Origin: Bradyrhizobium sp. WSM1417
GTDB lineage: Bacteria > Pseudomonadota > Alphaproteobacteria > Rhizobiales > Xanthobacteraceae
DNA: 64,000 nt
Assembly (NCBI RefSeq): GCF_000515415.1
Contig: NZ_KI911783.1
Location: 5,012,392 to 5,076,391 of the forward strand
Direction: 5' to 3'
The position numbers were made by a program, and so were the translations under genes. Below the pieces are notes generated by a model, which worked only from the letters and a program-made list of their open reading frames with translations, made no database searches and was not told the DNA's origin. Positions 1-64,000 of the stretch are shown piece after piece (the stretch's first letter is position 1; every line of letters starts with the position of its first letter).

Positions 1-13
1 TTGATGGGAAGCA

Positions 14-215
14 TCAGTCATCAGCCCACCTCGACGCTTCCCAAAGCTCCTTGGCCTTCTCCCTATCGGCCTCTCGTTCTTTGTATCGATCATAATGCTC
101 GGCGGCTTCCGCGGTGTGGCCGCTTTGCGCAGGCATCGTTCAGACGAACGAGCTCTTTTTTAGACGTCTCAGATGTCGCTAGCTCTTTGTCGGACAGCCA
201 TCCACCTTTAGACAT
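14..215 (-). pseudogene. small charged protein, apparently frameshifted
   Basis: An ATG at 215 has a good ribosome binding site (GAGGGGAAGC just upstream) and opens MSKGGWLSDKELATSE..., which runs into a stop at 90. A second frame covers 136 down to 14 and ends ...KAKELWEASRWADD, a charged helical tail that looks like genuine protein. Joining the two frames near position 130 would give one protein of about 66 residues, so I read this as a single gene broken by a one-base indel. Two overlapping small genes are the alternative. No function is recognised. Confidence 0.4.
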
Positions 216-521
216 GCTTCCCCTCACCCTAGGATAGATAACTCCGCGCCAAGCAAACACACACCATCCCCCCGTTGTGTAATTGTCTTGTGTACACTTA
301 AATGGTTGATATCCCACCGTTCTTAGAGAGTTACACAATACACAAAGGATGGCGGGGCGCGTACGTGGGTGCAGCAGCGAACGATCTTTTGGTTCAAACT
401 TTTCCAAGTTATAGGCCCCGCCTGAAGCGGCGCGCGCCGTCGCGCCAAATGCGCCACGCCGGACCGGCCAGGCGCTAGGCATGTATGAATGAGTGTATAC
501 AGATTGATTGAAGGAAAGAGA
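216..521. other. intergenic, no gene seen
   Basis: No convincing coding sequence. The stretch is AT-richer than its surroundings between 270 and 350 and contains the inverted pair TTGTGTAA/TTACACAA about 50 bp apart, possibly a regulatory site for the small minus-strand gene at 14-215. Confidence 0.4.
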
Positions 522-735
522 GGAGAGACATCTGATGGCGCGCGCGGCGCACCTTCTGAGAAACACTTGATTTTAATGAGTTAAACGGTGCGCCATAGCC
601 GGCGGTCCTCATTGCGCAGCGTGGCGCGCCCATGGCGCAATGACCCGCGTGTCAACCAAGCGATATACCTTCATACCTCAATGATCGCGCATCTTGCCCT
701 GCCTCGGGTCGCGGATCATTTTGCCGTTTCGGTGT
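522..735 (-). pseudogene. decayed copy of the 3' end of the helicase gene at 5804-8293
   Basis: This segment aligns with 5720-5935, including 36 of 37 bases around 610-646. Read on the minus strand it encodes IRDPRQGKMRDH-stop-GMKVYRLVDTRVIAPWARHAAQ-stop. The intact gene ends VRDPKQRKMRDHWGVKVC...TRVITPWARHAAQ. The conserved Trp codon TGG has become TGA, and homology stops upstream of about 735, so this is a truncated fossil. The noncoding flank downstream of the stop (GAGAGACRTCTG...GCACCTTCT) is also shared. The two copies enclose the cargo genes at 904-5678. Confidence 0.8.
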
Positions 736-903
736 GCACGCAATGTATTTCAATGGACGGAGGACTGCTATCACCGAGCTACCAAGGCACCCCTCGTGAC
801 GGCAGCGCATGACTTTCAGGTCGCCGTCGAAAGAGCGGTATCCGTGACGCATTTTGTGAACAAAGCGCTCCTGACGGGTTGCATTCGAATTTGATCCGCG
901 ATG

Positions 904-1974
904 CTAAGCCGGCGGGTCAGGACTCTTGTTGCCTTCTCGGCTGAATAAATCGCTGTTGTCTCTGGCAATGTAAGTGATCGTGCCCCGTTTGCCGACGCTA
1001 CCCTGCCGGCCTACACCGTTGTCCGGCCTCGGCAGAGCCGGCATACGTCGGCGGTCTGTACCTGCGCTTCCGCCGTCGCAGAACACCGATCCCTCGCCGC
1101 CTGCTCCTCCTGGTCCCCCAACGCCACCAGGTCCCGGCCCACCGGGAGTCCCCGCCTGTCCGCCCTCCTGTCGAACCGAAAAAAACTTCAACGCGTCCTG
1201 CTGGCTCATTGGCGTAAAAAAATAGACCCAAGATCCATCCCCGCCCCTGCCGGCATCACCTCCCCTTCCAGGCATTCCGCCGTAGCCACCATCCCCTCCT
1301 CTTCCACCAGAGCGGTTACAACTCAAGACTCCATCGCTTGCGCGAGACCCCTGCGCTCCGCCCCCTGCGGTCCCGCCCTTTCCGCCGGTGCCACCATCGC
1401 CCCCACGGATGCCATCAAACATTAGGCGAATATTCTCCTGCGTCGGAGAGCCTCCATTCGCAAGCCGTATCGACTGGGCGAAGATCAAGATCGTTGGATT
1501 TATAGGCGCTTCACCTCTATTGCCCCTTTGGCCTTCGCCGCCATTCTCGCCGTTGTTTCCATTGCCGTGAGGATCAGTGCCGGAACCATTGCCACCATTC
1601 TTGCCTTGACCACCGTTCATTCCGCGCAACGCCCGCGCACAAACCTGGTCGAAAGCTGATCCGAAGGGACGCGTGATCGTCGCTCTGGTAATTGCTGTAT
1701 CAATCAGAACTTGTTCGGCGGCAATCACCTTCATGTCGCCGTCTTGTGGTCCAAAATTTAGCACCAACACCCCTTCGTCGAATATATTCAAAAGGCTGGT
1801 GCGGATGATCTGATCAGAAGTTTCTATGGGAGCACCGGCGATATCAAGCCTGCTCCTTTGAGGCGTCCGCTTGATTTGTTCGATGATGTAGTCCGTACCG
1901 TCTCTGATCTTCTCGTCGCGCTCCTTGAGCAGTTCCTGAATTTCATTTGCGTATGACGGATGACCACTATTCAT
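904..1974 (-). CDS. glycine-rich collagen-like protein
   Basis: The product has 356 residues. The first 110 or so form a mixed alpha/beta head without a signal peptide. Two Gly-rich blocks follow (about 115-150 and 190-340) with GGxGGxGG periodicity, broken by a beta-like segment around PTILIFAQSIRLANG. Such blocks usually form extended polyglycine or collagen-like rods on surface or adhesive proteins, but no export signal is visible, so a cytoplasmic scaffold or non-classical export are both possible. GGAGA lies 7 nt before the ATG. It probably forms one transcription unit with the exported protein gene upstream (77-bp gap). Function unknown; cargo of the island. Confidence 0.75.
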   Translation of the reverse strand: MNSGHPSYANEIQELLKERDEKIRDGTDYIIEQIKRTPQRSRLDIAGAPIETSDQIIRTSLLNIFDEGVLVLNFGPQDGDMKVIAAEQVLIDTAITRATITRPFGSAFDQVCARALRGMNGGQGKNGGNGSGTDPHGNGNNGENGGEGQRGNRGEAPINPTILIFAQSIRLANGGSPTQENIRLMFDGIRGGDGGTGGKGGTAGGGAQGSRASDGVLSCNRSGGRGGDGGYGGMPGRGGDAGRGGDGSWVYFFTPMSQQDALKFFSVRQEGGQAGTPGGPGPGGVGGPGGAGGEGSVFCDGGSAGTDRRRMPALPRPDNGVGRQGSVGKRGTITYIARDNSDLFSREGNKSPDPPA

Positions 1975-2051
1975 TGATCAATCTCCTGCCAGGAAGGCGG
2001 ATCAGACGACGAAGCGCATTGAATTGAGATATCGATAATGCGCGCGCCGAA

Positions 2052-2447
2052 CTAGCGCGAGCAAATTGCAATCAATTCCGAAGCACCCGCGCTTTCACGA
2101 TATGAAGCATTGAACTCCTTCGGATTGAGCGCAGAACCGCCCGCCAAGAAACCAGGCTGCTGCGACATGCCGCGCCCAAAAAGGAACTGCCTAGAGTCAG
2201 CCGGTGTCAAACGCGTTCCCCTGTAAAATAAGCATGCTATTCGCGAGTTACCGCCAAAGCACGCGGATGACAGGTCAGCGCTAAAAGCATAGTCACACAT
2301 CGACGTCCGTGTAGTCTCGACGTCGCATGTCTGTAAAACGGGCCCGCCTAACGCGGAGAACAAGCAACTATAGCGCGCGGCAGCAGCTGTATTCGGGAAA
2401 CTCACAACTAAGAAAAGTCCAAAGCTGAAAATCGGTCGGCATTTCAT
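2052..2447 (-). CDS. small exported Cys-containing protein
   Basis: This 131-residue protein starts with a clear Sec signal (MKCRPIFSFGLFLVVSFP..., likely cleavage after NTAAAA). The mature part has about seven cysteines, suggesting a disulfide-bonded periplasmic or secreted product. GGAGGGG lies 5 nt upstream of the ATG. The gene is in line with the Gly-rich gene and divergent from the 842-residue exported protein gene. Family not recognised. Confidence 0.7.
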   Translation of the reverse strand: MKCRPIFSFGLFLVVSFPNTAAAARYSCLFSALGGPVLQTCDVETTRTSMCDYAFSADLSSACFGGNSRIACLFYRGTRLTPADSRQFLFGRGMSQQPGFLAGGSALNPKEFNASYRESAGASELIAICSR

Positions 2448-2734
2448 GCGGTGCCCCTCCGATGGTGTCTCCTCAGATTAAGATTGTCCCAGTTGGCATT
2501 CACCGTCAAGCACTCGCTCTGCGGGAAGTAACATCCCGACCCTATGGGTGCGCTCGTCGAACGGCGAGTGCCGATAGCAATAAGCTCGCGCGCCGCGGTA
2601 CCCTTCGGAGCCCTGAAAAGCTCCAAGGCCTCGCGCAGATCGGCGGTCATACCAATGCAATCCTTTACCTGGCTATTCGAAGTCCGGTTGCTGCACCTGC
2701 GAATAGAGTGCTCTGATCTGCAGTCGGTCGCCAA
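2444..2734 (-). CDS. doubtful small ORF, 96 aa
   Basis: The ORF opens at a TTG and overlaps the next gene by ATGA (2444-2447), which would fit translational coupling. Its Arg-rich end (RRHHRRGTA) and poor start region make it uncertain. A shorter form could begin at the internal MTADLREALELF. No family recognised; it may be noncoding leader for the 131-aa gene. Confidence 0.3.
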   Translation of the reverse strand: MATDCRSEHSIRRCSNRTSNSQVKDCIGMTADLREALELFRAPKGTAARELIAIGTRRSTSAPIGSGCYFPQSECLTVNANWDNLNLRRHHRRGTA

Positions 2735-3149
2735 GCCTTCCTAGGGGGCTTCCGCGTATCCCCGCCGCGAAACTTTAAGCGCAATTTTCCTGCCAAGACC
2801 TCCCTTGGTGTAGGAACGCAGCTTTACGGTGAAATTGCTCCGTAGCATTCGCCCTTCGACGAGAAGCTGATTGCGGCTAAAGCAGCCCAACATCATCCTG
2901 AAGGAGCGGACCTTGTGCCGGCTCTAAGATTTTATCGCCTACTTAATCTGACCTCCGTAACTCTAACGCAGCATTGGTCCTCGTTGCGCCGCTCGGCGAT
3001 ATCGACGGATTCCCCATCGTAGAGCCGAGGATCTATCGTGCGTCGCGACCGTCCTGCGTCATAGCCGCAAAATTTTGGACAGCGCTAGACGGACCTCAGT
3101 AGAGCAGGTTACAACTCTTGCGGGCGTGACCGTATAATTGGGGGGCACT
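2735..3149. promoter_or_regulatory. divergent intergenic region with promoter
   Basis: About 415 bp without a gene. A perfect TATAAT lies at 3133-3138, 18 bp after TTACAA, pointing at the plus-strand gene. The predicted transcript start is around 3145, only a few bases before the GTG at 3150, so the message would have almost no leader. Confidence 0.45.
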
Positions 3150-5678
3150 GTGCGCGTTTTGGTTTTTGCAGCCATACTGGGGCTTTCATCGTTCGCTTCC
3201 GCCGAAGACTTTTCCGAGACCGAAGGCAAACTTCACGAGGGGGTGCACTCCACTACGATCATGGGCGGCGCCTATAAATTCAAGCTGAAGCCGGACGTAG
3301 ATGTCGACAAAATCGAAAAACGTGGGTTTTACGTCGAGAAGAATAAGAATGGTGATCGGTTCTTAAACCGTGATTTGGATCCCGAGTGGAAAAAATGCAG
3401 TGAGGCCGCGGGCTATAGCTATTTCCTGAAGAGCGTCGCGCGGGCTCCCACCAAAAAGGCTGGAGTACCTGGTGCAGTCGTGGGCCTATTCGATGTTTCC
3501 GCCGCCACTGCCTGTAACGAGAAATGGCACCAGCGCGTGAAGGCACTCGCGACGGACACTCGTTTCGAAGCACTCGAAACCTACGTTCAGGTCCGTGACA
3601 CGAACATGCACGAGTACGTTGATCTTATTTTTGATTCTATAAAGACAGGTGTAGTTGTCCTAGAGAGAGACGGGAAGCAGTTGCGCGCCGAGGTCGATGA
3701 TCAAAAGAAGGCGATGGATCTGCTTGCGAACGAGTTTGGTATTCTCGTCAAAGGCCATGCCGATCTTGCCAAAAAACTTCGTGAACAGAAAGACAAGCGT
3801 GACAAGCAAGAAGAGCTCACAAGACAAAAGGACAACATCGAGGCGGGCGTGATGTCCGTACAACTACTAAGCCGCGCACTTCTTCGAAAACAGCCGGACC
3901 TTCAATATCGAGTTTCGACCGGCGCAAAAAGCATCGGAACAATAGCCAATTCAGTTCTGCAACTGAGTCAGCCTGGCTTAAAGACCGGGGCTAAGATCCT
4001 CCTAAGTGGAAACATAGCAAATGCAGCGTTGGGTATTATTGGGTTGTTTGGCCCTATGGGGAAGGACCCAACGACCTCTCTGCTGGAGGAGGGTTTTTCA
4101 AGTGTACGAAGCGACATAAAAGCGCTTAGCGAAGAAATGCACGATAGATTTGATCAAGTCGATAAGGAGTTAGAGAAGATCTATTCTTCAATGCAGTTAA
4201 ACTTCATAAATCTGGACAAACGTCTGGACGTCATCGACAAGCGATTGATTGATCTCGACACGTCGGTAGCTAGCCTACGCAAGATAGAGGTGGATGCTTG
4301 GAGAACGTTCATATCCAGCGACTACAAGCAGGCCGTGCGCTACTGCTTTAATCCAGAGGCCTACAAGTATCTTGCATACGGCAAATATGCTGAGTGCTTA
4401 GAAAAATTTCGATATTATGGAGCTGAGGTCGCTAGCAACCCCGTAGTTACGGGTGCCGTTTACCTAAGCCCCACAGTCAGGCCGGAAGAAGCGTTTCTGA
4501 TGACGGCGAAGCTCCAACCTGATTTTCGGCTCGGACTGTTGACCGAGTCGCTTTCGCTAACTTCATCCAAGAAGCCGATCGCAGTCGACCGCGCCCCCAA
4601 CCCGACAGCTTGGTCCGGAGCAGTGGATGCATATATCGCTCTTCGCAATAACTACAAGCGATTGAAGTACTCTTCGGATATCGACATCAAAGCCCTCACG
4701 AAAGACGGTTTTGATTCGCTCAATAGTAGCGCCGAACTTATTTTAGATGCCGTGCACAAAATTAGATCGGACGGAGCAAATGCTGCTCTGTCGATTTACG
4801 AGCGGAATGCACTAGCTCTTGCGAAGCCAGTCGCCGCATCGTTGCTTGATCGCCTGGCCAGGATGGACTTAGGCTTGATTGAAGTAGCCGATTATCGAGA
4901 CTTTGGAATTCAATGGATAAATAACGGTAATGATACTGACTTGCACCTATATCGCGGCACGCAGCTCGTCATGAACGCCGGCCCGTCGAAGGGTGCGACC
5001 GTCATCATCACAGAAAAGCGCCATAGAATGGTTCATGTAGGAGTAGCTGGACCTGGAAGCGCGGCCGCATCTACAGCGAGGGCTAAGGAAGCACTGCCCA
5101 ACGACAACCCAAACGAATATGGCTTGAACACATACGAGCCTCCAATCTTCGAGAGCGCGTCCAAAATAGCGGAGGCAAAAATACGAGCAAACAAGGAGTT
5201 TCTCACGAAGGTACCGCCCGCCGAGTGGCCACCCACTGTGGGTTCAAAGATTGTTGGCGCACTTCGCACGATGAAAGGCAACTCAACCATTAAGAGCAAG
5301 TGCGCCCAGTTAGAATTGTCGAAGCAGTACCTCGCTCAAACCATCTTACTTTATCGAACCGATCTAAGTGTGTCTTCGGTTGGATGGTACGACGAGTTTG
5401 TTGATTTGCCCGGGCAAGTCCGAAAGGACGATGAGAGCTGCACCGAATATTTGGGGATTCTACTTTCGGCACCAGCGATGGAAACTTCGTCTTCATCATT
5501 TGCAGACGCAGCTGCGGGTTGGATCACGAGCATAGCTAAGCAGAACATAGGCAAGTTTCGAGAGCAATACATGGCGTCTGAGTCACCCAAGAAGGCTCGA
5601 CAGAATGTTTATGTTCCCGAGATTCACTCGCGCCTGGACCGGATCAAAAACTGCATGCGCACCGCCGAGTCCTGCTGA
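3150..5678 (+). CDS. large exported coiled-coil protein of unknown function
   Basis: The product has 842 residues. I chose GTG 3150 because GGGGGG sits just before it and it gives a clean signal peptide (MRVLVFAAILGLSSFASA). TTG at 3138 is in the same frame. The N-terminal domain (20-165) carries paired Cys. A Lys/Glu-rich coil covers about 175-240, a hydrophobic hairpin-like stretch about 286-302 (GNIANAALGIIGLFG), and a second heptad coil about 315-380. The C-terminal half is mixed, ending NCMRTAESC. A hydrophobic segment between two long amphipathic helices resembles the architecture of alpha-helical pore-forming proteins; that is inference from pattern only. Base composition is lower in GC than the chromosome, consistent with transfer. 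It is divergent from the small exported and Gly-rich genes. Confidence 0.8.
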   Translation: MRVLVFAAILGLSSFASAEDFSETEGKLHEGVHSTTIMGGAYKFKLKPDVDVDKIEKRGFYVEKNKNGDRFLNRDLDPEWKKCSEAAGYSYFLKSVARAPTKKAGVPGAVVGLFDVSAATACNEKWHQRVKALATDTRFEALETYVQVRDTNMHEYVDLIFDSIKTGVVVLERDGKQLRAEVDDQKKAMDLLANEFGILVKGHADLAKKLREQKDKRDKQEELTRQKDNIEAGVMSVQLLSRALLRKQPDLQYRVSTGAKSIGTIANSVLQLSQPGLKTGAKILLSGNIANAALGIIGLFGPMGKDPTTSLLEEGFSSVRSDIKALSEEMHDRFDQVDKELEKIYSSMQLNFINLDKRLDVIDKRLIDLDTSVASLRKIEVDAWRTFISSDYKQAVRYCFNPEAYKYLAYGKYAECLEKFRYYGAEVASNPVVTGAVYLSPTVRPEEAFLMTAKLQPDFRLGLLTESLSLTSSKKPIAVDRAPNPTAWSGAVDAYIALRNNYKRLKYSSDIDIKALTKDGFDSLNSSAELILDAVHKIRSDGANAALSIYERNALALAKPVAASLLDRLARMDLGLIEVADYRDFGIQWINNGNDTDLHLYRGTQLVMNAGPSKGATVIITEKRHRMVHVGVAGPGSAAASTARAKEALPNDNPNEYGLNTYEPPIFESASKIAEAKIRANKEFLTKVPPAEWPPTVGSKIVGALRTMKGNSTIKSKCAQLELSKQYLAQTILLYRTDLSVSSVGWYDEFVDLPGQVRKDDESCTEYLGILLSAPAMETSSSSFADAAAGWITSIAKQNIGKFREQYMASESPKKARQNVYVPEIHSRLDRIKNCMRTAESC

Positions 5679-5719
5679 GGGAGGGCAGCGACTTTTCGAT
5701 TAATCCAGCAAACACATTG

Positions 5720-5935
5720 AGAGACGTCTGCGTGGCGCAATTGGTGCACCTTCTAAAACCCTGCTGATCTTATAAGCTAAATGGTGCGCGACGCGTCGCC
5801 TCTTCATTGCGCAGCGTGGCGCGCCCATGGCGTAATGACCCTTGTTTCAGCCAAGCGACATACCTTCACGCCCCAATGGTCGCGCATCTTGCGTTGCTTC
5901 GGGTCGCGCACCTTTCGGCAGACCACCGCGCGTGA
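5720..5935. repeat. intact partner of the duplicated helicase 3' end
   Basis: It aligns with 522-735 across the last 40 or so codons of the helicase gene and about 80 bp beyond its stop. Together with the decayed copy it frames 5 kb of cargo in direct orientation. This looks like a recombination scar or cargo-exchange junction rather than a site-specific att site; no clean att core was found. Confidence 0.7.
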
Positions 5936-8293
5936 AACCCCTTGTTCGTCTGAGGCGGTGCGGCGGTCTTTGTGCTGCCGCAGCCAAGCCGACAGCCTGT
6001 TGTGCAGTTCTCTCGGGTCTTTGGCATCGAAGTGGCGGCGCAGCTCCTGGATGTAGTCCGGCACCGGTCCCGGCGCGACGAACGACGGCAGCTCGCCGGC
6101 TCCTGCAATGCGGGCCGCGATGTCATGGGCCAGGACGAACCCGGCCGGGGTCCCGTATGCTGACACCGGGGTCTCAGTGTCCGCTTCGGATCCAATAAGG
6201 GCCAGCAGCGCTTCTGTGATTTCGGCGTGCTCGATTGCCTTCTCGTCATTCTGGCGGAGCCGCGCCTGCGTCGCCACCGGGTCCGCCCCCATGACCAGAT
6301 ATGCGACCTCGCGGGGCAGCTCCGACCATCCTTCGAAGTTAGACAGTGGCGGGAGTGCCGGGCCGTTCTGACGGACATGATGGAGCAGCGACAGTACCGC
6401 TGAGACGACCTCCGCGCGCGCCTTGGGCTCATTTTTGATGCGGTCAAGTGCCGCCCGCGCTTTGGCCTCCCCAACCCAGCCCCGCGCCTCTGCCTTGTCC
6501 CGGTCGAGACGGGCGTGAATTGAACGGCGCACCATGTCTTCCGTGACCCGCACATTGTTACCCGTTGCTACCCACGTGAACTTGTCGGGCTTGACGCCAA
6601 TCTGGCGGTTTTCTCCAAGGACTCGGATTTGGCATTTTCCTTCGTTCGCCGTGAGGACGGTGCGGAAGCTCTCGACGTTGGGCAGCTCACCACCGGGTAC
6701 GTCGTCAAGGATTTGGACGCCGGCCTGCCCGGTGAGCAACACCGTCTCGATGCGTTTGCGCATCTCATCTCCGCTGTCGCGGCTCTTGTTCGTACAGGCG
6801 ATGACGGATGCCGGGGTCCCCGAAAGTCCCGCGATGCGTTCCGCCGCGAAGGTCTTGCCGGCTCCAAATATCGGCGCGTCAATGAGCGTCAGCGGCGCAA
6901 GCTTGAACGCCAGACGGCAGAACCCGGTGACCGCGAACGCGGTTAGGACAGCGCCGTCTTCGGGCTCTGCATATGTGAAGAGGTCGATAAAACCTTTGAG
7001 CACTGCTTTCGCACGGTGAGGCGGCATCAATTCCAACATGCCTGCGACCTCGCCCACGTCGATGAATGCGACTTCCTGGGCTGCCCTGGCCGTAGCCTCG
7101 CGCGCGATGTGCAACCCGCTCGCGGTCACCACCGTGCCGGTTGGGAGCATCTGAGGTCCCTGAAACACGCCAAGCAGCTCTTGCAGCGTCACGCCGTCGA
7201 GGGTCGCCATGATGCGTTCAATGGCGAGCTTGAGGATCAGACCGTCCCACTTTTCCATTGGCAGCCACACGGTCGTTTCCGGGTCGTGCCGGGGCTTGCC
7301 CGTTGCATCGACCGTTAGCACGGCCGCGGCGTTGTAAGCGTCCGCCACTCCTTCGCAGGTCCACGCCGACTTAATAGCTTTCTCGCCCCTGCGTGGTCCA
7401 TCTACCACCGTTTTGATTAGCGCCGCCCCTGACGGCACTCTGTCCGCAGCCACCGCGCCCGGCTCGTTTGCCGGCTCGTAAGTCGCCGGCTCAAGGATGA
7501 CGAAAGCTCGTTGCAGCATTTCTTTCACATGGTCAGCGGTCAAAAAGTTTTCCGCCGTGTGCCTCCCGTTTCCCAGCCCCACCATGGACAGCCGGCCCTC
7601 GGTGGAGGATGCGAATACGCGGTCTTTTGACCCCGCTGCAAAGGCCCAACTCATAGTCAGAAACGTGCGATAGTTGTCGCTGCTCCAAAGTACTTTCTTA
7701 ATTTTCGTCTGCTCCTGTAGCTGCTCAAGGATGAGCTGCCCGGCTGTCTTGACGCCGGCATCAGCCACTGCAGGGGCGTTCGTGGTACCCAGCACTGTCG
7801 CCAACGCCGCGTCGCGCTGGCGCATTTTCGACAGTTCGCGCACGGTGAAGTTGGTCTCTGCGTTCGTGGCGGCGCGCAATCCGTTGCGGATGCCGGTCTC
7901 TGCCTCGCGGACGTTCCAGCCTTCCCGGCTCGCGCGGCCGACGAAGACCTCCACGAGATGTTCGCTCTCTTCCTCGGCGAAGACGCTGGCGGCGAACGCC
8001 GGTCCGTACCGCAGCCCGGTCAGGTAGCACCACTTATTCCACGGTGTTCCGTTCAGCTCTGTCAGCGTCGCCATCGAACGCTTGGCGGCATCGGCGGCAA
8101 TTGCGCTGCGCAATCTTTCCCTCTCGCTCGCGGTCAACGAGCTGATGAGGTCCGCCAACTCACGAACATCGGTCTCCTCACGTTCCGGCACCTTGATAAC
8201 GGCCGGCGGGGTGGAGGCAGTCGGGTGCGCAGGCCAATTTGTGGCAAGGATGCGGCGCCCCGAGAACGGGTCGGTCATCAACGCTGCGCTCAT
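5804..8293 (-). CDS. AAA+ helicase-like replication ATPase of a mobile element
   Basis: This 829-residue protein has a central P-loop ATPase: Walker A DAPIFGAGKT at 472-481, Walker B VQILDD at 526-531, sensor-1-like ATGNN at 576-580 and an arginine-finger region RRSIHARLD at 589-597. This arrangement is typical of helicases in primase-helicase modules of phages and satellites. The N-terminal 450 residues are of unknown fold. GGGGG precedes the ATG, which overlaps the preceding primase-like gene by ATGA, indicating coupling. It likely unwinds element DNA. A decayed copy of its 3' end lies at 522-735. Confidence 0.7.
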   Translation of the reverse strand: MSAALMTDPFSGRRILATNWPAHPTASTPPAVIKVPEREETDVRELADLISSLTASERERLRSAIAADAAKRSMATLTELNGTPWNKWCYLTGLRYGPAFAASVFAEEESEHLVEVFVGRASREGWNVREAETGIRNGLRAATNAETNFTVRELSKMRQRDAALATVLGTTNAPAVADAGVKTAGQLILEQLQEQTKIKKVLWSSDNYRTFLTMSWAFAAGSKDRVFASSTEGRLSMVGLGNGRHTAENFLTADHVKEMLQRAFVILEPATYEPANEPGAVAADRVPSGAALIKTVVDGPRRGEKAIKSAWTCEGVADAYNAAAVLTVDATGKPRHDPETTVWLPMEKWDGLILKLAIERIMATLDGVTLQELLGVFQGPQMLPTGTVVTASGLHIAREATARAAQEVAFIDVGEVAGMLELMPPHRAKAVLKGFIDLFTYAEPEDGAVLTAFAVTGFCRLAFKLAPLTLIDAPIFGAGKTFAAERIAGLSGTPASVIACTNKSRDSGDEMRKRIETVLLTGQAGVQILDDVPGGELPNVESFRTVLTANEGKCQIRVLGENRQIGVKPDKFTWVATGNNVRVTEDMVRRSIHARLDRDKAEARGWVGEAKARAALDRIKNEPKARAEVVSAVLSLLHHVRQNGPALPPLSNFEGWSELPREVAYLVMGADPVATQARLRQNDEKAIEHAEITEALLALIGSEADTETPVSAYGTPAGFVLAHDIAARIAGAGELPSFVAPGPVPDYIQELRRHFDAKDPRELHNRLSAWLRQHKDRRTASDEQGVSRAVVCRKVRDPKQRKMRDHWGVKVCRLAETRVITPWARHAAQ

Positions 8294-8877
8294 GCGTCAG
8301 CCCCCATCACGGGGGCGGCGGCGAAGTGGATTCCGACCGGCGTGAGCATTGACGCATCAATGCCGCTGTGCGAGCCCAGCCACGCGCGGCACTCTGCCGA
8401 CGATAGCGCGCGGTCGAGCGCGAACCATGCGTGCATCTTGAGTTTGCCGCCTAAAATAGGATGGCCGGTCGTCGAACTGAATTGACTGACGTAGTTCACG
8501 CCCCTCAGTTCGCGCGGCAAGCGGCTTTGAAGCTCATCGACGCTCGATAGCGGCGGGGCGTCGATATCGACCATAACCCAATCGCGCGGCACGTCTTCGA
8601 CGCTTGCGGGGTCGCCAGTCTTGGGGCACCGCACGCTCAGCCGGCGGTGCCACCCATTCGGGTCCAAGCCCTGTTTCAGGCGACCGCGGATGACGGCCTT
8701 CAACGGATCGCCTTCGATTTCGCGTAGAATTGTCTCAAGCCCCGACAGTCCTTCGAACTCGCGTTCTTCAAAGCGATAGCGATACGGGAACTTGACAGCT
8801 GCCGGCTTCTCAGTCGGTGAGTGCCACACCTTGGTGAGAAGCGGTCCATCTGACGTGATGATGGTTAGGGCGCTCAT
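8290..8877 (-). CDS. primase-like protein (AEP/prim-pol type, tentative)
   Basis: The product has 195 residues from ATG 8877; a longer reading frame exists upstream but the ATGA overlap with the preceding gene favours this start. WVMVDIDAP fits the metal-binding hhDhD motif of archaeo-eukaryotic primases. SSTTGHP followed by KMHAWFALDRAL fits the later Ser/His motif. Overlapping start/stop codons on both sides tie it to the Cys-rich protein and the helicase-like ATPase, so primase and helicase functions seem split over two genes. The fold assignment is from motifs only. Confidence 0.55.
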   Translation of the reverse strand: MSALTIITSDGPLLTKVWHSPTEKPAAVKFPYRYRFEEREFEGLSGLETILREIEGDPLKAVIRGRLKQGLDPNGWHRRLSVRCPKTGDPASVEDVPRDWVMVDIDAPPLSSVDELQSRLPRELRGVNYVSQFSSTTGHPILGGKLKMHAWFALDRALSSAECRAWLGSHSGIDASMLTPVGIHFAAAPVMGADA

Positions 8878-9260
8878 TGGTTCGCTTCCGCGCGCCAGCG
8901 ACGTTCGAACTCGCCCAAGTGCCCAAAGGCAGCGACGATTGCGCGGTCGCTCTCGTTTGGACAACGCATAAGCAGCGGCCAACCGTAAACGCTGCGCATG
9001 CGGATTTGCTTGATCCCGGGCTTGCAAACCCATGAGACAACGATAGCGCGGTATCCGGCCGGCAAACTTCCGACCGCTTCAGGCGGGAACTCGCCCTCGA
9101 TAAGCTCGCGGCAGTAGAGCCGGCGGTTCGGATTGGCGTCGAAGAACGCGCGGTCGGCGTCAAACACGTGGTCAATTTCGCGACGGCAGCGCTTGCAGTC
9201 GCACTGCCAGTTTGCGGGGTCGTGCTTGTGGCGGCCGCGAGCATGCGGTACTTTGTGCAT
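8874..9260 (-). CDS. Cys-rich hypothetical protein of the replication operon
   Basis: A basic 128-residue protein with a CDCKRCRREID cluster near the N terminus, possibly a zinc site, and a C-terminal region ending FERRWRAEANQ. It overlaps the primase-like gene by ATGA. No family recognised; a DNA-binding accessory role in element replication is inferred from position only. Confidence 0.65.
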   Translation of the reverse strand: MHKVPHARGRHKHDPANWQCDCKRCRREIDHVFDADRAFFDANPNRRLYCRELIEGEFPPEAVGSLPAGYRAIVVSWVCKPGIKQIRMRSVYGWPLLMRCPNESDRAIVAAFGHLGEFERRWRAEANQ

Positions 9261-9349
9261 TGCGAAAAACTTTCGTTGACTGTGAGAGATTGACGGTGCC
9301 GGCCGGTGGAGTGAAGGCTTCGCTGGCCGTTCGTTTTCTGTGTCAGGCG

Positions 9350-9619
9350 CTATAGGGCCTGTTCGCCGTCCGCAGGATCATCGGCACGAACGATCGGTTC
9401 CATGTCGCTGATGAATTCGAGTAGGTCTGCCGGGCGGATGCGCGGTAGCTTGTCGCCTTGTCCCAGCGCCACAGCCTTGAGCTGGCGACGCGAGACTAGG
9501 CGTTCGACATGGCGCGTCGTCGTCTTCAATAGCTTGGCGGTGTCATCATAGGTGAGCAGGCCGAACCCGGGGACGGGCAGCAAGAGCGGCGCGCTGTCGT
9601 CAATGGAAATTGCGTTCAT
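9350..9619 (-). CDS. AlpA/excisionase-like helix-turn-helix protein
   Basis: The product has 89 residues from ATG 9619 (MNAISIDDSAP). The core LTYDDTAKLLKTTTRHVERLVSR...LPRIRPADLLEF has the layout of winged-helix MerR/AlpA-type helix_turn_helix_17 proteins: a helix-turn-helix of about 20 residues followed by a basic turn and RxxDLxxF. Such proteins act as excisionases or activators in integrative elements. It is the first gene of the replication operon. No integrase was found near it. Confidence 0.65.
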   Translation of the reverse strand: MNAISIDDSAPLLLPVPGFGLLTYDDTAKLLKTTTRHVERLVSRRQLKAVALGQGDKLPRIRPADLLEFISDMEPIVRADDPADGEQAL

Positions 9620-9951
9620 GGTATTCCCGTTTTGGTAGGTTGAACGGGAGCATAAAGAACGCATGACGGCCGGGCAGACCGTTACAAGATCGGCGATTTG
9701 ACCATCCGACTTGGTGCAGGGTAGCGGCCTGACTGCGGCGGTGGTTATGACGGTAGCTTAAGAAAATCGCGCAAAAAGACCGACGATTTATCAGGCACTT
9801 AAGCGCATAGCGCGGTGAGCAGCGCGCTCACCAAATAATCCAATACTTACCGCCGAGACGACGCGCTCAGAGAAAACTGTGTGTCTGGAGGGCGGTTGCC
9901 GGTGTAGGCACGCGCGGCGCTTTGATGCCCCTCTGCCCCGTCACTCTGTGA
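9620..9951. other. intergenic with perfect hairpin
   Basis: No gene seen. A perfect stem GGTGAGC/GCTCACC with a 5-base loop lies at 9814-9832 and lacks a T-run, so it is not a standard terminator. This is where the right boundary or promoter of the island would be expected. Confidence 0.35.
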
Positions 9952-10085
9952 CTATCGCCGGAATGAATGCTCAATTTTACGCAGGAGCCTCAGCACCGCG
10001 TCGGTGTAGCGGCCGTAGGACAACTGCTGGTCCGCAAGACTGCCGCCGCCAGTACGAGAGCAGCTATGGCCACGCCCTTGATCAT
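9952..10085 (-). pseudogene. frameshifted small membrane protein
   Basis: The start MIKGVAIAALVLAAAVL is a single transmembrane segment. In frame it soon stops (9990), but the other frame continues DQQLSYGRYTDAVLR...IEHSFRR to 9952. An indel near 10035 therefore broke a protein of about 44 residues of a kind I recall from Bradyrhizobium. Its ATG overlaps the stop of the upstream gene (ATGA at 10082-10085). Confidence 0.5.
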
Positions 10086-10279
10086 GAGCCCTTCCGCTTT
10101 TGCGCCACCAGTCGCAATGGAATGTTGTGCAAATTCGCGCGGCCTCGCACGGCCGTTTCTGTCCTGCCCAGCGCCTGCGCGATCTCGCTGGGTCGACACC
10201 CGGCCGCCGCCATCGCCAGCAGTTGTTGATGCTCCTCCGGTGTCCACCTCCGGATCAACGGATAGCGTGACTGTGCCAT
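10082..10279 (-). CDS. small SANT/GcrA-like HTH protein
   Basis: The product has 65 residues: RRWTPEEHQQLLAMAAAG, then PSEIAQALGRTETAVRGRA, then a basic tail. The spacing W-x3-E...IA..LGRT..AV..RA matches Myb/SANT-like and GcrA-like DNA-binding helices that scan for promoter sequences. It probably binds DNA; target unknown. Start at MAQSRYPL. Confidence 0.6.
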   Translation of the reverse strand: MAQSRYPLIRRWTPEEHQQLLAMAAAGCRPSEIAQALGRTETAVRGRANLHNIPLRLVAQKRKGS

Positions 10280-10492
10280 CGCCCGGCGTCCCCAGCCTGT
10301 TGCCAGTTGATCCTCGGCTGCATTTGCTGAGTCGCGCTTTAACCTATGATAGCGCCCCCCGCAGGACGGGGCGAGCGGATGGCGCCGGACTGGCGCGTCC
10401 ACAGGGCCAGGGCTTGGACGTAGGCTCCGCGGCGGCGTAAGCCGGTAGTTTTCCGGGCTGTAGATTTTCGCCGGCCTTAATAATTCTGGCGA

Positions 10493-10657
10493 ATGATCGG
10501 TCCGATGATTGGAAACCTCGACCATCAAGCAGAAGCCATCGCCGCGATGCAGAAGGCGATCGCCGCGACTTGCCCCGCCGAGCGGTTGAAGTGGTTGCGG
10601 ACCGCTTTGGCCTGGAAGGACCTTGCAAGCTTGGCGAAGGGCAAGGCAGCAGCGTGA
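10493..10657 (+). CDS. short helical protein, 54 aa
   Basis: It begins MIGPMIGNLDHQAEAIAAM and ends SLAKGKAAA, a mostly helical sequence with a CPAERLKWLRTALAWKDLA core. The sequence looks protein-like and I associate similar short proteins with Bradyrhizobium. The start could be either of two in-frame ATGs (10493 or 10505). Function unknown. Confidence 0.45.
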   Translation: MIGPMIGNLDHQAEAIAAMQKAIAATCPAERLKWLRTALAWKDLASLAKGKAAA

Positions 10658-10686
10658 AGGTCACACAGCCAACCCCGGCTAGCCGC

Positions 10687-10974
10687 TCAAGATCTCGCGC
10701 AGTTTTCGATCATCTTCCCGAGTGCGGAGCATCGAACCGGCTTCTCCAATCGAGGAGCATCGCGGAAGCCAACTGGCAATCCATCGGATGTGTGGCCGGT
10801 CAGGAAGAAAAATGGCAACCCGCGACCTCAAGTGATCTCCGGCACCAGTTCAGTCGTTTCATCGCCAAGCCTCAGGTCGAGAATGGTCGGATCGAACTCA
10901 GCCACCCGCGCGACTTCGATGGCTTCCTTCAGGGTGCCTGCTTCGGCGACGACTTTGTGACCCAACTCCTCCAG
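10687..10974 (-). pseudogene. response-regulator receiver domain fossil
   Basis: The minus strand reads LEELGHKVVAEAGTLKEAIE, then VARVAEFDPTILDLRLGDETTELVPEIT, an in-frame TGA, then GLPFFFLTGHTSDGLP...LEKPV and a stop. This is the alpha4-to-alpha5 layout of a CheY-like domain (D in ILDLRL, T in FLTGH, K in LEKPV). An additional stop precedes the LEEL segment and the N-terminal acidic pocket is missing. It is a truncated, nonsense-mutated single-domain regulator. Confidence 0.65.
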
Positions 10975-11121
10975 TCACGCCTTACCAAATGAGTTAGGCC
11001 AAGGCATACGTCGCTCGACAAAGCCGGTGGTTGGCGTGTCCAAGGTGATCTGGAACGATCGGTAACCCGAAATGTTCGGGACTGGGCAATGCCCGTCCAC
11101 TCCGTCGTTCTCTTTCCTGGG

Positions 11122-11313
11122 ATGATAAAGCCGCTGCGACTGGCCAGCGTCTACGGCTACCTGGTCCAGCGCGCAGATGGCCTGTATCACCCAGGCGGCA
11201 GTCAGCCGATATGCACGATGGCTATGGCGCGGAAGATGGTCGAAGGCGGCTGGCTCAAACAGTACGGCCAGCGCTATGAGCCAACAGAGCAAGGGCTGCG
11301 AGCCGCGGAATGA
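11122..11313 (+). CDS. hypothetical 63-aa protein
   Basis: MIKPLRLASVYGYLVQRADGL... reads like a small winged-helix-type fragment (MARKMVEGGWL...YEPTEQGLRAAE, similar to the end of phage-like transcription factors with a 'T.xG' wing). An in-frame extension upstream lacks a ribosome binding site. Function unknown. Confidence 0.5.
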   Translation: MIKPLRLASVYGYLVQRADGLYHPGGSQPICTMAMARKMVEGGWLKQYGQRYEPTEQGLRAAE

Positions 11314-11582
11314 CCCTGGCGGATCGCAATGCGCCGCCTACCCCAAGGAAACGGCCCCAGGCCAAGGTGGCAGACCCAGGGCTGAGGCCGCTCCCGGCTA
11401 CCGAACCGATAGCCTTATGCGTCTAAAACGCATGTAGAACCAAGGTCGGCCGACGGGCGTCGTTCCTATAGGGCGCACTTCTGCTTCGCCCGATGACCAG
11501 CCGAGCCACGCTTGGCAAATCCCCCCGGGGGAACAAATGTCCACTTTGGGACTTAACGACTGACCTTTGGCAGGGTGAGTTG

Positions 11583-11759
11583 ATGAACTATTTCAGCAGC
11601 GATAAATTTTCAGGCGCCAAGACCCGAGAGGAACGTCGCTGTAGCTGCGGCGCTCAACCCAAGCTCAAGCACACGATGATGGACGCCATGCGCGGGCTGA
11701 CGGTCCGGGTCTATGAGTGCCGGTGCGGCGACCGCACTTGGACTGAGGACAAGGAATAA
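11583..11759 (+). CDS. small zinc-ribbon protein
   Basis: The product has 58 residues from ATG 11583. Cys pairs CSCG near residue 18 and CRCG near residue 49 form a probable treble-clef or ribbon zinc site, with the tail DRTWTEDKE. GGGTGAG lies before the start. Short proteins of this sort are common in Bradyrhizobium; role unknown. Confidence 0.5.
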   Translation: MNYFSSDKFSGAKTREERRCSCGAQPKLKHTMMDAMRGLTVRVYECRCGDRTWTEDKE

Positions 11760-11865
11760 GGCCGCCTCAGCGGACGGTTTTTTCCGCATAAGCCTTGCCC
11801 CTCACGCGGGAACGGAACGATCCCCATGGCAGCGCAATTGCTCTTGTTTGGGTAGGAGTTGCGTC

Positions 11866-12222
11866 ATGCGTCATGCGCCGTCGATTGTGCCACTGGATCG
11901 GCTCGACCGTGAGATTTACCTGGTGCTGGAAGACTTCGGCGCGCGCGCCGGCTGCTCTTGGCGCGAGACCGACGAGCAGGACACCGATGTCGAGACCATC
12001 ATCCGCGACCTGCTCTCCGGGCAGTACGCGTATCCCGTCCGGATTGTCGCCTTCAACGCCATCGAGGGCTGGTCTCGCGATGCCACCAGCGAGATCGCAG
12101 ATGAGCTTGCCGTGCGTGTCACGAGTAGCGAGATCACGCCGGCCTTGCAGGCCTTCGTCCGGGCAAATGCTTCCCAACCATTTGCTGTACAACTGGCGCT
12201 TCCGCTACGGGGCGCCGCCTGA
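11866..12222 (+). CDS. hypothetical 118-aa protein
   Basis: The start MRHAPSIVPLDRLDREIYLVLED is preceded by AGGAG (11854-11858). The sequence is acidic to neutral and helical, with ...WRETDEQDTDVETIIRDLL and a hydrophobic C terminus (FAVQLALPLRGAA). No motif recognised; it resembles conserved short rhizobial proteins. Confidence 0.55.
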   Translation: MRHAPSIVPLDRLDREIYLVLEDFGARAGCSWRETDEQDTDVETIIRDLLSGQYAYPVRIVAFNAIEGWSRDATSEIADELAVRVTSSEITPALQAFVRANASQPFAVQLALPLRGAA

Positions 12223-12336
12223 CTTCAAATCTGTGATCGTGATGTTGCGCGCGGACTGCGGTGATAGTGCACCAAGCAGGCACAGTCATCGGAAGTTCGC
12301 GCTTCCCCTCGGCATGATTTTTTGGTACCAAATAAA

Positions 12337-12720
12337 ATGAAACCGGCAAAAAAGATTCGTGCTAAAAAACATCGCGGCCGCCCTGCGACTGGTCAGGGCG
12401 TCCAGATCGGCACACGCTGGCCGGAATCGACTGTCGCTCAGATCGATGACTGGGCGTCGCGGCAGGAAGACACTCCGGTTCGCTCTGAATCCATCCGTCG
12501 GCTGGTCGATATGGGCTTGGGCAAACCCGGCCCTGCCCTCGCGGTTACGTCTGCCGCCAAGGCCTCGTCCGAGCGGGCTCGGGAAATGGCGGGTAACGCG
12601 ATCGACAAGCTCAAGGACAACAAAGCGAGCCCGGATGACCAGGCCAGCCGCAAGCGGCGGCTCGTCAAGGGACCCGAGGAATTCCAGAACGTTCGACGCG
12701 ACCGGCCAAATCGAAAATGA
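12337..12720 (+). CDS. ribbon-helix-helix-like DNA-binding protein
   Basis: The product has 127 residues from MKPAKKIRAKK. After a basic tail, GVQIGTRWPESTVAQIDDWA and VRSESIRRLVDMGL have the beta-strand, helix, turn, helix pattern of RHH repressors and antitoxins. The C-terminal third is charged (SRKRRLVKGPEEF). No toxin gene adjoins it; the next gene encodes only a 63-residue charged protein. Confidence 0.6.
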   Translation: MKPAKKIRAKKHRGRPATGQGVQIGTRWPESTVAQIDDWASRQEDTPVRSESIRRLVDMGLGKPGPALAVTSAAKASSERAREMAGNAIDKLKDNKASPDDQASRKRRLVKGPEEFQNVRRDRPNRK

Positions 12721-12768
12721 TTTGACCGGCGCCCGCTTGGTCAATCCCGGCCTCAAGGCAAAAAGCAA

Positions 12769-12960
12769 ATGATCAAACCCAAACGGTCGGCCGAGCAACA
12801 AGTCGCGGACGAAGCCAAGCGAAGGACCCTCAATCCGATAGGATCGAGACAGACAATAGCGGACAGTCAAGCCACTCCGGAGTTTCAGGAAAACCTGAAA
12901 CGCCTGAAGTCCGAACGGCTGGAGCGTGAGGCTCGACTGAATCCGAAGCGCAAAGTCTGA
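12769..12960 (+). CDS. small charged helical protein
   Basis: A 63-residue, Lys/Arg/Glu-rich protein (MIKPKRSAEQQVADEAKRR... to LERE ARLNPKRKV) with no hydrophobic segment. It follows the RHH-like gene by 48 bp on the same strand and may share its transcript. Function unknown. Confidence 0.5.
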   Translation: MIKPKRSAEQQVADEAKRRTLNPIGSRQTIADSQATPEFQENLKRLKSERLEREARLNPKRKV

Positions 12961-13045
12961 TTTGAGCTAATCCAGCTTTCGCCTCGCCTCGCCTGGTTGA
13001 GCCGGTCAGGCGAACGGCGGCGTTGGATGGAGGGTGCAGAAGGTC

Positions 13046-13216
13046 ATGGGAATGTTGAATCGTCGGTGGATGATCGTCCTGTTGGTTTCCGTGGTGATTG
13101 TTTGCTCGATCGTCGCAGGCGCTCGATACTATCTAAGCAAATGCCATGGCATGGATGCGTGCGCGGCCGCCGAAGCCGAGAGCCATGAGCGAGATAAGCC
13201 AACCGAGCCACAATAG
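13046..13216 (+). CDS. single-pass membrane peptide
   Basis: It starts MGMLNRRWMIVLLVSVVIVC, one transmembrane helix with the basic residues before it, followed by about 25 polar residues containing CHGMDAC. A GTG at 13034 and an ATG at 13052 are alternative starts. Small inner-membrane protein of unknown role. Confidence 0.5.
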   Translation: MGMLNRRWMIVLLVSVVIVCSIVAGARYYLSKCHGMDACAAAEAESHERDKPTEPQ

Positions 13217-13396
13217 TTTTCGGGTGAAAAGCCGGCCTGCAATAGCGGCTCCGCAGCCGCGGCGGGTGCAAGGGCGAAGGTGCTAATCCACCGCTTTACA
13301 ACCTGGGGAAAACTGGCTGCAGGTCAGCGCGCCTGCATTTTCCGAATCGCCTGTGCGTGCTCGCTGCCTCAGTATGTTCTGTTTGTGGGGGGGCAC

Positions 13397-13552
13397 GTGA
13401 GCCAGTTCTTGTCCGTGCTGCTGCTGGCGACCGCCATGACTCTGACCCTGTGCTTCGGGGTGGCAGCGTGGCGCCAATCCGCTGTGAGGGACGATATCAC
13501 TGCAACCATTCCCCAGCAGGAAAACGGCTGGCGGGCGAGGCCGACGAACTAA
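13397..13552 (+). CDS. possible small membrane protein
   Basis: A GTG preceded by a G-rich stretch opens VSQFLSVLLLATAMTLTLCF followed by a polar tail. The hydrophobic segment is plausible as a membrane anchor, but the frame is short and no family is recognised. An ATG-initiated longer version from 13280 is less convincing. Confidence 0.3.
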   Translation: MSQFLSVLLLATAMTLTLCFGVAAWRQSAVRDDITATIPQQENGWRARPTN

Positions 13553-13783
13553 AGCACCTTCCGTTGCCCTCCTCCCTAGTTCAACCAGTTCGATGAACGG
13601 TCTATTGATCTCGCGCTTTGGCCTGTACCCATAACTGGGTACGCGTGAATGCCAGCGGCCGCTGATCGTAGCAATCAACGACCATGTCGAGCAGATCACC
13701 GGTAACGGACAAAGCTGCACCACCGCTGCCGATGAAGCGCCGGCGAATTTCGCAAATGCAAGTCAGGAGATCGCGACGGCGGA

Positions 13784-13990
13784 CTACACCACGCCGCCGA
13801 AGTCGATGCCTTCCTTGGCGAGTGCCTCGGCTTCCTCGGCGGACGCTGTCGGCTTCGTTTCGAGGTAGGGACGCTCAGTCGCCGGCAGAATGGTGCGAAT
13901 GTTCTGGCCGTCTGTCCGCGTGATGCGAGCAACCCAGCGCTTGGGACCGTGCTCAACTTGCTGGATATGGTACTGCTTATACGTAATCAT
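13784..13990 (-). CDS. hypothetical 68-aa protein
   Basis: MITYKQYHIQQVEHGPKRWV begins a protein with alternating beta-like residues (ARITRTDGQ) and a helical acidic tail (SAEEAEALAKEGIDFGGVV). The sequence is well formed and of a type I associate with Bradyrhizobium genomes; function unknown. Confidence 0.6.
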   Translation of the reverse strand: MITYKQYHIQQVEHGPKRWVARITRTDGQNIRTILPATERPYLETKPTASAEEAEALAKEGIDFGGVV

Positions 13991-14153
13991 GACTCACGGA
14001 CGCAACTGACGCTGGCGGAAGGCTCCCTTTATAAGCAACGGGACGCCGCCGGACAACGATTTCCTAAACTCAGGTTAGGATCGCCGGTGGGAATCCGTTC
14101 AGCGATCATTCAGCCGCTCGGGCGTAGGCATATTGCGATTGGGAGAAGATCCG

Positions 14154-14513
14154 ATGATCGGTGCAGTCGTCGCAACCTTGCTGGCTCTACAGCTCGGTGA
14201 GGTTCATCAGGTTCAATACCGCGTCCCTGTGCACCCACCGCCGTGTGGCAACGGCTGGGACGTCGGCGCCCGCGACGGCATGTGCTACCCCAACGGCTAC
14301 TTGCCGCCGCAAGAACAGGCCGCTCGGCAGTACCATGGTGGCGGCAGAAGCTATGGCCACTATCCCGTTCCTTGCGGAAACGGTGCCGATATCGATTCCC
14401 GCGACGGCCAGTGCTACCCGAACGGAACGGTTCCGCCGCAGTTTCAACAGGGCCGGCAAGGCTATTACGGCGATGATTATTACGAGCGCCGTCCACGGCG
14501 CCGTTACTATTGA
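14154..14513 (+). CDS. exported protein with duplicated Cys module
   Basis: The product has 119 residues from ATG 14154 (GGGAGAA upstream). The N terminus is hydrophobic (MIGAVVATLLALQLG). Two copies of the module PCGNGxDxxxRDGxCYPNGxxPPQ occur at about 30-53 and 78-101, each with two Cys, followed by a Tyr/Arg-rich end (YYERRPRRRYY). It is probably a small secreted or wall-associated protein with intramodular disulfides. Function unknown. Confidence 0.6.
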   Translation: MIGAVVATLLALQLGEVHQVQYRVPVHPPPCGNGWDVGARDGMCYPNGYLPPQEQAARQYHGGGRSYGHYPVPCGNGADIDSRDGQCYPNGTVPPQFQQGRQGYYGDDYYERRPRRRYY

Positions 14514-14662
14514 ACGGCCCCTCAGGGTAAGCCGACGGGCCCTTAATAATCGCTTCTTCGGATCCGTGGTGACGGTGCCGGACTGCACTGTCACCAGCAT
14601 TCCGCAATTCCAAGTCGGGCAAAAGCCCCGCTCGCGTGAGCCCGCCTAGTGAGCGCGGGCAT

Positions 14663-14708
14663 GATCCCAGATCACTTGGTCCCAGATCACTTAGTCCTAG
14701 ATGACTTG
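14663..14708. repeat. 15-bp tandem repeat, three copies
   Basis: The unit ATCCCAGATCACTTG occurs three times in a row with one to three changes per copy (third copy GTCCTAGATGACTTG). It lies just beyond the stop of the minus-strand coiled-coil gene, in its 3' untranslated region. Confidence 0.7.
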
Positions 14709-14721
14709 CCTGACCCTATCT

Positions 14722-15384
14722 TCAGCTCTCCGGGGCCGAAACTGTAGCAGGCACGCTCAGCGGCGCTCCTCCAACTGAAACGGGACCTACAGATTTCGAC
14801 TGCCGGGCGATCCGCTTGCGGATCGCGGCGGACAGTCCATAGCGCGCATGCGCTCTTCGAACGGAGGACGTGACGTCCGACATCATGGCATTTTGCAGCG
14901 AGTCGATCTTCGCGATCAGCGTGGACAGCTGCGAAGATACCTTCTTCACATCGACCCGTTCGTCCGTGATGCTCTGCCGCAGCGAAAGCAGCACCATCGA
15001 ATCCCCCTGCAGCAGAGCCGCGTTTTGCTGCAAAGCCTGATTGCTCTCCTGCAGCGAAGCCGTGTGTTGCTGCTGGGTCGACTGAATGTCCTTCAAGGCA
15101 GCGACAACCGGATCCGGCTTTGGCGCTGAAGCCTCTTGCCGCGGTAGCAGATCAGCCAGGCTGCTCAGGTTCAGCGATGGCAGGCCGGACGGCCATGTGT
15201 AGATCGCCGCCGCGCCGTTGATGGCGAGGGCACACACCGACAGCGCCATGACCGACGTGTGGCTGGAGCGTTTGATCGGTTCTGGAGCGTCCAAGCTTGC
15301 GGGTTCGTCGGCCGCGATGGCCGCAGCCAGTGCGGCAGGGTCGAGCTGTTCGACAAGGCCTTGCGTTTCGAAAGTCGTGGTCAT
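14722..15384 (-). CDS. single-pass membrane protein with coiled coil
   Basis: The product has 220 residues from MTTTFETQGLV (GGGG 9 bp upstream). A transmembrane helix lies at about 47-66 (VMALSVCALAINGAAAIY), then a Gln/Leu-rich coiled coil at about 95-175 (LQESNQALQQNAALLQGD) and a basic tail. The topology suggests an inner-membrane anchor with a periplasmic coil. No family recognised. Confidence 0.6.
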   Translation of the reverse strand: MTTTFETQGLVEQLDPAALAAAIAADEPASLDAPEPIKRSSHTSVMALSVCALAINGAAAIYTWPSGLPSLNLSSLADLLPRQEASAPKPDPVVAALKDIQSTQQQHTASLQESNQALQQNAALLQGDSMVLLSLRQSITDERVDVKKVSSQLSTLIAKIDSLQNAMMSDVTSSVRRAHARYGLSAAIRKRIARQSKSVGPVSVGGAPLSVPATVSAPES

Positions 15385-15871
15385 GGCATTGACCCCAAAT
15401 GAGCGAGCAACAGGAAGCCGTCGCCGGAACGTCCTCGCGACGGCTCCCTTACGCAGCACCCATCTACAACTGGCTAAAATTGTGGGCTTTTCAGCTTAAT
15501 TCCACGTTAGCGGCCGCGGCCTGCTGCAGACCGCGCCACCCCGGCCGACTACGGGGGCGTGCGACAGACATGACACGCAGGCCGGCGCGAGAGCTCCTCC
15601 CGATCCCGGGAAGTCGCCGTGGTCCGAAGCGGATTTTCCGAAGTTGGCAAACTATCCCTGTTTTGCCCGACGAGTCAACCGGCGTCTCCGCCGGATGCAA
15701 GACCGCCGTGTGCCAAAAAGAAAGCGTTGCGCCAGCAGGACTTAGCTACTGTGCATGGAGTTGTTTTCGCGATTTTGGCCACCGCCTGCTCGTGCGCCGG
15801 GCCCCTGTCCCAAAAGCCGCGAGACAACCCGCTCAAAAAGTGTAGGATTCGACAAAACAGGGAGGAGCGGC
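15385..15871. repeat. intergenic with probable dispersed repeat
   Basis: No gene seen. The part at about 15645-15800 (GCAAACTATCCCTGTTTTGC, ... CTACTGTGCATGGAGTTG) resembles a noncoding repeat I recall from several Bradyrhizobium genomes; this is from memory and not verified here. Confidence 0.4.
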
Positions 15872-16042
15872 ATGTTTGAAATCAGCGGTTTCGACACGGC
15901 AGGAATCGTCAGCCTCAAGCGGCTGTCACTCACCGCCGCCCTCAAGAAGGCCAAGGAGCTTATCGCCGACGGGTGCTGGGGCGTTCAGGTGATCGGTCCA
16001 GGTGGCCAGGTCTACACCTCGTTCGAGGAGCAAGCCGCGTAG
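15872..16042 (+). CDS. hypothetical 56-aa protein
   Basis: GGGAGGAG precedes the ATG by 5 bp. The sequence MFEISGFDTAGIVSLKRLSL...GVQVIGPGGQVYTSFEEQAA looks like a compact alpha/beta domain, similar in layout to short DUF-type proteins of rhizobia. A hairpin terminator lies 100 bp downstream. Confidence 0.6.
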   Translation: MFEISGFDTAGIVSLKRLSLTAALKKAKELIADGCWGVQVIGPGGQVYTSFEEQAA

Positions 16043-16140
16043 CCGCCCGCCTTCGGCATCAATCTTCGGCATCATTCGGAACGCACCCGCCCATCCGATC
16101 GCGCGGCGCGCTCTGGCCGTTGCAATGATCGACGTGAAAA

Positions 16141-16171
16141 CCCCAGCGCCTGGTGGAGCGCTGGGGCGTTT
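16141..16171 (+). terminator. intrinsic terminator
   Basis: Perfect 9-bp stem CCCCAGCGC/GCGCTGGGG with an 8-base loop, followed by CGTTTTC. It suits the 56-aa gene upstream. Confidence 0.6.
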
Positions 16172-16365
16172 TCAAAATATCAATCGGTAAAGCAATGAGG
16201 CCTTCGTAGCAGCGATCCCGACCATCGCTTGTGAACTGCTTCACACATCCTCCGATCTTTCCACACCTGACGAGGCTCAACTGCCGCGCGCCGTGCCGTT
16301 GCCAATCAACTCGTTTGGGAGCACGCTCCTCTCCAGGCGCGCAGACGCCGCTCAGGGAGAAAGCC

Positions 16366-16608
16366 ATGAAGGAAACGGGCCTGGATCATCGCCACCGCGA
16401 CAAGGATGGCGCGATCAGTAAGAAGCACGGCAACACGCTGGTCGGTACGTTGCGCAAGATCTACGGCAAGGGATTTGCTGCCGGTTATCCGGATACGACC
16501 GAACTCAGCGAGGTCTTGCACCAGTTGAACGAGACATCGCTGAGTCAGTTGCGTCGCGATCACGACACCGGGCATCTCGGACACAAGATCGACCACGTCC
16601 CGAAGTGA
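16366..16608 (+). CDS. hypothetical 80-aa protein
   Basis: AGGGAGAA precedes the ATG. The protein has a basic N-terminal half (KETGLDHRHRDKDGAISKKH) and a helical C-terminal half (TTELSEVLHQLNETSLSQLR). It looks cytoplasmic and is of a type I associate with Bradyrhizobium; function unknown. Confidence 0.55.
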   Translation: MKETGLDHRHRDKDGAISKKHGNTLVGTLRKIYGKGFAAGYPDTTELSEVLHQLNETSLSQLRRDHDTGHLGHKIDHVPK

Positions 16609-16764
16609 GGGACTCCCCTCGTCCCAACTTCAGGTAGGTGAATTCCACTCCACCAGGTGCCGGCGGCCCTGCGCGGATAGGCTGCGTTGCGGGTCGTCTC
16701 AGCGAATTTGCCGTTTGAGCCCTCGCCGCCCGAGCGCTAGAATGAGCCTTTTACGGAGGCTCAT

Positions 16765-17004
16765 TTGAAACAGTTCATTGTCATCACCGCCCTTGCGCTC
16801 GCCGTGACGGCTCCCGCCCGCGCGCAGGCCCTCGTCGATCCCAACAAGGTTGCTCCCGAATATCGCGAGGCGGCCGAGAAGCGGCGGGCCGAGCAGATGC
16901 GGCAGCGCGAATGCGCGCTGAAGGCGGATCTTGAGAAGGTGCTGCCTAGGGATCGCACCGTCTACCTCAACCATTGCCTGGACACGATAGCGGCTAAGCA
17001 ATAG
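16765..17004 (+). CDS. small periplasmic protein
   Basis: The start is TTG 16765, set by GGAGG 5 bp upstream. A Sec signal (MKQFIVITALALAVTAPARA) is followed by about 59 mature residues rich in Glu/Arg with two Cys (REC and NHC) that could form a disulfide. Function unknown. Confidence 0.6.
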   Translation: MKQFIVITALALAVTAPARAQALVDPNKVAPEYREAAEKRRAEQMRQRECALKADLEKVLPRDRTVYLNHCLDTIAAKQ

Positions 17005-17110
17005 GCGGCTGTTTCAGGCGGCTTGAAGTCCCGGACGCGTTCAAGCTTTCTTCAGACATTTGGGGTCACCTGACGATCCATTTCCATCAGTCATTGTCGA
17101 TCGACCGCGC

Positions 17111-17401
17111 ATGAGTTTCGTCCAGATTCAGTGCACGCGCTGCAAGACCGTGTTCCGCGACCGCGCGGAACGGTTGCAGGACGGTTATTCCAGGCAATGT
17201 CCAAGCTGCGAGGTGGTGCTGTTCTTCGCGGAGGATTCGCCGAACCCTCAGGTCAAGGAGGCCATGAAGCGCGCGCGCAAGGTTCGCAAGGAGCAGCGCG
17301 AAACCGAAATGGCCAGGGTGTCCGCGCCGCAACCGCGCGCCAATTTTTCGCGGGCCCACACCGGACGGATACAGCATTCATCGGAGGACGACGGGGACTA
17401 G
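17111..17401 (+). CDS. zinc-ribbon protein
   Basis: The product has 96 residues from MSFVQIQCTRCKTVF. Two Cys pairs (CTRC and CPSC) about 25 residues apart, separated by a short Arg-rich loop, match the zinc_ribbon/MJ0042 pattern. The C terminus is charged and probably disordered. An in-frame ATG at 17060 gives a longer, less likely version. It converges with the NUDIX gene, leaving 1 bp between stops. Confidence 0.6.
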   Translation: MSFVQIQCTRCKTVFRDRAERLQDGYSRQCPSCEVVLFFAEDSPNPQVKEAMKRARKVRKEQRETEMARVSAPQPRANFSRAHTGRIQHSSEDDGD

Positions 17402-17402
17402 C

Positions 17403-17822
17403 TCACCCGCGTTTCCGCGGAAACAGGCGGTCGCGGATATAGCGCGAGGTCGGCGTCAGGCGGATGCCGCGCGGCTTCTGCCAGACGGCGCGGTCGATCT
17501 CGTTCTTGTCGCCGATCGCGAGCCGGCCCTTGGCGCCCTTGGCGATGAAGATCGCGTCGCTCATCTTGCGGCCGGAGCGCTTGTTCCTGGCCGTCACTTC
17601 CTTCCAGAGGCTGATCCGGCCGAGCTTCAGCTTGGGCAGCTCTTCCTTGATCTCCCGCCGCAGGCAGTCCTTGTCGGACTCGCGCGCGCGCTTGCGGCCG
17701 CCCGGGAACATCCACAGGCCGTCCGACCGACGCCTGACCAACAATACCTTGCCGCGCTTGGCGGCAACCAGCTTGGAAGACTTCGCCATGTCCGCCGTAA
17801 TCGAAAACAGAATCGAGCCCAT
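17403..17822 (-). CDS. NUDIX hydrolase
   Basis: This 139-residue protein carries a Nudix box GGRKRARESDKDCLRREIKE, then EL, with the catalytic RExxEE intact; the usual Gly of the last position is Pro. The family hydrolyses nucleoside diphosphates linked to another moiety. Its substrate (nucleotide sugar, diphosphoinositol-like or damaged nucleotide) cannot be told. A second start at 17789 (MAKSSKLVAAKRGK) has a slightly better upstream context. A perfect palindrome sits immediately upstream. Confidence 0.75.
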   Translation of the reverse strand: MGSILFSITADMAKSSKLVAAKRGKVLLVRRRSDGLWMFPGGRKRARESDKDCLRREIKEELPKLKLGRISLWKEVTARNKRSGRKMSDAIFIAKGAKGRLAIGDKNEIDRAVWQKPRGIRLTPTSRYIRDRLFPRKRG

Positions 17823-17826
17823 GGTA

Positions 17827-17850
17827 ACTTGTCTAATCGGATAGACAAGT
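17827..17850. promoter_or_regulatory. palindromic operator-like site
   Basis: Two perfect 9-bp arms, ACTTGTCTA and TAGACAAGT, are separated by 6 bp. The site fills the gap between the AI-2E gene stop and the NUDIX start. Arms of this length and spacing are typical of dimeric TetR- or GntR-type repressor sites; lack of a T-run speaks against a terminator. Confidence 0.5.
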
Positions 17851-18953
17851 CAGCCCTCGCCCGCCGCTGTCCCCGCCCTCGACCCCGCCTCTGCCCGGTC
17901 CTCCGTCCTGATCCAGGCCATCATCATCTCCCAGGCCACCGACAGGATGATCGGGCCGATGAACAGGCCGACGATGCCGTGGGCGAGCGTGCCGCCGATC
18001 ACGCCGACGAAGATGACGATGGTCGGCGTGGTCAGACCGCGCCCCATCACCAGCGGCTTCAACATGGTGTCGAGGAAGCCGACGACGACGAGAAACACGG
18101 TGAGCAGCAGCGCGGTGGTGACGTCCTTGGCGGTCCAGATCCAGATGATCACCGGCAGCAGCACCAGGAAGGCGCCGATCTGCACGATCGAGAGCAGCAG
18201 CACGATGAAGGCCAGCAGGCCTGCGCTCGGCACGGCGGCAAGCTTGAAGCCGATGCCGGCGAGCAATGCCTGCACGATCGCGACGCCGATCACGCCTTGC
18301 GCCACGGCACGGATGGTCGCGCCCGCGAGTCCCAGGAAATGCTCGCTCTGTTCGGGCACGATGCGAAACAGGAAGCCGCGGCCGGCCGCAACCAGCCTCG
18401 GCCCGTGCGGAAACAGGAAGCCGGCCACGAACACCGAGACCAGGAACTGGAGCGTGCCGACGCCGGCGTCACCCGCGAGCCCAAGCAACGGTCCCGCCAG
18501 CGGCTGGAGATACGGCGCCACCTCGCGCAGCACCGCGCGGATGTTGTTGTAGGCCTGCTCCCAGAGGTCGAATAGCCATGGGCCAACGACCGGCCACGAC
18601 TTCAGCTGCTCCGGCGCCGATTGAAGCGCGAGGTCGCCGGTGCCGAGCTGGTGCGCCAGTTCGCGCACGCCGTCTACTGCGCTGATGCCGAGCCAGGTCG
18701 CAGGACCGATGACGATGCCGAGCGTGATCAGGGTCAGGATCGCCGCTGCGGTCTTGGGCCGGCCACCGAGGATCTTGGCGACCCAGCTGAAGGCCGGGTA
18801 GAACGCGACAGCGAGCACACCGCTCCAGGCAAGGATCGGCACGAAGGGGCGGATGATCAGGAAGGTCCAGATGATCAACAGGCCGAGCAGGCCGACGCGG
18901 ATCACGAGCTGGATGATGTCCTCGCCCGTCAGGAGCTGACGCAGACTTTTCAC
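17850..18953 (-). CDS. AI-2E family transporter (PerM/UPF0118)
   Basis: I prefer GTG 18953 (VKSLRQLLTGED, GGAAA upstream; 367 residues) over TTG 19037. There are about eight hydrophobic helices in the family's 3+5 arrangement, with a long soluble loop after the third. The conserved C-terminal region LKPLVMGRGLTTPTIVIF, then GVIGG, is characteristic. The family exports AI-2-like signals or small solutes, or acts as Na+/H+ antiporters; the substrate here is unknown. An Ala/Gly tail ends the protein. Confidence 0.85.
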   Translation of the reverse strand: MKSLRQLLTGEDIIQLVIRVGLLGLLIIWTFLIIRPFVPILAWSGVLAVAFYPAFSWVAKILGGRPKTAAAILTLITLGIVIGPATWLGISAVDGVRELAHQLGTGDLALQSAPEQLKSWPVVGPWLFDLWEQAYNNIRAVLREVAPYLQPLAGPLLGLAGDAGVGTLQFLVSVFVAGFLFPHGPRLVAAGRGFLFRIVPEQSEHFLGLAGATIRAVAQGVIGVAIVQALLAGIGFKLAAVPSAGLLAFIVLLLSIVQIGAFLVLLPVIIWIWTAKDVTTALLLTVFLVVVGFLDTMLKPLVMGRGLTTPTIVIFVGVIGGTLAHGIVGLFIGPIILSVAWEMMMAWIRTEDRAEAGSRAGTAAGEG

Positions 18954-19183
18954 GGGCACGGCTTTCCTTGCGGCATTGACGCGGGTTCCGGCACTTGCGC
19001 GGCCCAGCGTTATTGCCAGCCGCGCCCCCGGCGTCAAGGCGAGGCGGATCCGAGCCCGGAGCGGGCTCTGTTGCCGACGGATTGGCTAACGGTGATTAAC
19101 CGGATTTCGGCCGACCGGTTTACGCCGTTGCAAAGGCGCGCACCTAGGCTTCCACCGAAGTCCCCCAAACCACTTTCGGTGCA

Positions 19184-19411
19184 ATGGCCAATACCATCTG
19201 GACGATCGAAGAATTCACCTGCCCGGGTTGCAGCATGAACTACACCGCGACAAGGGAGGAGCACGCCGAAGCGCATTCCGGCAGCTTCAAGTGCAGCATC
19301 TGCAGCGGCGTGGTGCACACCTGGTCCGGCAAGCACCATTTCTTCGGATGGGAAGCGGTGAAGACCAAGCCACTCGTTTTCGGTAGGCGCTGGGCCGGAG
19401 CCGGATGGTAG
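19184..19411 (+). CDS. small zinc-ribbon-like protein
   Basis: The product has 75 residues. CPGC at about 13-16 and CSIC at about 37-40 form a likely zinc site; the C-terminal half is aromatic (HHFFGWEAV). Similar stand-alone short proteins are frequent in rhizobia. Function unknown. Confidence 0.6.
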   Translation: MANTIWTIEEFTCPGCSMNYTATREEHAEAHSGSFKCSICSGVVHTWSGKHHFFGWEAVKTKPLVFGRRWAGAGW

Positions 19412-19529
19412 GCTGCTTGCAGCGGAGCCAGACCAGCTACTCCCGTCAACGCTGCCTGCCCGAACTGCGGCTTCTGCTACTCTGCGGCACCGGTTAAACT
19501 CCCCGCCCCGCAACTGAAGCCGATACGCA

Positions 19530-21575
19530 ATGACCGCAGCTTTCGTTCCCCAGATCGCCGTTTACCGCACCTGGCTCGCCGAACGGCGCGGCCTCACCTT
19601 CGCCAGCTACGAGGACATGCGGCAATGGTCGGTGCGCGATCTCGACGGCTTCTGGCACAGCATCTGGGACTATTACGATCTGCAATCGCCAACGCCGTTT
19701 GCGGCCGTGATCACCGAGCGCAAGATGCCCGGTGCGGTCTGGTTTCCCGGCGCGCAGGTGAATTATGCCCGGCAGGTGTTCCGCCATGTGGAGGCGGCCG
19801 ACGCGGCCGGCCTGCCCGCGATCGTCAGCTGCGGCGAGGACGGCAGGCTTTGCGAGACGAGCTGGCCGGAGCTGCGGCGCAAGGCGGCCGCCCTCGCGCT
19901 GCATCTGAAAGAAAAAGGCATCAGGCCCGGCGACCGCGTCGCCGCCTATCTGCCCAACATCCCCGAGACCATCATCGCACTCCTGGCGAGCGCCAGCATC
20001 GGCGCGGTCTGGAGCGTGTGCGCGCCCGATATGGCCGCGCCCGCCGTGATCGACCGCTTCAAGCAGATCGAACCGAAAGTGCTGATCGCCTGCGACGCAG
20101 TCACCTATGCCGGACGCCGGCACGATCGCAAAGACGTCCTCGCCGAGCTGCGGCGATCGCTGCCGACGGTCGAGCACGTCATTCTGCACAGCGAGGCCGC
20201 CGTCCCTGCAACGGCGGACGCCCTGCTCTCCGACATTGTCGCAACAACGGGCGCCGCGATCGACGCCTTCGAGCCGGCGTGGCTGCCGTTCGATCATCCG
20301 CTCTGGATCGTCTATTCCAGCGGCACCACCGGCCTGCCGAAACCGATCGTGCACGGCCATGGCGGCATCGTCATCGTGGTGCTGGCGCTGCTCGGATTGC
20401 ACAACGATCTCGGCTGCTCCTACCATGAGAACTCGTTCGGCGAGCGCTATCACTGGTACTCTTCGACGGGCTGGATCATGTGGAACAGCCAGGTCGGCGG
20501 CCTGCTCAGCGGCACCACCTGTTGCATCTTCGATGGCAGCCCCGGCGGCGCCAAGGACAAGCCGGACTGGACCACGCTGTGGCGCTTCGTCGCGCAATCC
20601 AAAGCAACCTTCTTCGGCGCGGGCGCCGCGTTCTTCGCGAGCTGCGCCAAGGCCGAGGTTGACCTCGCCGCCGGCGATCTCTCACAGCTTCGTTGTCTCG
20701 GCTCAACCGGCTCTCCGCTGAGCGCCGACACGCAAGCCTGGTTCAACGACCGCTTCGCGGCGCTCTCGAAGACCAACGGCAGCAAGGCGCAGGCCAATAT
20801 CTGGTGGGCCAACATTTCCGGCGGCACCGATTTCGCCGGCGCCTTCATTGGGGGAAATCGCGAACTGCCGCAGACGCCGGGTGCAATGCAGTGCCGTCTG
20901 CTGGGTGCCGCCGTGGAAGCCTTCGACGAACAGGGCCGCGCCGTCATCGGCGAGGTCGGCGAGCTCGTCTGCACCGAGCCGATGCCGTCGATGCCGCTCT
21001 ATTTCTGGAACGACAAGGGCGATGCGCGCTATCGCGCGAGCTATTTCGAGACCTATCCGGACAATTTCGACGGCAGCGGCCGCGGGCCGGTGTGGCGGCA
21101 CGGCGATTGGCTCAAGGTCGACCCGGACGGCTCCTGCATCATCTATGGCCGCAGCGATGCCACCATCAACCGGCATGGTCTGCGCATGGGCACGAGCGAA
21201 CTTTACTCGGCGATCGAGGCCTTGCCGGAGGTGCTGGATTCCCTCGTCGTCGATCTCGAATATCTCGGCCGTGACAGCTACATGCCGCTGTTCGTGGTGC
21301 TGCGCGAAGGCGTCGCCTTCGACGGCGCGATGCAGGCGAAGATCAACAAGGCGATCGAGGCGGGCCTCTCCCGCCGCTTCCTGCCGAATGAGATTTTTGC
21401 GGTCGCCGAGATTCCGCGCACGCTCTCGGGCAAGAAGCAGGAGCTGCCGATCAAGAAGCTGCTGCTCGGCCAGCCCGTCGAGAAGGTCATCAACCGGGAA
21501 GCGATGGGCAATCCCGCCTGCCTCGACTGGTATCTTGCCTTTGCACGCGACTATCTGGCGCGGAGGGGGACCTGA
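19530..21575 (+). CDS. aacS: acetoacetyl-CoA synthetase
   Basis: This 681-residue ANL-superfamily ligase has the AMP-binding motif YSSGTTGLPKPIVHGHGG and the C-terminal hinge and Lys motif region RTLSGKKQELPIKKLLLG. The length and N-terminal IWDYYDLQSPTPFAAVITE block match acetoacetate-CoA ligases (EC 6.2.1.16) better than acetyl-CoA synthetase. It activates acetoacetate, feeding ketone bodies or polyhydroxybutyrate breakdown products into acetyl-CoA. It stands alone with its own start. The gene name rests on family resemblance. Confidence 0.85.
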   Translation: MTAAFVPQIAVYRTWLAERRGLTFASYEDMRQWSVRDLDGFWHSIWDYYDLQSPTPFAAVITERKMPGAVWFPGAQVNYARQVFRHVEAADAAGLPAIVSCGEDGRLCETSWPELRRKAAALALHLKEKGIRPGDRVAAYLPNIPETIIALLASASIGAVWSVCAPDMAAPAVIDRFKQIEPKVLIACDAVTYAGRRHDRKDVLAELRRSLPTVEHVILHSEAAVPATADALLSDIVATTGAAIDAFEPAWLPFDHPLWIVYSSGTTGLPKPIVHGHGGIVIVVLALLGLHNDLGCSYHENSFGERYHWYSSTGWIMWNSQVGGLLSGTTCCIFDGSPGGAKDKPDWTTLWRFVAQSKATFFGAGAAFFASCAKAEVDLAAGDLSQLRCLGSTGSPLSADTQAWFNDRFAALSKTNGSKAQANIWWANISGGTDFAGAFIGGNRELPQTPGAMQCRLLGAAVEAFDEQGRAVIGEVGELVCTEPMPSMPLYFWNDKGDARYRASYFETYPDNFDGSGRGPVWRHGDWLKVDPDGSCIIYGRSDATINRHGLRMGTSELYSAIEALPEVLDSLVVDLEYLGRDSYMPLFVVLREGVAFDGAMQAKINKAIEAGLSRRFLPNEIFAVAEIPRTLSGKKQELPIKKLLLGQPVEKVINREAMGNPACLDWYLAFARDYLARRGT

Positions 21576-21668
21576 GGGGAAATCGCCCCAATTGCGCCGA
21601 TGCCGTTTGGACTCCGTTCACCGATCGCCGCTAGAGCAGGATGGATCTTCCGAAAACGAACGCGCGCC

Positions 21669-21971
21669 ATGGCCGACCTCAACGCCGTCCTCACCAGGCT
21701 CAACGACCGTCTGCTCCGCCTCGAGGGCGAGCTGTTCGTGCTGCGCTCGCTGGCCCGCGCGACGCTGACGGCGGGCGATGACCACGCGGCGCGAATGCGC
21801 AAGCTGGTCGAGGCCGCAAAGGTCGCGCTCGACGACGAGGCCACGCGCCCCCTCGACAAGCCGACGCGCAAATATGTCGATGCGGCGACCGCGCTGGTGG
21901 AGGAATTGCTGGTCGAGCCGACCCAGGCACGGCCGTTGTTCACCGTCATCGACGGCGGGCGGCGCGACTGA
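21669..21971 (+). CDS. hypothetical helical protein, 100 aa
   Basis: MADLNAVLTRLNDRLLRLEG starts a protein dominated by amphipathic helices, with a short basic stretch and a beta-like end (PLFTVIDGGRRD). No motif recognised. It converges with the next gene, 3 bp apart. Confidence 0.55.
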   Translation: MADLNAVLTRLNDRLLRLEGELFVLRSLARATLTAGDDHAARMRKLVEAAKVALDDEATRPLDKPTRKYVDAATALVEELLVEPTQARPLFTVIDGGRRD

Positions 21972-21974
21972 GCG

Positions 21975-22211
21975 TCAAACTGGCCGGCTATCGTCCGTCG
22001 CAGCGATATCGCCTGCCTTGAGCCGGCTGAGGCCGGCTTCGATGATCGCGATCTCCTCGTCGATCTGCCCGATCGGCAGGCTGAAGTCGTAGCCGGACCT
22101 GCTCTTCAGATCGACCGCAAGCCGCTGTCTGTGCATCATCAGCTCGTCGAGGCCGCGCCGGTTCTTCAGCCGGACATAGACGTCGACGATCTGCTCAATC
22201 GCGCTCGGCAT
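21975..22211 (-). CDS. hypothetical 78-aa protein
   Basis: The start MPSAIEQIVDVYVRLKNRRG is chosen over an upstream ATG (22247) whose extra 12 residues look non-coding. The protein is helical and charged (ELMMHRQRLAVDL; IGQIDEEIAIIEAGLSRL), like small cytoplasmic rhizobial proteins. Function unknown. Confidence 0.5.
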   Translation of the reverse strand: MPSAIEQIVDVYVRLKNRRGLDELMMHRQRLAVDLKSRSGYDFSLPIGQIDEEIAIIEAGLSRLKAGDIAATDDSRPV

Positions 22212-22547
22212 GAAATCGGTCCCGGCGAAACAGCCCGCACGGCGCACCCACGCCGGCGGGACAATCTCGGTGTCGCGGTACGCAATACAAATCCGCGACG
22301 GATTCGTCGATACGCCAAGCTGGTTGATATCATGTTACCGTCGGATGATTTCGTGATGGCCGAGCATGAAAAAGCCGCTGGCAATCACGCCAGCGGCCAT
22401 CCGGGTTCGAAAACGGATGCGGGTTGAAATGTCGCCAGCCCCGGTGGGTCCACCTTCTAACGGCAAATCCCGGATCTCTGTGTTAAAAACGAAACACAGG
22501 AACAGGCGTATCTCTAATCGCCGCCCGACCGTGGCGGCGTGGCACGG
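22212..22547. other. intergenic with two hairpins
   Basis: No gene seen. It holds a minus-strand terminator at 22369-22397 and a second hairpin, CTGTGTT/AACACAG, near 22479-22500. Both could belong to the transcript of the exported protein gene at 22548-22835. Confidence 0.4.
22369..22397 (-). terminator. intrinsic terminator
   Basis: On the minus strand a perfect 9-bp stem GCCGCTGGC/GCCAGCGGC with a 6-base loop is followed by TTTTT. It fits the end of the transcript from the minus-strand gene at 22548-22835. Confidence 0.7.
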
Positions 22548-22835
22548 CTAGTCTGTGACGCAGAAATATTTGCGCGGCAGCCTGCGGTAGGCGCTGTAGC
22601 GGTAATGCGGCCGGTACGCGTAGCCGCGATAAAGAGCCGGCGGCTCCTGGCCATAATAGGCGCCGTGATAGAAATTGATGACCGGCCCTTCCGCGCAACG
22701 ATAAGTGTCCCAGGTCGGGCCGATGAAGGGCGCCACACCAACCTCGGGCGGAACCACCGGATAGAGCGGACCGCCGGCGCGCGCTGGAGTGGTTGCGGCC
22801 AGCGCCGCGAGAAGGACAAACCACGCGCTTCGCAT
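22548..22835 (-). CDS. small exported Tyr/Pro-rich protein
   Basis: This 95-residue protein has a Sec signal (MRSAWFVLLAALAATTPARA). The mature part is rich in Tyr, Pro and Arg (YHGAYYGQEPPALYRGYAY) with Cys in YRCAEG and KYFCVTD. It resembles small periplasmic or surface proteins of Bradyrhizobium; function unknown. An ATG at 22859 is an alternative start. Confidence 0.6.
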   Translation of the reverse strand: MRSAWFVLLAALAATTPARAGGPLYPVVPPEVGVAPFIGPTWDTYRCAEGPVINFYHGAYYGQEPPALYRGYAYRPHYRYSAYRRLPRKYFCVTD

Positions 22836-23025
22836 GCGTTCGCTCCGAGCCGATGCCATACGCTCATGGAAGCACCGGACCGGCCGACGCCGCAATCGCG
22901 GAATTGATCGCGCACCCCTCGCCCGGTGCATTGTTGATAACCGGCGCAAACCCGGCGCGGGTGGTGACAGGACGTCCGGACGTGTTATCGGGAGATGACG
23001 CAGTTGCGAGACGGATCGGACACCC

Positions 23026-23613
23026 ATGCGCATTACCCTTGTCGGCTCCCGCCATTTCGGCGTGACCACCCTGAACATGCTCCGGGAGCACGGTGTCTCG
23101 ATCGTGCGGGTCGTGGTGGCCGACGCCGAGGATCGTCTCGCCGCGACAGCCAAGGCGGCGGGCATCGACGTCGTGGTCCAGGCCAATCCCAAGCTGGTGG
23201 TCGCCTCCGAGATCGCCCCCGACACCGACCTGATCGTCACCGCGCACAGCCACGCCCGGATCGGCAAGGACGCGCTCGAGGCCGCGAAGCTGGGCGGGAT
23301 CGGCTATCATCCCTCGCTGCTGCCGCGCCACCGCGGCAAGGCGGCCGTGGAATGGACTATCAAGGAAGGCGATCCGATCGCCGGCGGCACGATCTATCAC
23401 CTCGCCGACCGCATGGACGCCGGCGCCATCGCGGCCCAGGAGTGGTGCTTCGTCAAGAAGGGCGAGACCGCCCGGGAACTGTGGGAGCGCGCGCTCGCCC
23501 CGCTCGGGCTCAAATTGCTGGCCGACGTGATCGATTACGCCAAGGTCCACAAGGCGCTGCCGTCCAAGTCCCAGGACGAGCAGTTCGCGACCTCGGCGCC
23601 GAGCATTTCCTGA
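23026..23613 (+). CDS. formyltransferase-family protein (Fmt/PurN-like)
   Basis: The product has 195 residues. It contains a Rossmann-like start (MRITLVGSRHFGVTTLNMLR), the family hallmark IGYHPSLLPRHRGKAAVEW with the catalytic His and Asn replaced context, and the conserved Asp (DRMDAGAI). It is about the length of the catalytic domain alone and lacks the C-terminal domain of methionyl-tRNA formyltransferase. It probably transfers or hydrolyses a formyl group from a folate, or modifies a sugar; substrate unknown. Confidence 0.7.
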   Translation: MRITLVGSRHFGVTTLNMLREHGVSIVRVVVADAEDRLAATAKAAGIDVVVQANPKLVVASEIAPDTDLIVTAHSHARIGKDALEAAKLGGIGYHPSLLPRHRGKAAVEWTIKEGDPIAGGTIYHLADRMDAGAIAAQEWCFVKKGETARELWERALAPLGLKLLADVIDYAKVHKALPSKSQDEQFATSAPSIS

Positions 23614-23707
23614 GCCCCTTTCCTGAGTCGCTGTCCTGACGTTTACCCTTAACGTGAAGGGGCGTTGATTCTGCTTCGAAAATTGCAGCCGGAAACCCAA
23701 ATAAACC

Positions 23708-23730
23708 ATTGTTCCCACAGGAACAATTTT
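23708..23730 (+). terminator. intrinsic terminator
   Basis: Perfect 8-bp stem ATTGTTCC/GGAACAAT with a 4-base loop followed by TTT, about 95 bp after the formyltransferase-like gene. Confidence 0.55.
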
Positions 23731-23811
23731 CGATTTGGCACCGCACCAAATTTCCGTCACATTTGGCCCGAATAAGGGTCAGCATATCAGACAAATTCAA
23801 GGACGGATTTT

Positions 23812-24156
23812 ATGCGTTTTGCTCGCATTGCGGCGTTCTGTGCCGCTCCAGTTATCACCCTCGCCGCGCCCGCTTTCGCCCAGACTCCCTATGACGGCAA
23901 CTGGCAGGTCACCATCGTCACCAAGAGCGGTTCCTGCGAGCCGACCGCAAGCTCCTTGCTGACGGTTGCCGACGGCAAGATCACCGCGCCCGGCGCTAAC
24001 GTTTCCGGCACCATCGGCAGCGGGGGACTTGTGAAAGTTTCGATCAATGGTGCATATGCCAACGGTCAACTCAGCGGCAACGCCGGATCGGGAAAGTGGA
24101 ATGGAGCATCTGCAGGCATACCGTGCAGCGGGCGGTGGGAAGCATCGCGCCAATAG
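23812..24156 (+). CDS. exported hypothetical protein
   Basis: The product has 114 residues with a Sec signal (MRFARIAAFCAAPVITLAAP, cleavage after AFA). The mature domain is beta-rich (YDGNWQVTIVTKSGSCEPTA; GSGKWNGAS) with Cys in SGSCEP and IPCSGRW. It resembles small calycin-like or META-like periplasmic proteins. It is followed by a second exported beta-rich protein 7 bp later, so the two probably form an operon. Confidence 0.65.
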   Translation: MRFARIAAFCAAPVITLAAPAFAQTPYDGNWQVTIVTKSGSCEPTASSLLTVADGKITAPGANVSGTIGSGGLVKVSINGAYANGQLSGNAGSGKWNGASAGIPCSGRWEASRQ

Positions 24157-24163
24157 AAAAATC

Positions 24164-24646
24164 GTGACCAGCGGTCTGGGCCAGCGGCTCCTGATTGCGG
24201 CGGCCGTCATGTTTGCGGCCGGAATTGCCAGCTCGGAGAGCAAGGCCCAGTCGGGCCCGTTCGCCCCGCTGGCAGGCAGTTGGAGCGGCTCAGGCACGGT
24301 CACCCTGGATGACGGCTCGACCGAGCGGATCCGCTGCCGGGCCAAATACGCTCCGATCGGACCAACGATGGAGTTGTCTCTGACCTGCGCCAGCGACGCC
24401 TACAAGTTCAATCTCGGCGCCAACGTCAAGGCTGAAGGCAACGCCATCGCCGGCAGCTGGTCCGAGGCCAGCCGCAATATCAGCGGCTCCCTTTCGGGCC
24501 GCGGCGCCGGCGGAAATTATGAGCTGCTCGCCTCCGCTGCCGGCTTCAACGCCAACATCTCGCTGAAGACGTCCGGCAACAAGCAGAACGTTACGATGCG
24601 CGCCGACAGCCAGTTCCGCGGCGCCAACATCTCGCTGTCGCGCTAA
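24164..24646 (+). CDS. exported beta-rich hypothetical protein
   Basis: The product has 160 residues from GTG 24164 (ATG 24210 is possible). A hydrophobic signal (LLIAAAVMFAAGIASS) precedes a repeated beta motif, including LAGSWSGSGTVTLDDGSTER and AIAGSWSEASRNISGSLSG, with two Cys (IRCRAKY and LTCASD). I recall similar proteins in Bradyrhizobium. It is likely periplasmic or lipid-binding; function unknown. A strong terminator follows. Confidence 0.65.
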   Translation: MTSGLGQRLLIAAAVMFAAGIASSESKAQSGPFAPLAGSWSGSGTVTLDDGSTERIRCRAKYAPIGPTMELSLTCASDAYKFNLGANVKAEGNAIAGSWSEASRNISGSLSGRGAGGNYELLASAAGFNANISLKTSGNKQNVTMRADSQFRGANISLSR

Positions 24647-24670
24647 ACCGATACGAGTAGATTGACAATC

Positions 24671-24700
24671 GGCCCGGCGATCGCGCCGGGTCGATTTTTT
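24671..24700 (+). terminator. intrinsic terminator
   Basis: Stem CCCGGCG/CGCCGGG with a 4-base loop, then TCGATTTTTT. It terminates the two-gene exported-protein unit and touches the end of the convergent ridA-like gene. Confidence 0.8.
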
Positions 24701-25097
24701 ATGTGCCCGGCACGAACGCCGTGACCTCGATCTCGACCTTGGCCCGGTCGTCCACGAGGCCGCCGATGTAGAGCAAGGTCGAGGGCGGAAAATTGCGCCC
24801 CAGCGTTTCCTTCCAGGCCGCGCCGATGCCGGCCCCCGCGGCCTCATATTCGCTGCGGCTGGTCAGGTACCAGGTCAGGCGGACGATATGCTCGGGGCTG
24901 GCGCCGGCCTCGCCCAGGAGCTTGATGATCCGCTTCAGCGCGGTCCCGACCTGCGCTGCCATCTCAGGCGCGTAATTGCCGGTCTCGTCGCCGCCGGTCT
25001 GCCCGGCCAGCACCACCCAGCGGCCCGGCCCCTCGACCGCGACGCCATGGGAAAAGCCGCGCGGTTTTTTCCACTCGGCCGGCTGCAAGATGTGCAT
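24699..25097 (-). CDS. RidA family protein
   Basis: The product has 132 residues. Family landmarks are LAGQTGGDE in the first half, a long helix (AAQVGTALKRIIKLLGEAGA), WYLTSRSEY, and FPPSTLLYIGGLVDDRAKVE with the Arg that binds carboxylate in imine deaminases. RidA proteins hydrolyse reactive enamines/imines from PLP enzymes. Subfamily not resolved, and other Rid groups lack the deaminase activity. Confidence 0.85.
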   Translation of the reverse strand: MHILQPAEWKKPRGFSHGVAVEGPGRWVVLAGQTGGDETGNYAPEMAAQVGTALKRIIKLLGEAGASPEHIVRLTWYLTSRSEYEAAGAGIGAAWKETLGRNFPPSTLLYIGGLVDDRAKVEIEVTAFVPGT

Positions 25098-25248
25098 GAG
25101 CGAAGATCTCCCGATTTTTCTCGTTGTTCAGTGATGCCTTAGCACGCCGCCATGCATCGCTGCACCGGCAGATTTGGCCGTTGCAAACGGCGACGATGTC
25201 GCCGATACCGGCCCTCCCTCAGAACCCTCGCCTCCCAAACCTGCGCCG

Positions 25249-26124
25249 ATGAACACCACACCGTCCAAAACGATGGCTGCCCTGTGGATGGCGGGCTGGC
25301 TGTCGCTGATGCTGGTCATGGCGGTCGCCGGGCGCGAGACCACGCGCGAGCTGAATGTATTTCAGATCATGGAAGTGCGTTCGCTGATAGGCTTCCTGTT
25401 GCTTTCGCCGATCATCTATCGGGCCGGCGGCTTCAAGGTGCTCAGGACGTCGCGCCTGCCGCAGCACATCGGACGCAATTTGGTGCACTATGTTGCGCAG
25501 CTCGGCTGGTTCTTCGCGCTGACGCTGATCCCGATCGGACAGGTGGTGGCAATCGAGTTCACCATGCCGATCTGGACGGCGCTGCTCGCAGCGAGCCTCC
25601 TCTCCGAGCGCATGACGCCGTGGAAGATCGCCGCCATCGCGCTCGGCCTCTTCGGTGTGATCGTCATCGTCCGACCCGCCACCGGCGAGATCAATCCCGG
25701 TCAACTCATCGCACTCGGCGCCGCGATGGGCTTTGGCGTGTCCATGGTGCTCGTCAAATCGCTGACCCGCACCGAAAGTGCGCTATCGATCCTGTTCTGG
25801 ATGCTGGTGGTGCAATCGGTCGCGGGCCTGATTCCGACGCTGTTCGTCTGGACGTGGCCCTCCGCTTATGTCTGGGCATGGGTCGGCGTGATCGGCGTCT
25901 GCGGCACGTTTTCGCACTACTGCCTCGCCAGCGCGATGCGCTATGCGGATGCGACCATCGTCGTTCCCATGGACTTTCTGCGGGTTCCATTGACCGCGAC
26001 CGCTGGCTGGCTGCTGTATTCGGAGCGGCTTGACACCTGGACGGTGGTCGGCGCCGCGCTGATCCTGTTCGGCAATCTCCTGAATCTAAAGCCGGCTTCG
26101 CCGGTTCCCGCCCGCGCGCGCTGA
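25249..26124 (+). CDS. DMT-superfamily (EamA) transporter
   Basis: From ATG 25249 the protein has 291 residues; an in-frame TTG at 25174 gives an unlikely Pro-rich tail. There are about ten hydrophobic helices as two EamA repeats, each ending in a conserved pattern (LLSERMTPWKIAAIALGLFG; LLYSERLDTWTVVGAALILF). It probably exports metabolites across the inner membrane. Substrate unknown. Confidence 0.85.
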   Translation: MNTTPSKTMAALWMAGWLSLMLVMAVAGRETTRELNVFQIMEVRSLIGFLLLSPIIYRAGGFKVLRTSRLPQHIGRNLVHYVAQLGWFFALTLIPIGQVVAIEFTMPIWTALLAASLLSERMTPWKIAAIALGLFGVIVIVRPATGEINPGQLIALGAAMGFGVSMVLVKSLTRTESALSILFWMLVVQSVAGLIPTLFVWTWPSAYVWAWVGVIGVCGTFSHYCLASAMRYADATIVVPMDFLRVPLTATAGWLLYSERLDTWTVVGAALILFGNLLNLKPASPVPARAR

Positions 26125-26328
26125 ACCTCGCGCCGCCTCGCGCGACAAAACCAAGTGGCCGTGTGATTTGGATCACGTTGGAAGGGTATTCCATCGTGCA
26201 CATTCTGCCACACAGCAGCGGGTTGAACGCGACGAACTGCCGTTTTGGTGGCGCCGAGGCGGGCACTTCATGTAAGTTCGTTGCCAATTCGTTGCTGCCT
26301 GCAATTTCGATTCTGTTGGGGATTCCAG

Positions 26329-27759
26329 ATGCGCACTCTCACCCTCCTCGCGTCGCTGATGTGCATGGCACTGTCGGTCAGTGCCGCGAAGGCCGACCGC
26401 CGTGTTGCTTTCGTCGTCGGCAACGGCACCTACAAGAACGTCGCACAATTGCCGAACCCGCCGATCGACGCCAAGGCGATGGCGGCAACGCTGCGCAATG
26501 TCGGCTTCGAGGTGATCGAAGGTTCGAACCTGTCGCGCGACCAGATGACGGAGAAGCTGCTGGACTTCGGCCGCAAGGCGCAGGGCTCCGATGTCGCAGT
26601 GTTCTATTATGCCGGTCACGGCATCGCGGTCGGCGGCTCCAATTATCTTCTGCCTGTCGACGCCGACATCAAGTCGGAGATGGACGTCAAGCTCGGTGCC
26701 GCCATCAACATCGATCTGACGCTCGAGCAGACCATGGGCGACGCCAAGGTCAAGCTGGTCTTCCTCGACGCCTGCCGCGACAATCCGTTCGCCGCCAAGA
26801 TCAAGTCGAACTCCGCGACGCGCAGCGTCAACGTGCAGAGCGGTCTTGCCGAGATGAAATCCGGCGAAGGCACGCTGATCGCGTTCGCCACCGGCCCGGG
26901 CCAGACCGCGCTCGACGGCCAGGAGGGCAACAACAGCCCGTTCACCCGTGCGCTGATCGACAACATCACCAAGCCTGGCATCGAGATCCAGCAGGCGATG
27001 ACGTCGGTCCGCGCCCAGGTCAACGAGGAGACCCACAAGGGTCAGCTGCCCTGGGGCCACACCAATCTGATCGGCGCGGTCTATCTCAACCAGGCTCCGA
27101 CGACCCAGGTCGCCAATGCGGCACCGACGGCTGCTGGCAACGTGCCAATGGCGACGAGTGGCAATTCGGACGGTGTCGAGCTCGAATACTGGCGCTCGGT
27201 CAAAGAGAGCAACAAGTCGGAAGAGCTCAACGCCTACCTCTCCGCCTACCCTAACGGTCAGTTCAAGGCGCTGGCGCTGGCACGCCTCGCGGCCATCAAG
27301 AGCGGCCCTTCGACCGCGACGCGGACTCTCACCGCTGGCGTCGATCCCGCGACCTTCACCGATGAGGCCACCCAGCTTACCGAGGACCAGATCGGCCTCG
27401 ACAAGAACCAGCGCCGCGACGTTCAGCGTCGTCTGGGCGGGCTCGGCTTCGACAACAAACAGACAGGCGTGTTCGGCGACGAGACCCGGTCGGTGCTCAA
27501 GCGTTGGCAGGCGGCGCGCGGCTATCCCGCGTCAGGTTACCTGAACAAGCTCCAGCACAAAGCTTTGCTTTCGGAGGTCGTGGCCGGCCCGCCGACCGCG
27601 AGCGACAACGGCCAGAAGGCAGCCCGCCGGGCCGCCGCCCCCGCGGCCAGCGGCGCGCCCGCACCGGCTCCCCATCGCAGCAGCGGCGGCGATCCTGCCG
27701 GAGCAGCCTTCGTCGGTGGTGTCGTCGGCGGCATGATGGGCGGCATGTTCCGCCGCTGA
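26329..27759 (+). CDS. caspase-like peptidase with PG-binding-like domain
   Basis: This 476-residue protein has a Sec signal (MRTLTLLASLMCMALSVSAA). The caspase/metacaspase (C14) domain has the catalytic His97 in FYYAGHGIA and Cys149 in FLDACRDNPF. A second region at about 285-345 resembles a short SLR/TPR stretch. A peptidoglycan_binding_1-like unit follows (QRRDVQRRLGGLGFDNKQTG), ending in the Gly-rich GGVVGGMMGGMFRR. It is likely a periplasmic or envelope-associated protease; role unknown. Confidence 0.8.
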   Translation: MRTLTLLASLMCMALSVSAAKADRRVAFVVGNGTYKNVAQLPNPPIDAKAMAATLRNVGFEVIEGSNLSRDQMTEKLLDFGRKAQGSDVAVFYYAGHGIAVGGSNYLLPVDADIKSEMDVKLGAAINIDLTLEQTMGDAKVKLVFLDACRDNPFAAKIKSNSATRSVNVQSGLAEMKSGEGTLIAFATGPGQTALDGQEGNNSPFTRALIDNITKPGIEIQQAMTSVRAQVNEETHKGQLPWGHTNLIGAVYLNQAPTTQVANAAPTAAGNVPMATSGNSDGVELEYWRSVKESNKSEELNAYLSAYPNGQFKALALARLAAIKSGPSTATRTLTAGVDPATFTDEATQLTEDQIGLDKNQRRDVQRRLGGLGFDNKQTGVFGDETRSVLKRWQAARGYPASGYLNKLQHKALLSEVVAGPPTASDNGQKAARRAAAPAASGAPAPAPHRSSGGDPAGAAFVGGVVGGMMGGMFRR

Positions 27760-27780
27760 GGCGAGGCCAATCGCAGATAC

Positions 27781-27807
27781 AAAAGCCCGGCTCGCGCCGG
27801 GCTTTTT
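27781..27807. terminator. bidirectional intrinsic terminator
   Basis: Stem AAAAGCCCGGC/GCCGGGCTTTT with a 4-base loop and T-runs on both strands. It serves the caspase-like gene and the convergent brnA-like gene. Confidence 0.85.
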
Positions 27808-27834
27808 CGTTGCGAATAGCCAAACCTTTGGCGT

Positions 27835-28077
27835 CTACTTGCCCGCGGCCTTTCGCAGCGCCTCGTTGATGCGATCCTGCCAGCCGGGGCCGCCGGCTTG
27901 GAAATGCTCCAGCACGTCCTGGTCGATCCGCAGCGTGACCTGCTCCTTGACCCCCGGCGCCACGTTCTGTTTTGGCGGCGCTGCGGCGACCTTCGCCGTC
28001 ACCTTCTTGAACGCCGCCTCGGCCTCCGTCCTGGCGTCGCCCAACGTCCGCGGCCGCCTCGGTGGTTGATCCGCCAT
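27835..28077 (-). CDS. BrnA-like antitoxin-type protein without a toxin partner
   Basis: The product has 80 residues. The C-terminal VTLRIDQDVLEHFQAGGPGW and QDRINEALRKA segment matches the BrnA antitoxin RHH-like domain. In typical loci brnT lies just upstream; here the upstream gene is cysK (3-bp gap) and no BrnT-like ORF is visible. It may be a solitary regulator co-transcribed with cysK. Confidence 0.7.
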   Translation of the reverse strand: MADQPPRRPRTLGDARTEAEAAFKKVTAKVAAAPPKQNVAPGVKEQVTLRIDQDVLEHFQAGGPGWQDRINEALRKAAGK

Positions 28078-28080
28078 GTC

Positions 28081-29058
28081 CTAGATTCCCTCAAACAGAG
28101 CCGTCGAAAGATACCGCTCGGAGAAGGACGGCACTATAGCCAGGATGGCTTTTCCCGCAGCTTCCGGCCGCTTGCCGATCTCGAGGGCCGCGGCGATCGC
28201 GGCGCCCGAGGAGATGCCGCCCGGAATGCCCTCGTGCCGCGCCAGCGCCCGCGAGGTCTCAATCGCCGTCGTCGAGTTGATCTTCACGATCTCGTCGATC
28301 ACCGAGCGATCGAGGATGTCGGGGACGAAGCCCGCACCGATGCCCTGGATCTTGTGCGGCGTATGCTGGCCGCCGGACAGCACCGGGCTCTCCTCCGGCT
28401 CGACCGCGACCACGCGCAGCGAGGGCTTGCGCGGCTTCAGCACTTGGCCGACGCCGGTGATGGTGCCGCCGGTGCCGACGCCGGCGACGAAGAAGTCGAT
28501 GCTGCCAGCGGTGTCGTTCCAGATCTCCTCCGCGGTGGTGCGGCGGTGCACCTCTGGATTGGCGAGATTCTTGAACTGCTGCGGCATCACCGAATTCGGC
28601 GTAGTCTTCAACAGCTCTTCGGCCGTCGCAATCGCGCCCTTCATGCCTTGCGCGGCCGGTGTCAGCACCAGCTCCGCGCCGAGAAAAGCCAGCATCTTGC
28701 GGCGTTCGATCGACATCGACTCCGGCATCACCAGCTTGAGCCTATAGCCGCGCGACGCCGCGACGAAAGCCAGCGCGATTCCGGTATTGCCGGAAGTTGG
28801 TTCGATCAGCACGGTGTCGGGCTTGACGACGCCGGCCTTCTCCATCGCGATGATCATGGCCGCGCCGATGCGATCCTTCACGCTTGCGGCGGGATTGAAA
28901 TATTCAAGCTTTGCCAAAATGGTCGCGTTCACGCCGTGCATGCCCGGCAGCCGGCGCAAGCGCACGATCGGCGTGTCGCCAAAAGCATCGACGATCGAGT
29001 CATAGATCCGGCCGCGGCCGGGTTGGTGCGCTGCACCCGTGGTGGACGATGCGTCCAT
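28081..29058 (-). CDS. cysK: cysteine synthase (O-acetylserine sulfhydrylase)
   Basis: The start ATG 29058 has AGGGAG upstream and gives 325 residues. PLP-binding Lys lies in [13 protein letters not shown], the substrate loop in [12 protein letters not shown], and the phosphate loop in [12 protein letters not shown]. It makes cysteine from O-acetylserine and sulfide. The brnA-like gene follows after 3 bp and probably shares its transcript. Confidence 0.9.
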
Positions 29059-29280
29059 GATGAACTCCCTGTGGCGACGATTGTGCTTCTGTCGCAGCTC
29101 TTGCGCAGTTAGAGACAGCCTGCGGCGACACGCAAGCGACATTGCGGCACATGTTAAATACGCTGCATCGCAAAATCGCGTGAACTGCAATTATCAGAAA
29201 ACCAACGCATTTGTGTTGCGACCTCGTCAACTGATTCTGCTTATGTTAGACTTAGGTCTCAAAGCTGGGAGGTCACCACG

Positions 29281-29499
29281 ATGTCAGCAGTCGCTGAAGT
29301 GTTGTCGACCGTCGCACCGAACCGCGCTCCGCGTTGCAGTGAGTTGCCGGCCTGTCCCGTCTGCGCCGACTCCATGATCGCCGCCGAAGGTTCTGCGTAT
29401 CTGTCGGAACACGTGATCAGCTATCTCTGGACCTGCGACAATTGCGGCTACGGCTTCGTGACCAAGCACTCCGTCAAGCAGCGCCTCGTCTGCAACTGA
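29281..29499 (+). CDS. small Cys-rich protein
   Basis: The product has 72 residues, with CPVC at about 25-28 and CDNC at about 52-55, plus CSELP before. The two CxxC pairs suggest a zinc ribbon. GGGAGG lies 8 bp before the ATG. Function unknown. Confidence 0.6.
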   Translation: MSAVAEVLSTVAPNRAPRCSELPACPVCADSMIAAEGSAYLSEHVISYLWTCDNCGYGFVTKHSVKQRLVCN

Positions 29500-29514
29500 C
29501 GTTTTGCACTTGAC

Positions 29515-30663
<1,149 letters not shown>

Positions 30664-30798
30664 GACGGTGCTTATTGCGTGTCGGAGCGGGCCGATCAAC
30701 CCGCTCAGGCGATGCCTCGGCCAGCTTATGCATCAGACCGGAACAACGGACACCAATATTGGGGACACGAAATTGTGCGCCGGCGGCGCTTGTTGAAC

Positions 30799-30819
30799 AA
30801 AACGATACAGTGTAGTTTT
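30799..30819. promoter_or_regulatory. TetR-type operator upstream of the patatin gene
   Basis: Half-sites AAAACGATAC and GTGTAGTTTT surround one central base; 8 of 10 positions are dyad-symmetric. It lies 47 bp before the patatin start. A near-identical site lies at 33017-33037 beyond the TetR gene. Confidence 0.6.
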
Positions 30820-30866
30820 ATCTTGGGGCTGGACGAGCTGCCGCGGCGATTTGCCGGCGGCGGTAG

Positions 30867-32075
30867 ATGCGTGATCGCCAGCCACCGACAATGCCCTTCC
30901 CTTCAAGTTCGATTGACACGGCCGGCCGTTCGCAGGGCTGGGCAAGGCAGACCGGCGCCCGCCTGTTCGGATGGCTGGTCCTGACGTGTAGTCTGGCGCT
31001 CGGCGCCTGCACCTCCCTGCCCCGCACGCCCTATACGGCCACCGAAGCCAGCACATCGCGCGTGCTCGATATCGACGGCCTGCGGCGCTACGCCGACGAA
31101 CCCATCACGAAATTCAGCTTCGAGAAGGACACCAGTACCGCGAGCAAGTCCTATCTGGCGCTGTCAGGCGGCGGTGCCGATGGCGCCTACGGTGTCGGCG
31201 TGCTGAACGGCTGGACCGCGGCCAGAACCCGTCCCACCTTCTCGGTCGTCTCCGGCGTGAGCACCGGCGGCCTGATCGCACCCTTTGCGTTTCTCGGCTC
31301 GCGATATGACGACACGCTGAAGGAGGTCTACACCAGCGGTGTCGCGGAGAGCCTGTTGAGCGATCCCAGCATCATGCGCGTGCTGTTCGGATCCGGCCTG
31401 TTCGGCAACACGCGGCTGCGCGAGCTCGTCGCCCGCTATGTCGGGCCGGAGATCATGGCGCAGGTCGCGCGTGAAAACGCCAAGGGGCGCAAGTTGCTGG
31501 TGGTGACGACAGATCTCGACACCCAGCGCACCGCGATCTGGGACATGGGCAAGATCGCCACGGTCGGCACGCCTGAGGCGCTCAAGCTGTTTCGCGACGT
31601 GATGGCGGCCTCCGCCAGCATCCCCCTGGTGTTTCCGCCCATCATGATCGACGCCGAAGGCGAGGGCCGCAGGTTTCAGGAGATGCATGTCGACGGCGGC
31701 GTGACGGCCCCGGTGCTGACACTGCCGGAAGCCCTGCTTTTCCAGGGCAGTCGCCTGCCCGGCCCTGCGATGCTGGACATCTACATCCTCGTCAACAAGA
31801 AGATCGAACGCAATTTCGAGCTCGTCTCCAACAGCACCATCGACGTCGCCTCACGCAGCCTGTCGTCGATCACGCAGTCGCAGACCCGTTCGATCATCTT
31901 CTCGACCTATGATTTTGCCAGGCGCAACCACCTCGGCTTCCACCTCTCCTACATCGCGCGCGACTATCCGGCGGCTCCCTCGGAAGGCTTCGACACCGCC
32001 TATATGCGAGCGCTGTACCAGTACGGATATGAGAAGGCGGCGTCGGGCCAGGCCTGGACTTCGACGCTTCCGTAA
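30867..32075 (+). CDS. patatin-like phospholipase lipoprotein
   Basis: The product has 402 residues. A signal sequence ends in the lipobox LALGAC (lipidated Cys48); ATG 30891 is an alternative start. The patatin fold follows: oxyanion loop GGGADGAYGVG, nucleophile Ser132 in GVSTG, and catalytic Asp276 in HVDGGV. It is probably an outer-membrane lipoprotein that hydrolyses membrane lipids. The TetR gene follows by 98 bp and may be co-transcribed. An operator overlaps the predicted promoter. Confidence 0.85.
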   Translation: MRDRQPPTMPFPSSSIDTAGRSQGWARQTGARLFGWLVLTCSLALGACTSLPRTPYTATEASTSRVLDIDGLRRYADEPITKFSFEKDTSTASKSYLALSGGGADGAYGVGVLNGWTAARTRPTFSVVSGVSTGGLIAPFAFLGSRYDDTLKEVYTSGVAESLLSDPSIMRVLFGSGLFGNTRLRELVARYVGPEIMAQVARENAKGRKLLVVTTDLDTQRTAIWDMGKIATVGTPEALKLFRDVMAASASIPLVFPPIMIDAEGEGRRFQEMHVDGGVTAPVLTLPEALLFQGSRLPGPAMLDIYILVNKKIERNFELVSNSTIDVASRSLSSITQSQTRSIIFSTYDFARRNHLGFHLSYIARDYPAAPSEGFDTAYMRALYQYGYEKAASGQAWTSTLP

Positions 32076-32173
32076 GCGCTCGCTGAGGAACAGGGCCGTG
32101 CCGAGACGGTTGACGATGGCGCCTATTCGGCCAGATTAGCCATGACGCACCCGTTACTGCGCGTTATAGAGCA

Positions 32174-32956
32174 ATGACGGATGTCACGACCGCGCAGGAA
32201 TCATTGGGCATGGGATTGACTGCGACCAAGACAAGACCAGCAGCGCCGCGACGCGAGGTGCCGAAATCGCGCGGCGGCCGACCGACGAAAAGCGCCGCGA
32301 TCGAGCGCGATCAGCGGCTGATCGAGGTCGCCACCCGCCTGTTCCTGGATCGCGGCTTTGACGCCACCTCGCTCGATGCGGTCGCGGAAGCCGCGCGCGT
32401 GAGCAAGCCCACCGTCTATGCCCGTTACGGCGACAAGCGCGGATTGTTCGCCGCCGTGCTGCGGCGCGAGATCGCACGATGGCTCGCACCGTTATCCGCG
32501 GCCGCCGAGACCCAGCTCAGCAGCGCCTCGGACATCTCGGTCGAACAGCGGCTGGTCGAGATCGGGCGCGAGATGCTGACATTCACCTGCGGTCCCGATG
32601 CCGTCGCCTTCAGCCGTATGATGACGTCGCAGGCCATCAACTTCCCTGACATCGCCAAGCTCGGCAAGGAGGAAGGCTGGCTCAAGGCCGTCGCCACCAC
32701 GGCACGCTTCTTCGACCATCTGGTGGCGCAAGGCGCGCTCGACGTCGACGACACCACCATCGCGGCGGAAGTGTTTCTCGACGTCGTCGTGGGGCACAAC
32801 CATCGCCTGGCGACGTTTGGAACGCCGCCGGAGATGAAGGCTGCGGAAAAGCGCATGCGCGCTGCGATCAAGCTGTTCCTGGCAGGCGCGCTGGGATCTG
32901 CGGACGGCGTCCAGAGCGCTGCCAAGGGCACGCAGCGGCGGCGCCCGTCGCGCTGA
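32174..32956 (+). CDS. TetR/AcrR family regulator
   Basis: The product has 260 residues. An Arg-rich N terminus leads into the HTH: RDQRLIEVATRLFLDRGFDA, TSLDAVAEAARVSKPTVYAR, YGDKRGLF, followed by a C-terminal ligand domain. It is flanked by two copies of one palindromic operator, one before the patatin gene upstream and one before the PepSY gene downstream, so it is the obvious candidate repressor of both. It has no copy at its own start; autoregulation could come through patatin readthrough. Confidence 0.85.
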   Translation: MTDVTTAQESLGMGLTATKTRPAAPRREVPKSRGGRPTKSAAIERDQRLIEVATRLFLDRGFDATSLDAVAEAARVSKPTVYARYGDKRGLFAAVLRREIARWLAPLSAAAETQLSSASDISVEQRLVEIGREMLTFTCGPDAVAFSRMMTSQAINFPDIAKLGKEEGWLKAVATTARFFDHLVAQGALDVDDTTIAAEVFLDVVVGHNHRLATFGTPPEMKAAEKRMRAAIKLFLAGALGSADGVQSAAKGTQRRRPSR

Positions 32957-33005
32957 CAATTCCGTGAGGTTGCGATCTTTCCAGGGGGATCCTGCGCCCA
33001 CGCCA

Positions 33006-33037
33006 TTGACGAAAACAAAACGATACGGTATGGTTTC
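33006..33037 (+). promoter_or_regulatory. promoter with overlapping TetR-type operator
   Basis: TTGACG (33006-33011) and TATGGT (33029-33034) are 17 bp apart, a good sigma-70 promoter. The palindrome with arms AAAACGATAC and GTATGGTTTC covers 33017-33037, that is, the spacer and the -10 box, where a repressor would block polymerase. It serves the PepSY gene. Confidence 0.65.
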
Positions 33038-33205
33038 ATTAATGGGCGATGCGGATCGCTTTTTCACCAGCCCCAAAGAGGTCCGCACCGCCTCGATCGC
33101 CGCGGCGGACAGCCCGTCACGACGCTCAGCGGCCGACCGATGCCCAAGGTCGGCCGCAAATTCTTTACGATCATCCGGCATACTCGCTGGCCGAGGGGTT
33201 CGAGC

Positions 33206-33808
33206 ATGACGACGGCCAAACGACGGATCTCGGGATTGTTCGCGATCACCCTGTCCGCACTCCTCCTCGCCGCTCCGGCGCGGGCGATCGTGAGCTCGGG
33301 TACGCCGACCACGCTTCACAGCGACACAGATGGTGACGCCGAGGCCGATCGCCAAGCGGTCAGTCGCGAGATCGAGCGCTTCCGCGGCTCGTCGATCTCG
33401 ATCAACCAGGCCATGGCGATTGCGGAAGCTTGTCACGCCGGTGCCACCACGGCGGATGTGAGTTTCGACGGAGCCTCCGGCGTGCCGGTCTACCGGGTGA
33501 AGACCCTGCACAACGACCGGATCTGGCGCCACACCATCAATGCCGCGACCGGCGAGCTCGTCGGCGGGGAAGCCGCCCTCCCTCTCGCCGAGCTCGACCT
33601 GGACGACCGCAGCAACCTCGCAGCGCTCGGTGCCATCAAGCACCGACTTGCGGATGCCGTGCACGTCGCCGAACGCGCGGCCTCCGGCAAAGCGATCAGC
33701 GGCGGACTGGTGCGCGAACGCGGCCGGCTGAATTTCGCGATCGTCGTCATCAGTGGCGACAACCTCAAGGAGGTCATCCTCGAGCCGCCGGGCGTCCGGA
33801 CCAAATAG
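33206..33808 (+). CDS. exported PepSY-domain protein
   Basis: The product has 200 residues from ATG 33206. A Sec signal (LFAITLSALLLAAPARA) precedes two PepSY-like halves, each with a helix followed by a strand pair (NQAMAIAEACHAGATTADVS; IKHRLADAVHVAERAASG). PepSY proteins bind or inhibit peptidases or sense envelope state. The start overlaps the end of an upstream 55-codon frame (ATGA), which may or may not be translated. Confidence 0.7.
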   Translation: MTTAKRRISGLFAITLSALLLAAPARAIVSSGTPTTLHSDTDGDAEADRQAVSREIERFRGSSISINQAMAIAEACHAGATTADVSFDGASGVPVYRVKTLHNDRIWRHTINAATGELVGGEAALPLAELDLDDRSNLAALGAIKHRLADAVHVAERAASGKAISGGLVRERGRLNFAIVVISGDNLKEVILEPPGVRTK

Positions 33809-33836
33809 CGGCAGCCCCAATCCCGCCGAAAAGCCA

Positions 33837-33865
33837 TTGACGGGCGCAAAACTCTCCCGCATAAG
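33837..33865 (+). promoter_or_regulatory. sigma-70 promoter of the asd leader
   Basis: TTGACG (33837-33842), 17-bp spacer, CATAAG (33860-33865). Transcription should start around 33871-33874, at or within a few bases of the leader ATG, so the leader ORF is probably leaderless. Confidence 0.65.
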
Positions 33866-33873
33866 CTCCCGCC

Positions 33874-33945
33874 ATGTTCACGACCACCAAACGCACGACT
33901 AAAACCACCACGGCCTTCGGGGCCCGGGGAGGCGTGCGCGTGTAG
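33874..33945 (+). CDS. threonine-rich leader peptide of asd
   Basis: A 23-codon ORF begins MFTTTKRTTKTTTAFG and ends GGVRV-stop. Eight of 23 codons are Thr (four ACC, three ACG, one ACT), clustered at positions 3-5, 8-9 and 11-13. It sits between a sigma-70 promoter and an intrinsic terminator upstream of asd, which makes the precursor of Thr, Met and Lys. This is the layout of a translational attenuator: low charged Thr-tRNA would stall the ribosome. Transcription seems to begin at the ATG, as in the leaderless trpL of Sinorhizobium. Confidence 0.75.
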   Translation: MFTTTKRTTKTTTAFGARGGVRV

Positions 33946-33972
33946 TCGTCGACTAGAACGCAATCCACTCTA

Positions 33973-34007
33973 CCGAAGCCCCGCCCTCGTTGGTCCGGGG
34001 CTTTTTT
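33973..34007 (+). terminator. attenuator terminator of asd
   Basis: Stem AAGCCCCG (33976-33983) with CGGGGCTT (33996-34003), 12-base loop, six T. Within the leader ORF, just after the Thr codons, CTTCGG (33915-33920) can pair with CCGAAG (33973-33978), and CGGGGC (33918-33923) with GCCCCG (33978-33983). Either would prevent the terminator stem, giving an antiterminator. Confidence 0.75.
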
Positions 34008-34040
34008 GTTGTCTGAATTCTCAAATCAATGGAGGACAAA

Positions 34041-35066
34041 GTGAGTAACGATCCCGTCGTCGCAATTGTCGGCGTCACCGGTGCGGTGGGCGCCGAATTC
34101 ATCGCCACCATGGACAAGCGCGGCTTTCGCGTCGGCAAGCTCAAGGCGCTGGCCAGCGCCCGCTCGGCCGGCAAGACGGTGTCGTTCTGTGGGCAGGACG
34201 TCGTCATCGAGGAGCTGACCGAACGCGCCTTCGAAGGCGTCGACATCGCCCTGTTCTCCGCCGGCGGCAGCATCTCGAAGAAGTATGCCCCGATCGCGGT
34301 CAAGGCGGGTGCCGTCGTCGTCGACAACTCCTCCGCCTTCCGCATGGATCCGAACGTGCCGCTGGTGATCCCCGAAATCAACGCGAACCGCATCCGCGAC
34401 CACAAGGGCATCATCGCCAACCCGAACTGCGCCGCCATCACGGCGCTGGTGCCGCTGTGGCCGATCCACCAGAGCAACCGCATCAAGCGCGTGATCATCT
34501 CGACCTATCAGGCGGCCTCCGGCGCCGGCGCTGCCGCAATGGACGAGCTGGTCGAGTCCACCCGCGCCAACCTCAACGGGCAGGTTTATACGCCGAAGGT
34601 GATGCCGCATCCCTACGCCTTCAACCTCTTCAACCACAACACGGCGATCGACCCTGACACCGGCTACAACGACGAAGAGACCAAGGTCATCAACGAAACC
34701 CGCAAGATCTTCGAGGACGACAAGATCGCGATCGGCGTCACCTGCGTGCGCGTGCCGGTGCTGCGGGCTCATTGCGAGGCCATCACCTTCGAATGCGAGA
34801 AGCCGATCAGCGAGGATCAGGTCCGTGCCATCATGGCGCGAGCGCCCGGTGTCAAGGTCGTCGACGACCGTGCCAAGAACTACTTCCCGATGCCGATCGA
34901 CGCTTCGGGCCAGGACGACGTCCTGGTCGGTCGCATCCGCAAGGACCTCAGCGACCCCTCCGGGCATTCGATCTCGATGTTCGTGGCGGCGGACCAACTG
35001 CTCAAGGGCGCTGCGCTCAACGCGGTACAGATCGCGGAGCTCCTGCCGCAGCGGGTGATGGCGTAA
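34041..35066 (+). CDS. asd: aspartate-semialdehyde dehydrogenase
   Basis: GTG 34041 is preferred because GGAGGA lies 4 bp before it; the ATG at 34029 would put the Shine-Dalgarno inside the gene. The protein (341 residues) has an NADP-binding GVTGAVG, the catalytic Cys in ANPNCAAI, and the substrate helix GAGAAAMDEL. It reduces aspartyl phosphate to the semialdehyde, a branch point to Lys, Thr and Met. A Thr-rich leader with terminator lies upstream. Confidence 0.9.
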   Translation: MSNDPVVAIVGVTGAVGAEFIATMDKRGFRVGKLKALASARSAGKTVSFCGQDVVIEELTERAFEGVDIALFSAGGSISKKYAPIAVKAGAVVVDNSSAFRMDPNVPLVIPEINANRIRDHKGIIANPNCAAITALVPLWPIHQSNRIKRVIISTYQAASGAGAAAMDELVESTRANLNGQVYTPKVMPHPYAFNLFNHNTAIDPDTGYNDEETKVINETRKIFEDDKIAIGVTCVRVPVLRAHCEAITFECEKPISEDQVRAIMARAPGVKVVDDRAKNYFPMPIDASGQDDVLVGRIRKDLSDPSGHSISMFVAADQLLKGAALNAVQIAELLPQRVMA

Positions 35067-35075
35067 CGGGAGGTG

Positions 35076-35169
35076 CGTAGGGTGGGCAAAGGCGCGCAAG
35101 CGCCGTGCCACCATTTCCCTCGCGCATCCACGAAAGATGGTGGGCACGCTTCGCTCTGCCCACCCTACG
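35076..35169. repeat. palindromic dispersed repeat
   Basis: Arms CGTAGGGTGGGCAAAG and CTCTGCCCACCCTACG border an inner GCGCAAGCGC-like and CACCAT/ATGGTG structure, so the whole stretch folds as a long hairpin. It fills the gap between the convergent asd and queA genes. I recall the same arms in many rhizobial intergenic regions. Confidence 0.7.
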
Positions 35170-35177
35170 GCGCCGAA

Positions 35178-36251
35178 TTAGTCGCGCGCCCGAAACAACA
35201 GACACGCATCGCCATAAGAATAGAACCGATAGCCGGTCGCGATCGCGTGTGCATAGGCCTGCTGCATCATCTCCAGCCCGGAGAACGCCGAGACCAGCAT
35301 GAACAGTGTCGATTTCGGCAAATGGAAATTGGTCAGCAGAACATCGACGGCGCGGAAGCGATAGCCGGGAGTGATGAAGATCGACGTCTCGGCGGCGAAC
35401 GGCTCAATGGTGCCGTCCTCGCCGGCTGCGCTTTCGAGCAGACGCAACGACGTGGTGCCAACCGCGATGATACGGCCGCCGTTCTTGCGCGCGGTGTTGA
35501 GTCGTTCCGCCGTCTCGGCCGAGAGCGTGCCCCACTCGGCATGCATCTTGTGGCCTTCGGTGTCGTCCACTTTCACCGGCAGGAAGGTCCCTGCCCCGAC
35601 ATGCAGCGTGACGCGATTGATGCCGACGCCGCGCGCGTGCAGCGCCTGCTCCAGCGCGGGCGTGAAATGCAGGCCTGCTGTCGGCGCGGCAACGGCGCCT
35701 TCGTTCGCCGCGAACATGGTCTGGTAGTCGGCGAGATCCTGATCGTCAGGCGTGCGTTTCGAGGCAATGTAGGGCGGCAGCGGCGGGCTGCCGAGATCGG
35801 CGATGGCTTGATCCAATGTGGGGCCGTGGAACGAAAATGACAGCGTCACCTCGCCTTCCGCGCCCTTGGCCTCGACCTCGGCGTCGAGATGGCCGAGCAG
35901 GCAGACCTTGCCCTCATTGCCAAAGCGGATGCGGTCACCGGCCGTGAGTTTCTTGGCGGGCTTCACCAGCGCCTGCCAGCGCGAGCCGTCGAGCCGTTTG
36001 ATCAGCGTTGCCTCGATCTTCGGCTCGGTCTCGCGGCCGATGCGACGGCCTTTCAATTGCGCCGCGATCACCTTGGTGTCGTTGACGACGAGCTGGTCGC
36101 CCGGCTTCAGCCATTGCGGCAGGTCGGCGACGATTTGGTCGCGCAACGTGCCGTGATCGACAACCAGCATCTTCGCGGAGTCGCGCGGTCTCGCCGGGCG
36201 CAATGCGATGCGCTCGGCGGGCAGGTCGAAATCGAAGAGGTCGGTGCGCAT
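35178..36251 (-). CDS. queA: S-adenosylmethionine:tRNA ribosyltransferase-isomerase
   Basis: The product has 357 residues. Conserved segments are [54 protein letters not shown] and [10 protein letters not shown]. It transfers the ribosyl part of SAM to preQ1 in tRNA, giving epoxyqueuosine, the step after Tgt. In this window it is separated from tgt by a plus-strand block, although both lie on the minus strand. Confidence 0.9.
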
Positions 36252-36276
36252 CGCGGGCTCACGGCCGTACAGTCAG

Positions 36277-36386
36277 ACCCTCATGGTGAGGAGGCGCGGA
36301 GTGCCGTCTCGAACCAAAGGCCGGGCTGCAGCAGCGGGGCCTTCATCCTTCGAGACGCGCGTTCCGCGCGCCGCAGGATGAGGGTT
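36277..36386. repeat. dispersed repeat between queA and ppiB
   Basis: Inverted ends ACCCTCAT and ATGAGGGT, with inner CGAGACGCGC and related segments. It has the look of a repeated intergenic hairpin family of alphaproteobacteria (from memory). It lies 6 bp from the stop of ppiB. Confidence 0.6.
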
Positions 36387-36392
36387 GAACGC

Positions 36393-36857
36393 CTACTCCG
36401 CGTCAGCCGCCATCCGCGCCTTGACGATCTTGTCGGGGTTCTGCACGGGCTCGCCGCGCTTGATCTTGTCGACGTTCTCCATGCCCTCGGTGACCTTGCC
36501 CCACACCGTGTACTGGTTGTCGAGGAAGCGGGCGTCGTCGAAGCAGATGAAGAACTGGCTGTCGCCGGAATCCGGGCTGGCGGCGCGCGCCATCGAGGTG
36601 GTGCCGCGCACATGCGGCTCCTTGTTGAACTCGGCCTTCAGCTTCTGGCCGGAGCCGCCAGTGCCGGTGCCCTGCGGGCAGCCGGTCTGCGCCATGAAGC
36701 CGTCGATCACGCGATGGAACACGATTCCGTCGTAGAAGCCTTCGCGCACGAGCTCCTTGATGCGCGCGACGTGGCCGGGCGCCAGATCAGGCCGCATCTC
36801 GATGGTGACGGGGCCCTGCGTGGTCTCGAGGATCAGTGTGTTTTCGGTGGCGCTCAT
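36393..36857 (-). CDS. ppiB: peptidyl-prolyl cis-trans isomerase, cyclophilin type
   Basis: This 154-residue cytoplasmic cyclophilin contains FHRVIDGFMAQTG (active-site Arg), SQFFICF and the WGKVTEGMENVDKI end. It has no signal peptide. Its ATG overlaps the stop of the upstream TonB-like gene. It sits in the coaD-ppi-ppi-queA cluster typical of alphaproteobacteria. Confidence 0.9.
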   Translation of the reverse strand: MSATENTLILETTQGPVTIEMRPDLAPGHVARIKELVREGFYDGIVFHRVIDGFMAQTGCPQGTGTGGSGQKLKAEFNKEPHVRGTTSMARAASPDSGDSQFFICFDDARFLDNQYTVWGKVTEGMENVDKIKRGEPVQNPDKIVKARMAADAE

Positions 36858-37279
36858 GCTCGTCTCTCTTGGGTTGGGGGTGAAGTCCTGTCAGGTGAAG
36901 ATTTGCGGTTGCGAAACTGGATCGCGAATGGACGCCCCGCAGCCGCGCCAGCCATCGCATCGGTAAATGGCATCGGCGTGCAGCGTTGCAATGCCTCCAT
37001 CACCGCGACCCGGTATTGCAGCCGGTCCTCGTCGGAGGCCTCTGCGGATTCATAGGTAATCCTCGGATGGCCCAGAATGTTTCCAGCCCGGTTAAAGCTC
37101 ACGACGACGGTGATGTCGATCGGGCGGGCCTTGGCGGCGGGCGGCGGCTTCCAGCAGGTGCGCAGATGCCGGAAGATGTCCTGGATGGTGTTGACCCGTG
37201 CGTCCTCGGCGATTGCGCCGGGGACGCCGAGCAGCAGCACCGCGGCAACCAGCAGGAGCTTGCCACCGCAGCGCGCCAT
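36854..37279 (-). CDS. exported TonB-like hypothetical protein
   Basis: The product has 141 residues from ATG 37279. A Sec signal (GKLLLVAAVLLLGVPGAIAE) precedes a domain with ITVVVSFNRAGNILGHPRI and ALQRCTPMPFTDAM, the layout of the TonB C-terminal/energy-transduction fold. Cys pair in RTCWKPP and QRCTPM. It is translationally coupled to ppiB (ATGA overlap) and lies 8 bp after the periplasmic cyclophilin. Confidence 0.65.
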   Translation of the reverse strand: MARCGGKLLLVAAVLLLGVPGAIAEDARVNTIQDIFRHLRTCWKPPPAAKARPIDITVVVSFNRAGNILGHPRITYESAEASDEDRLQYRVAVMEALQRCTPMPFTDAMAGAAAGRPFAIQFRNRKSSPDRTSPPTQERRA

Positions 37280-37287
37280 CGCCGCTC

Positions 37288-37851
37288 CTACTTGATGTCG
37301 GAAGCGACCTGCACCTTCACCATCTTGTCGGGGTCGGTGACGGTGCCGCCGCTCGATCCGGGAGGCGCCTTCTTCAGCTTGTCGACGACGTCCATGCCCT
37401 GCACGACCTCGCCGATCACGGTGTACTGGTTGTCGAGGCTGCCGCCGTCGGCGAACATGATGAAGAACTGCGAATTCGCGGTGTCGACGCTGTCGCCGCG
37501 CCGGGCCATGCCGACGATGCCGCGCGCAAAATGCACCTTGGAGAATTCCTGCTTCAGGTTCGGATATTTCGAGCCGCCGGTGCCGTTGAAGTTTTGACCG
37601 TCGCCGGTCTGCGCCATGAAGCCGTCCATGACGCGGTGGAACGGCACGTTGTTGTAATAACCCTCGCGTGCAAGCTGCTTGATGCGCTCGGCGTGCTGGG
37701 GCGCAAGGTCCGGCCTCAGCTTGATGACGATGCGGCCCTTGGTGGAGTCGATGACGATGGCGTTGGCCTTGTCGAGGCCGGCCGGCAAGGCTTGCGCGAA
37801 GGCCGGCACCGCGAACAGAACCGCGGCAAGAACTGCGAGAATTCGGATCAT
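37288..37851 (-). CDS. periplasmic cyclophilin-type PPIase
   Basis: The product has 187 residues with a signal peptide (MIRILAVLAAVLFAVPAFAQ). Active-site FHRVMDGFMAQTG and SQFFIMFADGG are present, and the C terminus is longer than in ppiB (PPGSSGGTVTDPDKMVK). It assists folding of envelope proteins. It forms an operon with coaD (41-bp gap) and the TonB-like gene. Confidence 0.9.
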   Translation of the reverse strand: MIRILAVLAAVLFAVPAFAQALPAGLDKANAIVIDSTKGRIVIKLRPDLAPQHAERIKQLAREGYYNNVPFHRVMDGFMAQTGDGQNFNGTGGSKYPNLKQEFSKVHFARGIVGMARRGDSVDTANSQFFIMFADGGSLDNQYTVIGEVVQGMDVVDKLKKAPPGSSGGTVTDPDKMVKVQVASDIK

Positions 37852-37892
37852 GATAACTCCGGATCAGAGATGAGAAAGGAAACGCGCCGCTA

Positions 37893-38393
37893 TCAGGCGA
37901 ATTTTGCCTTGAGCTGGGCCGCAACCAGCGGCGGGACGAAGGCCGAGACATCCCCGCCCATGGCTGCGATCTGGCGCACCAAAGTGGCGGTGATCGGGCG
38001 GACCATGGGAGAAGCCGGCAGGAACACCGTATGCACCTCGGGCGCCATGGCCTCGTTCATGCCGGCGAGCTGCATCTCGTAGTCGAGGTCGGTGCCGTCG
38101 CGCAGGCCCCGAATCATGATCGTCGCACCGTGCTTGCGCGCCGAGGTCACCGATAGATCGTCGAACGTCGCAGCTTCGAGGACGCAGCCGGCCTGGGCCG
38201 CCACCGGCCCGCAAACGTCATGGAGCATCTTCAGCCGCTCCTCGGTCGAGAACAGCGGCTTTTTGCCGGGGTGCACCCCGATCGCGACAACGAGCCTGTC
38301 GCACAGCGACACGCTATGCCGGACCACGTCCAGATGGCCGTTGGTGATGGGGTCGAAGGAACCTGGATAGAAGGCAATGCGGGGCATGGCCAC
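37893..38393 (-). CDS. coaD: phosphopantetheine adenylyltransferase
   Basis: The product has 166 residues with the nucleotidyltransferase motif [14 protein letters not shown] and the C-terminal [20 protein letters not shown] (in place of SSTxVRE). It transfers AMP to 4'-phosphopantetheine in CoA synthesis. First gene of the minus-strand coaD-ppi-ppi-queA run. Confidence 0.92.
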
Positions 38394-38634
38394 GTCCTAC
38401 CGCGCCCTGCCCGGCCCGGCAAGCCGGTCAGGTTCCCTGGCGGTTTTTCCGCAGAACCGTGTCGGAATGCGTCGAATTGTTTCGTCCTGAGGGCGGCCAC
38501 GAAACAAAACGGAGCGCGAACGAAACCATTTCCCACGTTCGCGAAGACGTCCCGAAACTGGCCATGGTTACTAATCCAGCCAACGAACGACGGGCCGCAC
38601 ACTGGGCGTAGCGGCCGCATCACAGGGGACTGTC

Positions 38635-38892
38635 ATGATCAAGGCTCTTTCGGCGATCGCGATCTCTGCGTGTGTTGCTGCCGCTCTCACCCTCCTGCCC
38701 GGCTTCGCCCCGACCGTCGAGGCGAGCGTGCCGCAGCCGCTCGCCAAGAGCGACCGGCTCGACATCCGCACCATCGGCAAGGACTGCTCGCAGCAGGCCT
38801 GGCCGAATTTCGAGGCGACCTGCCTTCGCCAGGCCGGCACCAAAGCAAACATCCGCGAGGCTCGCCTCGTGACCGCCAACCGCACTCCGTAG
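38635..38892 (+). CDS. small exported protein
   Basis: The product has 85 residues with a Sec signal (SAIAISACVAAALTLLPGFA). The mature part has DCSQQ and TCLRQ Cys about 16 apart and a basic end (REARLVTANRTP). Such proteins are common in Bradyrhizobium; function unknown. The 240-bp region upstream contains CGCGAACG/CGTTCGCG inverted arms. Confidence 0.6.
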   Translation: MIKALSAIAISACVAAALTLLPGFAPTVEASVPQPLAKSDRLDIRTIGKDCSQQAWPNFEATCLRQAGTKANIREARLVTANRTP

Positions 38893-39050
38893 TGGGGTCT
38901 GTCAGTTTCGCGTCAGGAATCCTCGGGATAAGTCCCAACTACAAACCCCAAAGATAACCCATAGATATTTGCGACGTCCCGTCGCAGACTGCCTGATGCT
39001 CGCGCCCGCCGGAATGACCCGTCGGGCGCGATCCCATCGAGGGGTCACCA

Positions 39051-40961
39051 TTGTCCAGTACGCCCGCAGTCGCCTCCGGCCATCAACCTGATCCGCTGCC
39101 GCTTGCCATGACCATGGGCGCCCTCGGGGTGGTCTACGGCGATATCGGCACCAGCCCACTCTATGCCCTGAAGGAAGCCGCCAAGGCCGCCGCCCACGGC
39201 GGCACATTGACGAACGATGCCGTTCTGGGCGTTGCCTCGTTGATCCTCTGGGCACTGTTGCTGATCATCTCGCTGAAATATGCGCTGTTGATTCTGCGCG
39301 CGGACAACCGCGGCGAAGGCGGCATCGTCGCGCTGCTGGCGCTGCTGCACGCGCGCAACGCCCAACCCGGCACCTGGCGCGCGCATCTGCTGGTCGTCGG
39401 CCTCGTCGGCGCCGCGCTGCTGTACGGCGACGGCGCGATCACGCCCGCGATCTCGGTGTTATCAGCCATCGAAGGCCTGAAGGTCGACGCCCCCTCGCTC
39501 GCGCCGGCGGTAGTGCCCGTGACCGTGGTCATCCTGATCGGACTGTTCATGATGCAGAAGCAGGGCACCGGCTTCATCGGCCGCATCTTCGGACCGGTGA
39601 TGCTGGCATGGTTCTTTGTGCTGGCAGCGCTCGGCATTCACGGCATCGTCAAGGCGCCGGCAGTGCTGGTGGCGCTGAGCCCGCTCTATGCGTTCGACTT
39701 CCTGATCCACCAGGATTTTCATGTCTCCTTCGCGATCCTGGGGGCCGCCTTCCTCGCGGTGACCGGCGGCGAAGCCATGTATGCTGACATGGGGCATTTT
39801 GGCCGGCTGCCGATCCGGCTGGCCTGGTTCGCGATCTGCCTCCCCGCGCTGGTGCTGAACTATTTCGGCCAGGCCGCGCTGCTGATCACCGACCCCACCA
39901 TGATCGAAAATCCGTTCTTCCAGCTCTGCCCCGACGCCCTGCACTATCCGCTGGTCGCGTTCTCGGCGGTCGCGACCGTGATTGCCTCGCAGGCCATCAT
40001 CTCCGGCGTGTTCTCGCTGACGCAGCAGTCGATCCAGCTCGGCTTCCTGCCGCGCATGCAGATCCGTCACACCACGAGCGACGCGATCGGACAGATTTAC
40101 GTGCCGTTGGTGAACTGGCTGCTCGCCGCCGCAACGCTGGGCGCCGTCCTGAGCTTCGGCAGCTCGGAGGCGCTGGCCGGCGCCTATGGCATCGCGGTGT
40201 CGCTGTTGATGGCGATCACCACGCTGCTCGCCGCCCTGGTCGCGATCCAGTGGGGCTATTCGCCGTGGCTCGTGGTGGCCGTGAACGGCTTCTTCTTCGC
40301 AATCGATGTGATCTTCTTCTCGGCCAATTCCATCAAGCTGTTCGAGGGCGGCTGGTTTCCGCTGATGCTCGCAGCCTTCGTCGCCTTCCTGATGCTGACC
40401 TGGCGCAGCGGCGTGAAGCTCGTCGAAGCGGCACGCGCGAAGCTGCGCCAGCCGGAGGAGGATCTGATCGAGACCGCGGTCAACAAGTGCACCGCAAGAC
40501 TCCCCGGCACCGCAGTGTTCCTGGCGTCGGCGCCACGCGGCGTCCCGCTGGCGCTGACCCAGTTCGTCAAGCACAACCACGTGCTGCACGAGCGCATCAT
40601 CCTGGTCACCGTGCTGATCGAGGAGCTTCCTCACATCGCCGACGAAGACCGCATCGAGGTGATCGAGATCATTCCCGGCATTACCCGCGTCGTCCTGCAT
40701 TACGGCTTCATGCAGAACCCGACGATCTACGATGGGCTGACCCTCGCCTGCCGCCACGGCAAACTGCCCGGGATCGACCTCGACGACATCACCTATTACG
40801 TCGGCCGCGAAACCATCATTCCGCGCGAGGACGTGCCCGGCATGTGGGTCTGGCGCGAAACCGTGTTCGCCTTTCTGCAACGCAATGCCGAACGCTCCGC
40901 CGCGTTCTTCGGCGTGCCGACCAAGCAGGTGGTGGAGTTCGGCACGGAGCTGGAGATTTAG
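39051..40961 (+). CDS. kup: low-affinity K+ transporter Kup
   Basis: This 636-residue protein begins at TTG 39051 (GAGGGG upstream). The hallmark GVVYGDIGTSPLYALKE is near residue 30 and GEGGIVALLALL near 88; about 12 transmembrane helices, then a C-terminal cytosolic domain. It imports K+ by proton symport. It stands alone. Confidence 0.92.
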   Translation: MSSTPAVASGHQPDPLPLAMTMGALGVVYGDIGTSPLYALKEAAKAAAHGGTLTNDAVLGVASLILWALLLIISLKYALLILRADNRGEGGIVALLALLHARNAQPGTWRAHLLVVGLVGAALLYGDGAITPAISVLSAIEGLKVDAPSLAPAVVPVTVVILIGLFMMQKQGTGFIGRIFGPVMLAWFFVLAALGIHGIVKAPAVLVALSPLYAFDFLIHQDFHVSFAILGAAFLAVTGGEAMYADMGHFGRLPIRLAWFAICLPALVLNYFGQAALLITDPTMIENPFFQLCPDALHYPLVAFSAVATVIASQAIISGVFSLTQQSIQLGFLPRMQIRHTTSDAIGQIYVPLVNWLLAAATLGAVLSFGSSEALAGAYGIAVSLLMAITTLLAALVAIQWGYSPWLVVAVNGFFFAIDVIFFSANSIKLFEGGWFPLMLAAFVAFLMLTWRSGVKLVEAARAKLRQPEEDLIETAVNKCTARLPGTAVFLASAPRGVPLALTQFVKHNHVLHERIILVTVLIEELPHIADEDRIEVIEIIPGITRVVLHYGFMQNPTIYDGLTLACRHGKLPGIDLDDITYYVGRETIIPREDVPGMWVWRETVFAFLQRNAERSAAFFGVPTKQVVEFGTELEI

Positions 40962-41231
40962 CTGGTCCCCCGCGCGGCTAAAGCAAGCATCGACGTCGAG
41001 CCGCAGCTAGACCGCAAATTATGTAGTTTTGTGCTCGCGGCGGCGAGCTGATGCTGGCCCACGATGACAGTGAATTAAACTGAGGTATCAACGTTCCGAC
41101 AATGCGTTTCCCTCCGCCGGAGGCTCGCGAGTGGGTATGACCACTTCAATATCGATGCACTGTCACCCGGCACGGAGCTGGAGCGAGGAGCTCGGGAGCC
41201 ACGTCGATCGCGCGGCTCCCTCGCTTGTCCG

Positions 41232-41609
41232 TTATGGACAGGCGTAACGCTGCCCGTCGTAGGCCAGATACGTTCCCGAGGCCGGATCGTAGGACTTGTA
41301 GCGTTGGGCACAAGAGCTCACAGCATCCTGGCGTGCCTGGCTGTTGGCGATCGCGCCGCCGATAATCGCTCCGGCCGCCAGTCCGCCGATCACAGCTGCA
41401 CCGGTTCCGTAGCCCCGATGTCCGTAGCCATGGTGATATCCGCGATGGCCATGACGCCAACCGGGGCGATACTGGACGGTCTCGACATTCACTCCATTCA
41501 CACCGAGCGCTTGATCTGCTTGAAGCGGCGCAGCCGAGACAGATTGCATAGTGGCCAGAGCGGTCGCACCAGCGAGAGCGGCAGCAAGCAGAGTTCGGGA
41601 TTGTCGCAT
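41232..41609 (-). CDS. BA14K-like lectin-type exported protein
   Basis: The product has 125 residues from ATG 41609 (GGAG upstream). Sec signal (LLAAALAGATALATMQSVSA), then a His/Gly/Tyr region (GHRGYHHGYGHRGYG), a short hydrophobic segment (AVIGGLAAGAIIGGAI), and the C-terminal family signature CAQRYKSYDPASGTYLAYDG with a last Cys. BA14K-like proteins are found in alphaproteobacteria and can be immunoreactive. Confidence 0.75.
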   Translation of the reverse strand: MRQSRTLLAAALAGATALATMQSVSAAPLQADQALGVNGVNVETVQYRPGWRHGHRGYHHGYGHRGYGTGAAVIGGLAAGAIIGGAIANSQARQDAVSSCAQRYKSYDPASGTYLAYDGQRYACP

Positions 41610-41736
41610 GATAAACTCCGTCATTTCATCAACGCGGAGCCAACAAGCGTATTTTGATGCAGTTCCTGAATGAAACAGGTTTAATCAATCGCGTCACAAG
41701 GTCACACGCATGGACGGAGGCGCGCGGCAGGGCGCA

Positions 41737-44481
<2,745 letters not shown>

Positions 44482-44852
44482 GGGGAAATCCGGTGAGGTT
44501 TTATCTGGGAATCATATAGCGCATCGAGCCTCTGATAACCACCCTCGCGGCGTTCTGGGAAGCGCTTTTTCCGCCTATTTTTCCAACAACTTAAGCCCTT
44601 GCGAGCGGTGTCTCGGACAGCCCCCGCATCGACCTTGCAAAATCGCCGCTCACGCGTGGAAAATCGCGCGGCGGTCTGGCCCCGTCAGCGCGCTTGCGAA
44701 GCCGCAATCCGAGCTCACCCGAAACATGAAGCGGGCCCGGAAATTCCGAGCCCGTCCTGCCGATTAGGGGGATTTTCTGACACGAGATGAGAAGCACCGC
44801 CCATCCGGCCGGCGCGTCGCATTGAGACGCCGCGTTCTCAGAACGGGATCGC
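44482..44852. other. intergenic between gyrA start and ssb end
   Basis: About 370 bp without a clear gene. A hairpin near 44728-44754 (GGGCCCGGAA and TTCCGAGCCC arms) may end the ssb transcript although the T-run is poor. No riboswitch recognised. Confidence 0.35.
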
Positions 44853-45350
44853 TCAGAACGGGATATCGTCGTCCATGTCGCTGTTGCGGCCACCGCCGCC
44901 AGCGGCAACAGGGCGCCGCGGGGCGCTGCTAACCGGACCGGAGGAGCCGAAATCGCCGCCCGGCTCGTCGCCGAAGCTGCCGCCTCCCCCACCGCCGCTA
45001 CGACCGTCCAGCATCGTCAGGGTGGAGTTGAAGCCCTGCAGCACGACTTCGGTCGAGTACTTCTCGACGCCGCTCTGGTCGGTCCATTTGCGGGTCTGGA
45101 GCGCACCCTCGACGTAAATCTTGGCGCCTTTCTTCAGGTACTGTTCGGCGACCTTGCAGAGCCCTTCATTGAAGATCACGACGCGGTGCCACTCGGTCTT
45201 TTCCTTGCGCTCGCCGGTTGCCTTGTCGCGCCATGTCTCCGAGGTCGCGACGCTCAGATTGGCGATCGGCCGCCCGTCCTGGGTGCGGCGGATTTCAGGA
45301 TCCTTGCCGAGATTTCCAACCAGAATGACCTTGTTGACACTTCCCGCCAT
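44853..45350 (-). CDS. ssb: single-stranded DNA-binding protein
   Basis: The product has 165 residues: an OB fold at 1-110 starting [20 protein letters not shown], a Gly-rich linker and the acidic tip DMDDDIPF that docks repair and replication proteins. A LexA box lies about 165 bp upstream. Confidence 0.93.
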
Positions 45351-45809
45351 CTCCGCTCTCCGCTCCGAATGCCACTGAATCCAAGAAGGCCGGTCCGCTC
45401 CCCGCGTTCCGCCGTGCCTGTTGAGGCGACCCTATACGCTCGCCGAACGCTTGCGGACGACGATCAGTCCGTCACCCCTCCGGTTATCCCCACCTATAGC
45501 ATCGACCTCAAATTTGTTCCAGATTTGTTCTTGGCGAACGACCGCATCGAATATGTGGCGTCGATCGGCCAACGTAGTGCCGGAAGGCACGCCTGGGATG
45601 GAACCTTTGTAGGTTCCCCAAAACGATAGAAAGAACTTAACATTCAGCAAGTTATGGGTACTCACACTGCTCCGTTCTTGTTGCATTTCGGAGACGGACT
45701 TTGCCGCCCCGTAGAGCTACGGTTTCCTCGGACTTAGTTCATATGGGCCCTCGCGCCTGATCAGCCGCTTCGGGGAACAAAGAAGCGGACGAACCTGGGG
45801 AGACTGGCA
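45351..45809. promoter_or_regulatory. ssb/porin intergenic region
   Basis: About 460 bp between divergent ssb and the first porin gene. It holds one LexA box (45516-45530) and a Shine-Dalgarno (GGGGAGA) for the porin. No further gene seen. Confidence 0.5.
45516..45530. promoter_or_regulatory. LexA box (SOS) near ssb
   Basis: GTTC-CAGATTT-GTTC is a perfect alphaproteobacterial LexA consensus (GTTC, 7 bp, GTTC). It is the nearest such site to ssb and could control it. Confidence 0.7.
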
Positions 45810-46592
45810 ATGAATAAGCTTCTTATTGGTGCAATCGGTGCAGTCGCGATGGGCCTGTCCGCTCCCGCAAGCGCGGCGGACATGGCCGCGCGTCCCTACA
45901 CCAAGGCCCCCGCGCCGGCGATTGCTACCATCTACGATTGGAGCGGCTTCTACATCGGCATCAACGGCGGCGGTGGCTCAAGCCACACGTGCTGGGACTT
46001 CGTCACGCCCGCGACCGGCGTTTTGGTGGGCGAAGGCTGTCACAATGCGACGGGGGGCACCGTCGGTGGCCAGATCGGCTATCGCTGGCAGTCCGCCAAT
46101 TGGGTGTTCGGCCTCGAAGGCCAAGGCAACTGGGCCGACTTCCGGGGCGACAATGTGAGCACCCTCTTTCCGGGTACGGCTTTGGTGACGGGTGATCGCA
46201 ACCGTACCCGCATCGACGCTTTCGGCCTTATCACCGGTCAGGTCGGTTACGCCTGGAACAACGTCCTGTTCTACGTGAAGGGCGGCGCCGCCGTCGTCGG
46301 CGACAAGTACGACATCTACGCTGCTGCGGGTACACCTGGCGCGGGCGCGCTGCTGGCTTCAGCGCGGGAGACTCGCTGGGGTGGCACGGTCGGGGCCGGT
46401 CTGGAGTTCGGCTTCGCGCCAAACTGGTCGCTGGGCCTTGAGTACGACCACATCTTCCTTGGCGATCGCACGATCGGCTTCACAACGCCCGCGGGTGCGG
46501 TATTCGGCAGCGACCGGATTCGCCAGGATGTCGACATGGGCCTCATCCGCTTGAACTATCGCTGGGGCGGTCCGGTCATCGCAAGGTACTGA
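45810..46592 (+). CDS. outer-membrane beta-barrel protein (Omp25/porin-like)
   Basis: The product has 260 residues. Sec signal ending SAPASAA; mature [20 protein letters not shown]; alternating strands and a C-terminal Tyr (GGPVIARY) as beta-barrel assembly signal. It resembles Omp25/RopB-type outer-membrane proteins of Rhizobiales. The next gene is a related paralog. A terminator follows. Confidence 0.85.
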   Translation: MNKLLIGAIGAVAMGLSAPASAADMAARPYTKAPAPAIATIYDWSGFYIGINGGGGSSHTCWDFVTPATGVLVGEGCHNATGGTVGGQIGYRWQSANWVFGLEGQGNWADFRGDNVSTLFPGTALVTGDRNRTRIDAFGLITGQVGYAWNNVLFYVKGGAAVVGDKYDIYAAAGTPGAGALLASARETRWGGTVGAGLEFGFAPNWSLGLEYDHIFLGDRTIGFTTPAGAVFGSDRIRQDVDMGLIRLNYRWGGPVIARY

Positions 46593-46616
46593 TCTCGCTC
46601 GACATACCGCACTTCG

Positions 46617-46641
46617 AAGGCCGGCCTCGCGCCGGCCTTTT
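46617..46641 (+). terminator. intrinsic terminator
   Basis: Stem AAGGCCGGC/GCCGGCCTT with a 5-base loop and TT after. Ends the first porin transcript. Confidence 0.75.
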
Positions 46642-46821
46642 GCTGTCACAGTCCTCCGATATTAATCGGTCAATAACCGTTCCCTTTTCCGACAGCTGTT
46701 GCTCTTGAGTGACACAACTTGCGGCTTCACTGGTGTAAGTACAGCCCAGTTGGGCAGGTGAGTCCGATGCCTTCCCGATTGCGGAAGGTACAATCAGAAA
46801 CTGGGACTGGGATTACTGAAA

Positions 46822-47511
46822 ATGAAAAAGGTTTGGTTGGCTTCGGCCTGTTTGTTCGCTCTCGCTGCCCCGGCTTCGGCCGCTGATCTCGCGGCGCGCC
46901 CCTACACCAAGGCTCCGGTGGCCATGGCTTCGGTCTACAACTGGACCGGCTTCTACCTCGGTATTGTCGGTGGCGGCGCCTGGGAAAATTCCTCGACCGA
47001 CCCGAAGATGAAGGGCGGCTTCGTCGGCGGTACCGCCGGCTACAACTGGCAGACCGGCAATGTCGTGTTCGGCGTCGAGGCCGATGGCTCCTGGGCTGAT
47101 GTCAGCGCGTCGGTCACCGGCCCCGTTGCCGTCCCCGGCTTCGGCCTCGTCAGCACCACCCTTAGCTCGAAGACCGATGCGATGGGCACCGTGCGCGGCC
47201 GTATCGGCTACGCCGTCAACAACGTCCTGTTCTACGGCACCGGTGGTTACGCCTGGATCGACAACAAGCTCAGCATCAGCGCGCTCGGCGTGACCGTTTC
47301 CGACAGCAAGTGGCACTCCGGCTGGACCGTCGGTGCGGGCGTCGAAGCGTTCTTCGCTCCGCAGTGGTCGGTCAAGGGCGAGTACCTCTTTCGCAGCCTC
47401 GGCGGCGAGACCTACTTCTCGGGCGCCCTGCCCACCGGCACGCTCGAGTTTCACACCGTGCAGGTCGGCGTGAACTATCACTTCGGGGGCCCGATCGTCG
47501 CGAAGTACTGA
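46822..47511 (+). CDS. outer-membrane beta-barrel protein, paralog
   Basis: The product has 229 residues. Signal [20 protein letters not shown], then [20 protein letters not shown] nearly the same as the upstream gene, with strands and terminal GGPIVAKY. Tandem paralog of the preceding gene, each with its own terminator. Confidence 0.85.
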
Positions 47512-47540
47512 TCTTCGCTTCGACGCCATCCGCGTTACGA

Positions 47541-47566
47541 AAGGCCGGCCTTGCGCCGGCCTTTTT
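47541..47566 (+). terminator. intrinsic terminator
   Basis: Stem AAGGCCGGC/GCCGGCCTT, 5-base loop, TTT after; the same arms as the terminator of the upstream paralog. Confidence 0.8.
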
Positions 47567-47676
47567 GTTTGACCGGCCGTTCCTCCGCAGTTCCGCGGGG
47601 CCGTGCTCCTGCCAGATGCCGCCAGCGCGCCAACAATCCGTTGACGATTCGCAAACGCCACTGGAAATCCGTTCCC

Positions 47677-47691
47677 GTTCTTCCTACGTTC
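47677..47691. promoter_or_regulatory. LexA box (SOS) upstream of uvrA
   Basis: GTTC-TTCCTAC-GTTC, a perfect GTTC-N7-GTTC site 97 bp before the uvrA start. It indicates DNA-damage control of uvrA. Confidence 0.8.
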
Positions 47692-47788
47692 GCTCACATA
47701 CCCATCGGCGCCGATCCCGGTTCCGGGCGAAGCGCGCCTCTTACGTTGGCGCGATCGCGCGCTTTTGGATTCCCTGAGGACCACCAGG

Positions 47789-50770
<2,982 letters not shown>

Positions 50771-50889
50771 CGCGGCCTCGCAGTCTTTGTCGCTCTTCGC
50801 AGGCCGCAGAACTCTGACTGATGAGAGACAACCTCTGGTTAAGTTGGCTGTCGGGGTATAGATTACTGACCTCTTCCAGGGGGGCAGAC

Positions 50890-51468
50890 TTGAGCAACGC
50901 AACTGATCAATCCAATTTTCATTTTGAATTCAACAGTTCCATAGACGAAGATCGATTCTTCAGAACTCTTCTGACCAAAAGGCTGAAGGCGCACGTTGAT
51001 CGGCGTGGCTTTTGGATCATCACGCTCATCGTCTCCGGGGTGATTATTGCGGTTAGCTGGATCGGCCTGGATCAGGGTTGGCTAACGTCGCCAACTATAT
51101 TTGCGTTGTTAATCTGCTTTCTATTGGGGCAGATCTACATGGCTTTCTTAACGACGTGGTCCACACGCCGGATATTCGACAAACTGCATGAGCTAGACGG
51201 CATGGCGCAGATGACCTGGCGTGTTACTTTTGATGACCTCTCCATCCTCGTGAGAACTCCCAACATTGAAAGCCGGATGTCTTGGGATACGATTGCGGAA
51301 GTTGGGGATACCCAGGTCATGGTCGTAATATGGTACAATACAAAGCAAGGTTTTTTCATCCCAGCAAGCGTCTTCGCCGACTCTGCCGCGCGCACGGCCT
51401 TTGCGGAATGGGCCAGTAAACGCTTGCGGTCCGCGACTGCCCTGTCGAGCGTGATTAAATCCGTCTGA
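50890..51468 (+). CDS. YcxB-like membrane protein
   Basis: The product has 192 residues from TTG 50890 (AGGGGG upstream); a 50821 ATG is less likely. Two transmembrane helices at about 49-68 and 74-95 (FWIITLIVSGVIIAVSW; TIFALLICFLLGQIYMAFL), then a C-terminal YcxB-like domain (WDTIAEVGDTQVMVVIWY...FIPASVFAD). Function unknown. Confidence 0.65.
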   Translation: MSNATDQSNFHFEFNSSIDEDRFFRTLLTKRLKAHVDRRGFWIITLIVSGVIIAVSWIGLDQGWLTSPTIFALLICFLLGQIYMAFLTTWSTRRIFDKLHELDGMAQMTWRVTFDDLSILVRTPNIESRMSWDTIAEVGDTQVMVVIWYNTKQGFFIPASVFADSAARTAFAEWASKRLRSATALSSVIKSV

Positions 51469-51509
51469 TCCCGAATCTTATCGGCCCGGTCCGCCGGCAC
51501 TTGCTCCCC

Positions 51510-52184
51510 ATGCCCTACTCCCTCGCCATCTTCGATCTCGACGGCACGCTGGCCGACAGCTTTCCGTGGTTCCTGCGCACCATCAACGACGTCGCCGATC
51601 GCTTCGGCTTCTGCCGCGTCGCCGATGAGGATGTCGAGGGGCTGCGGCATGCTTCGTCGCGCGAGATTCTTAGCCGGCTCGAGGTGCCCCTGTGGAAGCT
51701 GCCGGCGATCGCGCGGCATGCGCGGCGGCTGAAGGCGGAGGCAGCGGCGGAGATTGCGCTGTTTGCGGGGGTCGATACGATGCTGCGGACGCTGGCGGAG
51801 AACGGCGTACAGCTGGCGCTGGTGACCTCGGACAGCGAGGCCAATGCGCGTGAGAAGCTCGGGCCGGCCGCTGCGCTATTCTCACATTTCGATTGCTCGG
51901 CATCGCTGTTCGGCAAGGCCGCGAAATTCCGTCGGGTGATGCGGCGCGCGGGTGTGAAGCCGGCCAAGGTCATCGCGATCGGCGACGAGGTGCGCGACAT
52001 CGAGGCGGCGCGGGCCGTGGGGATTGCCTGCGGCGCGGTGGGCTGGGGTTATGCGGCGCCTGCGGCGCTGCGGGCGCACGGGCCGGATCATATGTTTGAT
52101 CAGATGGATGAGATTGTATGGACGCTGTGCCCCGGTGCAGTAGCCCGGATGAGCGAAGCGATATCCGGGAACGCCGGTGGATGA
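51510..52184 (+). CDS. HAD-superfamily hydrolase
   Basis: The product has 224 residues from MPYSLAIFDLDGTLADSF; the nucleophile is in DLDGT, then LALVTSDSEAN, K in KAAKFRRV and IGDEVRDIEAA. It resembles Gph/PpaX-type phosphatases. The last 15 or so codons (PGAVARMSEAISGNAGG) lie inside a dispersed palindromic repeat, so its C terminus has been replaced or extended by the repeat. Confidence 0.8.
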   Translation: MPYSLAIFDLDGTLADSFPWFLRTINDVADRFGFCRVADEDVEGLRHASSREILSRLEVPLWKLPAIARHARRLKAEAAAEIALFAGVDTMLRTLAENGVQLALVTSDSEANAREKLGPAAALFSHFDCSASLFGKAAKFRRVMRRAGVKPAKVIAIGDEVRDIEAARAVGIACGAVGWGYAAPAALRAHGPDHMFDQMDEIVWTLCPGAVARMSEAISGNAGG

Positions 52185-52226
52185 GGGGAGCCCTGTCCCG
52201 CATGTCGCTCCGCTCATGCGGGCTAC
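52140..52226. repeat. palindromic dispersed repeat
   Basis: Arms GTAGCCCGGATGAGCGAAGC and its counterpart ending GCTCATGCGGGCTAC form a long imperfect palindrome, a type of repeat I recall as frequent in Bradyrhizobium intergenic DNA. It overlaps the 3' end of the HAD gene and ends 8 bp before the stop of the convergent propeller gene. Confidence 0.7.
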
Positions 52227-52233
52227 GACGGCC

Positions 52234-53187
52234 CTACTCCGTCCTGCGCAAGAACGCCCCGAACGCGCGCGGACCGTCGCCGGTCTTGACCTCGCCGGTC
52301 ACCTTCATCTCGACCGCGTCGATGATACTCAATGTATTGCTCTCCCAGCACGCGACGATGACGCGCTTGCCGTCGGCGGTCGCGGCGATGCCTTCGGGAT
52401 AGTCGCCGACATTGATGCGCTTGAGCGGCTTCAAGGTCGCCAGATCGAACACGCTGACTGTGCCGCCATACTGATCGGTGACGAAGCCGCGGCCCTGCGT
52501 CAGTGCCACCGCATAGGGACGCATCCCGACCGGCGCGCGGCCGATCTCGCGCGCCTCTGCGATGTCGATCACCGAGACATCATCGGAGCCGACATTGGCG
52601 GTGTAGGCTCGCTTGCCCTCGGCATCGATAGTGACACCGAACGGACGGGTGCCGACCTGGATGGTCGCCCTGCGCTGGCGCGTCGCCGTGTCCACGACCG
52701 AGACGCTGTCGTCGTCGCGGTCGGCCGAGAGCAGCAGTTTGCCGTCTGGCGTCACTGCGAGCCCCGACGGCGAGGCACCGACCCCGATGCTGGCCGTGAC
52801 GCTGCGGCTCGCCGTATCGATCACCCGCACGGCGGCTGCGTACCAGTCCGCGACATAGACGGCGCGGCCATCCGGCGCGACGGCAATGCCAAGCGGCCCG
52901 CCGCCGACCTCGATCCGCCCCGCAACCTGCCGCGTTGCCGCGTCCACCACCGTCACCGCTTTGGCATCCGGGCTTGTCACATAGGCAAAGCGCCCGTCCG
53001 CGCTGATGGCGACGCCGGCCGGCTTGCCGCCGATCGGGATCGTCGCGACGCTGCGCGCAGTGGCGAGGTCCACGACCATCAGATCGTCGCTGAGCTGGTT
53101 GGTGACGAACGCCTCGTCGGCGCACGCGCTGCCGAGAGCGGCACGGCAAATGCTGGCGACGAGCGCCGCCAGGACCGGCGCCCGCAC
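52234..53187 (-). CDS. exported beta-propeller (YVTN/Lactonase-like) protein
   Basis: The start GTG 53187 lies 2 bp beyond the preceding stop and opens a signal (VRAPVLAALVASICRAALG); 317 residues. Seven or so repeats of about 42 residues with pattern VxVVDxATxxxxAxIxVGxxPxGIAVxPDGxxxYVA form the propeller. It is in an operon with the SRPBCC protein. Comparable pairs occur near PQQ-dependent alcohol dehydrogenases, but none lies here. Confidence 0.75.
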   Translation of the reverse strand: MRAPVLAALVASICRAALGSACADEAFVTNQLSDDLMVVDLATARSVATIPIGGKPAGVAISADGRFAYVTSPDAKAVTVVDAATRQVAGRIEVGGGPLGIAVAPDGRAVYVADWYAAAVRVIDTASRSVTASIGVGASPSGLAVTPDGKLLLSADRDDDSVSVVDTATRQRRATIQVGTRPFGVTIDAEGKRAYTANVGSDDVSVIDIAEAREIGRAPVGMRPYAVALTQGRGFVTDQYGGTVSVFDLATLKPLKRINVGDYPEGIAATADGKRVIVACWESNTLSIIDAVEMKVTGEVKTGDGPRAFGAFLRRTE

Positions 53188-53189
53188 CG

Positions 53190-53771
53190 TCAGCTTCCGC
53201 TCTCGATCTTCTTCTTCAACGACTCGAGGCCGGCCTTGTAGAGCCCGCTCACCGCAGCCTTGGCCGCCTCGTCGCTCAGCTCCGGCGGCGGGTCGTTGTT
53301 GGGGAAGCCGCGATAGAACGCGCCGGCCCATTCCAGGGTCGAGCCCTTGCCGTCAGCGCTCGGCGTCACCGTCAACGTCGAGGAGTAGTTGGTCACCGGC
53401 AGCACCTTCACGTCCACATTGGTGATCCGGTAGGAATAGCTCATTGCGGCGGCATCGAACTTGTAGAGTTCCTCGTCGACGGTCGCGCCTCCCGTCAGCG
53501 TCAGCTTCCGCGTCGCGCCGATCTCGTTGCCCTTCTCGCCCTCGGTCTTGGTAACAGGCGGCAGCCAGCTCATGTCCTGGAAATTGCCCATTGCGGCCCA
53601 CACCTTGGCCGGGGCAGCGTTGATCTCGATGGATTCGCGCACCTTCTGACGGGTCGGGCCGTGGGCCCAGGCCGATGTCGAAGCCGGGCCAAACGCCGCC
53701 GTCAAAGCCGCCGCGCCCGCGGCAGTCAGCACCGCGGCCAGGACCGTGCGCCGTCCAATCGTCACCCTCAT
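53190..53771 (-). CDS. exported SRPBCC-family protein (MxaD-like)
   Basis: The product has 193 residues. The N terminus MRVTIGRRTVLAAVLTAAGA has a twin-Arg, so Tat or Sec export. SRPBCC fold landmarks: IEINAAPAKVWAAMGNFQDM, GATRKLTLTGGATVDEELY, MSYSYRITN, STLEWAGAFYRGF. MxaD-like members assist methanol or alcohol dehydrogenases. Together with the downstream propeller protein it may serve a periplasmic quinoprotein encoded elsewhere. Confidence 0.7.
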   Translation of the reverse strand: MRVTIGRRTVLAAVLTAAGAAALTAAFGPASTSAWAHGPTRQKVRESIEINAAPAKVWAAMGNFQDMSWLPPVTKTEGEKGNEIGATRKLTLTGGATVDEELYKFDAAAMSYSYRITNVDVKVLPVTNYSSTLTVTPSADGKGSTLEWAGAFYRGFPNNDPPPELSDEAAKAAVSGLYKAGLESLKKKIESGS

Positions 53772-54759
53772 CTCGTTTCCTCATGCGTCTCGTTGATCAT
53801 GCGCGACTTGAAGCGCGCTGGGGTGATGGTAGCGCATTTTGCGGCCGGGGGGAGACCCGTTCGTGGCCGCGTTGCGGCGGGTGTCCGCGTGCCCCACAAC
53901 CCCTTGCCGCCCGGCGGGCAAAACACCCAAGCAGAGGGTCAATCACGGCGCGCAAAAATATTTCTCTTTATCCGTATTTCGGATTATCATATAGAGAGCC
54001 ATCCCAACCCGGCCGAGGGGCGGATCGCGATCGTCACGAACGCGGGATGGGACGTGGTGGACGCAGGCGGCGTCGGCGCGAAGGGCTTTGCAGGGCGGGC
54101 AACCGTGAGCGAAGGCGTCGCGCACACGACCGGTGCAGCCTGCGTACGGCAAAATCGTGTGGTCCTGGCGCCCGGGGTCTGTGCGCCAAGTGTTGCGGTG
54201 ATGTGGCGGCCCGACCGGGTCCGCAGCATCAGCCATCCGCAAGGCGACGGGGGCAATAGTGCATCGCTCCCCGGGGAGAGCACGACATAAGCCGTAAAAC
54301 CACTGCGCAGGGAAGGCCGTGTGTTGGGCTTCACCTGTATGCCGCTGTGCAGCCTCTTGTAGCGCAACCTTCGCACAGTGGACCGTGGGTGCCAGCCGGC
54401 ACCCGGCCTTCCCTGCGCCCTCGGCATTTTTGAGGGCAAACAATACCGCAAAGCTCGGGCGCGATGTGCCGCGAGGATGCGAAACCGCGCGTATCACCTG
54501 AATAGCAGTGCCAGATGAATTCGGGCTCTCGGTCGGAACATATCCGGAACGCAACCCTCGCGAAAGCTGCATCTGAGAAATATGCAGCAACAAACCCCGA
54601 CATGCGTCGCGAGGGCAAACTGGAATCTGAGATTGCTGTCCGAAATCGCCTTGGAGAACCCAGCTCTGAGACATTTGAGCGGCATGAGGCCCGCCCTCAC
54701 CTCACGACCCCGCAATGATTGACGGACGTCCGGGACCGTAAAGCCGCGAGGAGTGCGCG
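53772..54759. other. long noncoding stretch with dispersed repeat
   Basis: Almost 1 kb without a convincing gene. The part from about 53940 to 54500 is a repeat (separate entry). The last 200 bp, which are AT-richer, probably contain the promoter of the DUF1217 gene (start 54760). Confidence 0.5.
53940..54500. repeat. large dispersed noncoding repeat
   Basis: Contains GATCGCGATCGTCACGAACG and the further segment CATCAGCCATCCGCAAGGCG. I recall closely similar stretches, carrying spurious ORFs on both strands, from many Bradyrhizobium genomes. A 243-codon minus-strand frame runs through it and is unlikely to be a gene. Confidence 0.5.
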
Positions 54760-56832
54760 ATGGTATCAACGTATTTCAGTTACAGCTACATCACGCGCAA
54801 TCTCAAGCAGTCCCTGACGCGGGTTGAACAGCAACAGGACGTGGCGCGAGAGGCCGCCTATTACAAAGCCCACATCGGCAAGGTGAAGTCCGTCGACGAC
54901 TTCATGAAAGACTATCGCCTTTATCATTATGCAACGAAGGCGTATGGCCTGGAAGACATGGCCTACGCCAAGGCCTTCATGAAAAAGGTGCTGGAGAGCG
55001 ACCTCTCCGACGCAAACAGCTTCGTCAACAAGCTGGTCGACAAACGCTACCGCGAGTTCGCCGCGGCATTTTCCTTCAATGGCAGTGCCACGCCGGTTGC
55101 GCAATCGGAGAACCAGACCGACGAGATGATCGGTCTGTACACGGCGACCAGGAAGAGCCAGGTCGATGCACTTGCCGGCGACTCGAATTACTACAGCGCC
55201 GAAATCGGCAACATCAGCAGTGCAGACCAGCTCCTGAACAACGACCGCCTTCGCAATTATATCTATTCGGCGTACGGGATCGATCAAAGCAAATGGTCGC
55301 GTGACACCATCAGCCAGGTCTTGCGCAGCGATCCATCCGATCCAAGCAGCTACGTCAACACCACTTTCGCCTCTCAGCTGAGTGGCCTCAACGCCGATCT
55401 TGCTCAGGCCCGATCGGATGTCACCGCGGCCAATTCAAGGATAGCCGACTACACCACCCAACTCTCACAACCGGGCGCGAACGTGACCCAGTTGAACGTC
55501 CAGATCCTGGTCGAAAAGCATCATCTGGAGTCATATGCGAGCAGCATTTCCAGCCTCAGCGACCAGATAGGGACGATTGGCCGGTTCGTCGACCTGGCCG
55601 GTGCATTCGAGTTTTCCTCCGACGGGTCGCTTCCGTCAGGTGTGTCGGCGCAGACTGCCGCAAATGTCACGATCACGAAACAGAAGTTCGACGACAGCAA
55701 GTCCGCCGTCTATTCGGCGGCAAGTCCGTTGAACGAAGCTTTCGCAATCAGGCAATTCAGAACTGCCATCCTCAAGATCAATTCAGTCCAGGCGTTCGTA
55801 TCGACACCGGGCGTTTATGATTTTGCGCTGGGAGCCGTCGGCCTCGACCCCGCAAACGTCTCGCCGGCGACTGTCAAGGCCGTGCTCGAAAGCGACATCA
55901 ACGATCCCAAAAGCTACGTCTATACCCTCAAGGACGATCGATATCTGGAGCTGGCACGCGCCTTCAACTTCGACGCAAAAGGCAATCTGACGACCCCCTT
56001 GGTGGCTCAGGACTCGGCTGAAGTCCTCCAGATGGCGAAGGACTACGTCATTGGAGCGGTGAAGAGCGCCAGCACGGCAACGCCCCAACAGCAGGCCGCA
56101 GTTCGGGCCCAGGCCACGAAGGATGCGTCGGAATATCAGCAGGCGATCGCCGGCATCGACAGCGTTTCCGATCTTCTCGCAAACAGGCCGATGGTCGATT
56201 TCATCCTCCTGGCAAAGGGGTTGGACCCCAGGAAGGTCAGCACCGAATTTCTCAAGAAGATCTTCAGCTCCGATCTCAACGATCCAAAGAGCTTCGCGAA
56301 CACCGAGAACGATCCTCGCTTTGCCGAAATCGTGGCGTCGTTCAATTTCGACAGTAAAGGCAACGTCGCACGTCTTCCGATGATGGGTCCACAGAAGCGG
56401 GATCAGTTTCGGGAAGCACAAGCGAACTATGTCGAGCAAAGCCTGGAGCAGCAGCAAGGGGATGCGAATCCCGGCGTGCGCCTGGCGCTCTATTTCCAGC
56501 GAAAGGCGGGGGACATCACGTCCGCATATGACATCCTTGCCGACAAGGCTCTTTCGGAGGTGTTCAGGACCACCTTCGATCTGCCTGACTCGATGGCGGC
56601 GATGCCGATCGATCAGCAGGCCAAGTTCGTGGACAGATTCATGAAGATCAAGGATCTGTCCGATCCCGCGAAGGTTACAAAGCTGTTGAGCCGTTTCTCC
56701 GCCATGTATGACATCAGAAACAGCCAGAGCACCGGCCAGGGCCAATCCCCCCTGCTCAACCTGTTTCAGGGATCGAGTTCGGGGATCAGTGACTCCACGT
56801 ACTTGGCCATTGCCAAGCTACGCACTCACTGA
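54760..56832 (+). CDS. DUF1217-family protein, flagellum-associated type
   Basis: The product has 690 residues without a signal peptide. It contains four copies of a unit, each with a hydrophobic helix and the pattern [ST]D[LI][SN]DPxSFVN...DxRYxELAxAFNFDxxG, at about 60-115, 185-230, 370-410 and 500-535. The repeats match the DUF1217 family, which lies in flagellar gene regions of rhizobia. A coil and a central region (LSGLNADLAQARSDV) separate the repeats. Likely a secreted structural or flagellum-linked protein; no flagellar genes adjoin it here. Confidence 0.75.
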   Translation: MVSTYFSYSYITRNLKQSLTRVEQQQDVAREAAYYKAHIGKVKSVDDFMKDYRLYHYATKAYGLEDMAYAKAFMKKVLESDLSDANSFVNKLVDKRYREFAAAFSFNGSATPVAQSENQTDEMIGLYTATRKSQVDALAGDSNYYSAEIGNISSADQLLNNDRLRNYIYSAYGIDQSKWSRDTISQVLRSDPSDPSSYVNTTFASQLSGLNADLAQARSDVTAANSRIADYTTQLSQPGANVTQLNVQILVEKHHLESYASSISSLSDQIGTIGRFVDLAGAFEFSSDGSLPSGVSAQTAANVTITKQKFDDSKSAVYSAASPLNEAFAIRQFRTAILKINSVQAFVSTPGVYDFALGAVGLDPANVSPATVKAVLESDINDPKSYVYTLKDDRYLELARAFNFDAKGNLTTPLVAQDSAEVLQMAKDYVIGAVKSASTATPQQQAAVRAQATKDASEYQQAIAGIDSVSDLLANRPMVDFILLAKGLDPRKVSTEFLKKIFSSDLNDPKSFANTENDPRFAEIVASFNFDSKGNVARLPMMGPQKRDQFREAQANYVEQSLEQQQGDANPGVRLALYFQRKAGDITSAYDILADKALSEVFRTTFDLPDSMAAMPIDQQAKFVDRFMKIKDLSDPAKVTKLLSRFSAMYDIRNSQSTGQGQSPLLNLFQGSSSGISDSTYLAIAKLRTH

Positions 56833-56845
56833 TCGTTCGCCGGAA

Positions 56846-57706
56846 CTAGTCCAACACCTCGAGCACCAGCTCCATGGTCATCAGCACGGGATTGTCGCCA
56901 CGGATCAGACGGCCCTCCGCCCTGCCGCCGGTATAGTCGATCAGGGCGACGTCGAGTGCGGCTCCGAGCGCGCCGCAGGAGCCGGCCGCAATCGTGCCGG
57001 CTGTGACCGCAAGCTCGGTCGCGAAGGGCTCGGTCACGCCGCCATGGGTGAAGCGCGCCCCGATGGTCGAGCCGACACCGCCGTGAATCTTCCCGCGCGC
57101 AATGCCCTGCGCGCGGCAGAAGTCTTCGAGGCAGAAGGCGAAATCCTGATTGGGGCGCAGCCGCAGCGCGAAAGCGCGGCTGGTCGTGCGTGCGCCGGTG
57201 CGCGCAGTCGCCACCGGCCCGAACAGCTTGAAATTGGTCTCGGGATCGGGCTCGGCGGCAAACATCGCACCATCGACACCGAAGGCCTCGACCTCGAACG
57301 GCTCGGCGACAACAGTTTCGTCCGGCAGCATGTGGCCACCACCGGCGCGGCCATCGGCCTCCGTCCACAGCCCATGGCAATGAAAGAACGGCGCGCCATC
57401 GCGCATGCCCAGCGTCATGCTGCCGAGCCTGGTGCGCGTCACGCCGCTTGGCCGGAATGTCTCGCTATAGAACGCAGCATTCTCGCTGGTCTTCGACAGC
57501 GCCGGCATGACATAGCCGAACGGCCCGAGCGCGCCGCGCCCGAAGCTGAGCACGCCGCCAGCAAATCCCTCCGCGGCAAAACCGCGGCGCGCCGCCTCCA
57601 GCAGCGGGAGACCTGCTTGAAGCGTGAAGGAGAAGGGACGCCCCCTCGCCTCTACCCATTGGATGCGTTCGGCGACCGGCGCGCCGGGCTGCTTGATGCT
57701 GCGCAT
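56846..57706 (-). CDS. PPC/DUF296-domain protein
   Basis: The product has 286 residues. Two halves each resemble the PPC (DUF296) domain: GMRDGAPFFHCHGLWTEADG...GGHMLPDETVVAEPFEVEAF and the more divergent GKIHGGVGSTIGARFTHGGV. PPC domains form trimers with a conserved metal site (His-x-His). It follows the acyl-CoA ligase by 9 bp on the same strand, so it is probably in its operon and may act on the CoA ester or its product. Function unknown. Confidence 0.7.
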   Translation of the reverse strand: MRSIKQPGAPVAERIQWVEARGRPFSFTLQAGLPLLEAARRGFAAEGFAGGVLSFGRGALGPFGYVMPALSKTSENAAFYSETFRPSGVTRTRLGSMTLGMRDGAPFFHCHGLWTEADGRAGGGHMLPDETVVAEPFEVEAFGVDGAMFAAEPDPETNFKLFGPVATARTGARTTSRAFALRLRPNQDFAFCLEDFCRAQGIARGKIHGGVGSTIGARFTHGGVTEPFATELAVTAGTIAAGSCGALGAALDVALIDYTGGRAEGRLIRGDNPVLMTMELVLEVLD

Positions 57707-57715
57707 GACCTTCGC

Positions 57716-59323
57716 TCAGCCCGTCCTTGTCTTGTCGAGATCGAGCAGGCCGCGGGCCTCGAGCTCGTCGCGAACCATCCGTTTGGGAATTTTGCCGTAG
57801 CCGGATTTCGGCAAGGCCTCCCAAAAAAAGAACCGCTTCGGCATCTTGTAGCGCGGCACCTTGGGCGACAGGAACGCCGCCATCTCCGCTTCACTCACCG
57901 GCTTCGCGCCCTCGCGGGCGACGCAGACGGCAACGCCGACCTCGCCCCAGGTTGCATCGGGCACGCCGAGCACCGCGACCTCGCCGACGCAAGGATGGGT
58001 CAGGATTTTCTCCTCGATCTCGCGCGGATAGATGTTGGAGCCGCCGGAGATGTACATGTCGGAGGCTCGTCCCGTGATGTAGACGAACCCCTCCTCGTCC
58101 ATGTGGCCAAGATCGCCGGTGCGGAACCAGCCGTTGCGGAACGCCTTCGCATTGGCTTCGGGATTGTCGTAGTAGCCGGCCAGCACCGCGGGGCCGATCA
58201 CGCAGATCTCGCCGCTCTGGTTGGCGCCGAGTTCGCGGCCCTCGTCGTCCTGGATCGAGACCTGCATGCCGGTACGCTCGAAGCCACAGGTGCCGATCTT
58301 CGCGTGCGGCCCGTCCTCAGGATCATGCAGCGCCGCCGGCAGCACGGTGATGTTGCCGGTCACCTCGCCGAGGCCGAAATACTGCACGATGACCTTGCCG
58401 AGCTTCCTCAGCGCAGCCTTCTGGTCCTCGCGATACATCGGCGCACCCGCATAGATCACCTGGCGCAGCGAGGAGTGGTCGTATTTGTCGGCGGCGGGAT
58501 GCTCGACCATCATCTTCAGAATGGTCGGCACCACGAACAGATTGCTGACCCGATGCGCCTCGATCAGGCGGAACGCCTCGTCGATGTCGAATTTCTCCGT
58601 CGGCAGCAGCACCGTGCGCACGCCGCGCGCGGTTTGAACCAGCTGATGCACGCCGGCGCCATGCGACAGCGGCGCCACCACCAGCGAGGCATCCGCTTCG
58701 GTGACGCCAGGGGTGAGATCGGCGAGATGGTTGGTGACGACGAAACCCATCTGGCCGTGGGTGAGCACCGCGGCCTTGGAGCGGCCGGTGGTGCCCGACG
58801 TGAAGAAGAACCAGCAGGGATCGTCGTGCTCGACCGCGACGTTCTCGACCACCGTGCCGGCGCGCGACGCGACGGCATCCGCAACCGACGTTTCGGCAAA
58901 TGGCGCCCGACCGTCGATGCTCCAGGTGAATTCCAGCGCGCCACCGCTCACCGCCGCGGCGTGCTCGGGGAAATCGACATGGCACAGAAACGCCTTCGCG
59001 CCGGAAGCCTGCGCGAGATAGGCGACCTCGTCCGGCATCAGTCGGAAATTTGTGGGTACCCAGACCGCGCCGAGCCGGAACGCCGCGAACATTGAGAAGA
59101 ACATCTCGTCGCCGTTCTTGGAATGGACAAGGATGCGGTCGCCCTTAGTGATGCCCCGCGCTGCGAGGGCTGCCGCCAGCGCCGAGACCTGCGCATCGAT
59201 CTCGCGCCAAGTCCAGGATCTGTCACCCCAGACGAAACCGGAACGCGCCCCATGCCGCCGCGCATTCTGGGTCAGCATGTGAGCGAGATTCATGACGCGG
59301 CGAGACATGCGCAGGGGCTGCAT
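57716..59323 (-). CDS. acyl-CoA synthetase (AMP-forming)
   Basis: The product has 535 residues with GAGGAAG before the ATG (the alternative start 59293 lacks it). AMP-binding FFTSGTTGRSKAAVLTHGQM, A5 region YFGLGEVTGNI, A8 GWFRTGDLGHMDEEGFVYIT and C-terminal Lys motif PKSGYGKIPKRM. It resembles medium-chain or aryl/acyl-CoA ligases; the substrate is not determined. Operon with the PPC-domain protein. Confidence 0.85.
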   Translation of the reverse strand: MQPLRMSRRVMNLAHMLTQNARRHGARSGFVWGDRSWTWREIDAQVSALAAALAARGITKGDRILVHSKNGDEMFFSMFAAFRLGAVWVPTNFRLMPDEVAYLAQASGAKAFLCHVDFPEHAAAVSGGALEFTWSIDGRAPFAETSVADAVASRAGTVVENVAVEHDDPCWFFFTSGTTGRSKAAVLTHGQMGFVVTNHLADLTPGVTEADASLVVAPLSHGAGVHQLVQTARGVRTVLLPTEKFDIDEAFRLIEAHRVSNLFVVPTILKMMVEHPAADKYDHSSLRQVIYAGAPMYREDQKAALRKLGKVIVQYFGLGEVTGNITVLPAALHDPEDGPHAKIGTCGFERTGMQVSIQDDEGRELGANQSGEICVIGPAVLAGYYDNPEANAKAFRNGWFRTGDLGHMDEEGFVYITGRASDMYISGGSNIYPREIEEKILTHPCVGEVAVLGVPDATWGEVGVAVCVAREGAKPVSEAEMAAFLSPKVPRYKMPKRFFFWEALPKSGYGKIPKRMVRDELEARGLLDLDKTRTG

Positions 59324-59502
59324 CGGGCTTCCTCTTCGGCGGCGGACGGCACGCGAGCCGCCCGCTCATTGCAGCCCATTTATCGTCATCGCCAGTACCC
59401 CTGCAAGGCTGCTGGGCGCAGCGCAGCCCATCCCACCGTTCAGGAAATTTTAAACATGATCGGCGCAACCTCGCTCAGTTCTCGCGTACAGAGTGCCGCA
59501 TC

Positions 59503-59859
59503 ATGGTCAAAGCGCCCGCCTTCCTCCTGTTGTCGCTGGCGCTTGCCGGATGTGCCGTGGGCCCACAAGCGCACCTCGCCTCCGATCCCGCCTTCAAGAC
59601 TGCGCGCTATGCCTGGGACGGCGCCGGCGAAAATCCAAATCGCCCGCGCGGGGCCTCAGAACCAGCACGGATCGCCCGATCCGAGCTCAACAGGTCGCAA
59701 GCCGGGCTTCAGCCCTATTCGAAGGAATGGTGGCAGGCGCAGGACGGCATCGAGGCGGAACAGGATGCCAGGGTCAACCGTTCCCTCGTCATCTGCCAGG
59801 GATGCCTGCGCCCGCAGGCGCAGCCGGAGGATTCCAGGCTCGCCAAGGCGACCGATTGA
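59503..59859 (+). CDS. small lipoprotein
   Basis: The product has 118 residues. Lipobox LALAGC (lipidated Cys17), then a polar, probably unstructured region; two further Cys in ICQGCLRP. Function unknown. Confidence 0.7.
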   Translation: MVKAPAFLLLSLALAGCAVGPQAHLASDPAFKTARYAWDGAGENPNRPRGASEPARIARSELNRSQAGLQPYSKEWWQAQDGIEAEQDARVNRSLVICQGCLRPQAQPEDSRLAKATD

Positions 59860-59922
59860 AGCATCCGGACTCTCAGGACCTGATGGAGGTGCAGCCCCGT
59901 CGTCGCGAGAAGCGGCCGAGAG

Positions 59923-60852
59923 CTACAACGCCCCGAGCTTCCGTAACGACTCCTGCGCCGTCGCCAAGCCCGGCTTGAATTCCAGCGCCTTCCTGAAATC
60001 GGCGATCGCGCCCTGTTTGTCGCCGAGCCGCAGCTTGGCCTGTCCGCGATTGTTCCACGAGAACACGTCGGAGGGATCGTATTGCAGCGCCTTGTCGTAG
60101 TCGGAAAGGCCGCCCTTGCTGTCGCCCTGATAGAGCCGGATCATGCCACGATTGCGCCAGCCGCGCGCGTCGGTCGGCGCAACACGGATCGCCTCGCCAT
60201 AATCGGCGGCGGCGCGATCGAGCTGCTCGCTGTCGCGATACACGTTGCCGCGGTCGATATAGGCGAGCAGATCTGGTGCAAGCTTGATCCGCGTGGTGTA
60301 GTCGGCGATGGCGTGCGCCATGTCGTGCTTGCGGTAATACACCAGTGCGCGATTGGCGTAGGCCATGGCGTATTTGGGATCGCGCTTGATCGCCGCGTCA
60401 AAGTCGGCAAAGGCGCCGTCGAGATCGCCCTTGTTGAAACGCGACTCGCCGCGATTGCTGTAGGCGAGCGCCAGCGACGGATCGAGCTTGATGGCCTGGT
60501 CGTAATCGGCAATGGCGCGATCATAGTCGCGCTTGAAACTGTAGACACGGCCGCGATTGTTGTAGGCGCAGGCATAGCCGGGGTCGAGCCTGACCGCCTC
60601 GTCGAGATCGGACAGCGCCGCGTCGAGCTCGCGCTTCTCCGTCAGACCATGGCCGCGATTGCAATAGGCGCCGGCCAGCCGAGGTCCGCTCTCGCTCTTG
60701 GTATCGATTACGATCGAGCAAGCCTTGATCCGCTCGTCCGGCGTGCTGGCCAGTCCGACGCAGGCCTCCCAGGCCGGACCGCCGGCCGCCAACGCCGGCG
60801 CCGGCGAGATCAGCGTGGCGAGCAGCGCGATGAGGCTGAGCGGGACACGCAT
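59923..60852 (-). CDS. exported TPR protein
   Basis: The product has 309 residues. Sec signal (MRVPLSLIALLATLISPAPALA), then about seven TPR units (RAIADYDQAIKLDPSLALAY and similar) filling most of the protein. A periplasmic scaffold mediating protein contacts; partner unknown. Confidence 0.85.
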   Translation of the reverse strand: MRVPLSLIALLATLISPAPALAAGGPAWEACVGLASTPDERIKACSIVIDTKSESGPRLAGAYCNRGHGLTEKRELDAALSDLDEAVRLDPGYACAYNNRGRVYSFKRDYDRAIADYDQAIKLDPSLALAYSNRGESRFNKGDLDGAFADFDAAIKRDPKYAMAYANRALVYYRKHDMAHAIADYTTRIKLAPDLLAYIDRGNVYRDSEQLDRAAADYGEAIRVAPTDARGWRNRGMIRLYQGDSKGGLSDYDKALQYDPSDVFSWNNRGQAKLRLGDKQGAIADFRKALEFKPGLATAQESLRKLGAL

Positions 60853-60955
60853 TTTCCGGATATCTCCCCTGCGGCAACCACTCTTGGTCGCATCTTGGCA
60901 AGGACCGGTTCAGGCGCCTAGATCAGAGGCAAGCAGCAGGTCGGAAGGATTTTCC

Positions 60956-61231
60956 ATGGCGCCATCGGTACGGGACAACAAGGACAGAAGCCGCTTCGAG
61001 CTCGATGTCGGCAGCGAGATCGCCTTCGCCAATTACCGGCTGACGCCGTCGGCGGTGATCATCACCCACACCGAGACGCCGCGCGCGCTGCGCGGCCGTG
61101 GCATCGGCTCCGAGCTGGTCAAGGGCGCGCTGGAATTGATCCGCCGCGACGGCAGGAAGGTGATCGCTGGCTGCGGCTTCGTCGTCGACTATCTCGACAG
61201 GCATCCGGAAGATGCGGATCTCGTCGCCTGA
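60956..61231 (+). CDS. small GNAT-like N-acetyltransferase
   Basis: The product has 91 residues, a minimal GNAT with the acetyl-CoA loop ALRGRGIGSELVKGALELIR and the C-terminal strand CGFVVDYLDRHPE. Resembles the YjdJ/NATD1 type. Substrate unknown. An in-frame upstream extension is unlikely. Confidence 0.7.
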   Translation: MAPSVRDNKDRSRFELDVGSEIAFANYRLTPSAVIITHTETPRALRGRGIGSELVKGALELIRRDGRKVIAGCGFVVDYLDRHPEDADLVA

Positions 61232-61237
61232 ATGCAA

Positions 61238-61263
61238 AAGGGCCCGCGCGATCGCGGGCCCTT
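61238..61263. terminator. bidirectional terminator hairpin
   Basis: An 11-bp perfect stem AAGGGCCCGCG/CGCGGGCCCTT with a 4-base loop between the convergent GNAT-like and DUF3597 genes. Confidence 0.65.
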
Positions 61264-61284
61264 GGATTGCGACCGGGCGATCGG

Positions 61285-61674
61285 TCAGTGCTTGATCTCC
61301 GGCGGCAGCTTGCCGCCATTCGCCGCGAGCTTGGACATCACCTGCTTGTGCAGCCAGACGTTCATGGTCGCGGAATCGTTGGTGTCGCCGCTGTAACCGA
61401 GCTCCTTGGCGAGGTCCTTGCGCGCGGCGAGGCTGGAATCGATGTCGAGCGCCTTCATCAGGTCGACGATCGAGGTGCGCCATTCCAGCTTTTCGCCCTT
61501 GTGCGCGGCGGCCGCCGCGTCGACGATCGAGGCAACGTCCACCGTCGCCGCGGGCGCCGATCCGCTCGGCGCGGCCCCTGCGGGCGCGCTGCCCGACGGT
61601 GCGCTACCCGCGGGCGCGGCGGAAGCTGGCTGGCTACCGAAGATCGCGCCCATAATTTTCCCGAAAATGCTCAT
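61285..61674 (-). CDS. DUF3597 domain protein
   Basis: The product has 129 residues: MSIFGKIMGAIFG, an Ala/Pro/Ser-rich linker with repeats of GSAP, and the DUF3597 domain VDVASIVDAAAAAHKGEKLE, SIVDLMKALDIDSSLAARKD, LAKELGYSGD. The fold resembles a LysM-like/helical unit, and homologs are exclusively prokaryotic and uncharacterised. Confidence 0.75.
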   Translation of the reverse strand: MSIFGKIMGAIFGSQPASAAPAGSAPSGSAPAGAAPSGSAPAATVDVASIVDAAAAAHKGEKLEWRTSIVDLMKALDIDSSLAARKDLAKELGYSGDTNDSATMNVWLHKQVMSKLAANGGKLPPEIKH

Positions 61675-62007
61675 GTCTGCTCCCCGAAAAGGACCCGCTG
61701 GAGGGCCTTGAGTGGCACTTATAGACCAAGTTGCGTCGTTGCACCCGCAAAGTTCCGCGGACCAGCAAGCAGCATCAGCTTATCTACGGCGAAATGACGA
61801 CCGAATGACATCATCGAGGTTGCGCTGCGGCATCGAATCTCACCCAAGCGTGAGGGACAGGACTCGTGAATGGGCGTACGCTTGACGTTCAGTTCGCGAT
61901 GCCATCCGGAATTCGCGTCTGGTTGGGGATCGCGAAACTCAGAACAGCGGCCGCTCGCGCCGTTTGCTGGCGCCAGATTCGGCTGCATGGCAAGGGAGCT
62001 AGCGACC
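61675..62007. other. intergenic, no gene seen
   Basis: About 330 bp upstream of the DUF2189 gene. An in-frame ATG at 61870 would extend that gene, but the sequence is not protein-like and the better ribosome binding site is at 61994-61998. Confidence 0.4.
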
Positions 62008-62916
62008 ATGGCCACACTCTACCCGGGCAATGTCCCCTCTATGGCCCAGACCGCCGAAGCGGCTGGACCGGTGATCCGAACGATCCAACTCTCCGATCTG
62101 AACGATGCGCTCAAGCGCGGCTGGGACGATTTCAAGGCGGTGCCGAGCCACGCCATCATCCTCTGCGTGATCTATCCTGTGCTGGGCCTCGTGCTCGCCC
62201 GCGTGGTGATGGGCTATTCAGTGCTGCCGTTGTTGTTTCCGCTGGCCGCGGGCTTCGCGCTAATCGGCCCGTTCGCGGCGCTCGGTCTCTACGAGCTCTC
62301 CAGCCGGCGCGAGCGCTATGAGGAGGCCAGCGCCTGGGATGCTATGGAGGTGCTGCGTTCGCCCTCCTTCGGCGCCATGCTCGGTCTCGGCGCGCTGCTG
62401 CTGGCCCTGTTCGTGACCTGGGTTGCGACCGCGCAGGCAATTTACGTCGCTGCGTTCGGCTATGAAGGCGCGTCCGGGATCTCGGACTTTCTGACGCGCG
62501 TGCTCACGAGCCGGCAAGGCTGGTGGCTGATCGTGGTCGGCTGCGGCACCGGCTTCCTGTTCGCCCTTGCCGCGCTCTGCATCAGCGCCGTGTCGTTCCC
62601 GCTGATGCTCGACCGCCATGCCGGCGCGTTCGAGGCCATGGTGACGTCGCTGCGCGTTGTCGCGAAGAACCCGGTGCCGATGGCGGCCTGGGGCCTGATC
62701 GTGGCCGTCCTGCTGGCGCTGGGCACGATTCCGGCCTTCCTCGGCCTTGCCGTAGTCGTCCCCGTGCTCGGCCATGCCACTTGGCATCTCTACCGCAAGG
62801 CAATCGCGGCCGATCCGGGCGCGCGTCCGGTGCCGCCTCCGCCACATCGTCCACGCAAGCCGGCCGCCGACTTCCCCGCCAACCTCTTCCCCTGGCGCAA
62901 TCGGACCGACGTCTGA
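62008..62916 (+). CDS. DUF2189 integral membrane protein
   Basis: The product has 302 residues from ATG 62008 (GGGAG upstream). About six transmembrane helices with the DUF2189 pattern IRTIQLSDLNDALKRGWDDF and GYSVLPLLFPLAAGFALIGP, and a Pro/Arg-rich tail. Often near cytochrome-oxidase genes in other genomes; no such context here. Function unknown. Confidence 0.8.
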   Translation: MATLYPGNVPSMAQTAEAAGPVIRTIQLSDLNDALKRGWDDFKAVPSHAIILCVIYPVLGLVLARVVMGYSVLPLLFPLAAGFALIGPFAALGLYELSSRRERYEEASAWDAMEVLRSPSFGAMLGLGALLLALFVTWVATAQAIYVAAFGYEGASGISDFLTRVLTSRQGWWLIVVGCGTGFLFALAALCISAVSFPLMLDRHAGAFEAMVTSLRVVAKNPVPMAAWGLIVAVLLALGTIPAFLGLAVVVPVLGHATWHLYRKAIAADPGARPVPPPPHRPRKPAADFPANLFPWRNRTDV

Positions 62917-63046
62917 CGATTTCGTGACGTGCGATCCTGCCCCGGAGCGGGCAGGATCGCGCACTGTCATACGCCTTGCTTTGGCCGCGGTTTCCATCGA
63001 GATTGCGCCCGCCGTTCAGATCACTTCACGGAATTTATTTGCTCGA

Positions 63047-63871
63047 ATGACCCCGACGATTTCTCGTCTCGCCCTCGCAGCCTTAGCCATCACCGCATCC
63101 ATCCTATCCGCTCAGCCCGCGCTCGCCGCTGTTGCCTGCGGTTCGGGCAATTTCGACGCGTGGCTTGCAGACTTCAAAACCGACGCCGCGGCCAAAGGCG
63201 TCTCGCAACAGGCCATTTCCGCCGGGCTCGCCGGTGTAACGCTCGATCAGAGCGTGCTCAACCGCGACCGTTCGCAGAAAGTCTTCAGCCAGACCTTCGA
63301 GGAGTTTTCCGGCCGCATGGTGCCGCCGCGCCTGACGCGCGGCTCCAACATGATGAAGCAATACGGCTCGGTGCTGTCGCGCATCGAGCAGACCTACGGC
63401 GTGCCTGGCGAGGTGCTGGTCGCGATCTGGGGTCTCGAGACCGATTTCGGCGTCAATACCGGCAAGTTCGCGACCATCCGCTCGGTGGCGACGCTGGCCT
63501 ATGACTGCCGGCGCGCCGAGCAGTTTCGCGCCGAGCTGCTGGATGCGCTGCGCATCGTCCAGCGCGGCGACCTCGCACCGGCCGACATGAAGGGCGCCTG
63601 GGCCGGCGAGCTCGGCCAGACCCAGTTCATGCCGTCGTCATGGATGAAATACGCCGTCGATTTCGACGGCAATGGCAAGCGCGATCTCCTGCACAACGCT
63701 CCCGACGTGCTCGCCTCCACCGCGAACTATCTTGCCGGTTATGGCTGGCAGAAGGGTAAGGATTGGCAGCCTGGCAGTCCAAATTTCGCGGTCCTGCAGC
63801 AGTGGAACAAGAGCGAGGTCTACTCCAAGACCATCGCTTATTTCGCGACCCAGCTCGCGCGCGCCCCTTAG
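63047..63871 (+). CDS. lytic murein transglycosylase (MltB-like)
   Basis: The product has 274 residues from MTPTISRLALAALA, with a Sec signal cleaved after PALAAV. The MltB-family domain SRIEQTYGVPGEVLVAIWGL-ETDFG has the catalytic Glu, with GELGQTQFMPSSW and ANYLAGYGW downstream. It cleaves peptidoglycan in the periplasm. The remaining 129 bp of the window hold nothing recognised. Confidence 0.88.
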   Translation: MTPTISRLALAALAITASILSAQPALAAVACGSGNFDAWLADFKTDAAAKGVSQQAISAGLAGVTLDQSVLNRDRSQKVFSQTFEEFSGRMVPPRLTRGSNMMKQYGSVLSRIEQTYGVPGEVLVAIWGLETDFGVNTGKFATIRSVATLAYDCRRAEQFRAELLDALRIVQRGDLAPADMKGAWAGELGQTQFMPSSWMKYAVDFDGNGKRDLLHNAPDVLASTANYLAGYGWQKGKDWQPGSPNFAVLQQWNKSEVYSKTIAYFATQLARAP

Positions 63872-64000
63872 ATGCTTGCTGGATAACGCGCGTAGGGCCG
63901 ATCGCTTGGCGCCCGCCGCTTCTCTGGCGCTTTTATCCCTGCTTGCCCATGATGGCGTGCGTCGCCCTGGTACGCATGACCAATGAATGAACATAAATTC

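Follow-up and report, generated by a model that had tools for sequence, protein, structure and literature searches.

A putative threonine/lysine attenuator in front of the second asd gene of Bradyrhizobium

The enzyme encoded by asd, aspartate-semialdehyde dehydrogenase, supplies the precursor from which threonine, lysine and methionine are all made. In the stretch of Bradyrhizobium sp. WSM1417 DNA analysed here (64,000 nucleotides, in the following the window), an asd gene is preceded by a short threonine-rich open reading frame and a GC-rich hairpin. The locus raises the question of whether a translated leader controls this gene and, if it does, which amino acids are sensed. We consider it quite likely that a ribosome-mediated transcription attenuator makes transcription of this second asd depend on how much Thr-tRNA and Lys-tRNA is available. 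We are less confident about the antiterminator pairing and about which amino acids are sensed than about attenuation itself.

The leader, its predicted promoter and the second asd

The leader with its eight Thr codons, the GC hairpin followed by six T and a competing antiterminator in front of asd had all been described in the initial annotation. The leader and the hairpin are confirmed in the sequence, and the antiterminator is predicted in the nascent folds, at modest significance (Table 1). Beside the Thr codons the leader has two Lys codons. When both strands of the 64 kb window are scanned for small ORFs of 8-60 aa, taking the longest start for each stop, this leader is the only one of 825 with at least six Thr per 12 residues.

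Table 1. Positions, in window numbering, of the elements of the proposed attenuator and of asd.
Feature	Position	Strand	Description
Predicted promoter	33837..33865	+	-35 TTGACG 33837-33842, 17-nt spacer, -10 CATAAG 33860-33865
Leader ORF	33874..33945	+	23 codons, ATG 33874 to TAG 33945; encodes MFTTTKRTTKTTTAFGARGGVRV
Control codons Thr9, Lys10, Thr11	33898..33906	+	ribosome stalled there switches the predicted terminator off
Region 2, antiterminator 5' strand CGGGGCCCGGGGAG	33918..33931	+	from nascent folds; within the 3' half of the leader
Region 3 CTCTACCGAAGCCCCG	33968..33983	+	antiterminator 3' strand; its GCCCCG 33978-33983 doubles as terminator 5' arm
Intrinsic terminator AAGCCCCG-loop-CGGGGC, then T6	33976..34007	+	from pattern scan; arms GCCCCG 33978-33983 and CGGGGC 33996-34001, T6 34002-34007
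asd, aspartate-semialdehyde dehydrogenase	34041..35066	+	341 aa from GTG 34041; 345 aa from ATG 34029

Eight nucleotides separate the predicted -10 element CATAAG from the leader ATG in the window. The promoter pattern is matched in 92 of 93 upstream regions, with L054 as the exception, and 88 of the 93 (window included) share the 17-nt spacer, CATAAG and a distance of 7-8 nt to the leader ATG. The remaining variants are two with 11 nt, one with a 15-nt spacer, CATATG and 11 nt, and one with a 14-nt spacer. A Shine-Dalgarno sequence before the leader start is found in 0 of 92 loci. Since the promoter lies so near to the ATG that the transcript would begin there, and since the Shine-Dalgarno sequence is missing, the leader ORF probably sits on a leaderless mRNA.

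The downstream gene is identified by its product, which scores 407 bits against TIGR01296 (cutoff 324.2). Its start is most likely GTG 34041 and not ATG 34029, because a Shine-Dalgarno sequence (duplex of -5 kcal/mol or lower) precedes the GTG position in 92 of 92 loci, as against 1 of 92 for the listed start. The codon at the 34041 position is GTG or ATG in 92 of 93 cases, and ATG stands at the listed start in 81 of 93. This asd is an extra copy beside the main asd, which in the same genome (L003) shows 45% identity. At E 1e-120, 12 of 198 genomes of the family have the window-type asd, and 11 of these 12 belong to the same genus as the window; the main asd was detected at E 1e-60 in 195 of the 199 genomes searched in the order. 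The genome holds a further unit of leader, hairpin and asd (L002, C1:1897714-1898882), in which the asd copy is 95% identical and out of frame near its start.

Predicted folds and the position of the stalled ribosome

The proposed mechanism starts with transcription that would begin at or beside the leader ATG, where a ribosome would initiate without a Shine-Dalgarno sequence. With ample threonine and lysine the ribosome would reach the stop codon and mask region 2; region 3 would then pair with region 4, and transcription would stop at about position 34007. Scarcity of charged Thr- or Lys-tRNA would instead stall the ribosome at codons 9-11, allowing regions 2 and 3 to pair, which would keep the terminator from forming and let asd be transcribed.

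We folded the nascent RNA from the ribosome's edge through region 3. In the predicted antiterminator, CGGGGC-C-CGG-GGAG faces CUC-U-A-CCG-AA-GCCCCG and encloses an inner hairpin. An antiterminator strand within the leader had been proposed at 33915-33929; its location in the leader is borne out by the nascent folds, which shift it to 33918-33931. Without a ribosome the terminator forms, with a mean probability of 0.96 over 82 leaders and values below 0.5 in 2 of the 82.

Ribosome stalls were scanned with the A site at codons 2-24 and with three assumed footprints (edge +13, +15 and +17). In the window's leader, the probability of the terminator drops to 0.04 at codon 10 and 0.01 at codon 11 for edge +13, to 0.01 and 0.00 at the same codons for edge +15, and to 0.01 at codons 9 and 10 for edge +17. 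It is 0.67-1.00 at all other stall codons, and only codons 9-11 flip the predicted fold. A stall at codon 8/9, as first suggested, is thus replaced by codons 9-11, one to two codons further on, with 10 and 11 as the best positions. The mean over the 82 leaders is minimal at the same codons (0.19-0.28). For edge +15 it amounts to 0.21 at codon 10 and 0.19 at codon 11, and values below 0.5 are reached in 63 of 82 leaders at codon 10 and in 70 of 82 at codon 11. From about codon 12-13 onward, or with the ribosome at the stop codon, the terminator forms (mean 0.99-1.00). Stalling at one of the codons 3-8 likewise tips the predicted fold towards antitermination in 18-27 of the 82 leaders (edge +15), so that the limits of codons 9-11 are sharp in the window's leader and not in all leaders. 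Individual leaders deviate: L092, L093 and L094 retain a predicted terminator of at least 0.96 despite a ribosome at codons 10 and 11, L028 gives 0.63 and 0.97 with the ribosome at these two codons, and L091 has a predicted terminator of just 0.06 without a ribosome. The invariant control codons Lys10 and Thr11 coincide with the stalls that act most effectively on the predicted fold.

As a whole, the leader region has an unremarkable folding energy (z -1.27, with 16 of 200 shuffles as low), and the case consequently rests on conservation rather than on stability. Pairing of shuffled region 2 with region 3 was scored in nine of ten leaders, with L094 left out. The p values are 0.012 for L028, 0.008 for L050, 0.006 for L065, 0.016 for L091, 0.026 for L092 and 0.023 for L093, and 0.093 for the window, 0.264 for L022 and 0.161 for L049. 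When regions 2 and 3 are swapped between clades, mismatched partners often pair as well as matched ones, which gives no clear sign of co-evolution. Compensatory changes in the stems, named in the initial annotation as expected support, were not found for the antiterminator: 84.9% of cells are paired in alignment A1 compared with 84.8% in shuffles. In the RNAalifold consensus both sides are changed in 2 of 20 pairs. Sliding the antiterminator partner lowers pairing to 37-53%, a drop to be expected anyway as the structure was taken from one of the sequences. Covariation finds no support here because the stems hardly vary. In the L050 group an inserted C moves the pairing register, and column counting cannot credit such a shift.

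Conservation and competing explanations

Conservation was assessed in the best 80 of 570 confirmed loci, whose titles name 78 Bradyrhizobium, 1 Bradyrhizobiaceae and 1 Frankia. All 80 carry a leader with at least five Thr, in agreement with the earlier expectation that the Thr codons are kept among relatives. The set grows to 92 loci when 11 from further genomes and L002, the additional copy in the own genome, are included. Each of these (92/92, window not counted) has a stem with a T-run of T5 or more between leader and asd; loss of the terminator in relatives, which had been named as refuting attenuation, is absent within Bradyrhizobium. The Frankia title belongs to L066 (JAUEPE010000002.1, Frankia sp. 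RB7), which is probably mislabelled, with an asd 94% identical to that of the window and an identical leader type.

Among 82 distinct leaders, 81 have an in-frame stop after 22-24 codons, and 76 have 23 codons. All of these 76 have AAA for Lys10 and ACC for Thr11; Lys6 is encoded by AAA in 75, and one has AGA instead. Thr8 is found in 74, Thr5 in 72, Thr12 in 71, Thr9 in 70, Thr3 in 66, Thr13 in 60 and Thr4 in 58. Codons 16, 19 and 21 are likewise invariant, which can be explained by region 2 and the adjoining stem, and codon 15 is highly variable. Length variants arise through an in-frame insertion (L006, 24 codons), an in-frame deletion (L022, 22 codons) and alteration of the usual stop (L083, 24 codons); for L049 the second ATG was taken as the start. 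L094 belongs to another genus; its 22 codons include Lys at codon 11 and none at codons 6 or 10. In L084, a 1-nt deletion lies 3' of the control codons, and an in-frame stop is lacking. L084 aside, the distance from stop codon to hairpin arm varies over 27-33 nt and is not kept in multiples of three. The covariance model R1, built from 26 sequences, recovers the element in 27 listed genomes of the same genus (E 3.6e-29 or better) and in one genome of another genus (E 1.6e-26); some of the matched genomes are part of the model by construction.

Outside the family, elsewhere in the class and phylum, there are more distant relatives of this asd, 51-61% identical to the window copy. At E 1e-95 the search with the window asd matched 24 of 398 genomes, of which 14 belong to other families; relatives 56-67% identical to L191 were found in 20 of 289 genomes at E 1e-115, one being the own genome. 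From these, 27 upstream regions were examined, 19 from the L191 search and 8 of the 14 from the window-copy search. By rule (at least six Thr/Lys in 12, including at least three Thr) 18 of the 27 have a Thr/Lys leader, compared with 0 of 27 on the reverse strand and a shuffle mean of 0.23 (maximum 1). Reading by eye adds L194 and L208, giving 20 of 27; no leader was found in L197, L198, L199, L211, L214, L216 and L217, of which L198 and L199 lie outside the class. All 20 leaders contain both Thr and Lys within codons 2-16, 13 contain Met and 10 Ile; over codons 2-15, Thr is the commonest residue with 35% and Lys accounts for 18%. A promoter-like pair at 6-10 nt from the ATG is seen in 19 of the 20, in a best-match search that is biased towards such a result, and a Shine-Dalgarno sequence in 1 of 20. 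The terminator outside Bradyrhizobium is kept in part: a permissive search finds a stem 3' of each of the 20 leaders, but a T-run of at least five follows the hairpin in just four (L193, L209, L212 and L219). In L204 the T-run falls inside the leader and not behind the hairpin.

Leaders of similar composition stand before the main asd of the order. Of 40 upstream regions taken from the 195 genomes with a main asd, 30 hold a Thr/Lys-rich small ORF in their last 350 nt, as against 0 of 40 on the reverse strand and a mean of 0.42 (maximum 2) in shuffles; with all 600 nt the count is 25 of 40, as longer ORFs fail the rule. These ORFs (L150-L189, 30/40) often have terminal Thr/Lys runs. All 30 belong to the 38 regions from outside the window's family, and the other two of the 40, from within it, have no leader. 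A pattern search for a stem with at least five T gave 0 of 40. Within the window's family, the main asd shows a Thr/Lys leader in 0 of 30 cases (best 30 of 60 with a match), and an equivalent leader on the main asd in the window's own genome was considered and rejected, as none is present there. From these counts it follows that Thr/Lys leaders before asd are widespread in the order, that the examined main asd genes of this family have none and that the extra asd of Bradyrhizobium has one. This pattern may reflect loss of the leader on the family's main asd and its re-acquisition by Bradyrhizobium with the extra asd.

We regard attenuation as well supported because control codons, frame and terminator are kept in Bradyrhizobium and because Thr/Lys leaders recur in other families. 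The first reading as a threonine attenuator is supported with respect to attenuation; its specificity is more likely Thr plus Lys. The leader probably responds to both amino acids, since Lys10 and Thr11 are invariant in 76 of 76 leaders and the predicted terminator of the window is off only at codons 9-11. That Thr-tRNA alone is sensed and the Lys codons are incidental seems unlikely to us, though it deserves to be taken seriously. Thr11 is invariant to the same degree as Lys10, Thr is the commonest residue in the leaders of other families, and L094 manages without Lys at codons 6 or 10. Against this stand the AAA codons at positions 10 and 6 of the 23-codon leaders, the presence of Lys in 20 of 20 other-family leaders and the fact that asd also serves the lysine branch.

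Two further explanations are improbable. Control could act through Rho-dependent termination or at the level of asd translation instead of an intrinsic terminator, as the 16 of 20 other-family leaders without a T-run of at least five behind the hairpin and the 40 of 40 main-asd upstream regions without a stem plus at least five T in the pattern search might suggest; in Bradyrhizobium, however, the stem with T5 or more is kept at every locus (92/92), and asd has a strong Shine-Dalgarno sequence of its own before its start. Equally doubtful is an action in trans of the terminated leader RNA or peptide, in the manner of Sinorhizobium rnTrpL/peTrpL, besides or instead of attenuation of asd. The leaderless layout does resemble that described for S. 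meliloti trpL in PMC7298713 and PMC10117765, and C-terminal residues of the leader are conserved too. This C-terminal part, however, overlaps region 2, so RNA pairing can explain its conservation, and codon 15 is highly variable. Finally, it is very improbable that the hairpin simply terminates the PepSY gene upstream, with the leader ORF there by coincidence: a PepSY-domain gene on the same strand ends at 33808 and the pattern scan gives no further + strand terminator between it and asd, but a conserved promoter-like pair and an ORF intervene, and the leader unit stays with asd despite different upstream sequence (L002; other families).

Known systems and related leaders

The principle of attenuation is textbook; its location before asd and the Thr/Lys pair are little described. 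The closest classical system is the thrL attenuator of the thrABC operon in Enterobacteria (Rfam Thr_leader), whose leader carries Thr and Ile codons and precedes thrA. The window element shares with thrL a leader peptide with codons for pathway products, a terminator that a predicted antiterminator would oppose, and an aspartate-pathway gene as target. Unlike thrL, it combines Thr with Lys, stands before asd and is apparently leaderless. Vitreschak et al. reportedly surveyed leader attenuation in proteobacteria by comparative genomics in 2004; the abstract is not known to mention an asd element. Neither Rfam Thr_leader nor the asd motif RF01732 matches at E up to 1 in window positions 32000-36500, where the sole match at this threshold is to an unrelated viral family and lies outside the element.

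The initial annotation knew of no described asd attenuator in Rhizobiales, a statement that has to be qualified. PMC10117765 reports the Sinorhizobium meliloti sORF SEP5, which lies in the 5' UTR of an 'aspartate dehydrogenase' gene and contains six Thr and three Lys codons; its translation was detected by Ribo-seq and Western blot, it was proposed as a possible leader peptide, and it is said there to be conserved in Sinorhizobium only. The passages on SEP5 contain no RNA structure. We infer that the gene behind SEP5 is aspartate-semialdehyde dehydrogenase. Judged by its description, SEP5 is probably one of the main-asd leaders of the order; it would then differ from the window element in standing before a different (main) asd and in lacking a T-run terminator. 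SEP5 is thus partial prior art for an asd leader in Rhizobiales.

The leaderless layout has its parallel in S. meliloti trpL/rnTrpL, a trp attenuator with its leader ORF at the 5' end of the transcript (PMC7298713, PMC10117765). The window element would share with it a leader ORF at the 5' end and transcription attenuation in Rhizobiales; trpL differs by its Trp codons and its target trpE(G), and its 5'-end start is reported, whereas that of the window element is predicted from the promoter position. In B. japonicum, 320 transcription starts lie 0-10 nt before annotated start codons according to PMC4842269; a word search of its main text gives no hit for asd, attenuat- or leader peptide. The asd RNA motif RF01732 is likewise named for asd, but is a structured RNA of another phylum, described in Lactobacillales in PMC2864571; the reference list of that paper cites attenuator-like sequences before Streptococcus mutans asd. 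The word asd is absent from PMC2965389 and PMC1273637, and titles and abstracts of the open-licence literature searched hold no report of asd attenuation in Bradyrhizobium.

Fifteen weaker R1 matches, together with L097, L132 and L133, include two related leader groups; the rest look like unrelated terminators or coding sequence and were rejected. In the first of these groups (L132-L137 and L139, same family), leaderless-looking leaders such as MINLAAHRNDKYRASIGAGDARAR with a matching terminator layout precede a dapA-like gene. The gene of L133 scores 207.5 bits against TIGR00674 (cut-off 206.15), and the remaining genes look similar. The seven leaders, some of them read by eye, share a single Lys codon at position 11, and judged by this codon they are possibly a lysine attenuator on the same chassis. 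The second group (L097, own genome C1:6135196-6135330, minus; L140, L142, L148) has a conserved leader-like ORF, for example MIKSSRTFNRNHMTRFGWAVGGVAR, and a terminator before a small gene, which downstream of L097 encodes a DUF1127 domain.

Taken together, the dapA and asd leaders allow a tentative reading to which we give somewhat less than even weight. Alphaproteobacteria may share a leaderless attenuator chassis that is re-addressed via codons 8-12. It would consist of a promoter, an ATG at the transcript start, about 24 codons with a control codon at 10-11, a GGGG region 2 overlapping the leader end and a CCCCG/CGGGG hairpin. Re-addressing would place Thr plus Lys before the extra asd, and one invariant Lys before dapA in other genera. 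Thr/Lys control of asd in the order would have arisen, or been kept, on two asd lineages, and the family would have lost the leader on its main asd, with Bradyrhizobium regaining control through a second asd that brought its own attenuator.

For the organism, the element is a candidate, open to direct testing, for the means by which a large group of plant symbionts would place the branch-point enzyme of lysine, threonine, methionine and diaminopimelate synthesis under feedback control. It offers a possible reason for the presence of two asd genes in Bradyrhizobium. The comparison suggests that the remark on a Sinorhizobium sORF belongs to a mode of control found across much of the order, and that the same mode, on another asd lineage, reaches further families of the class.
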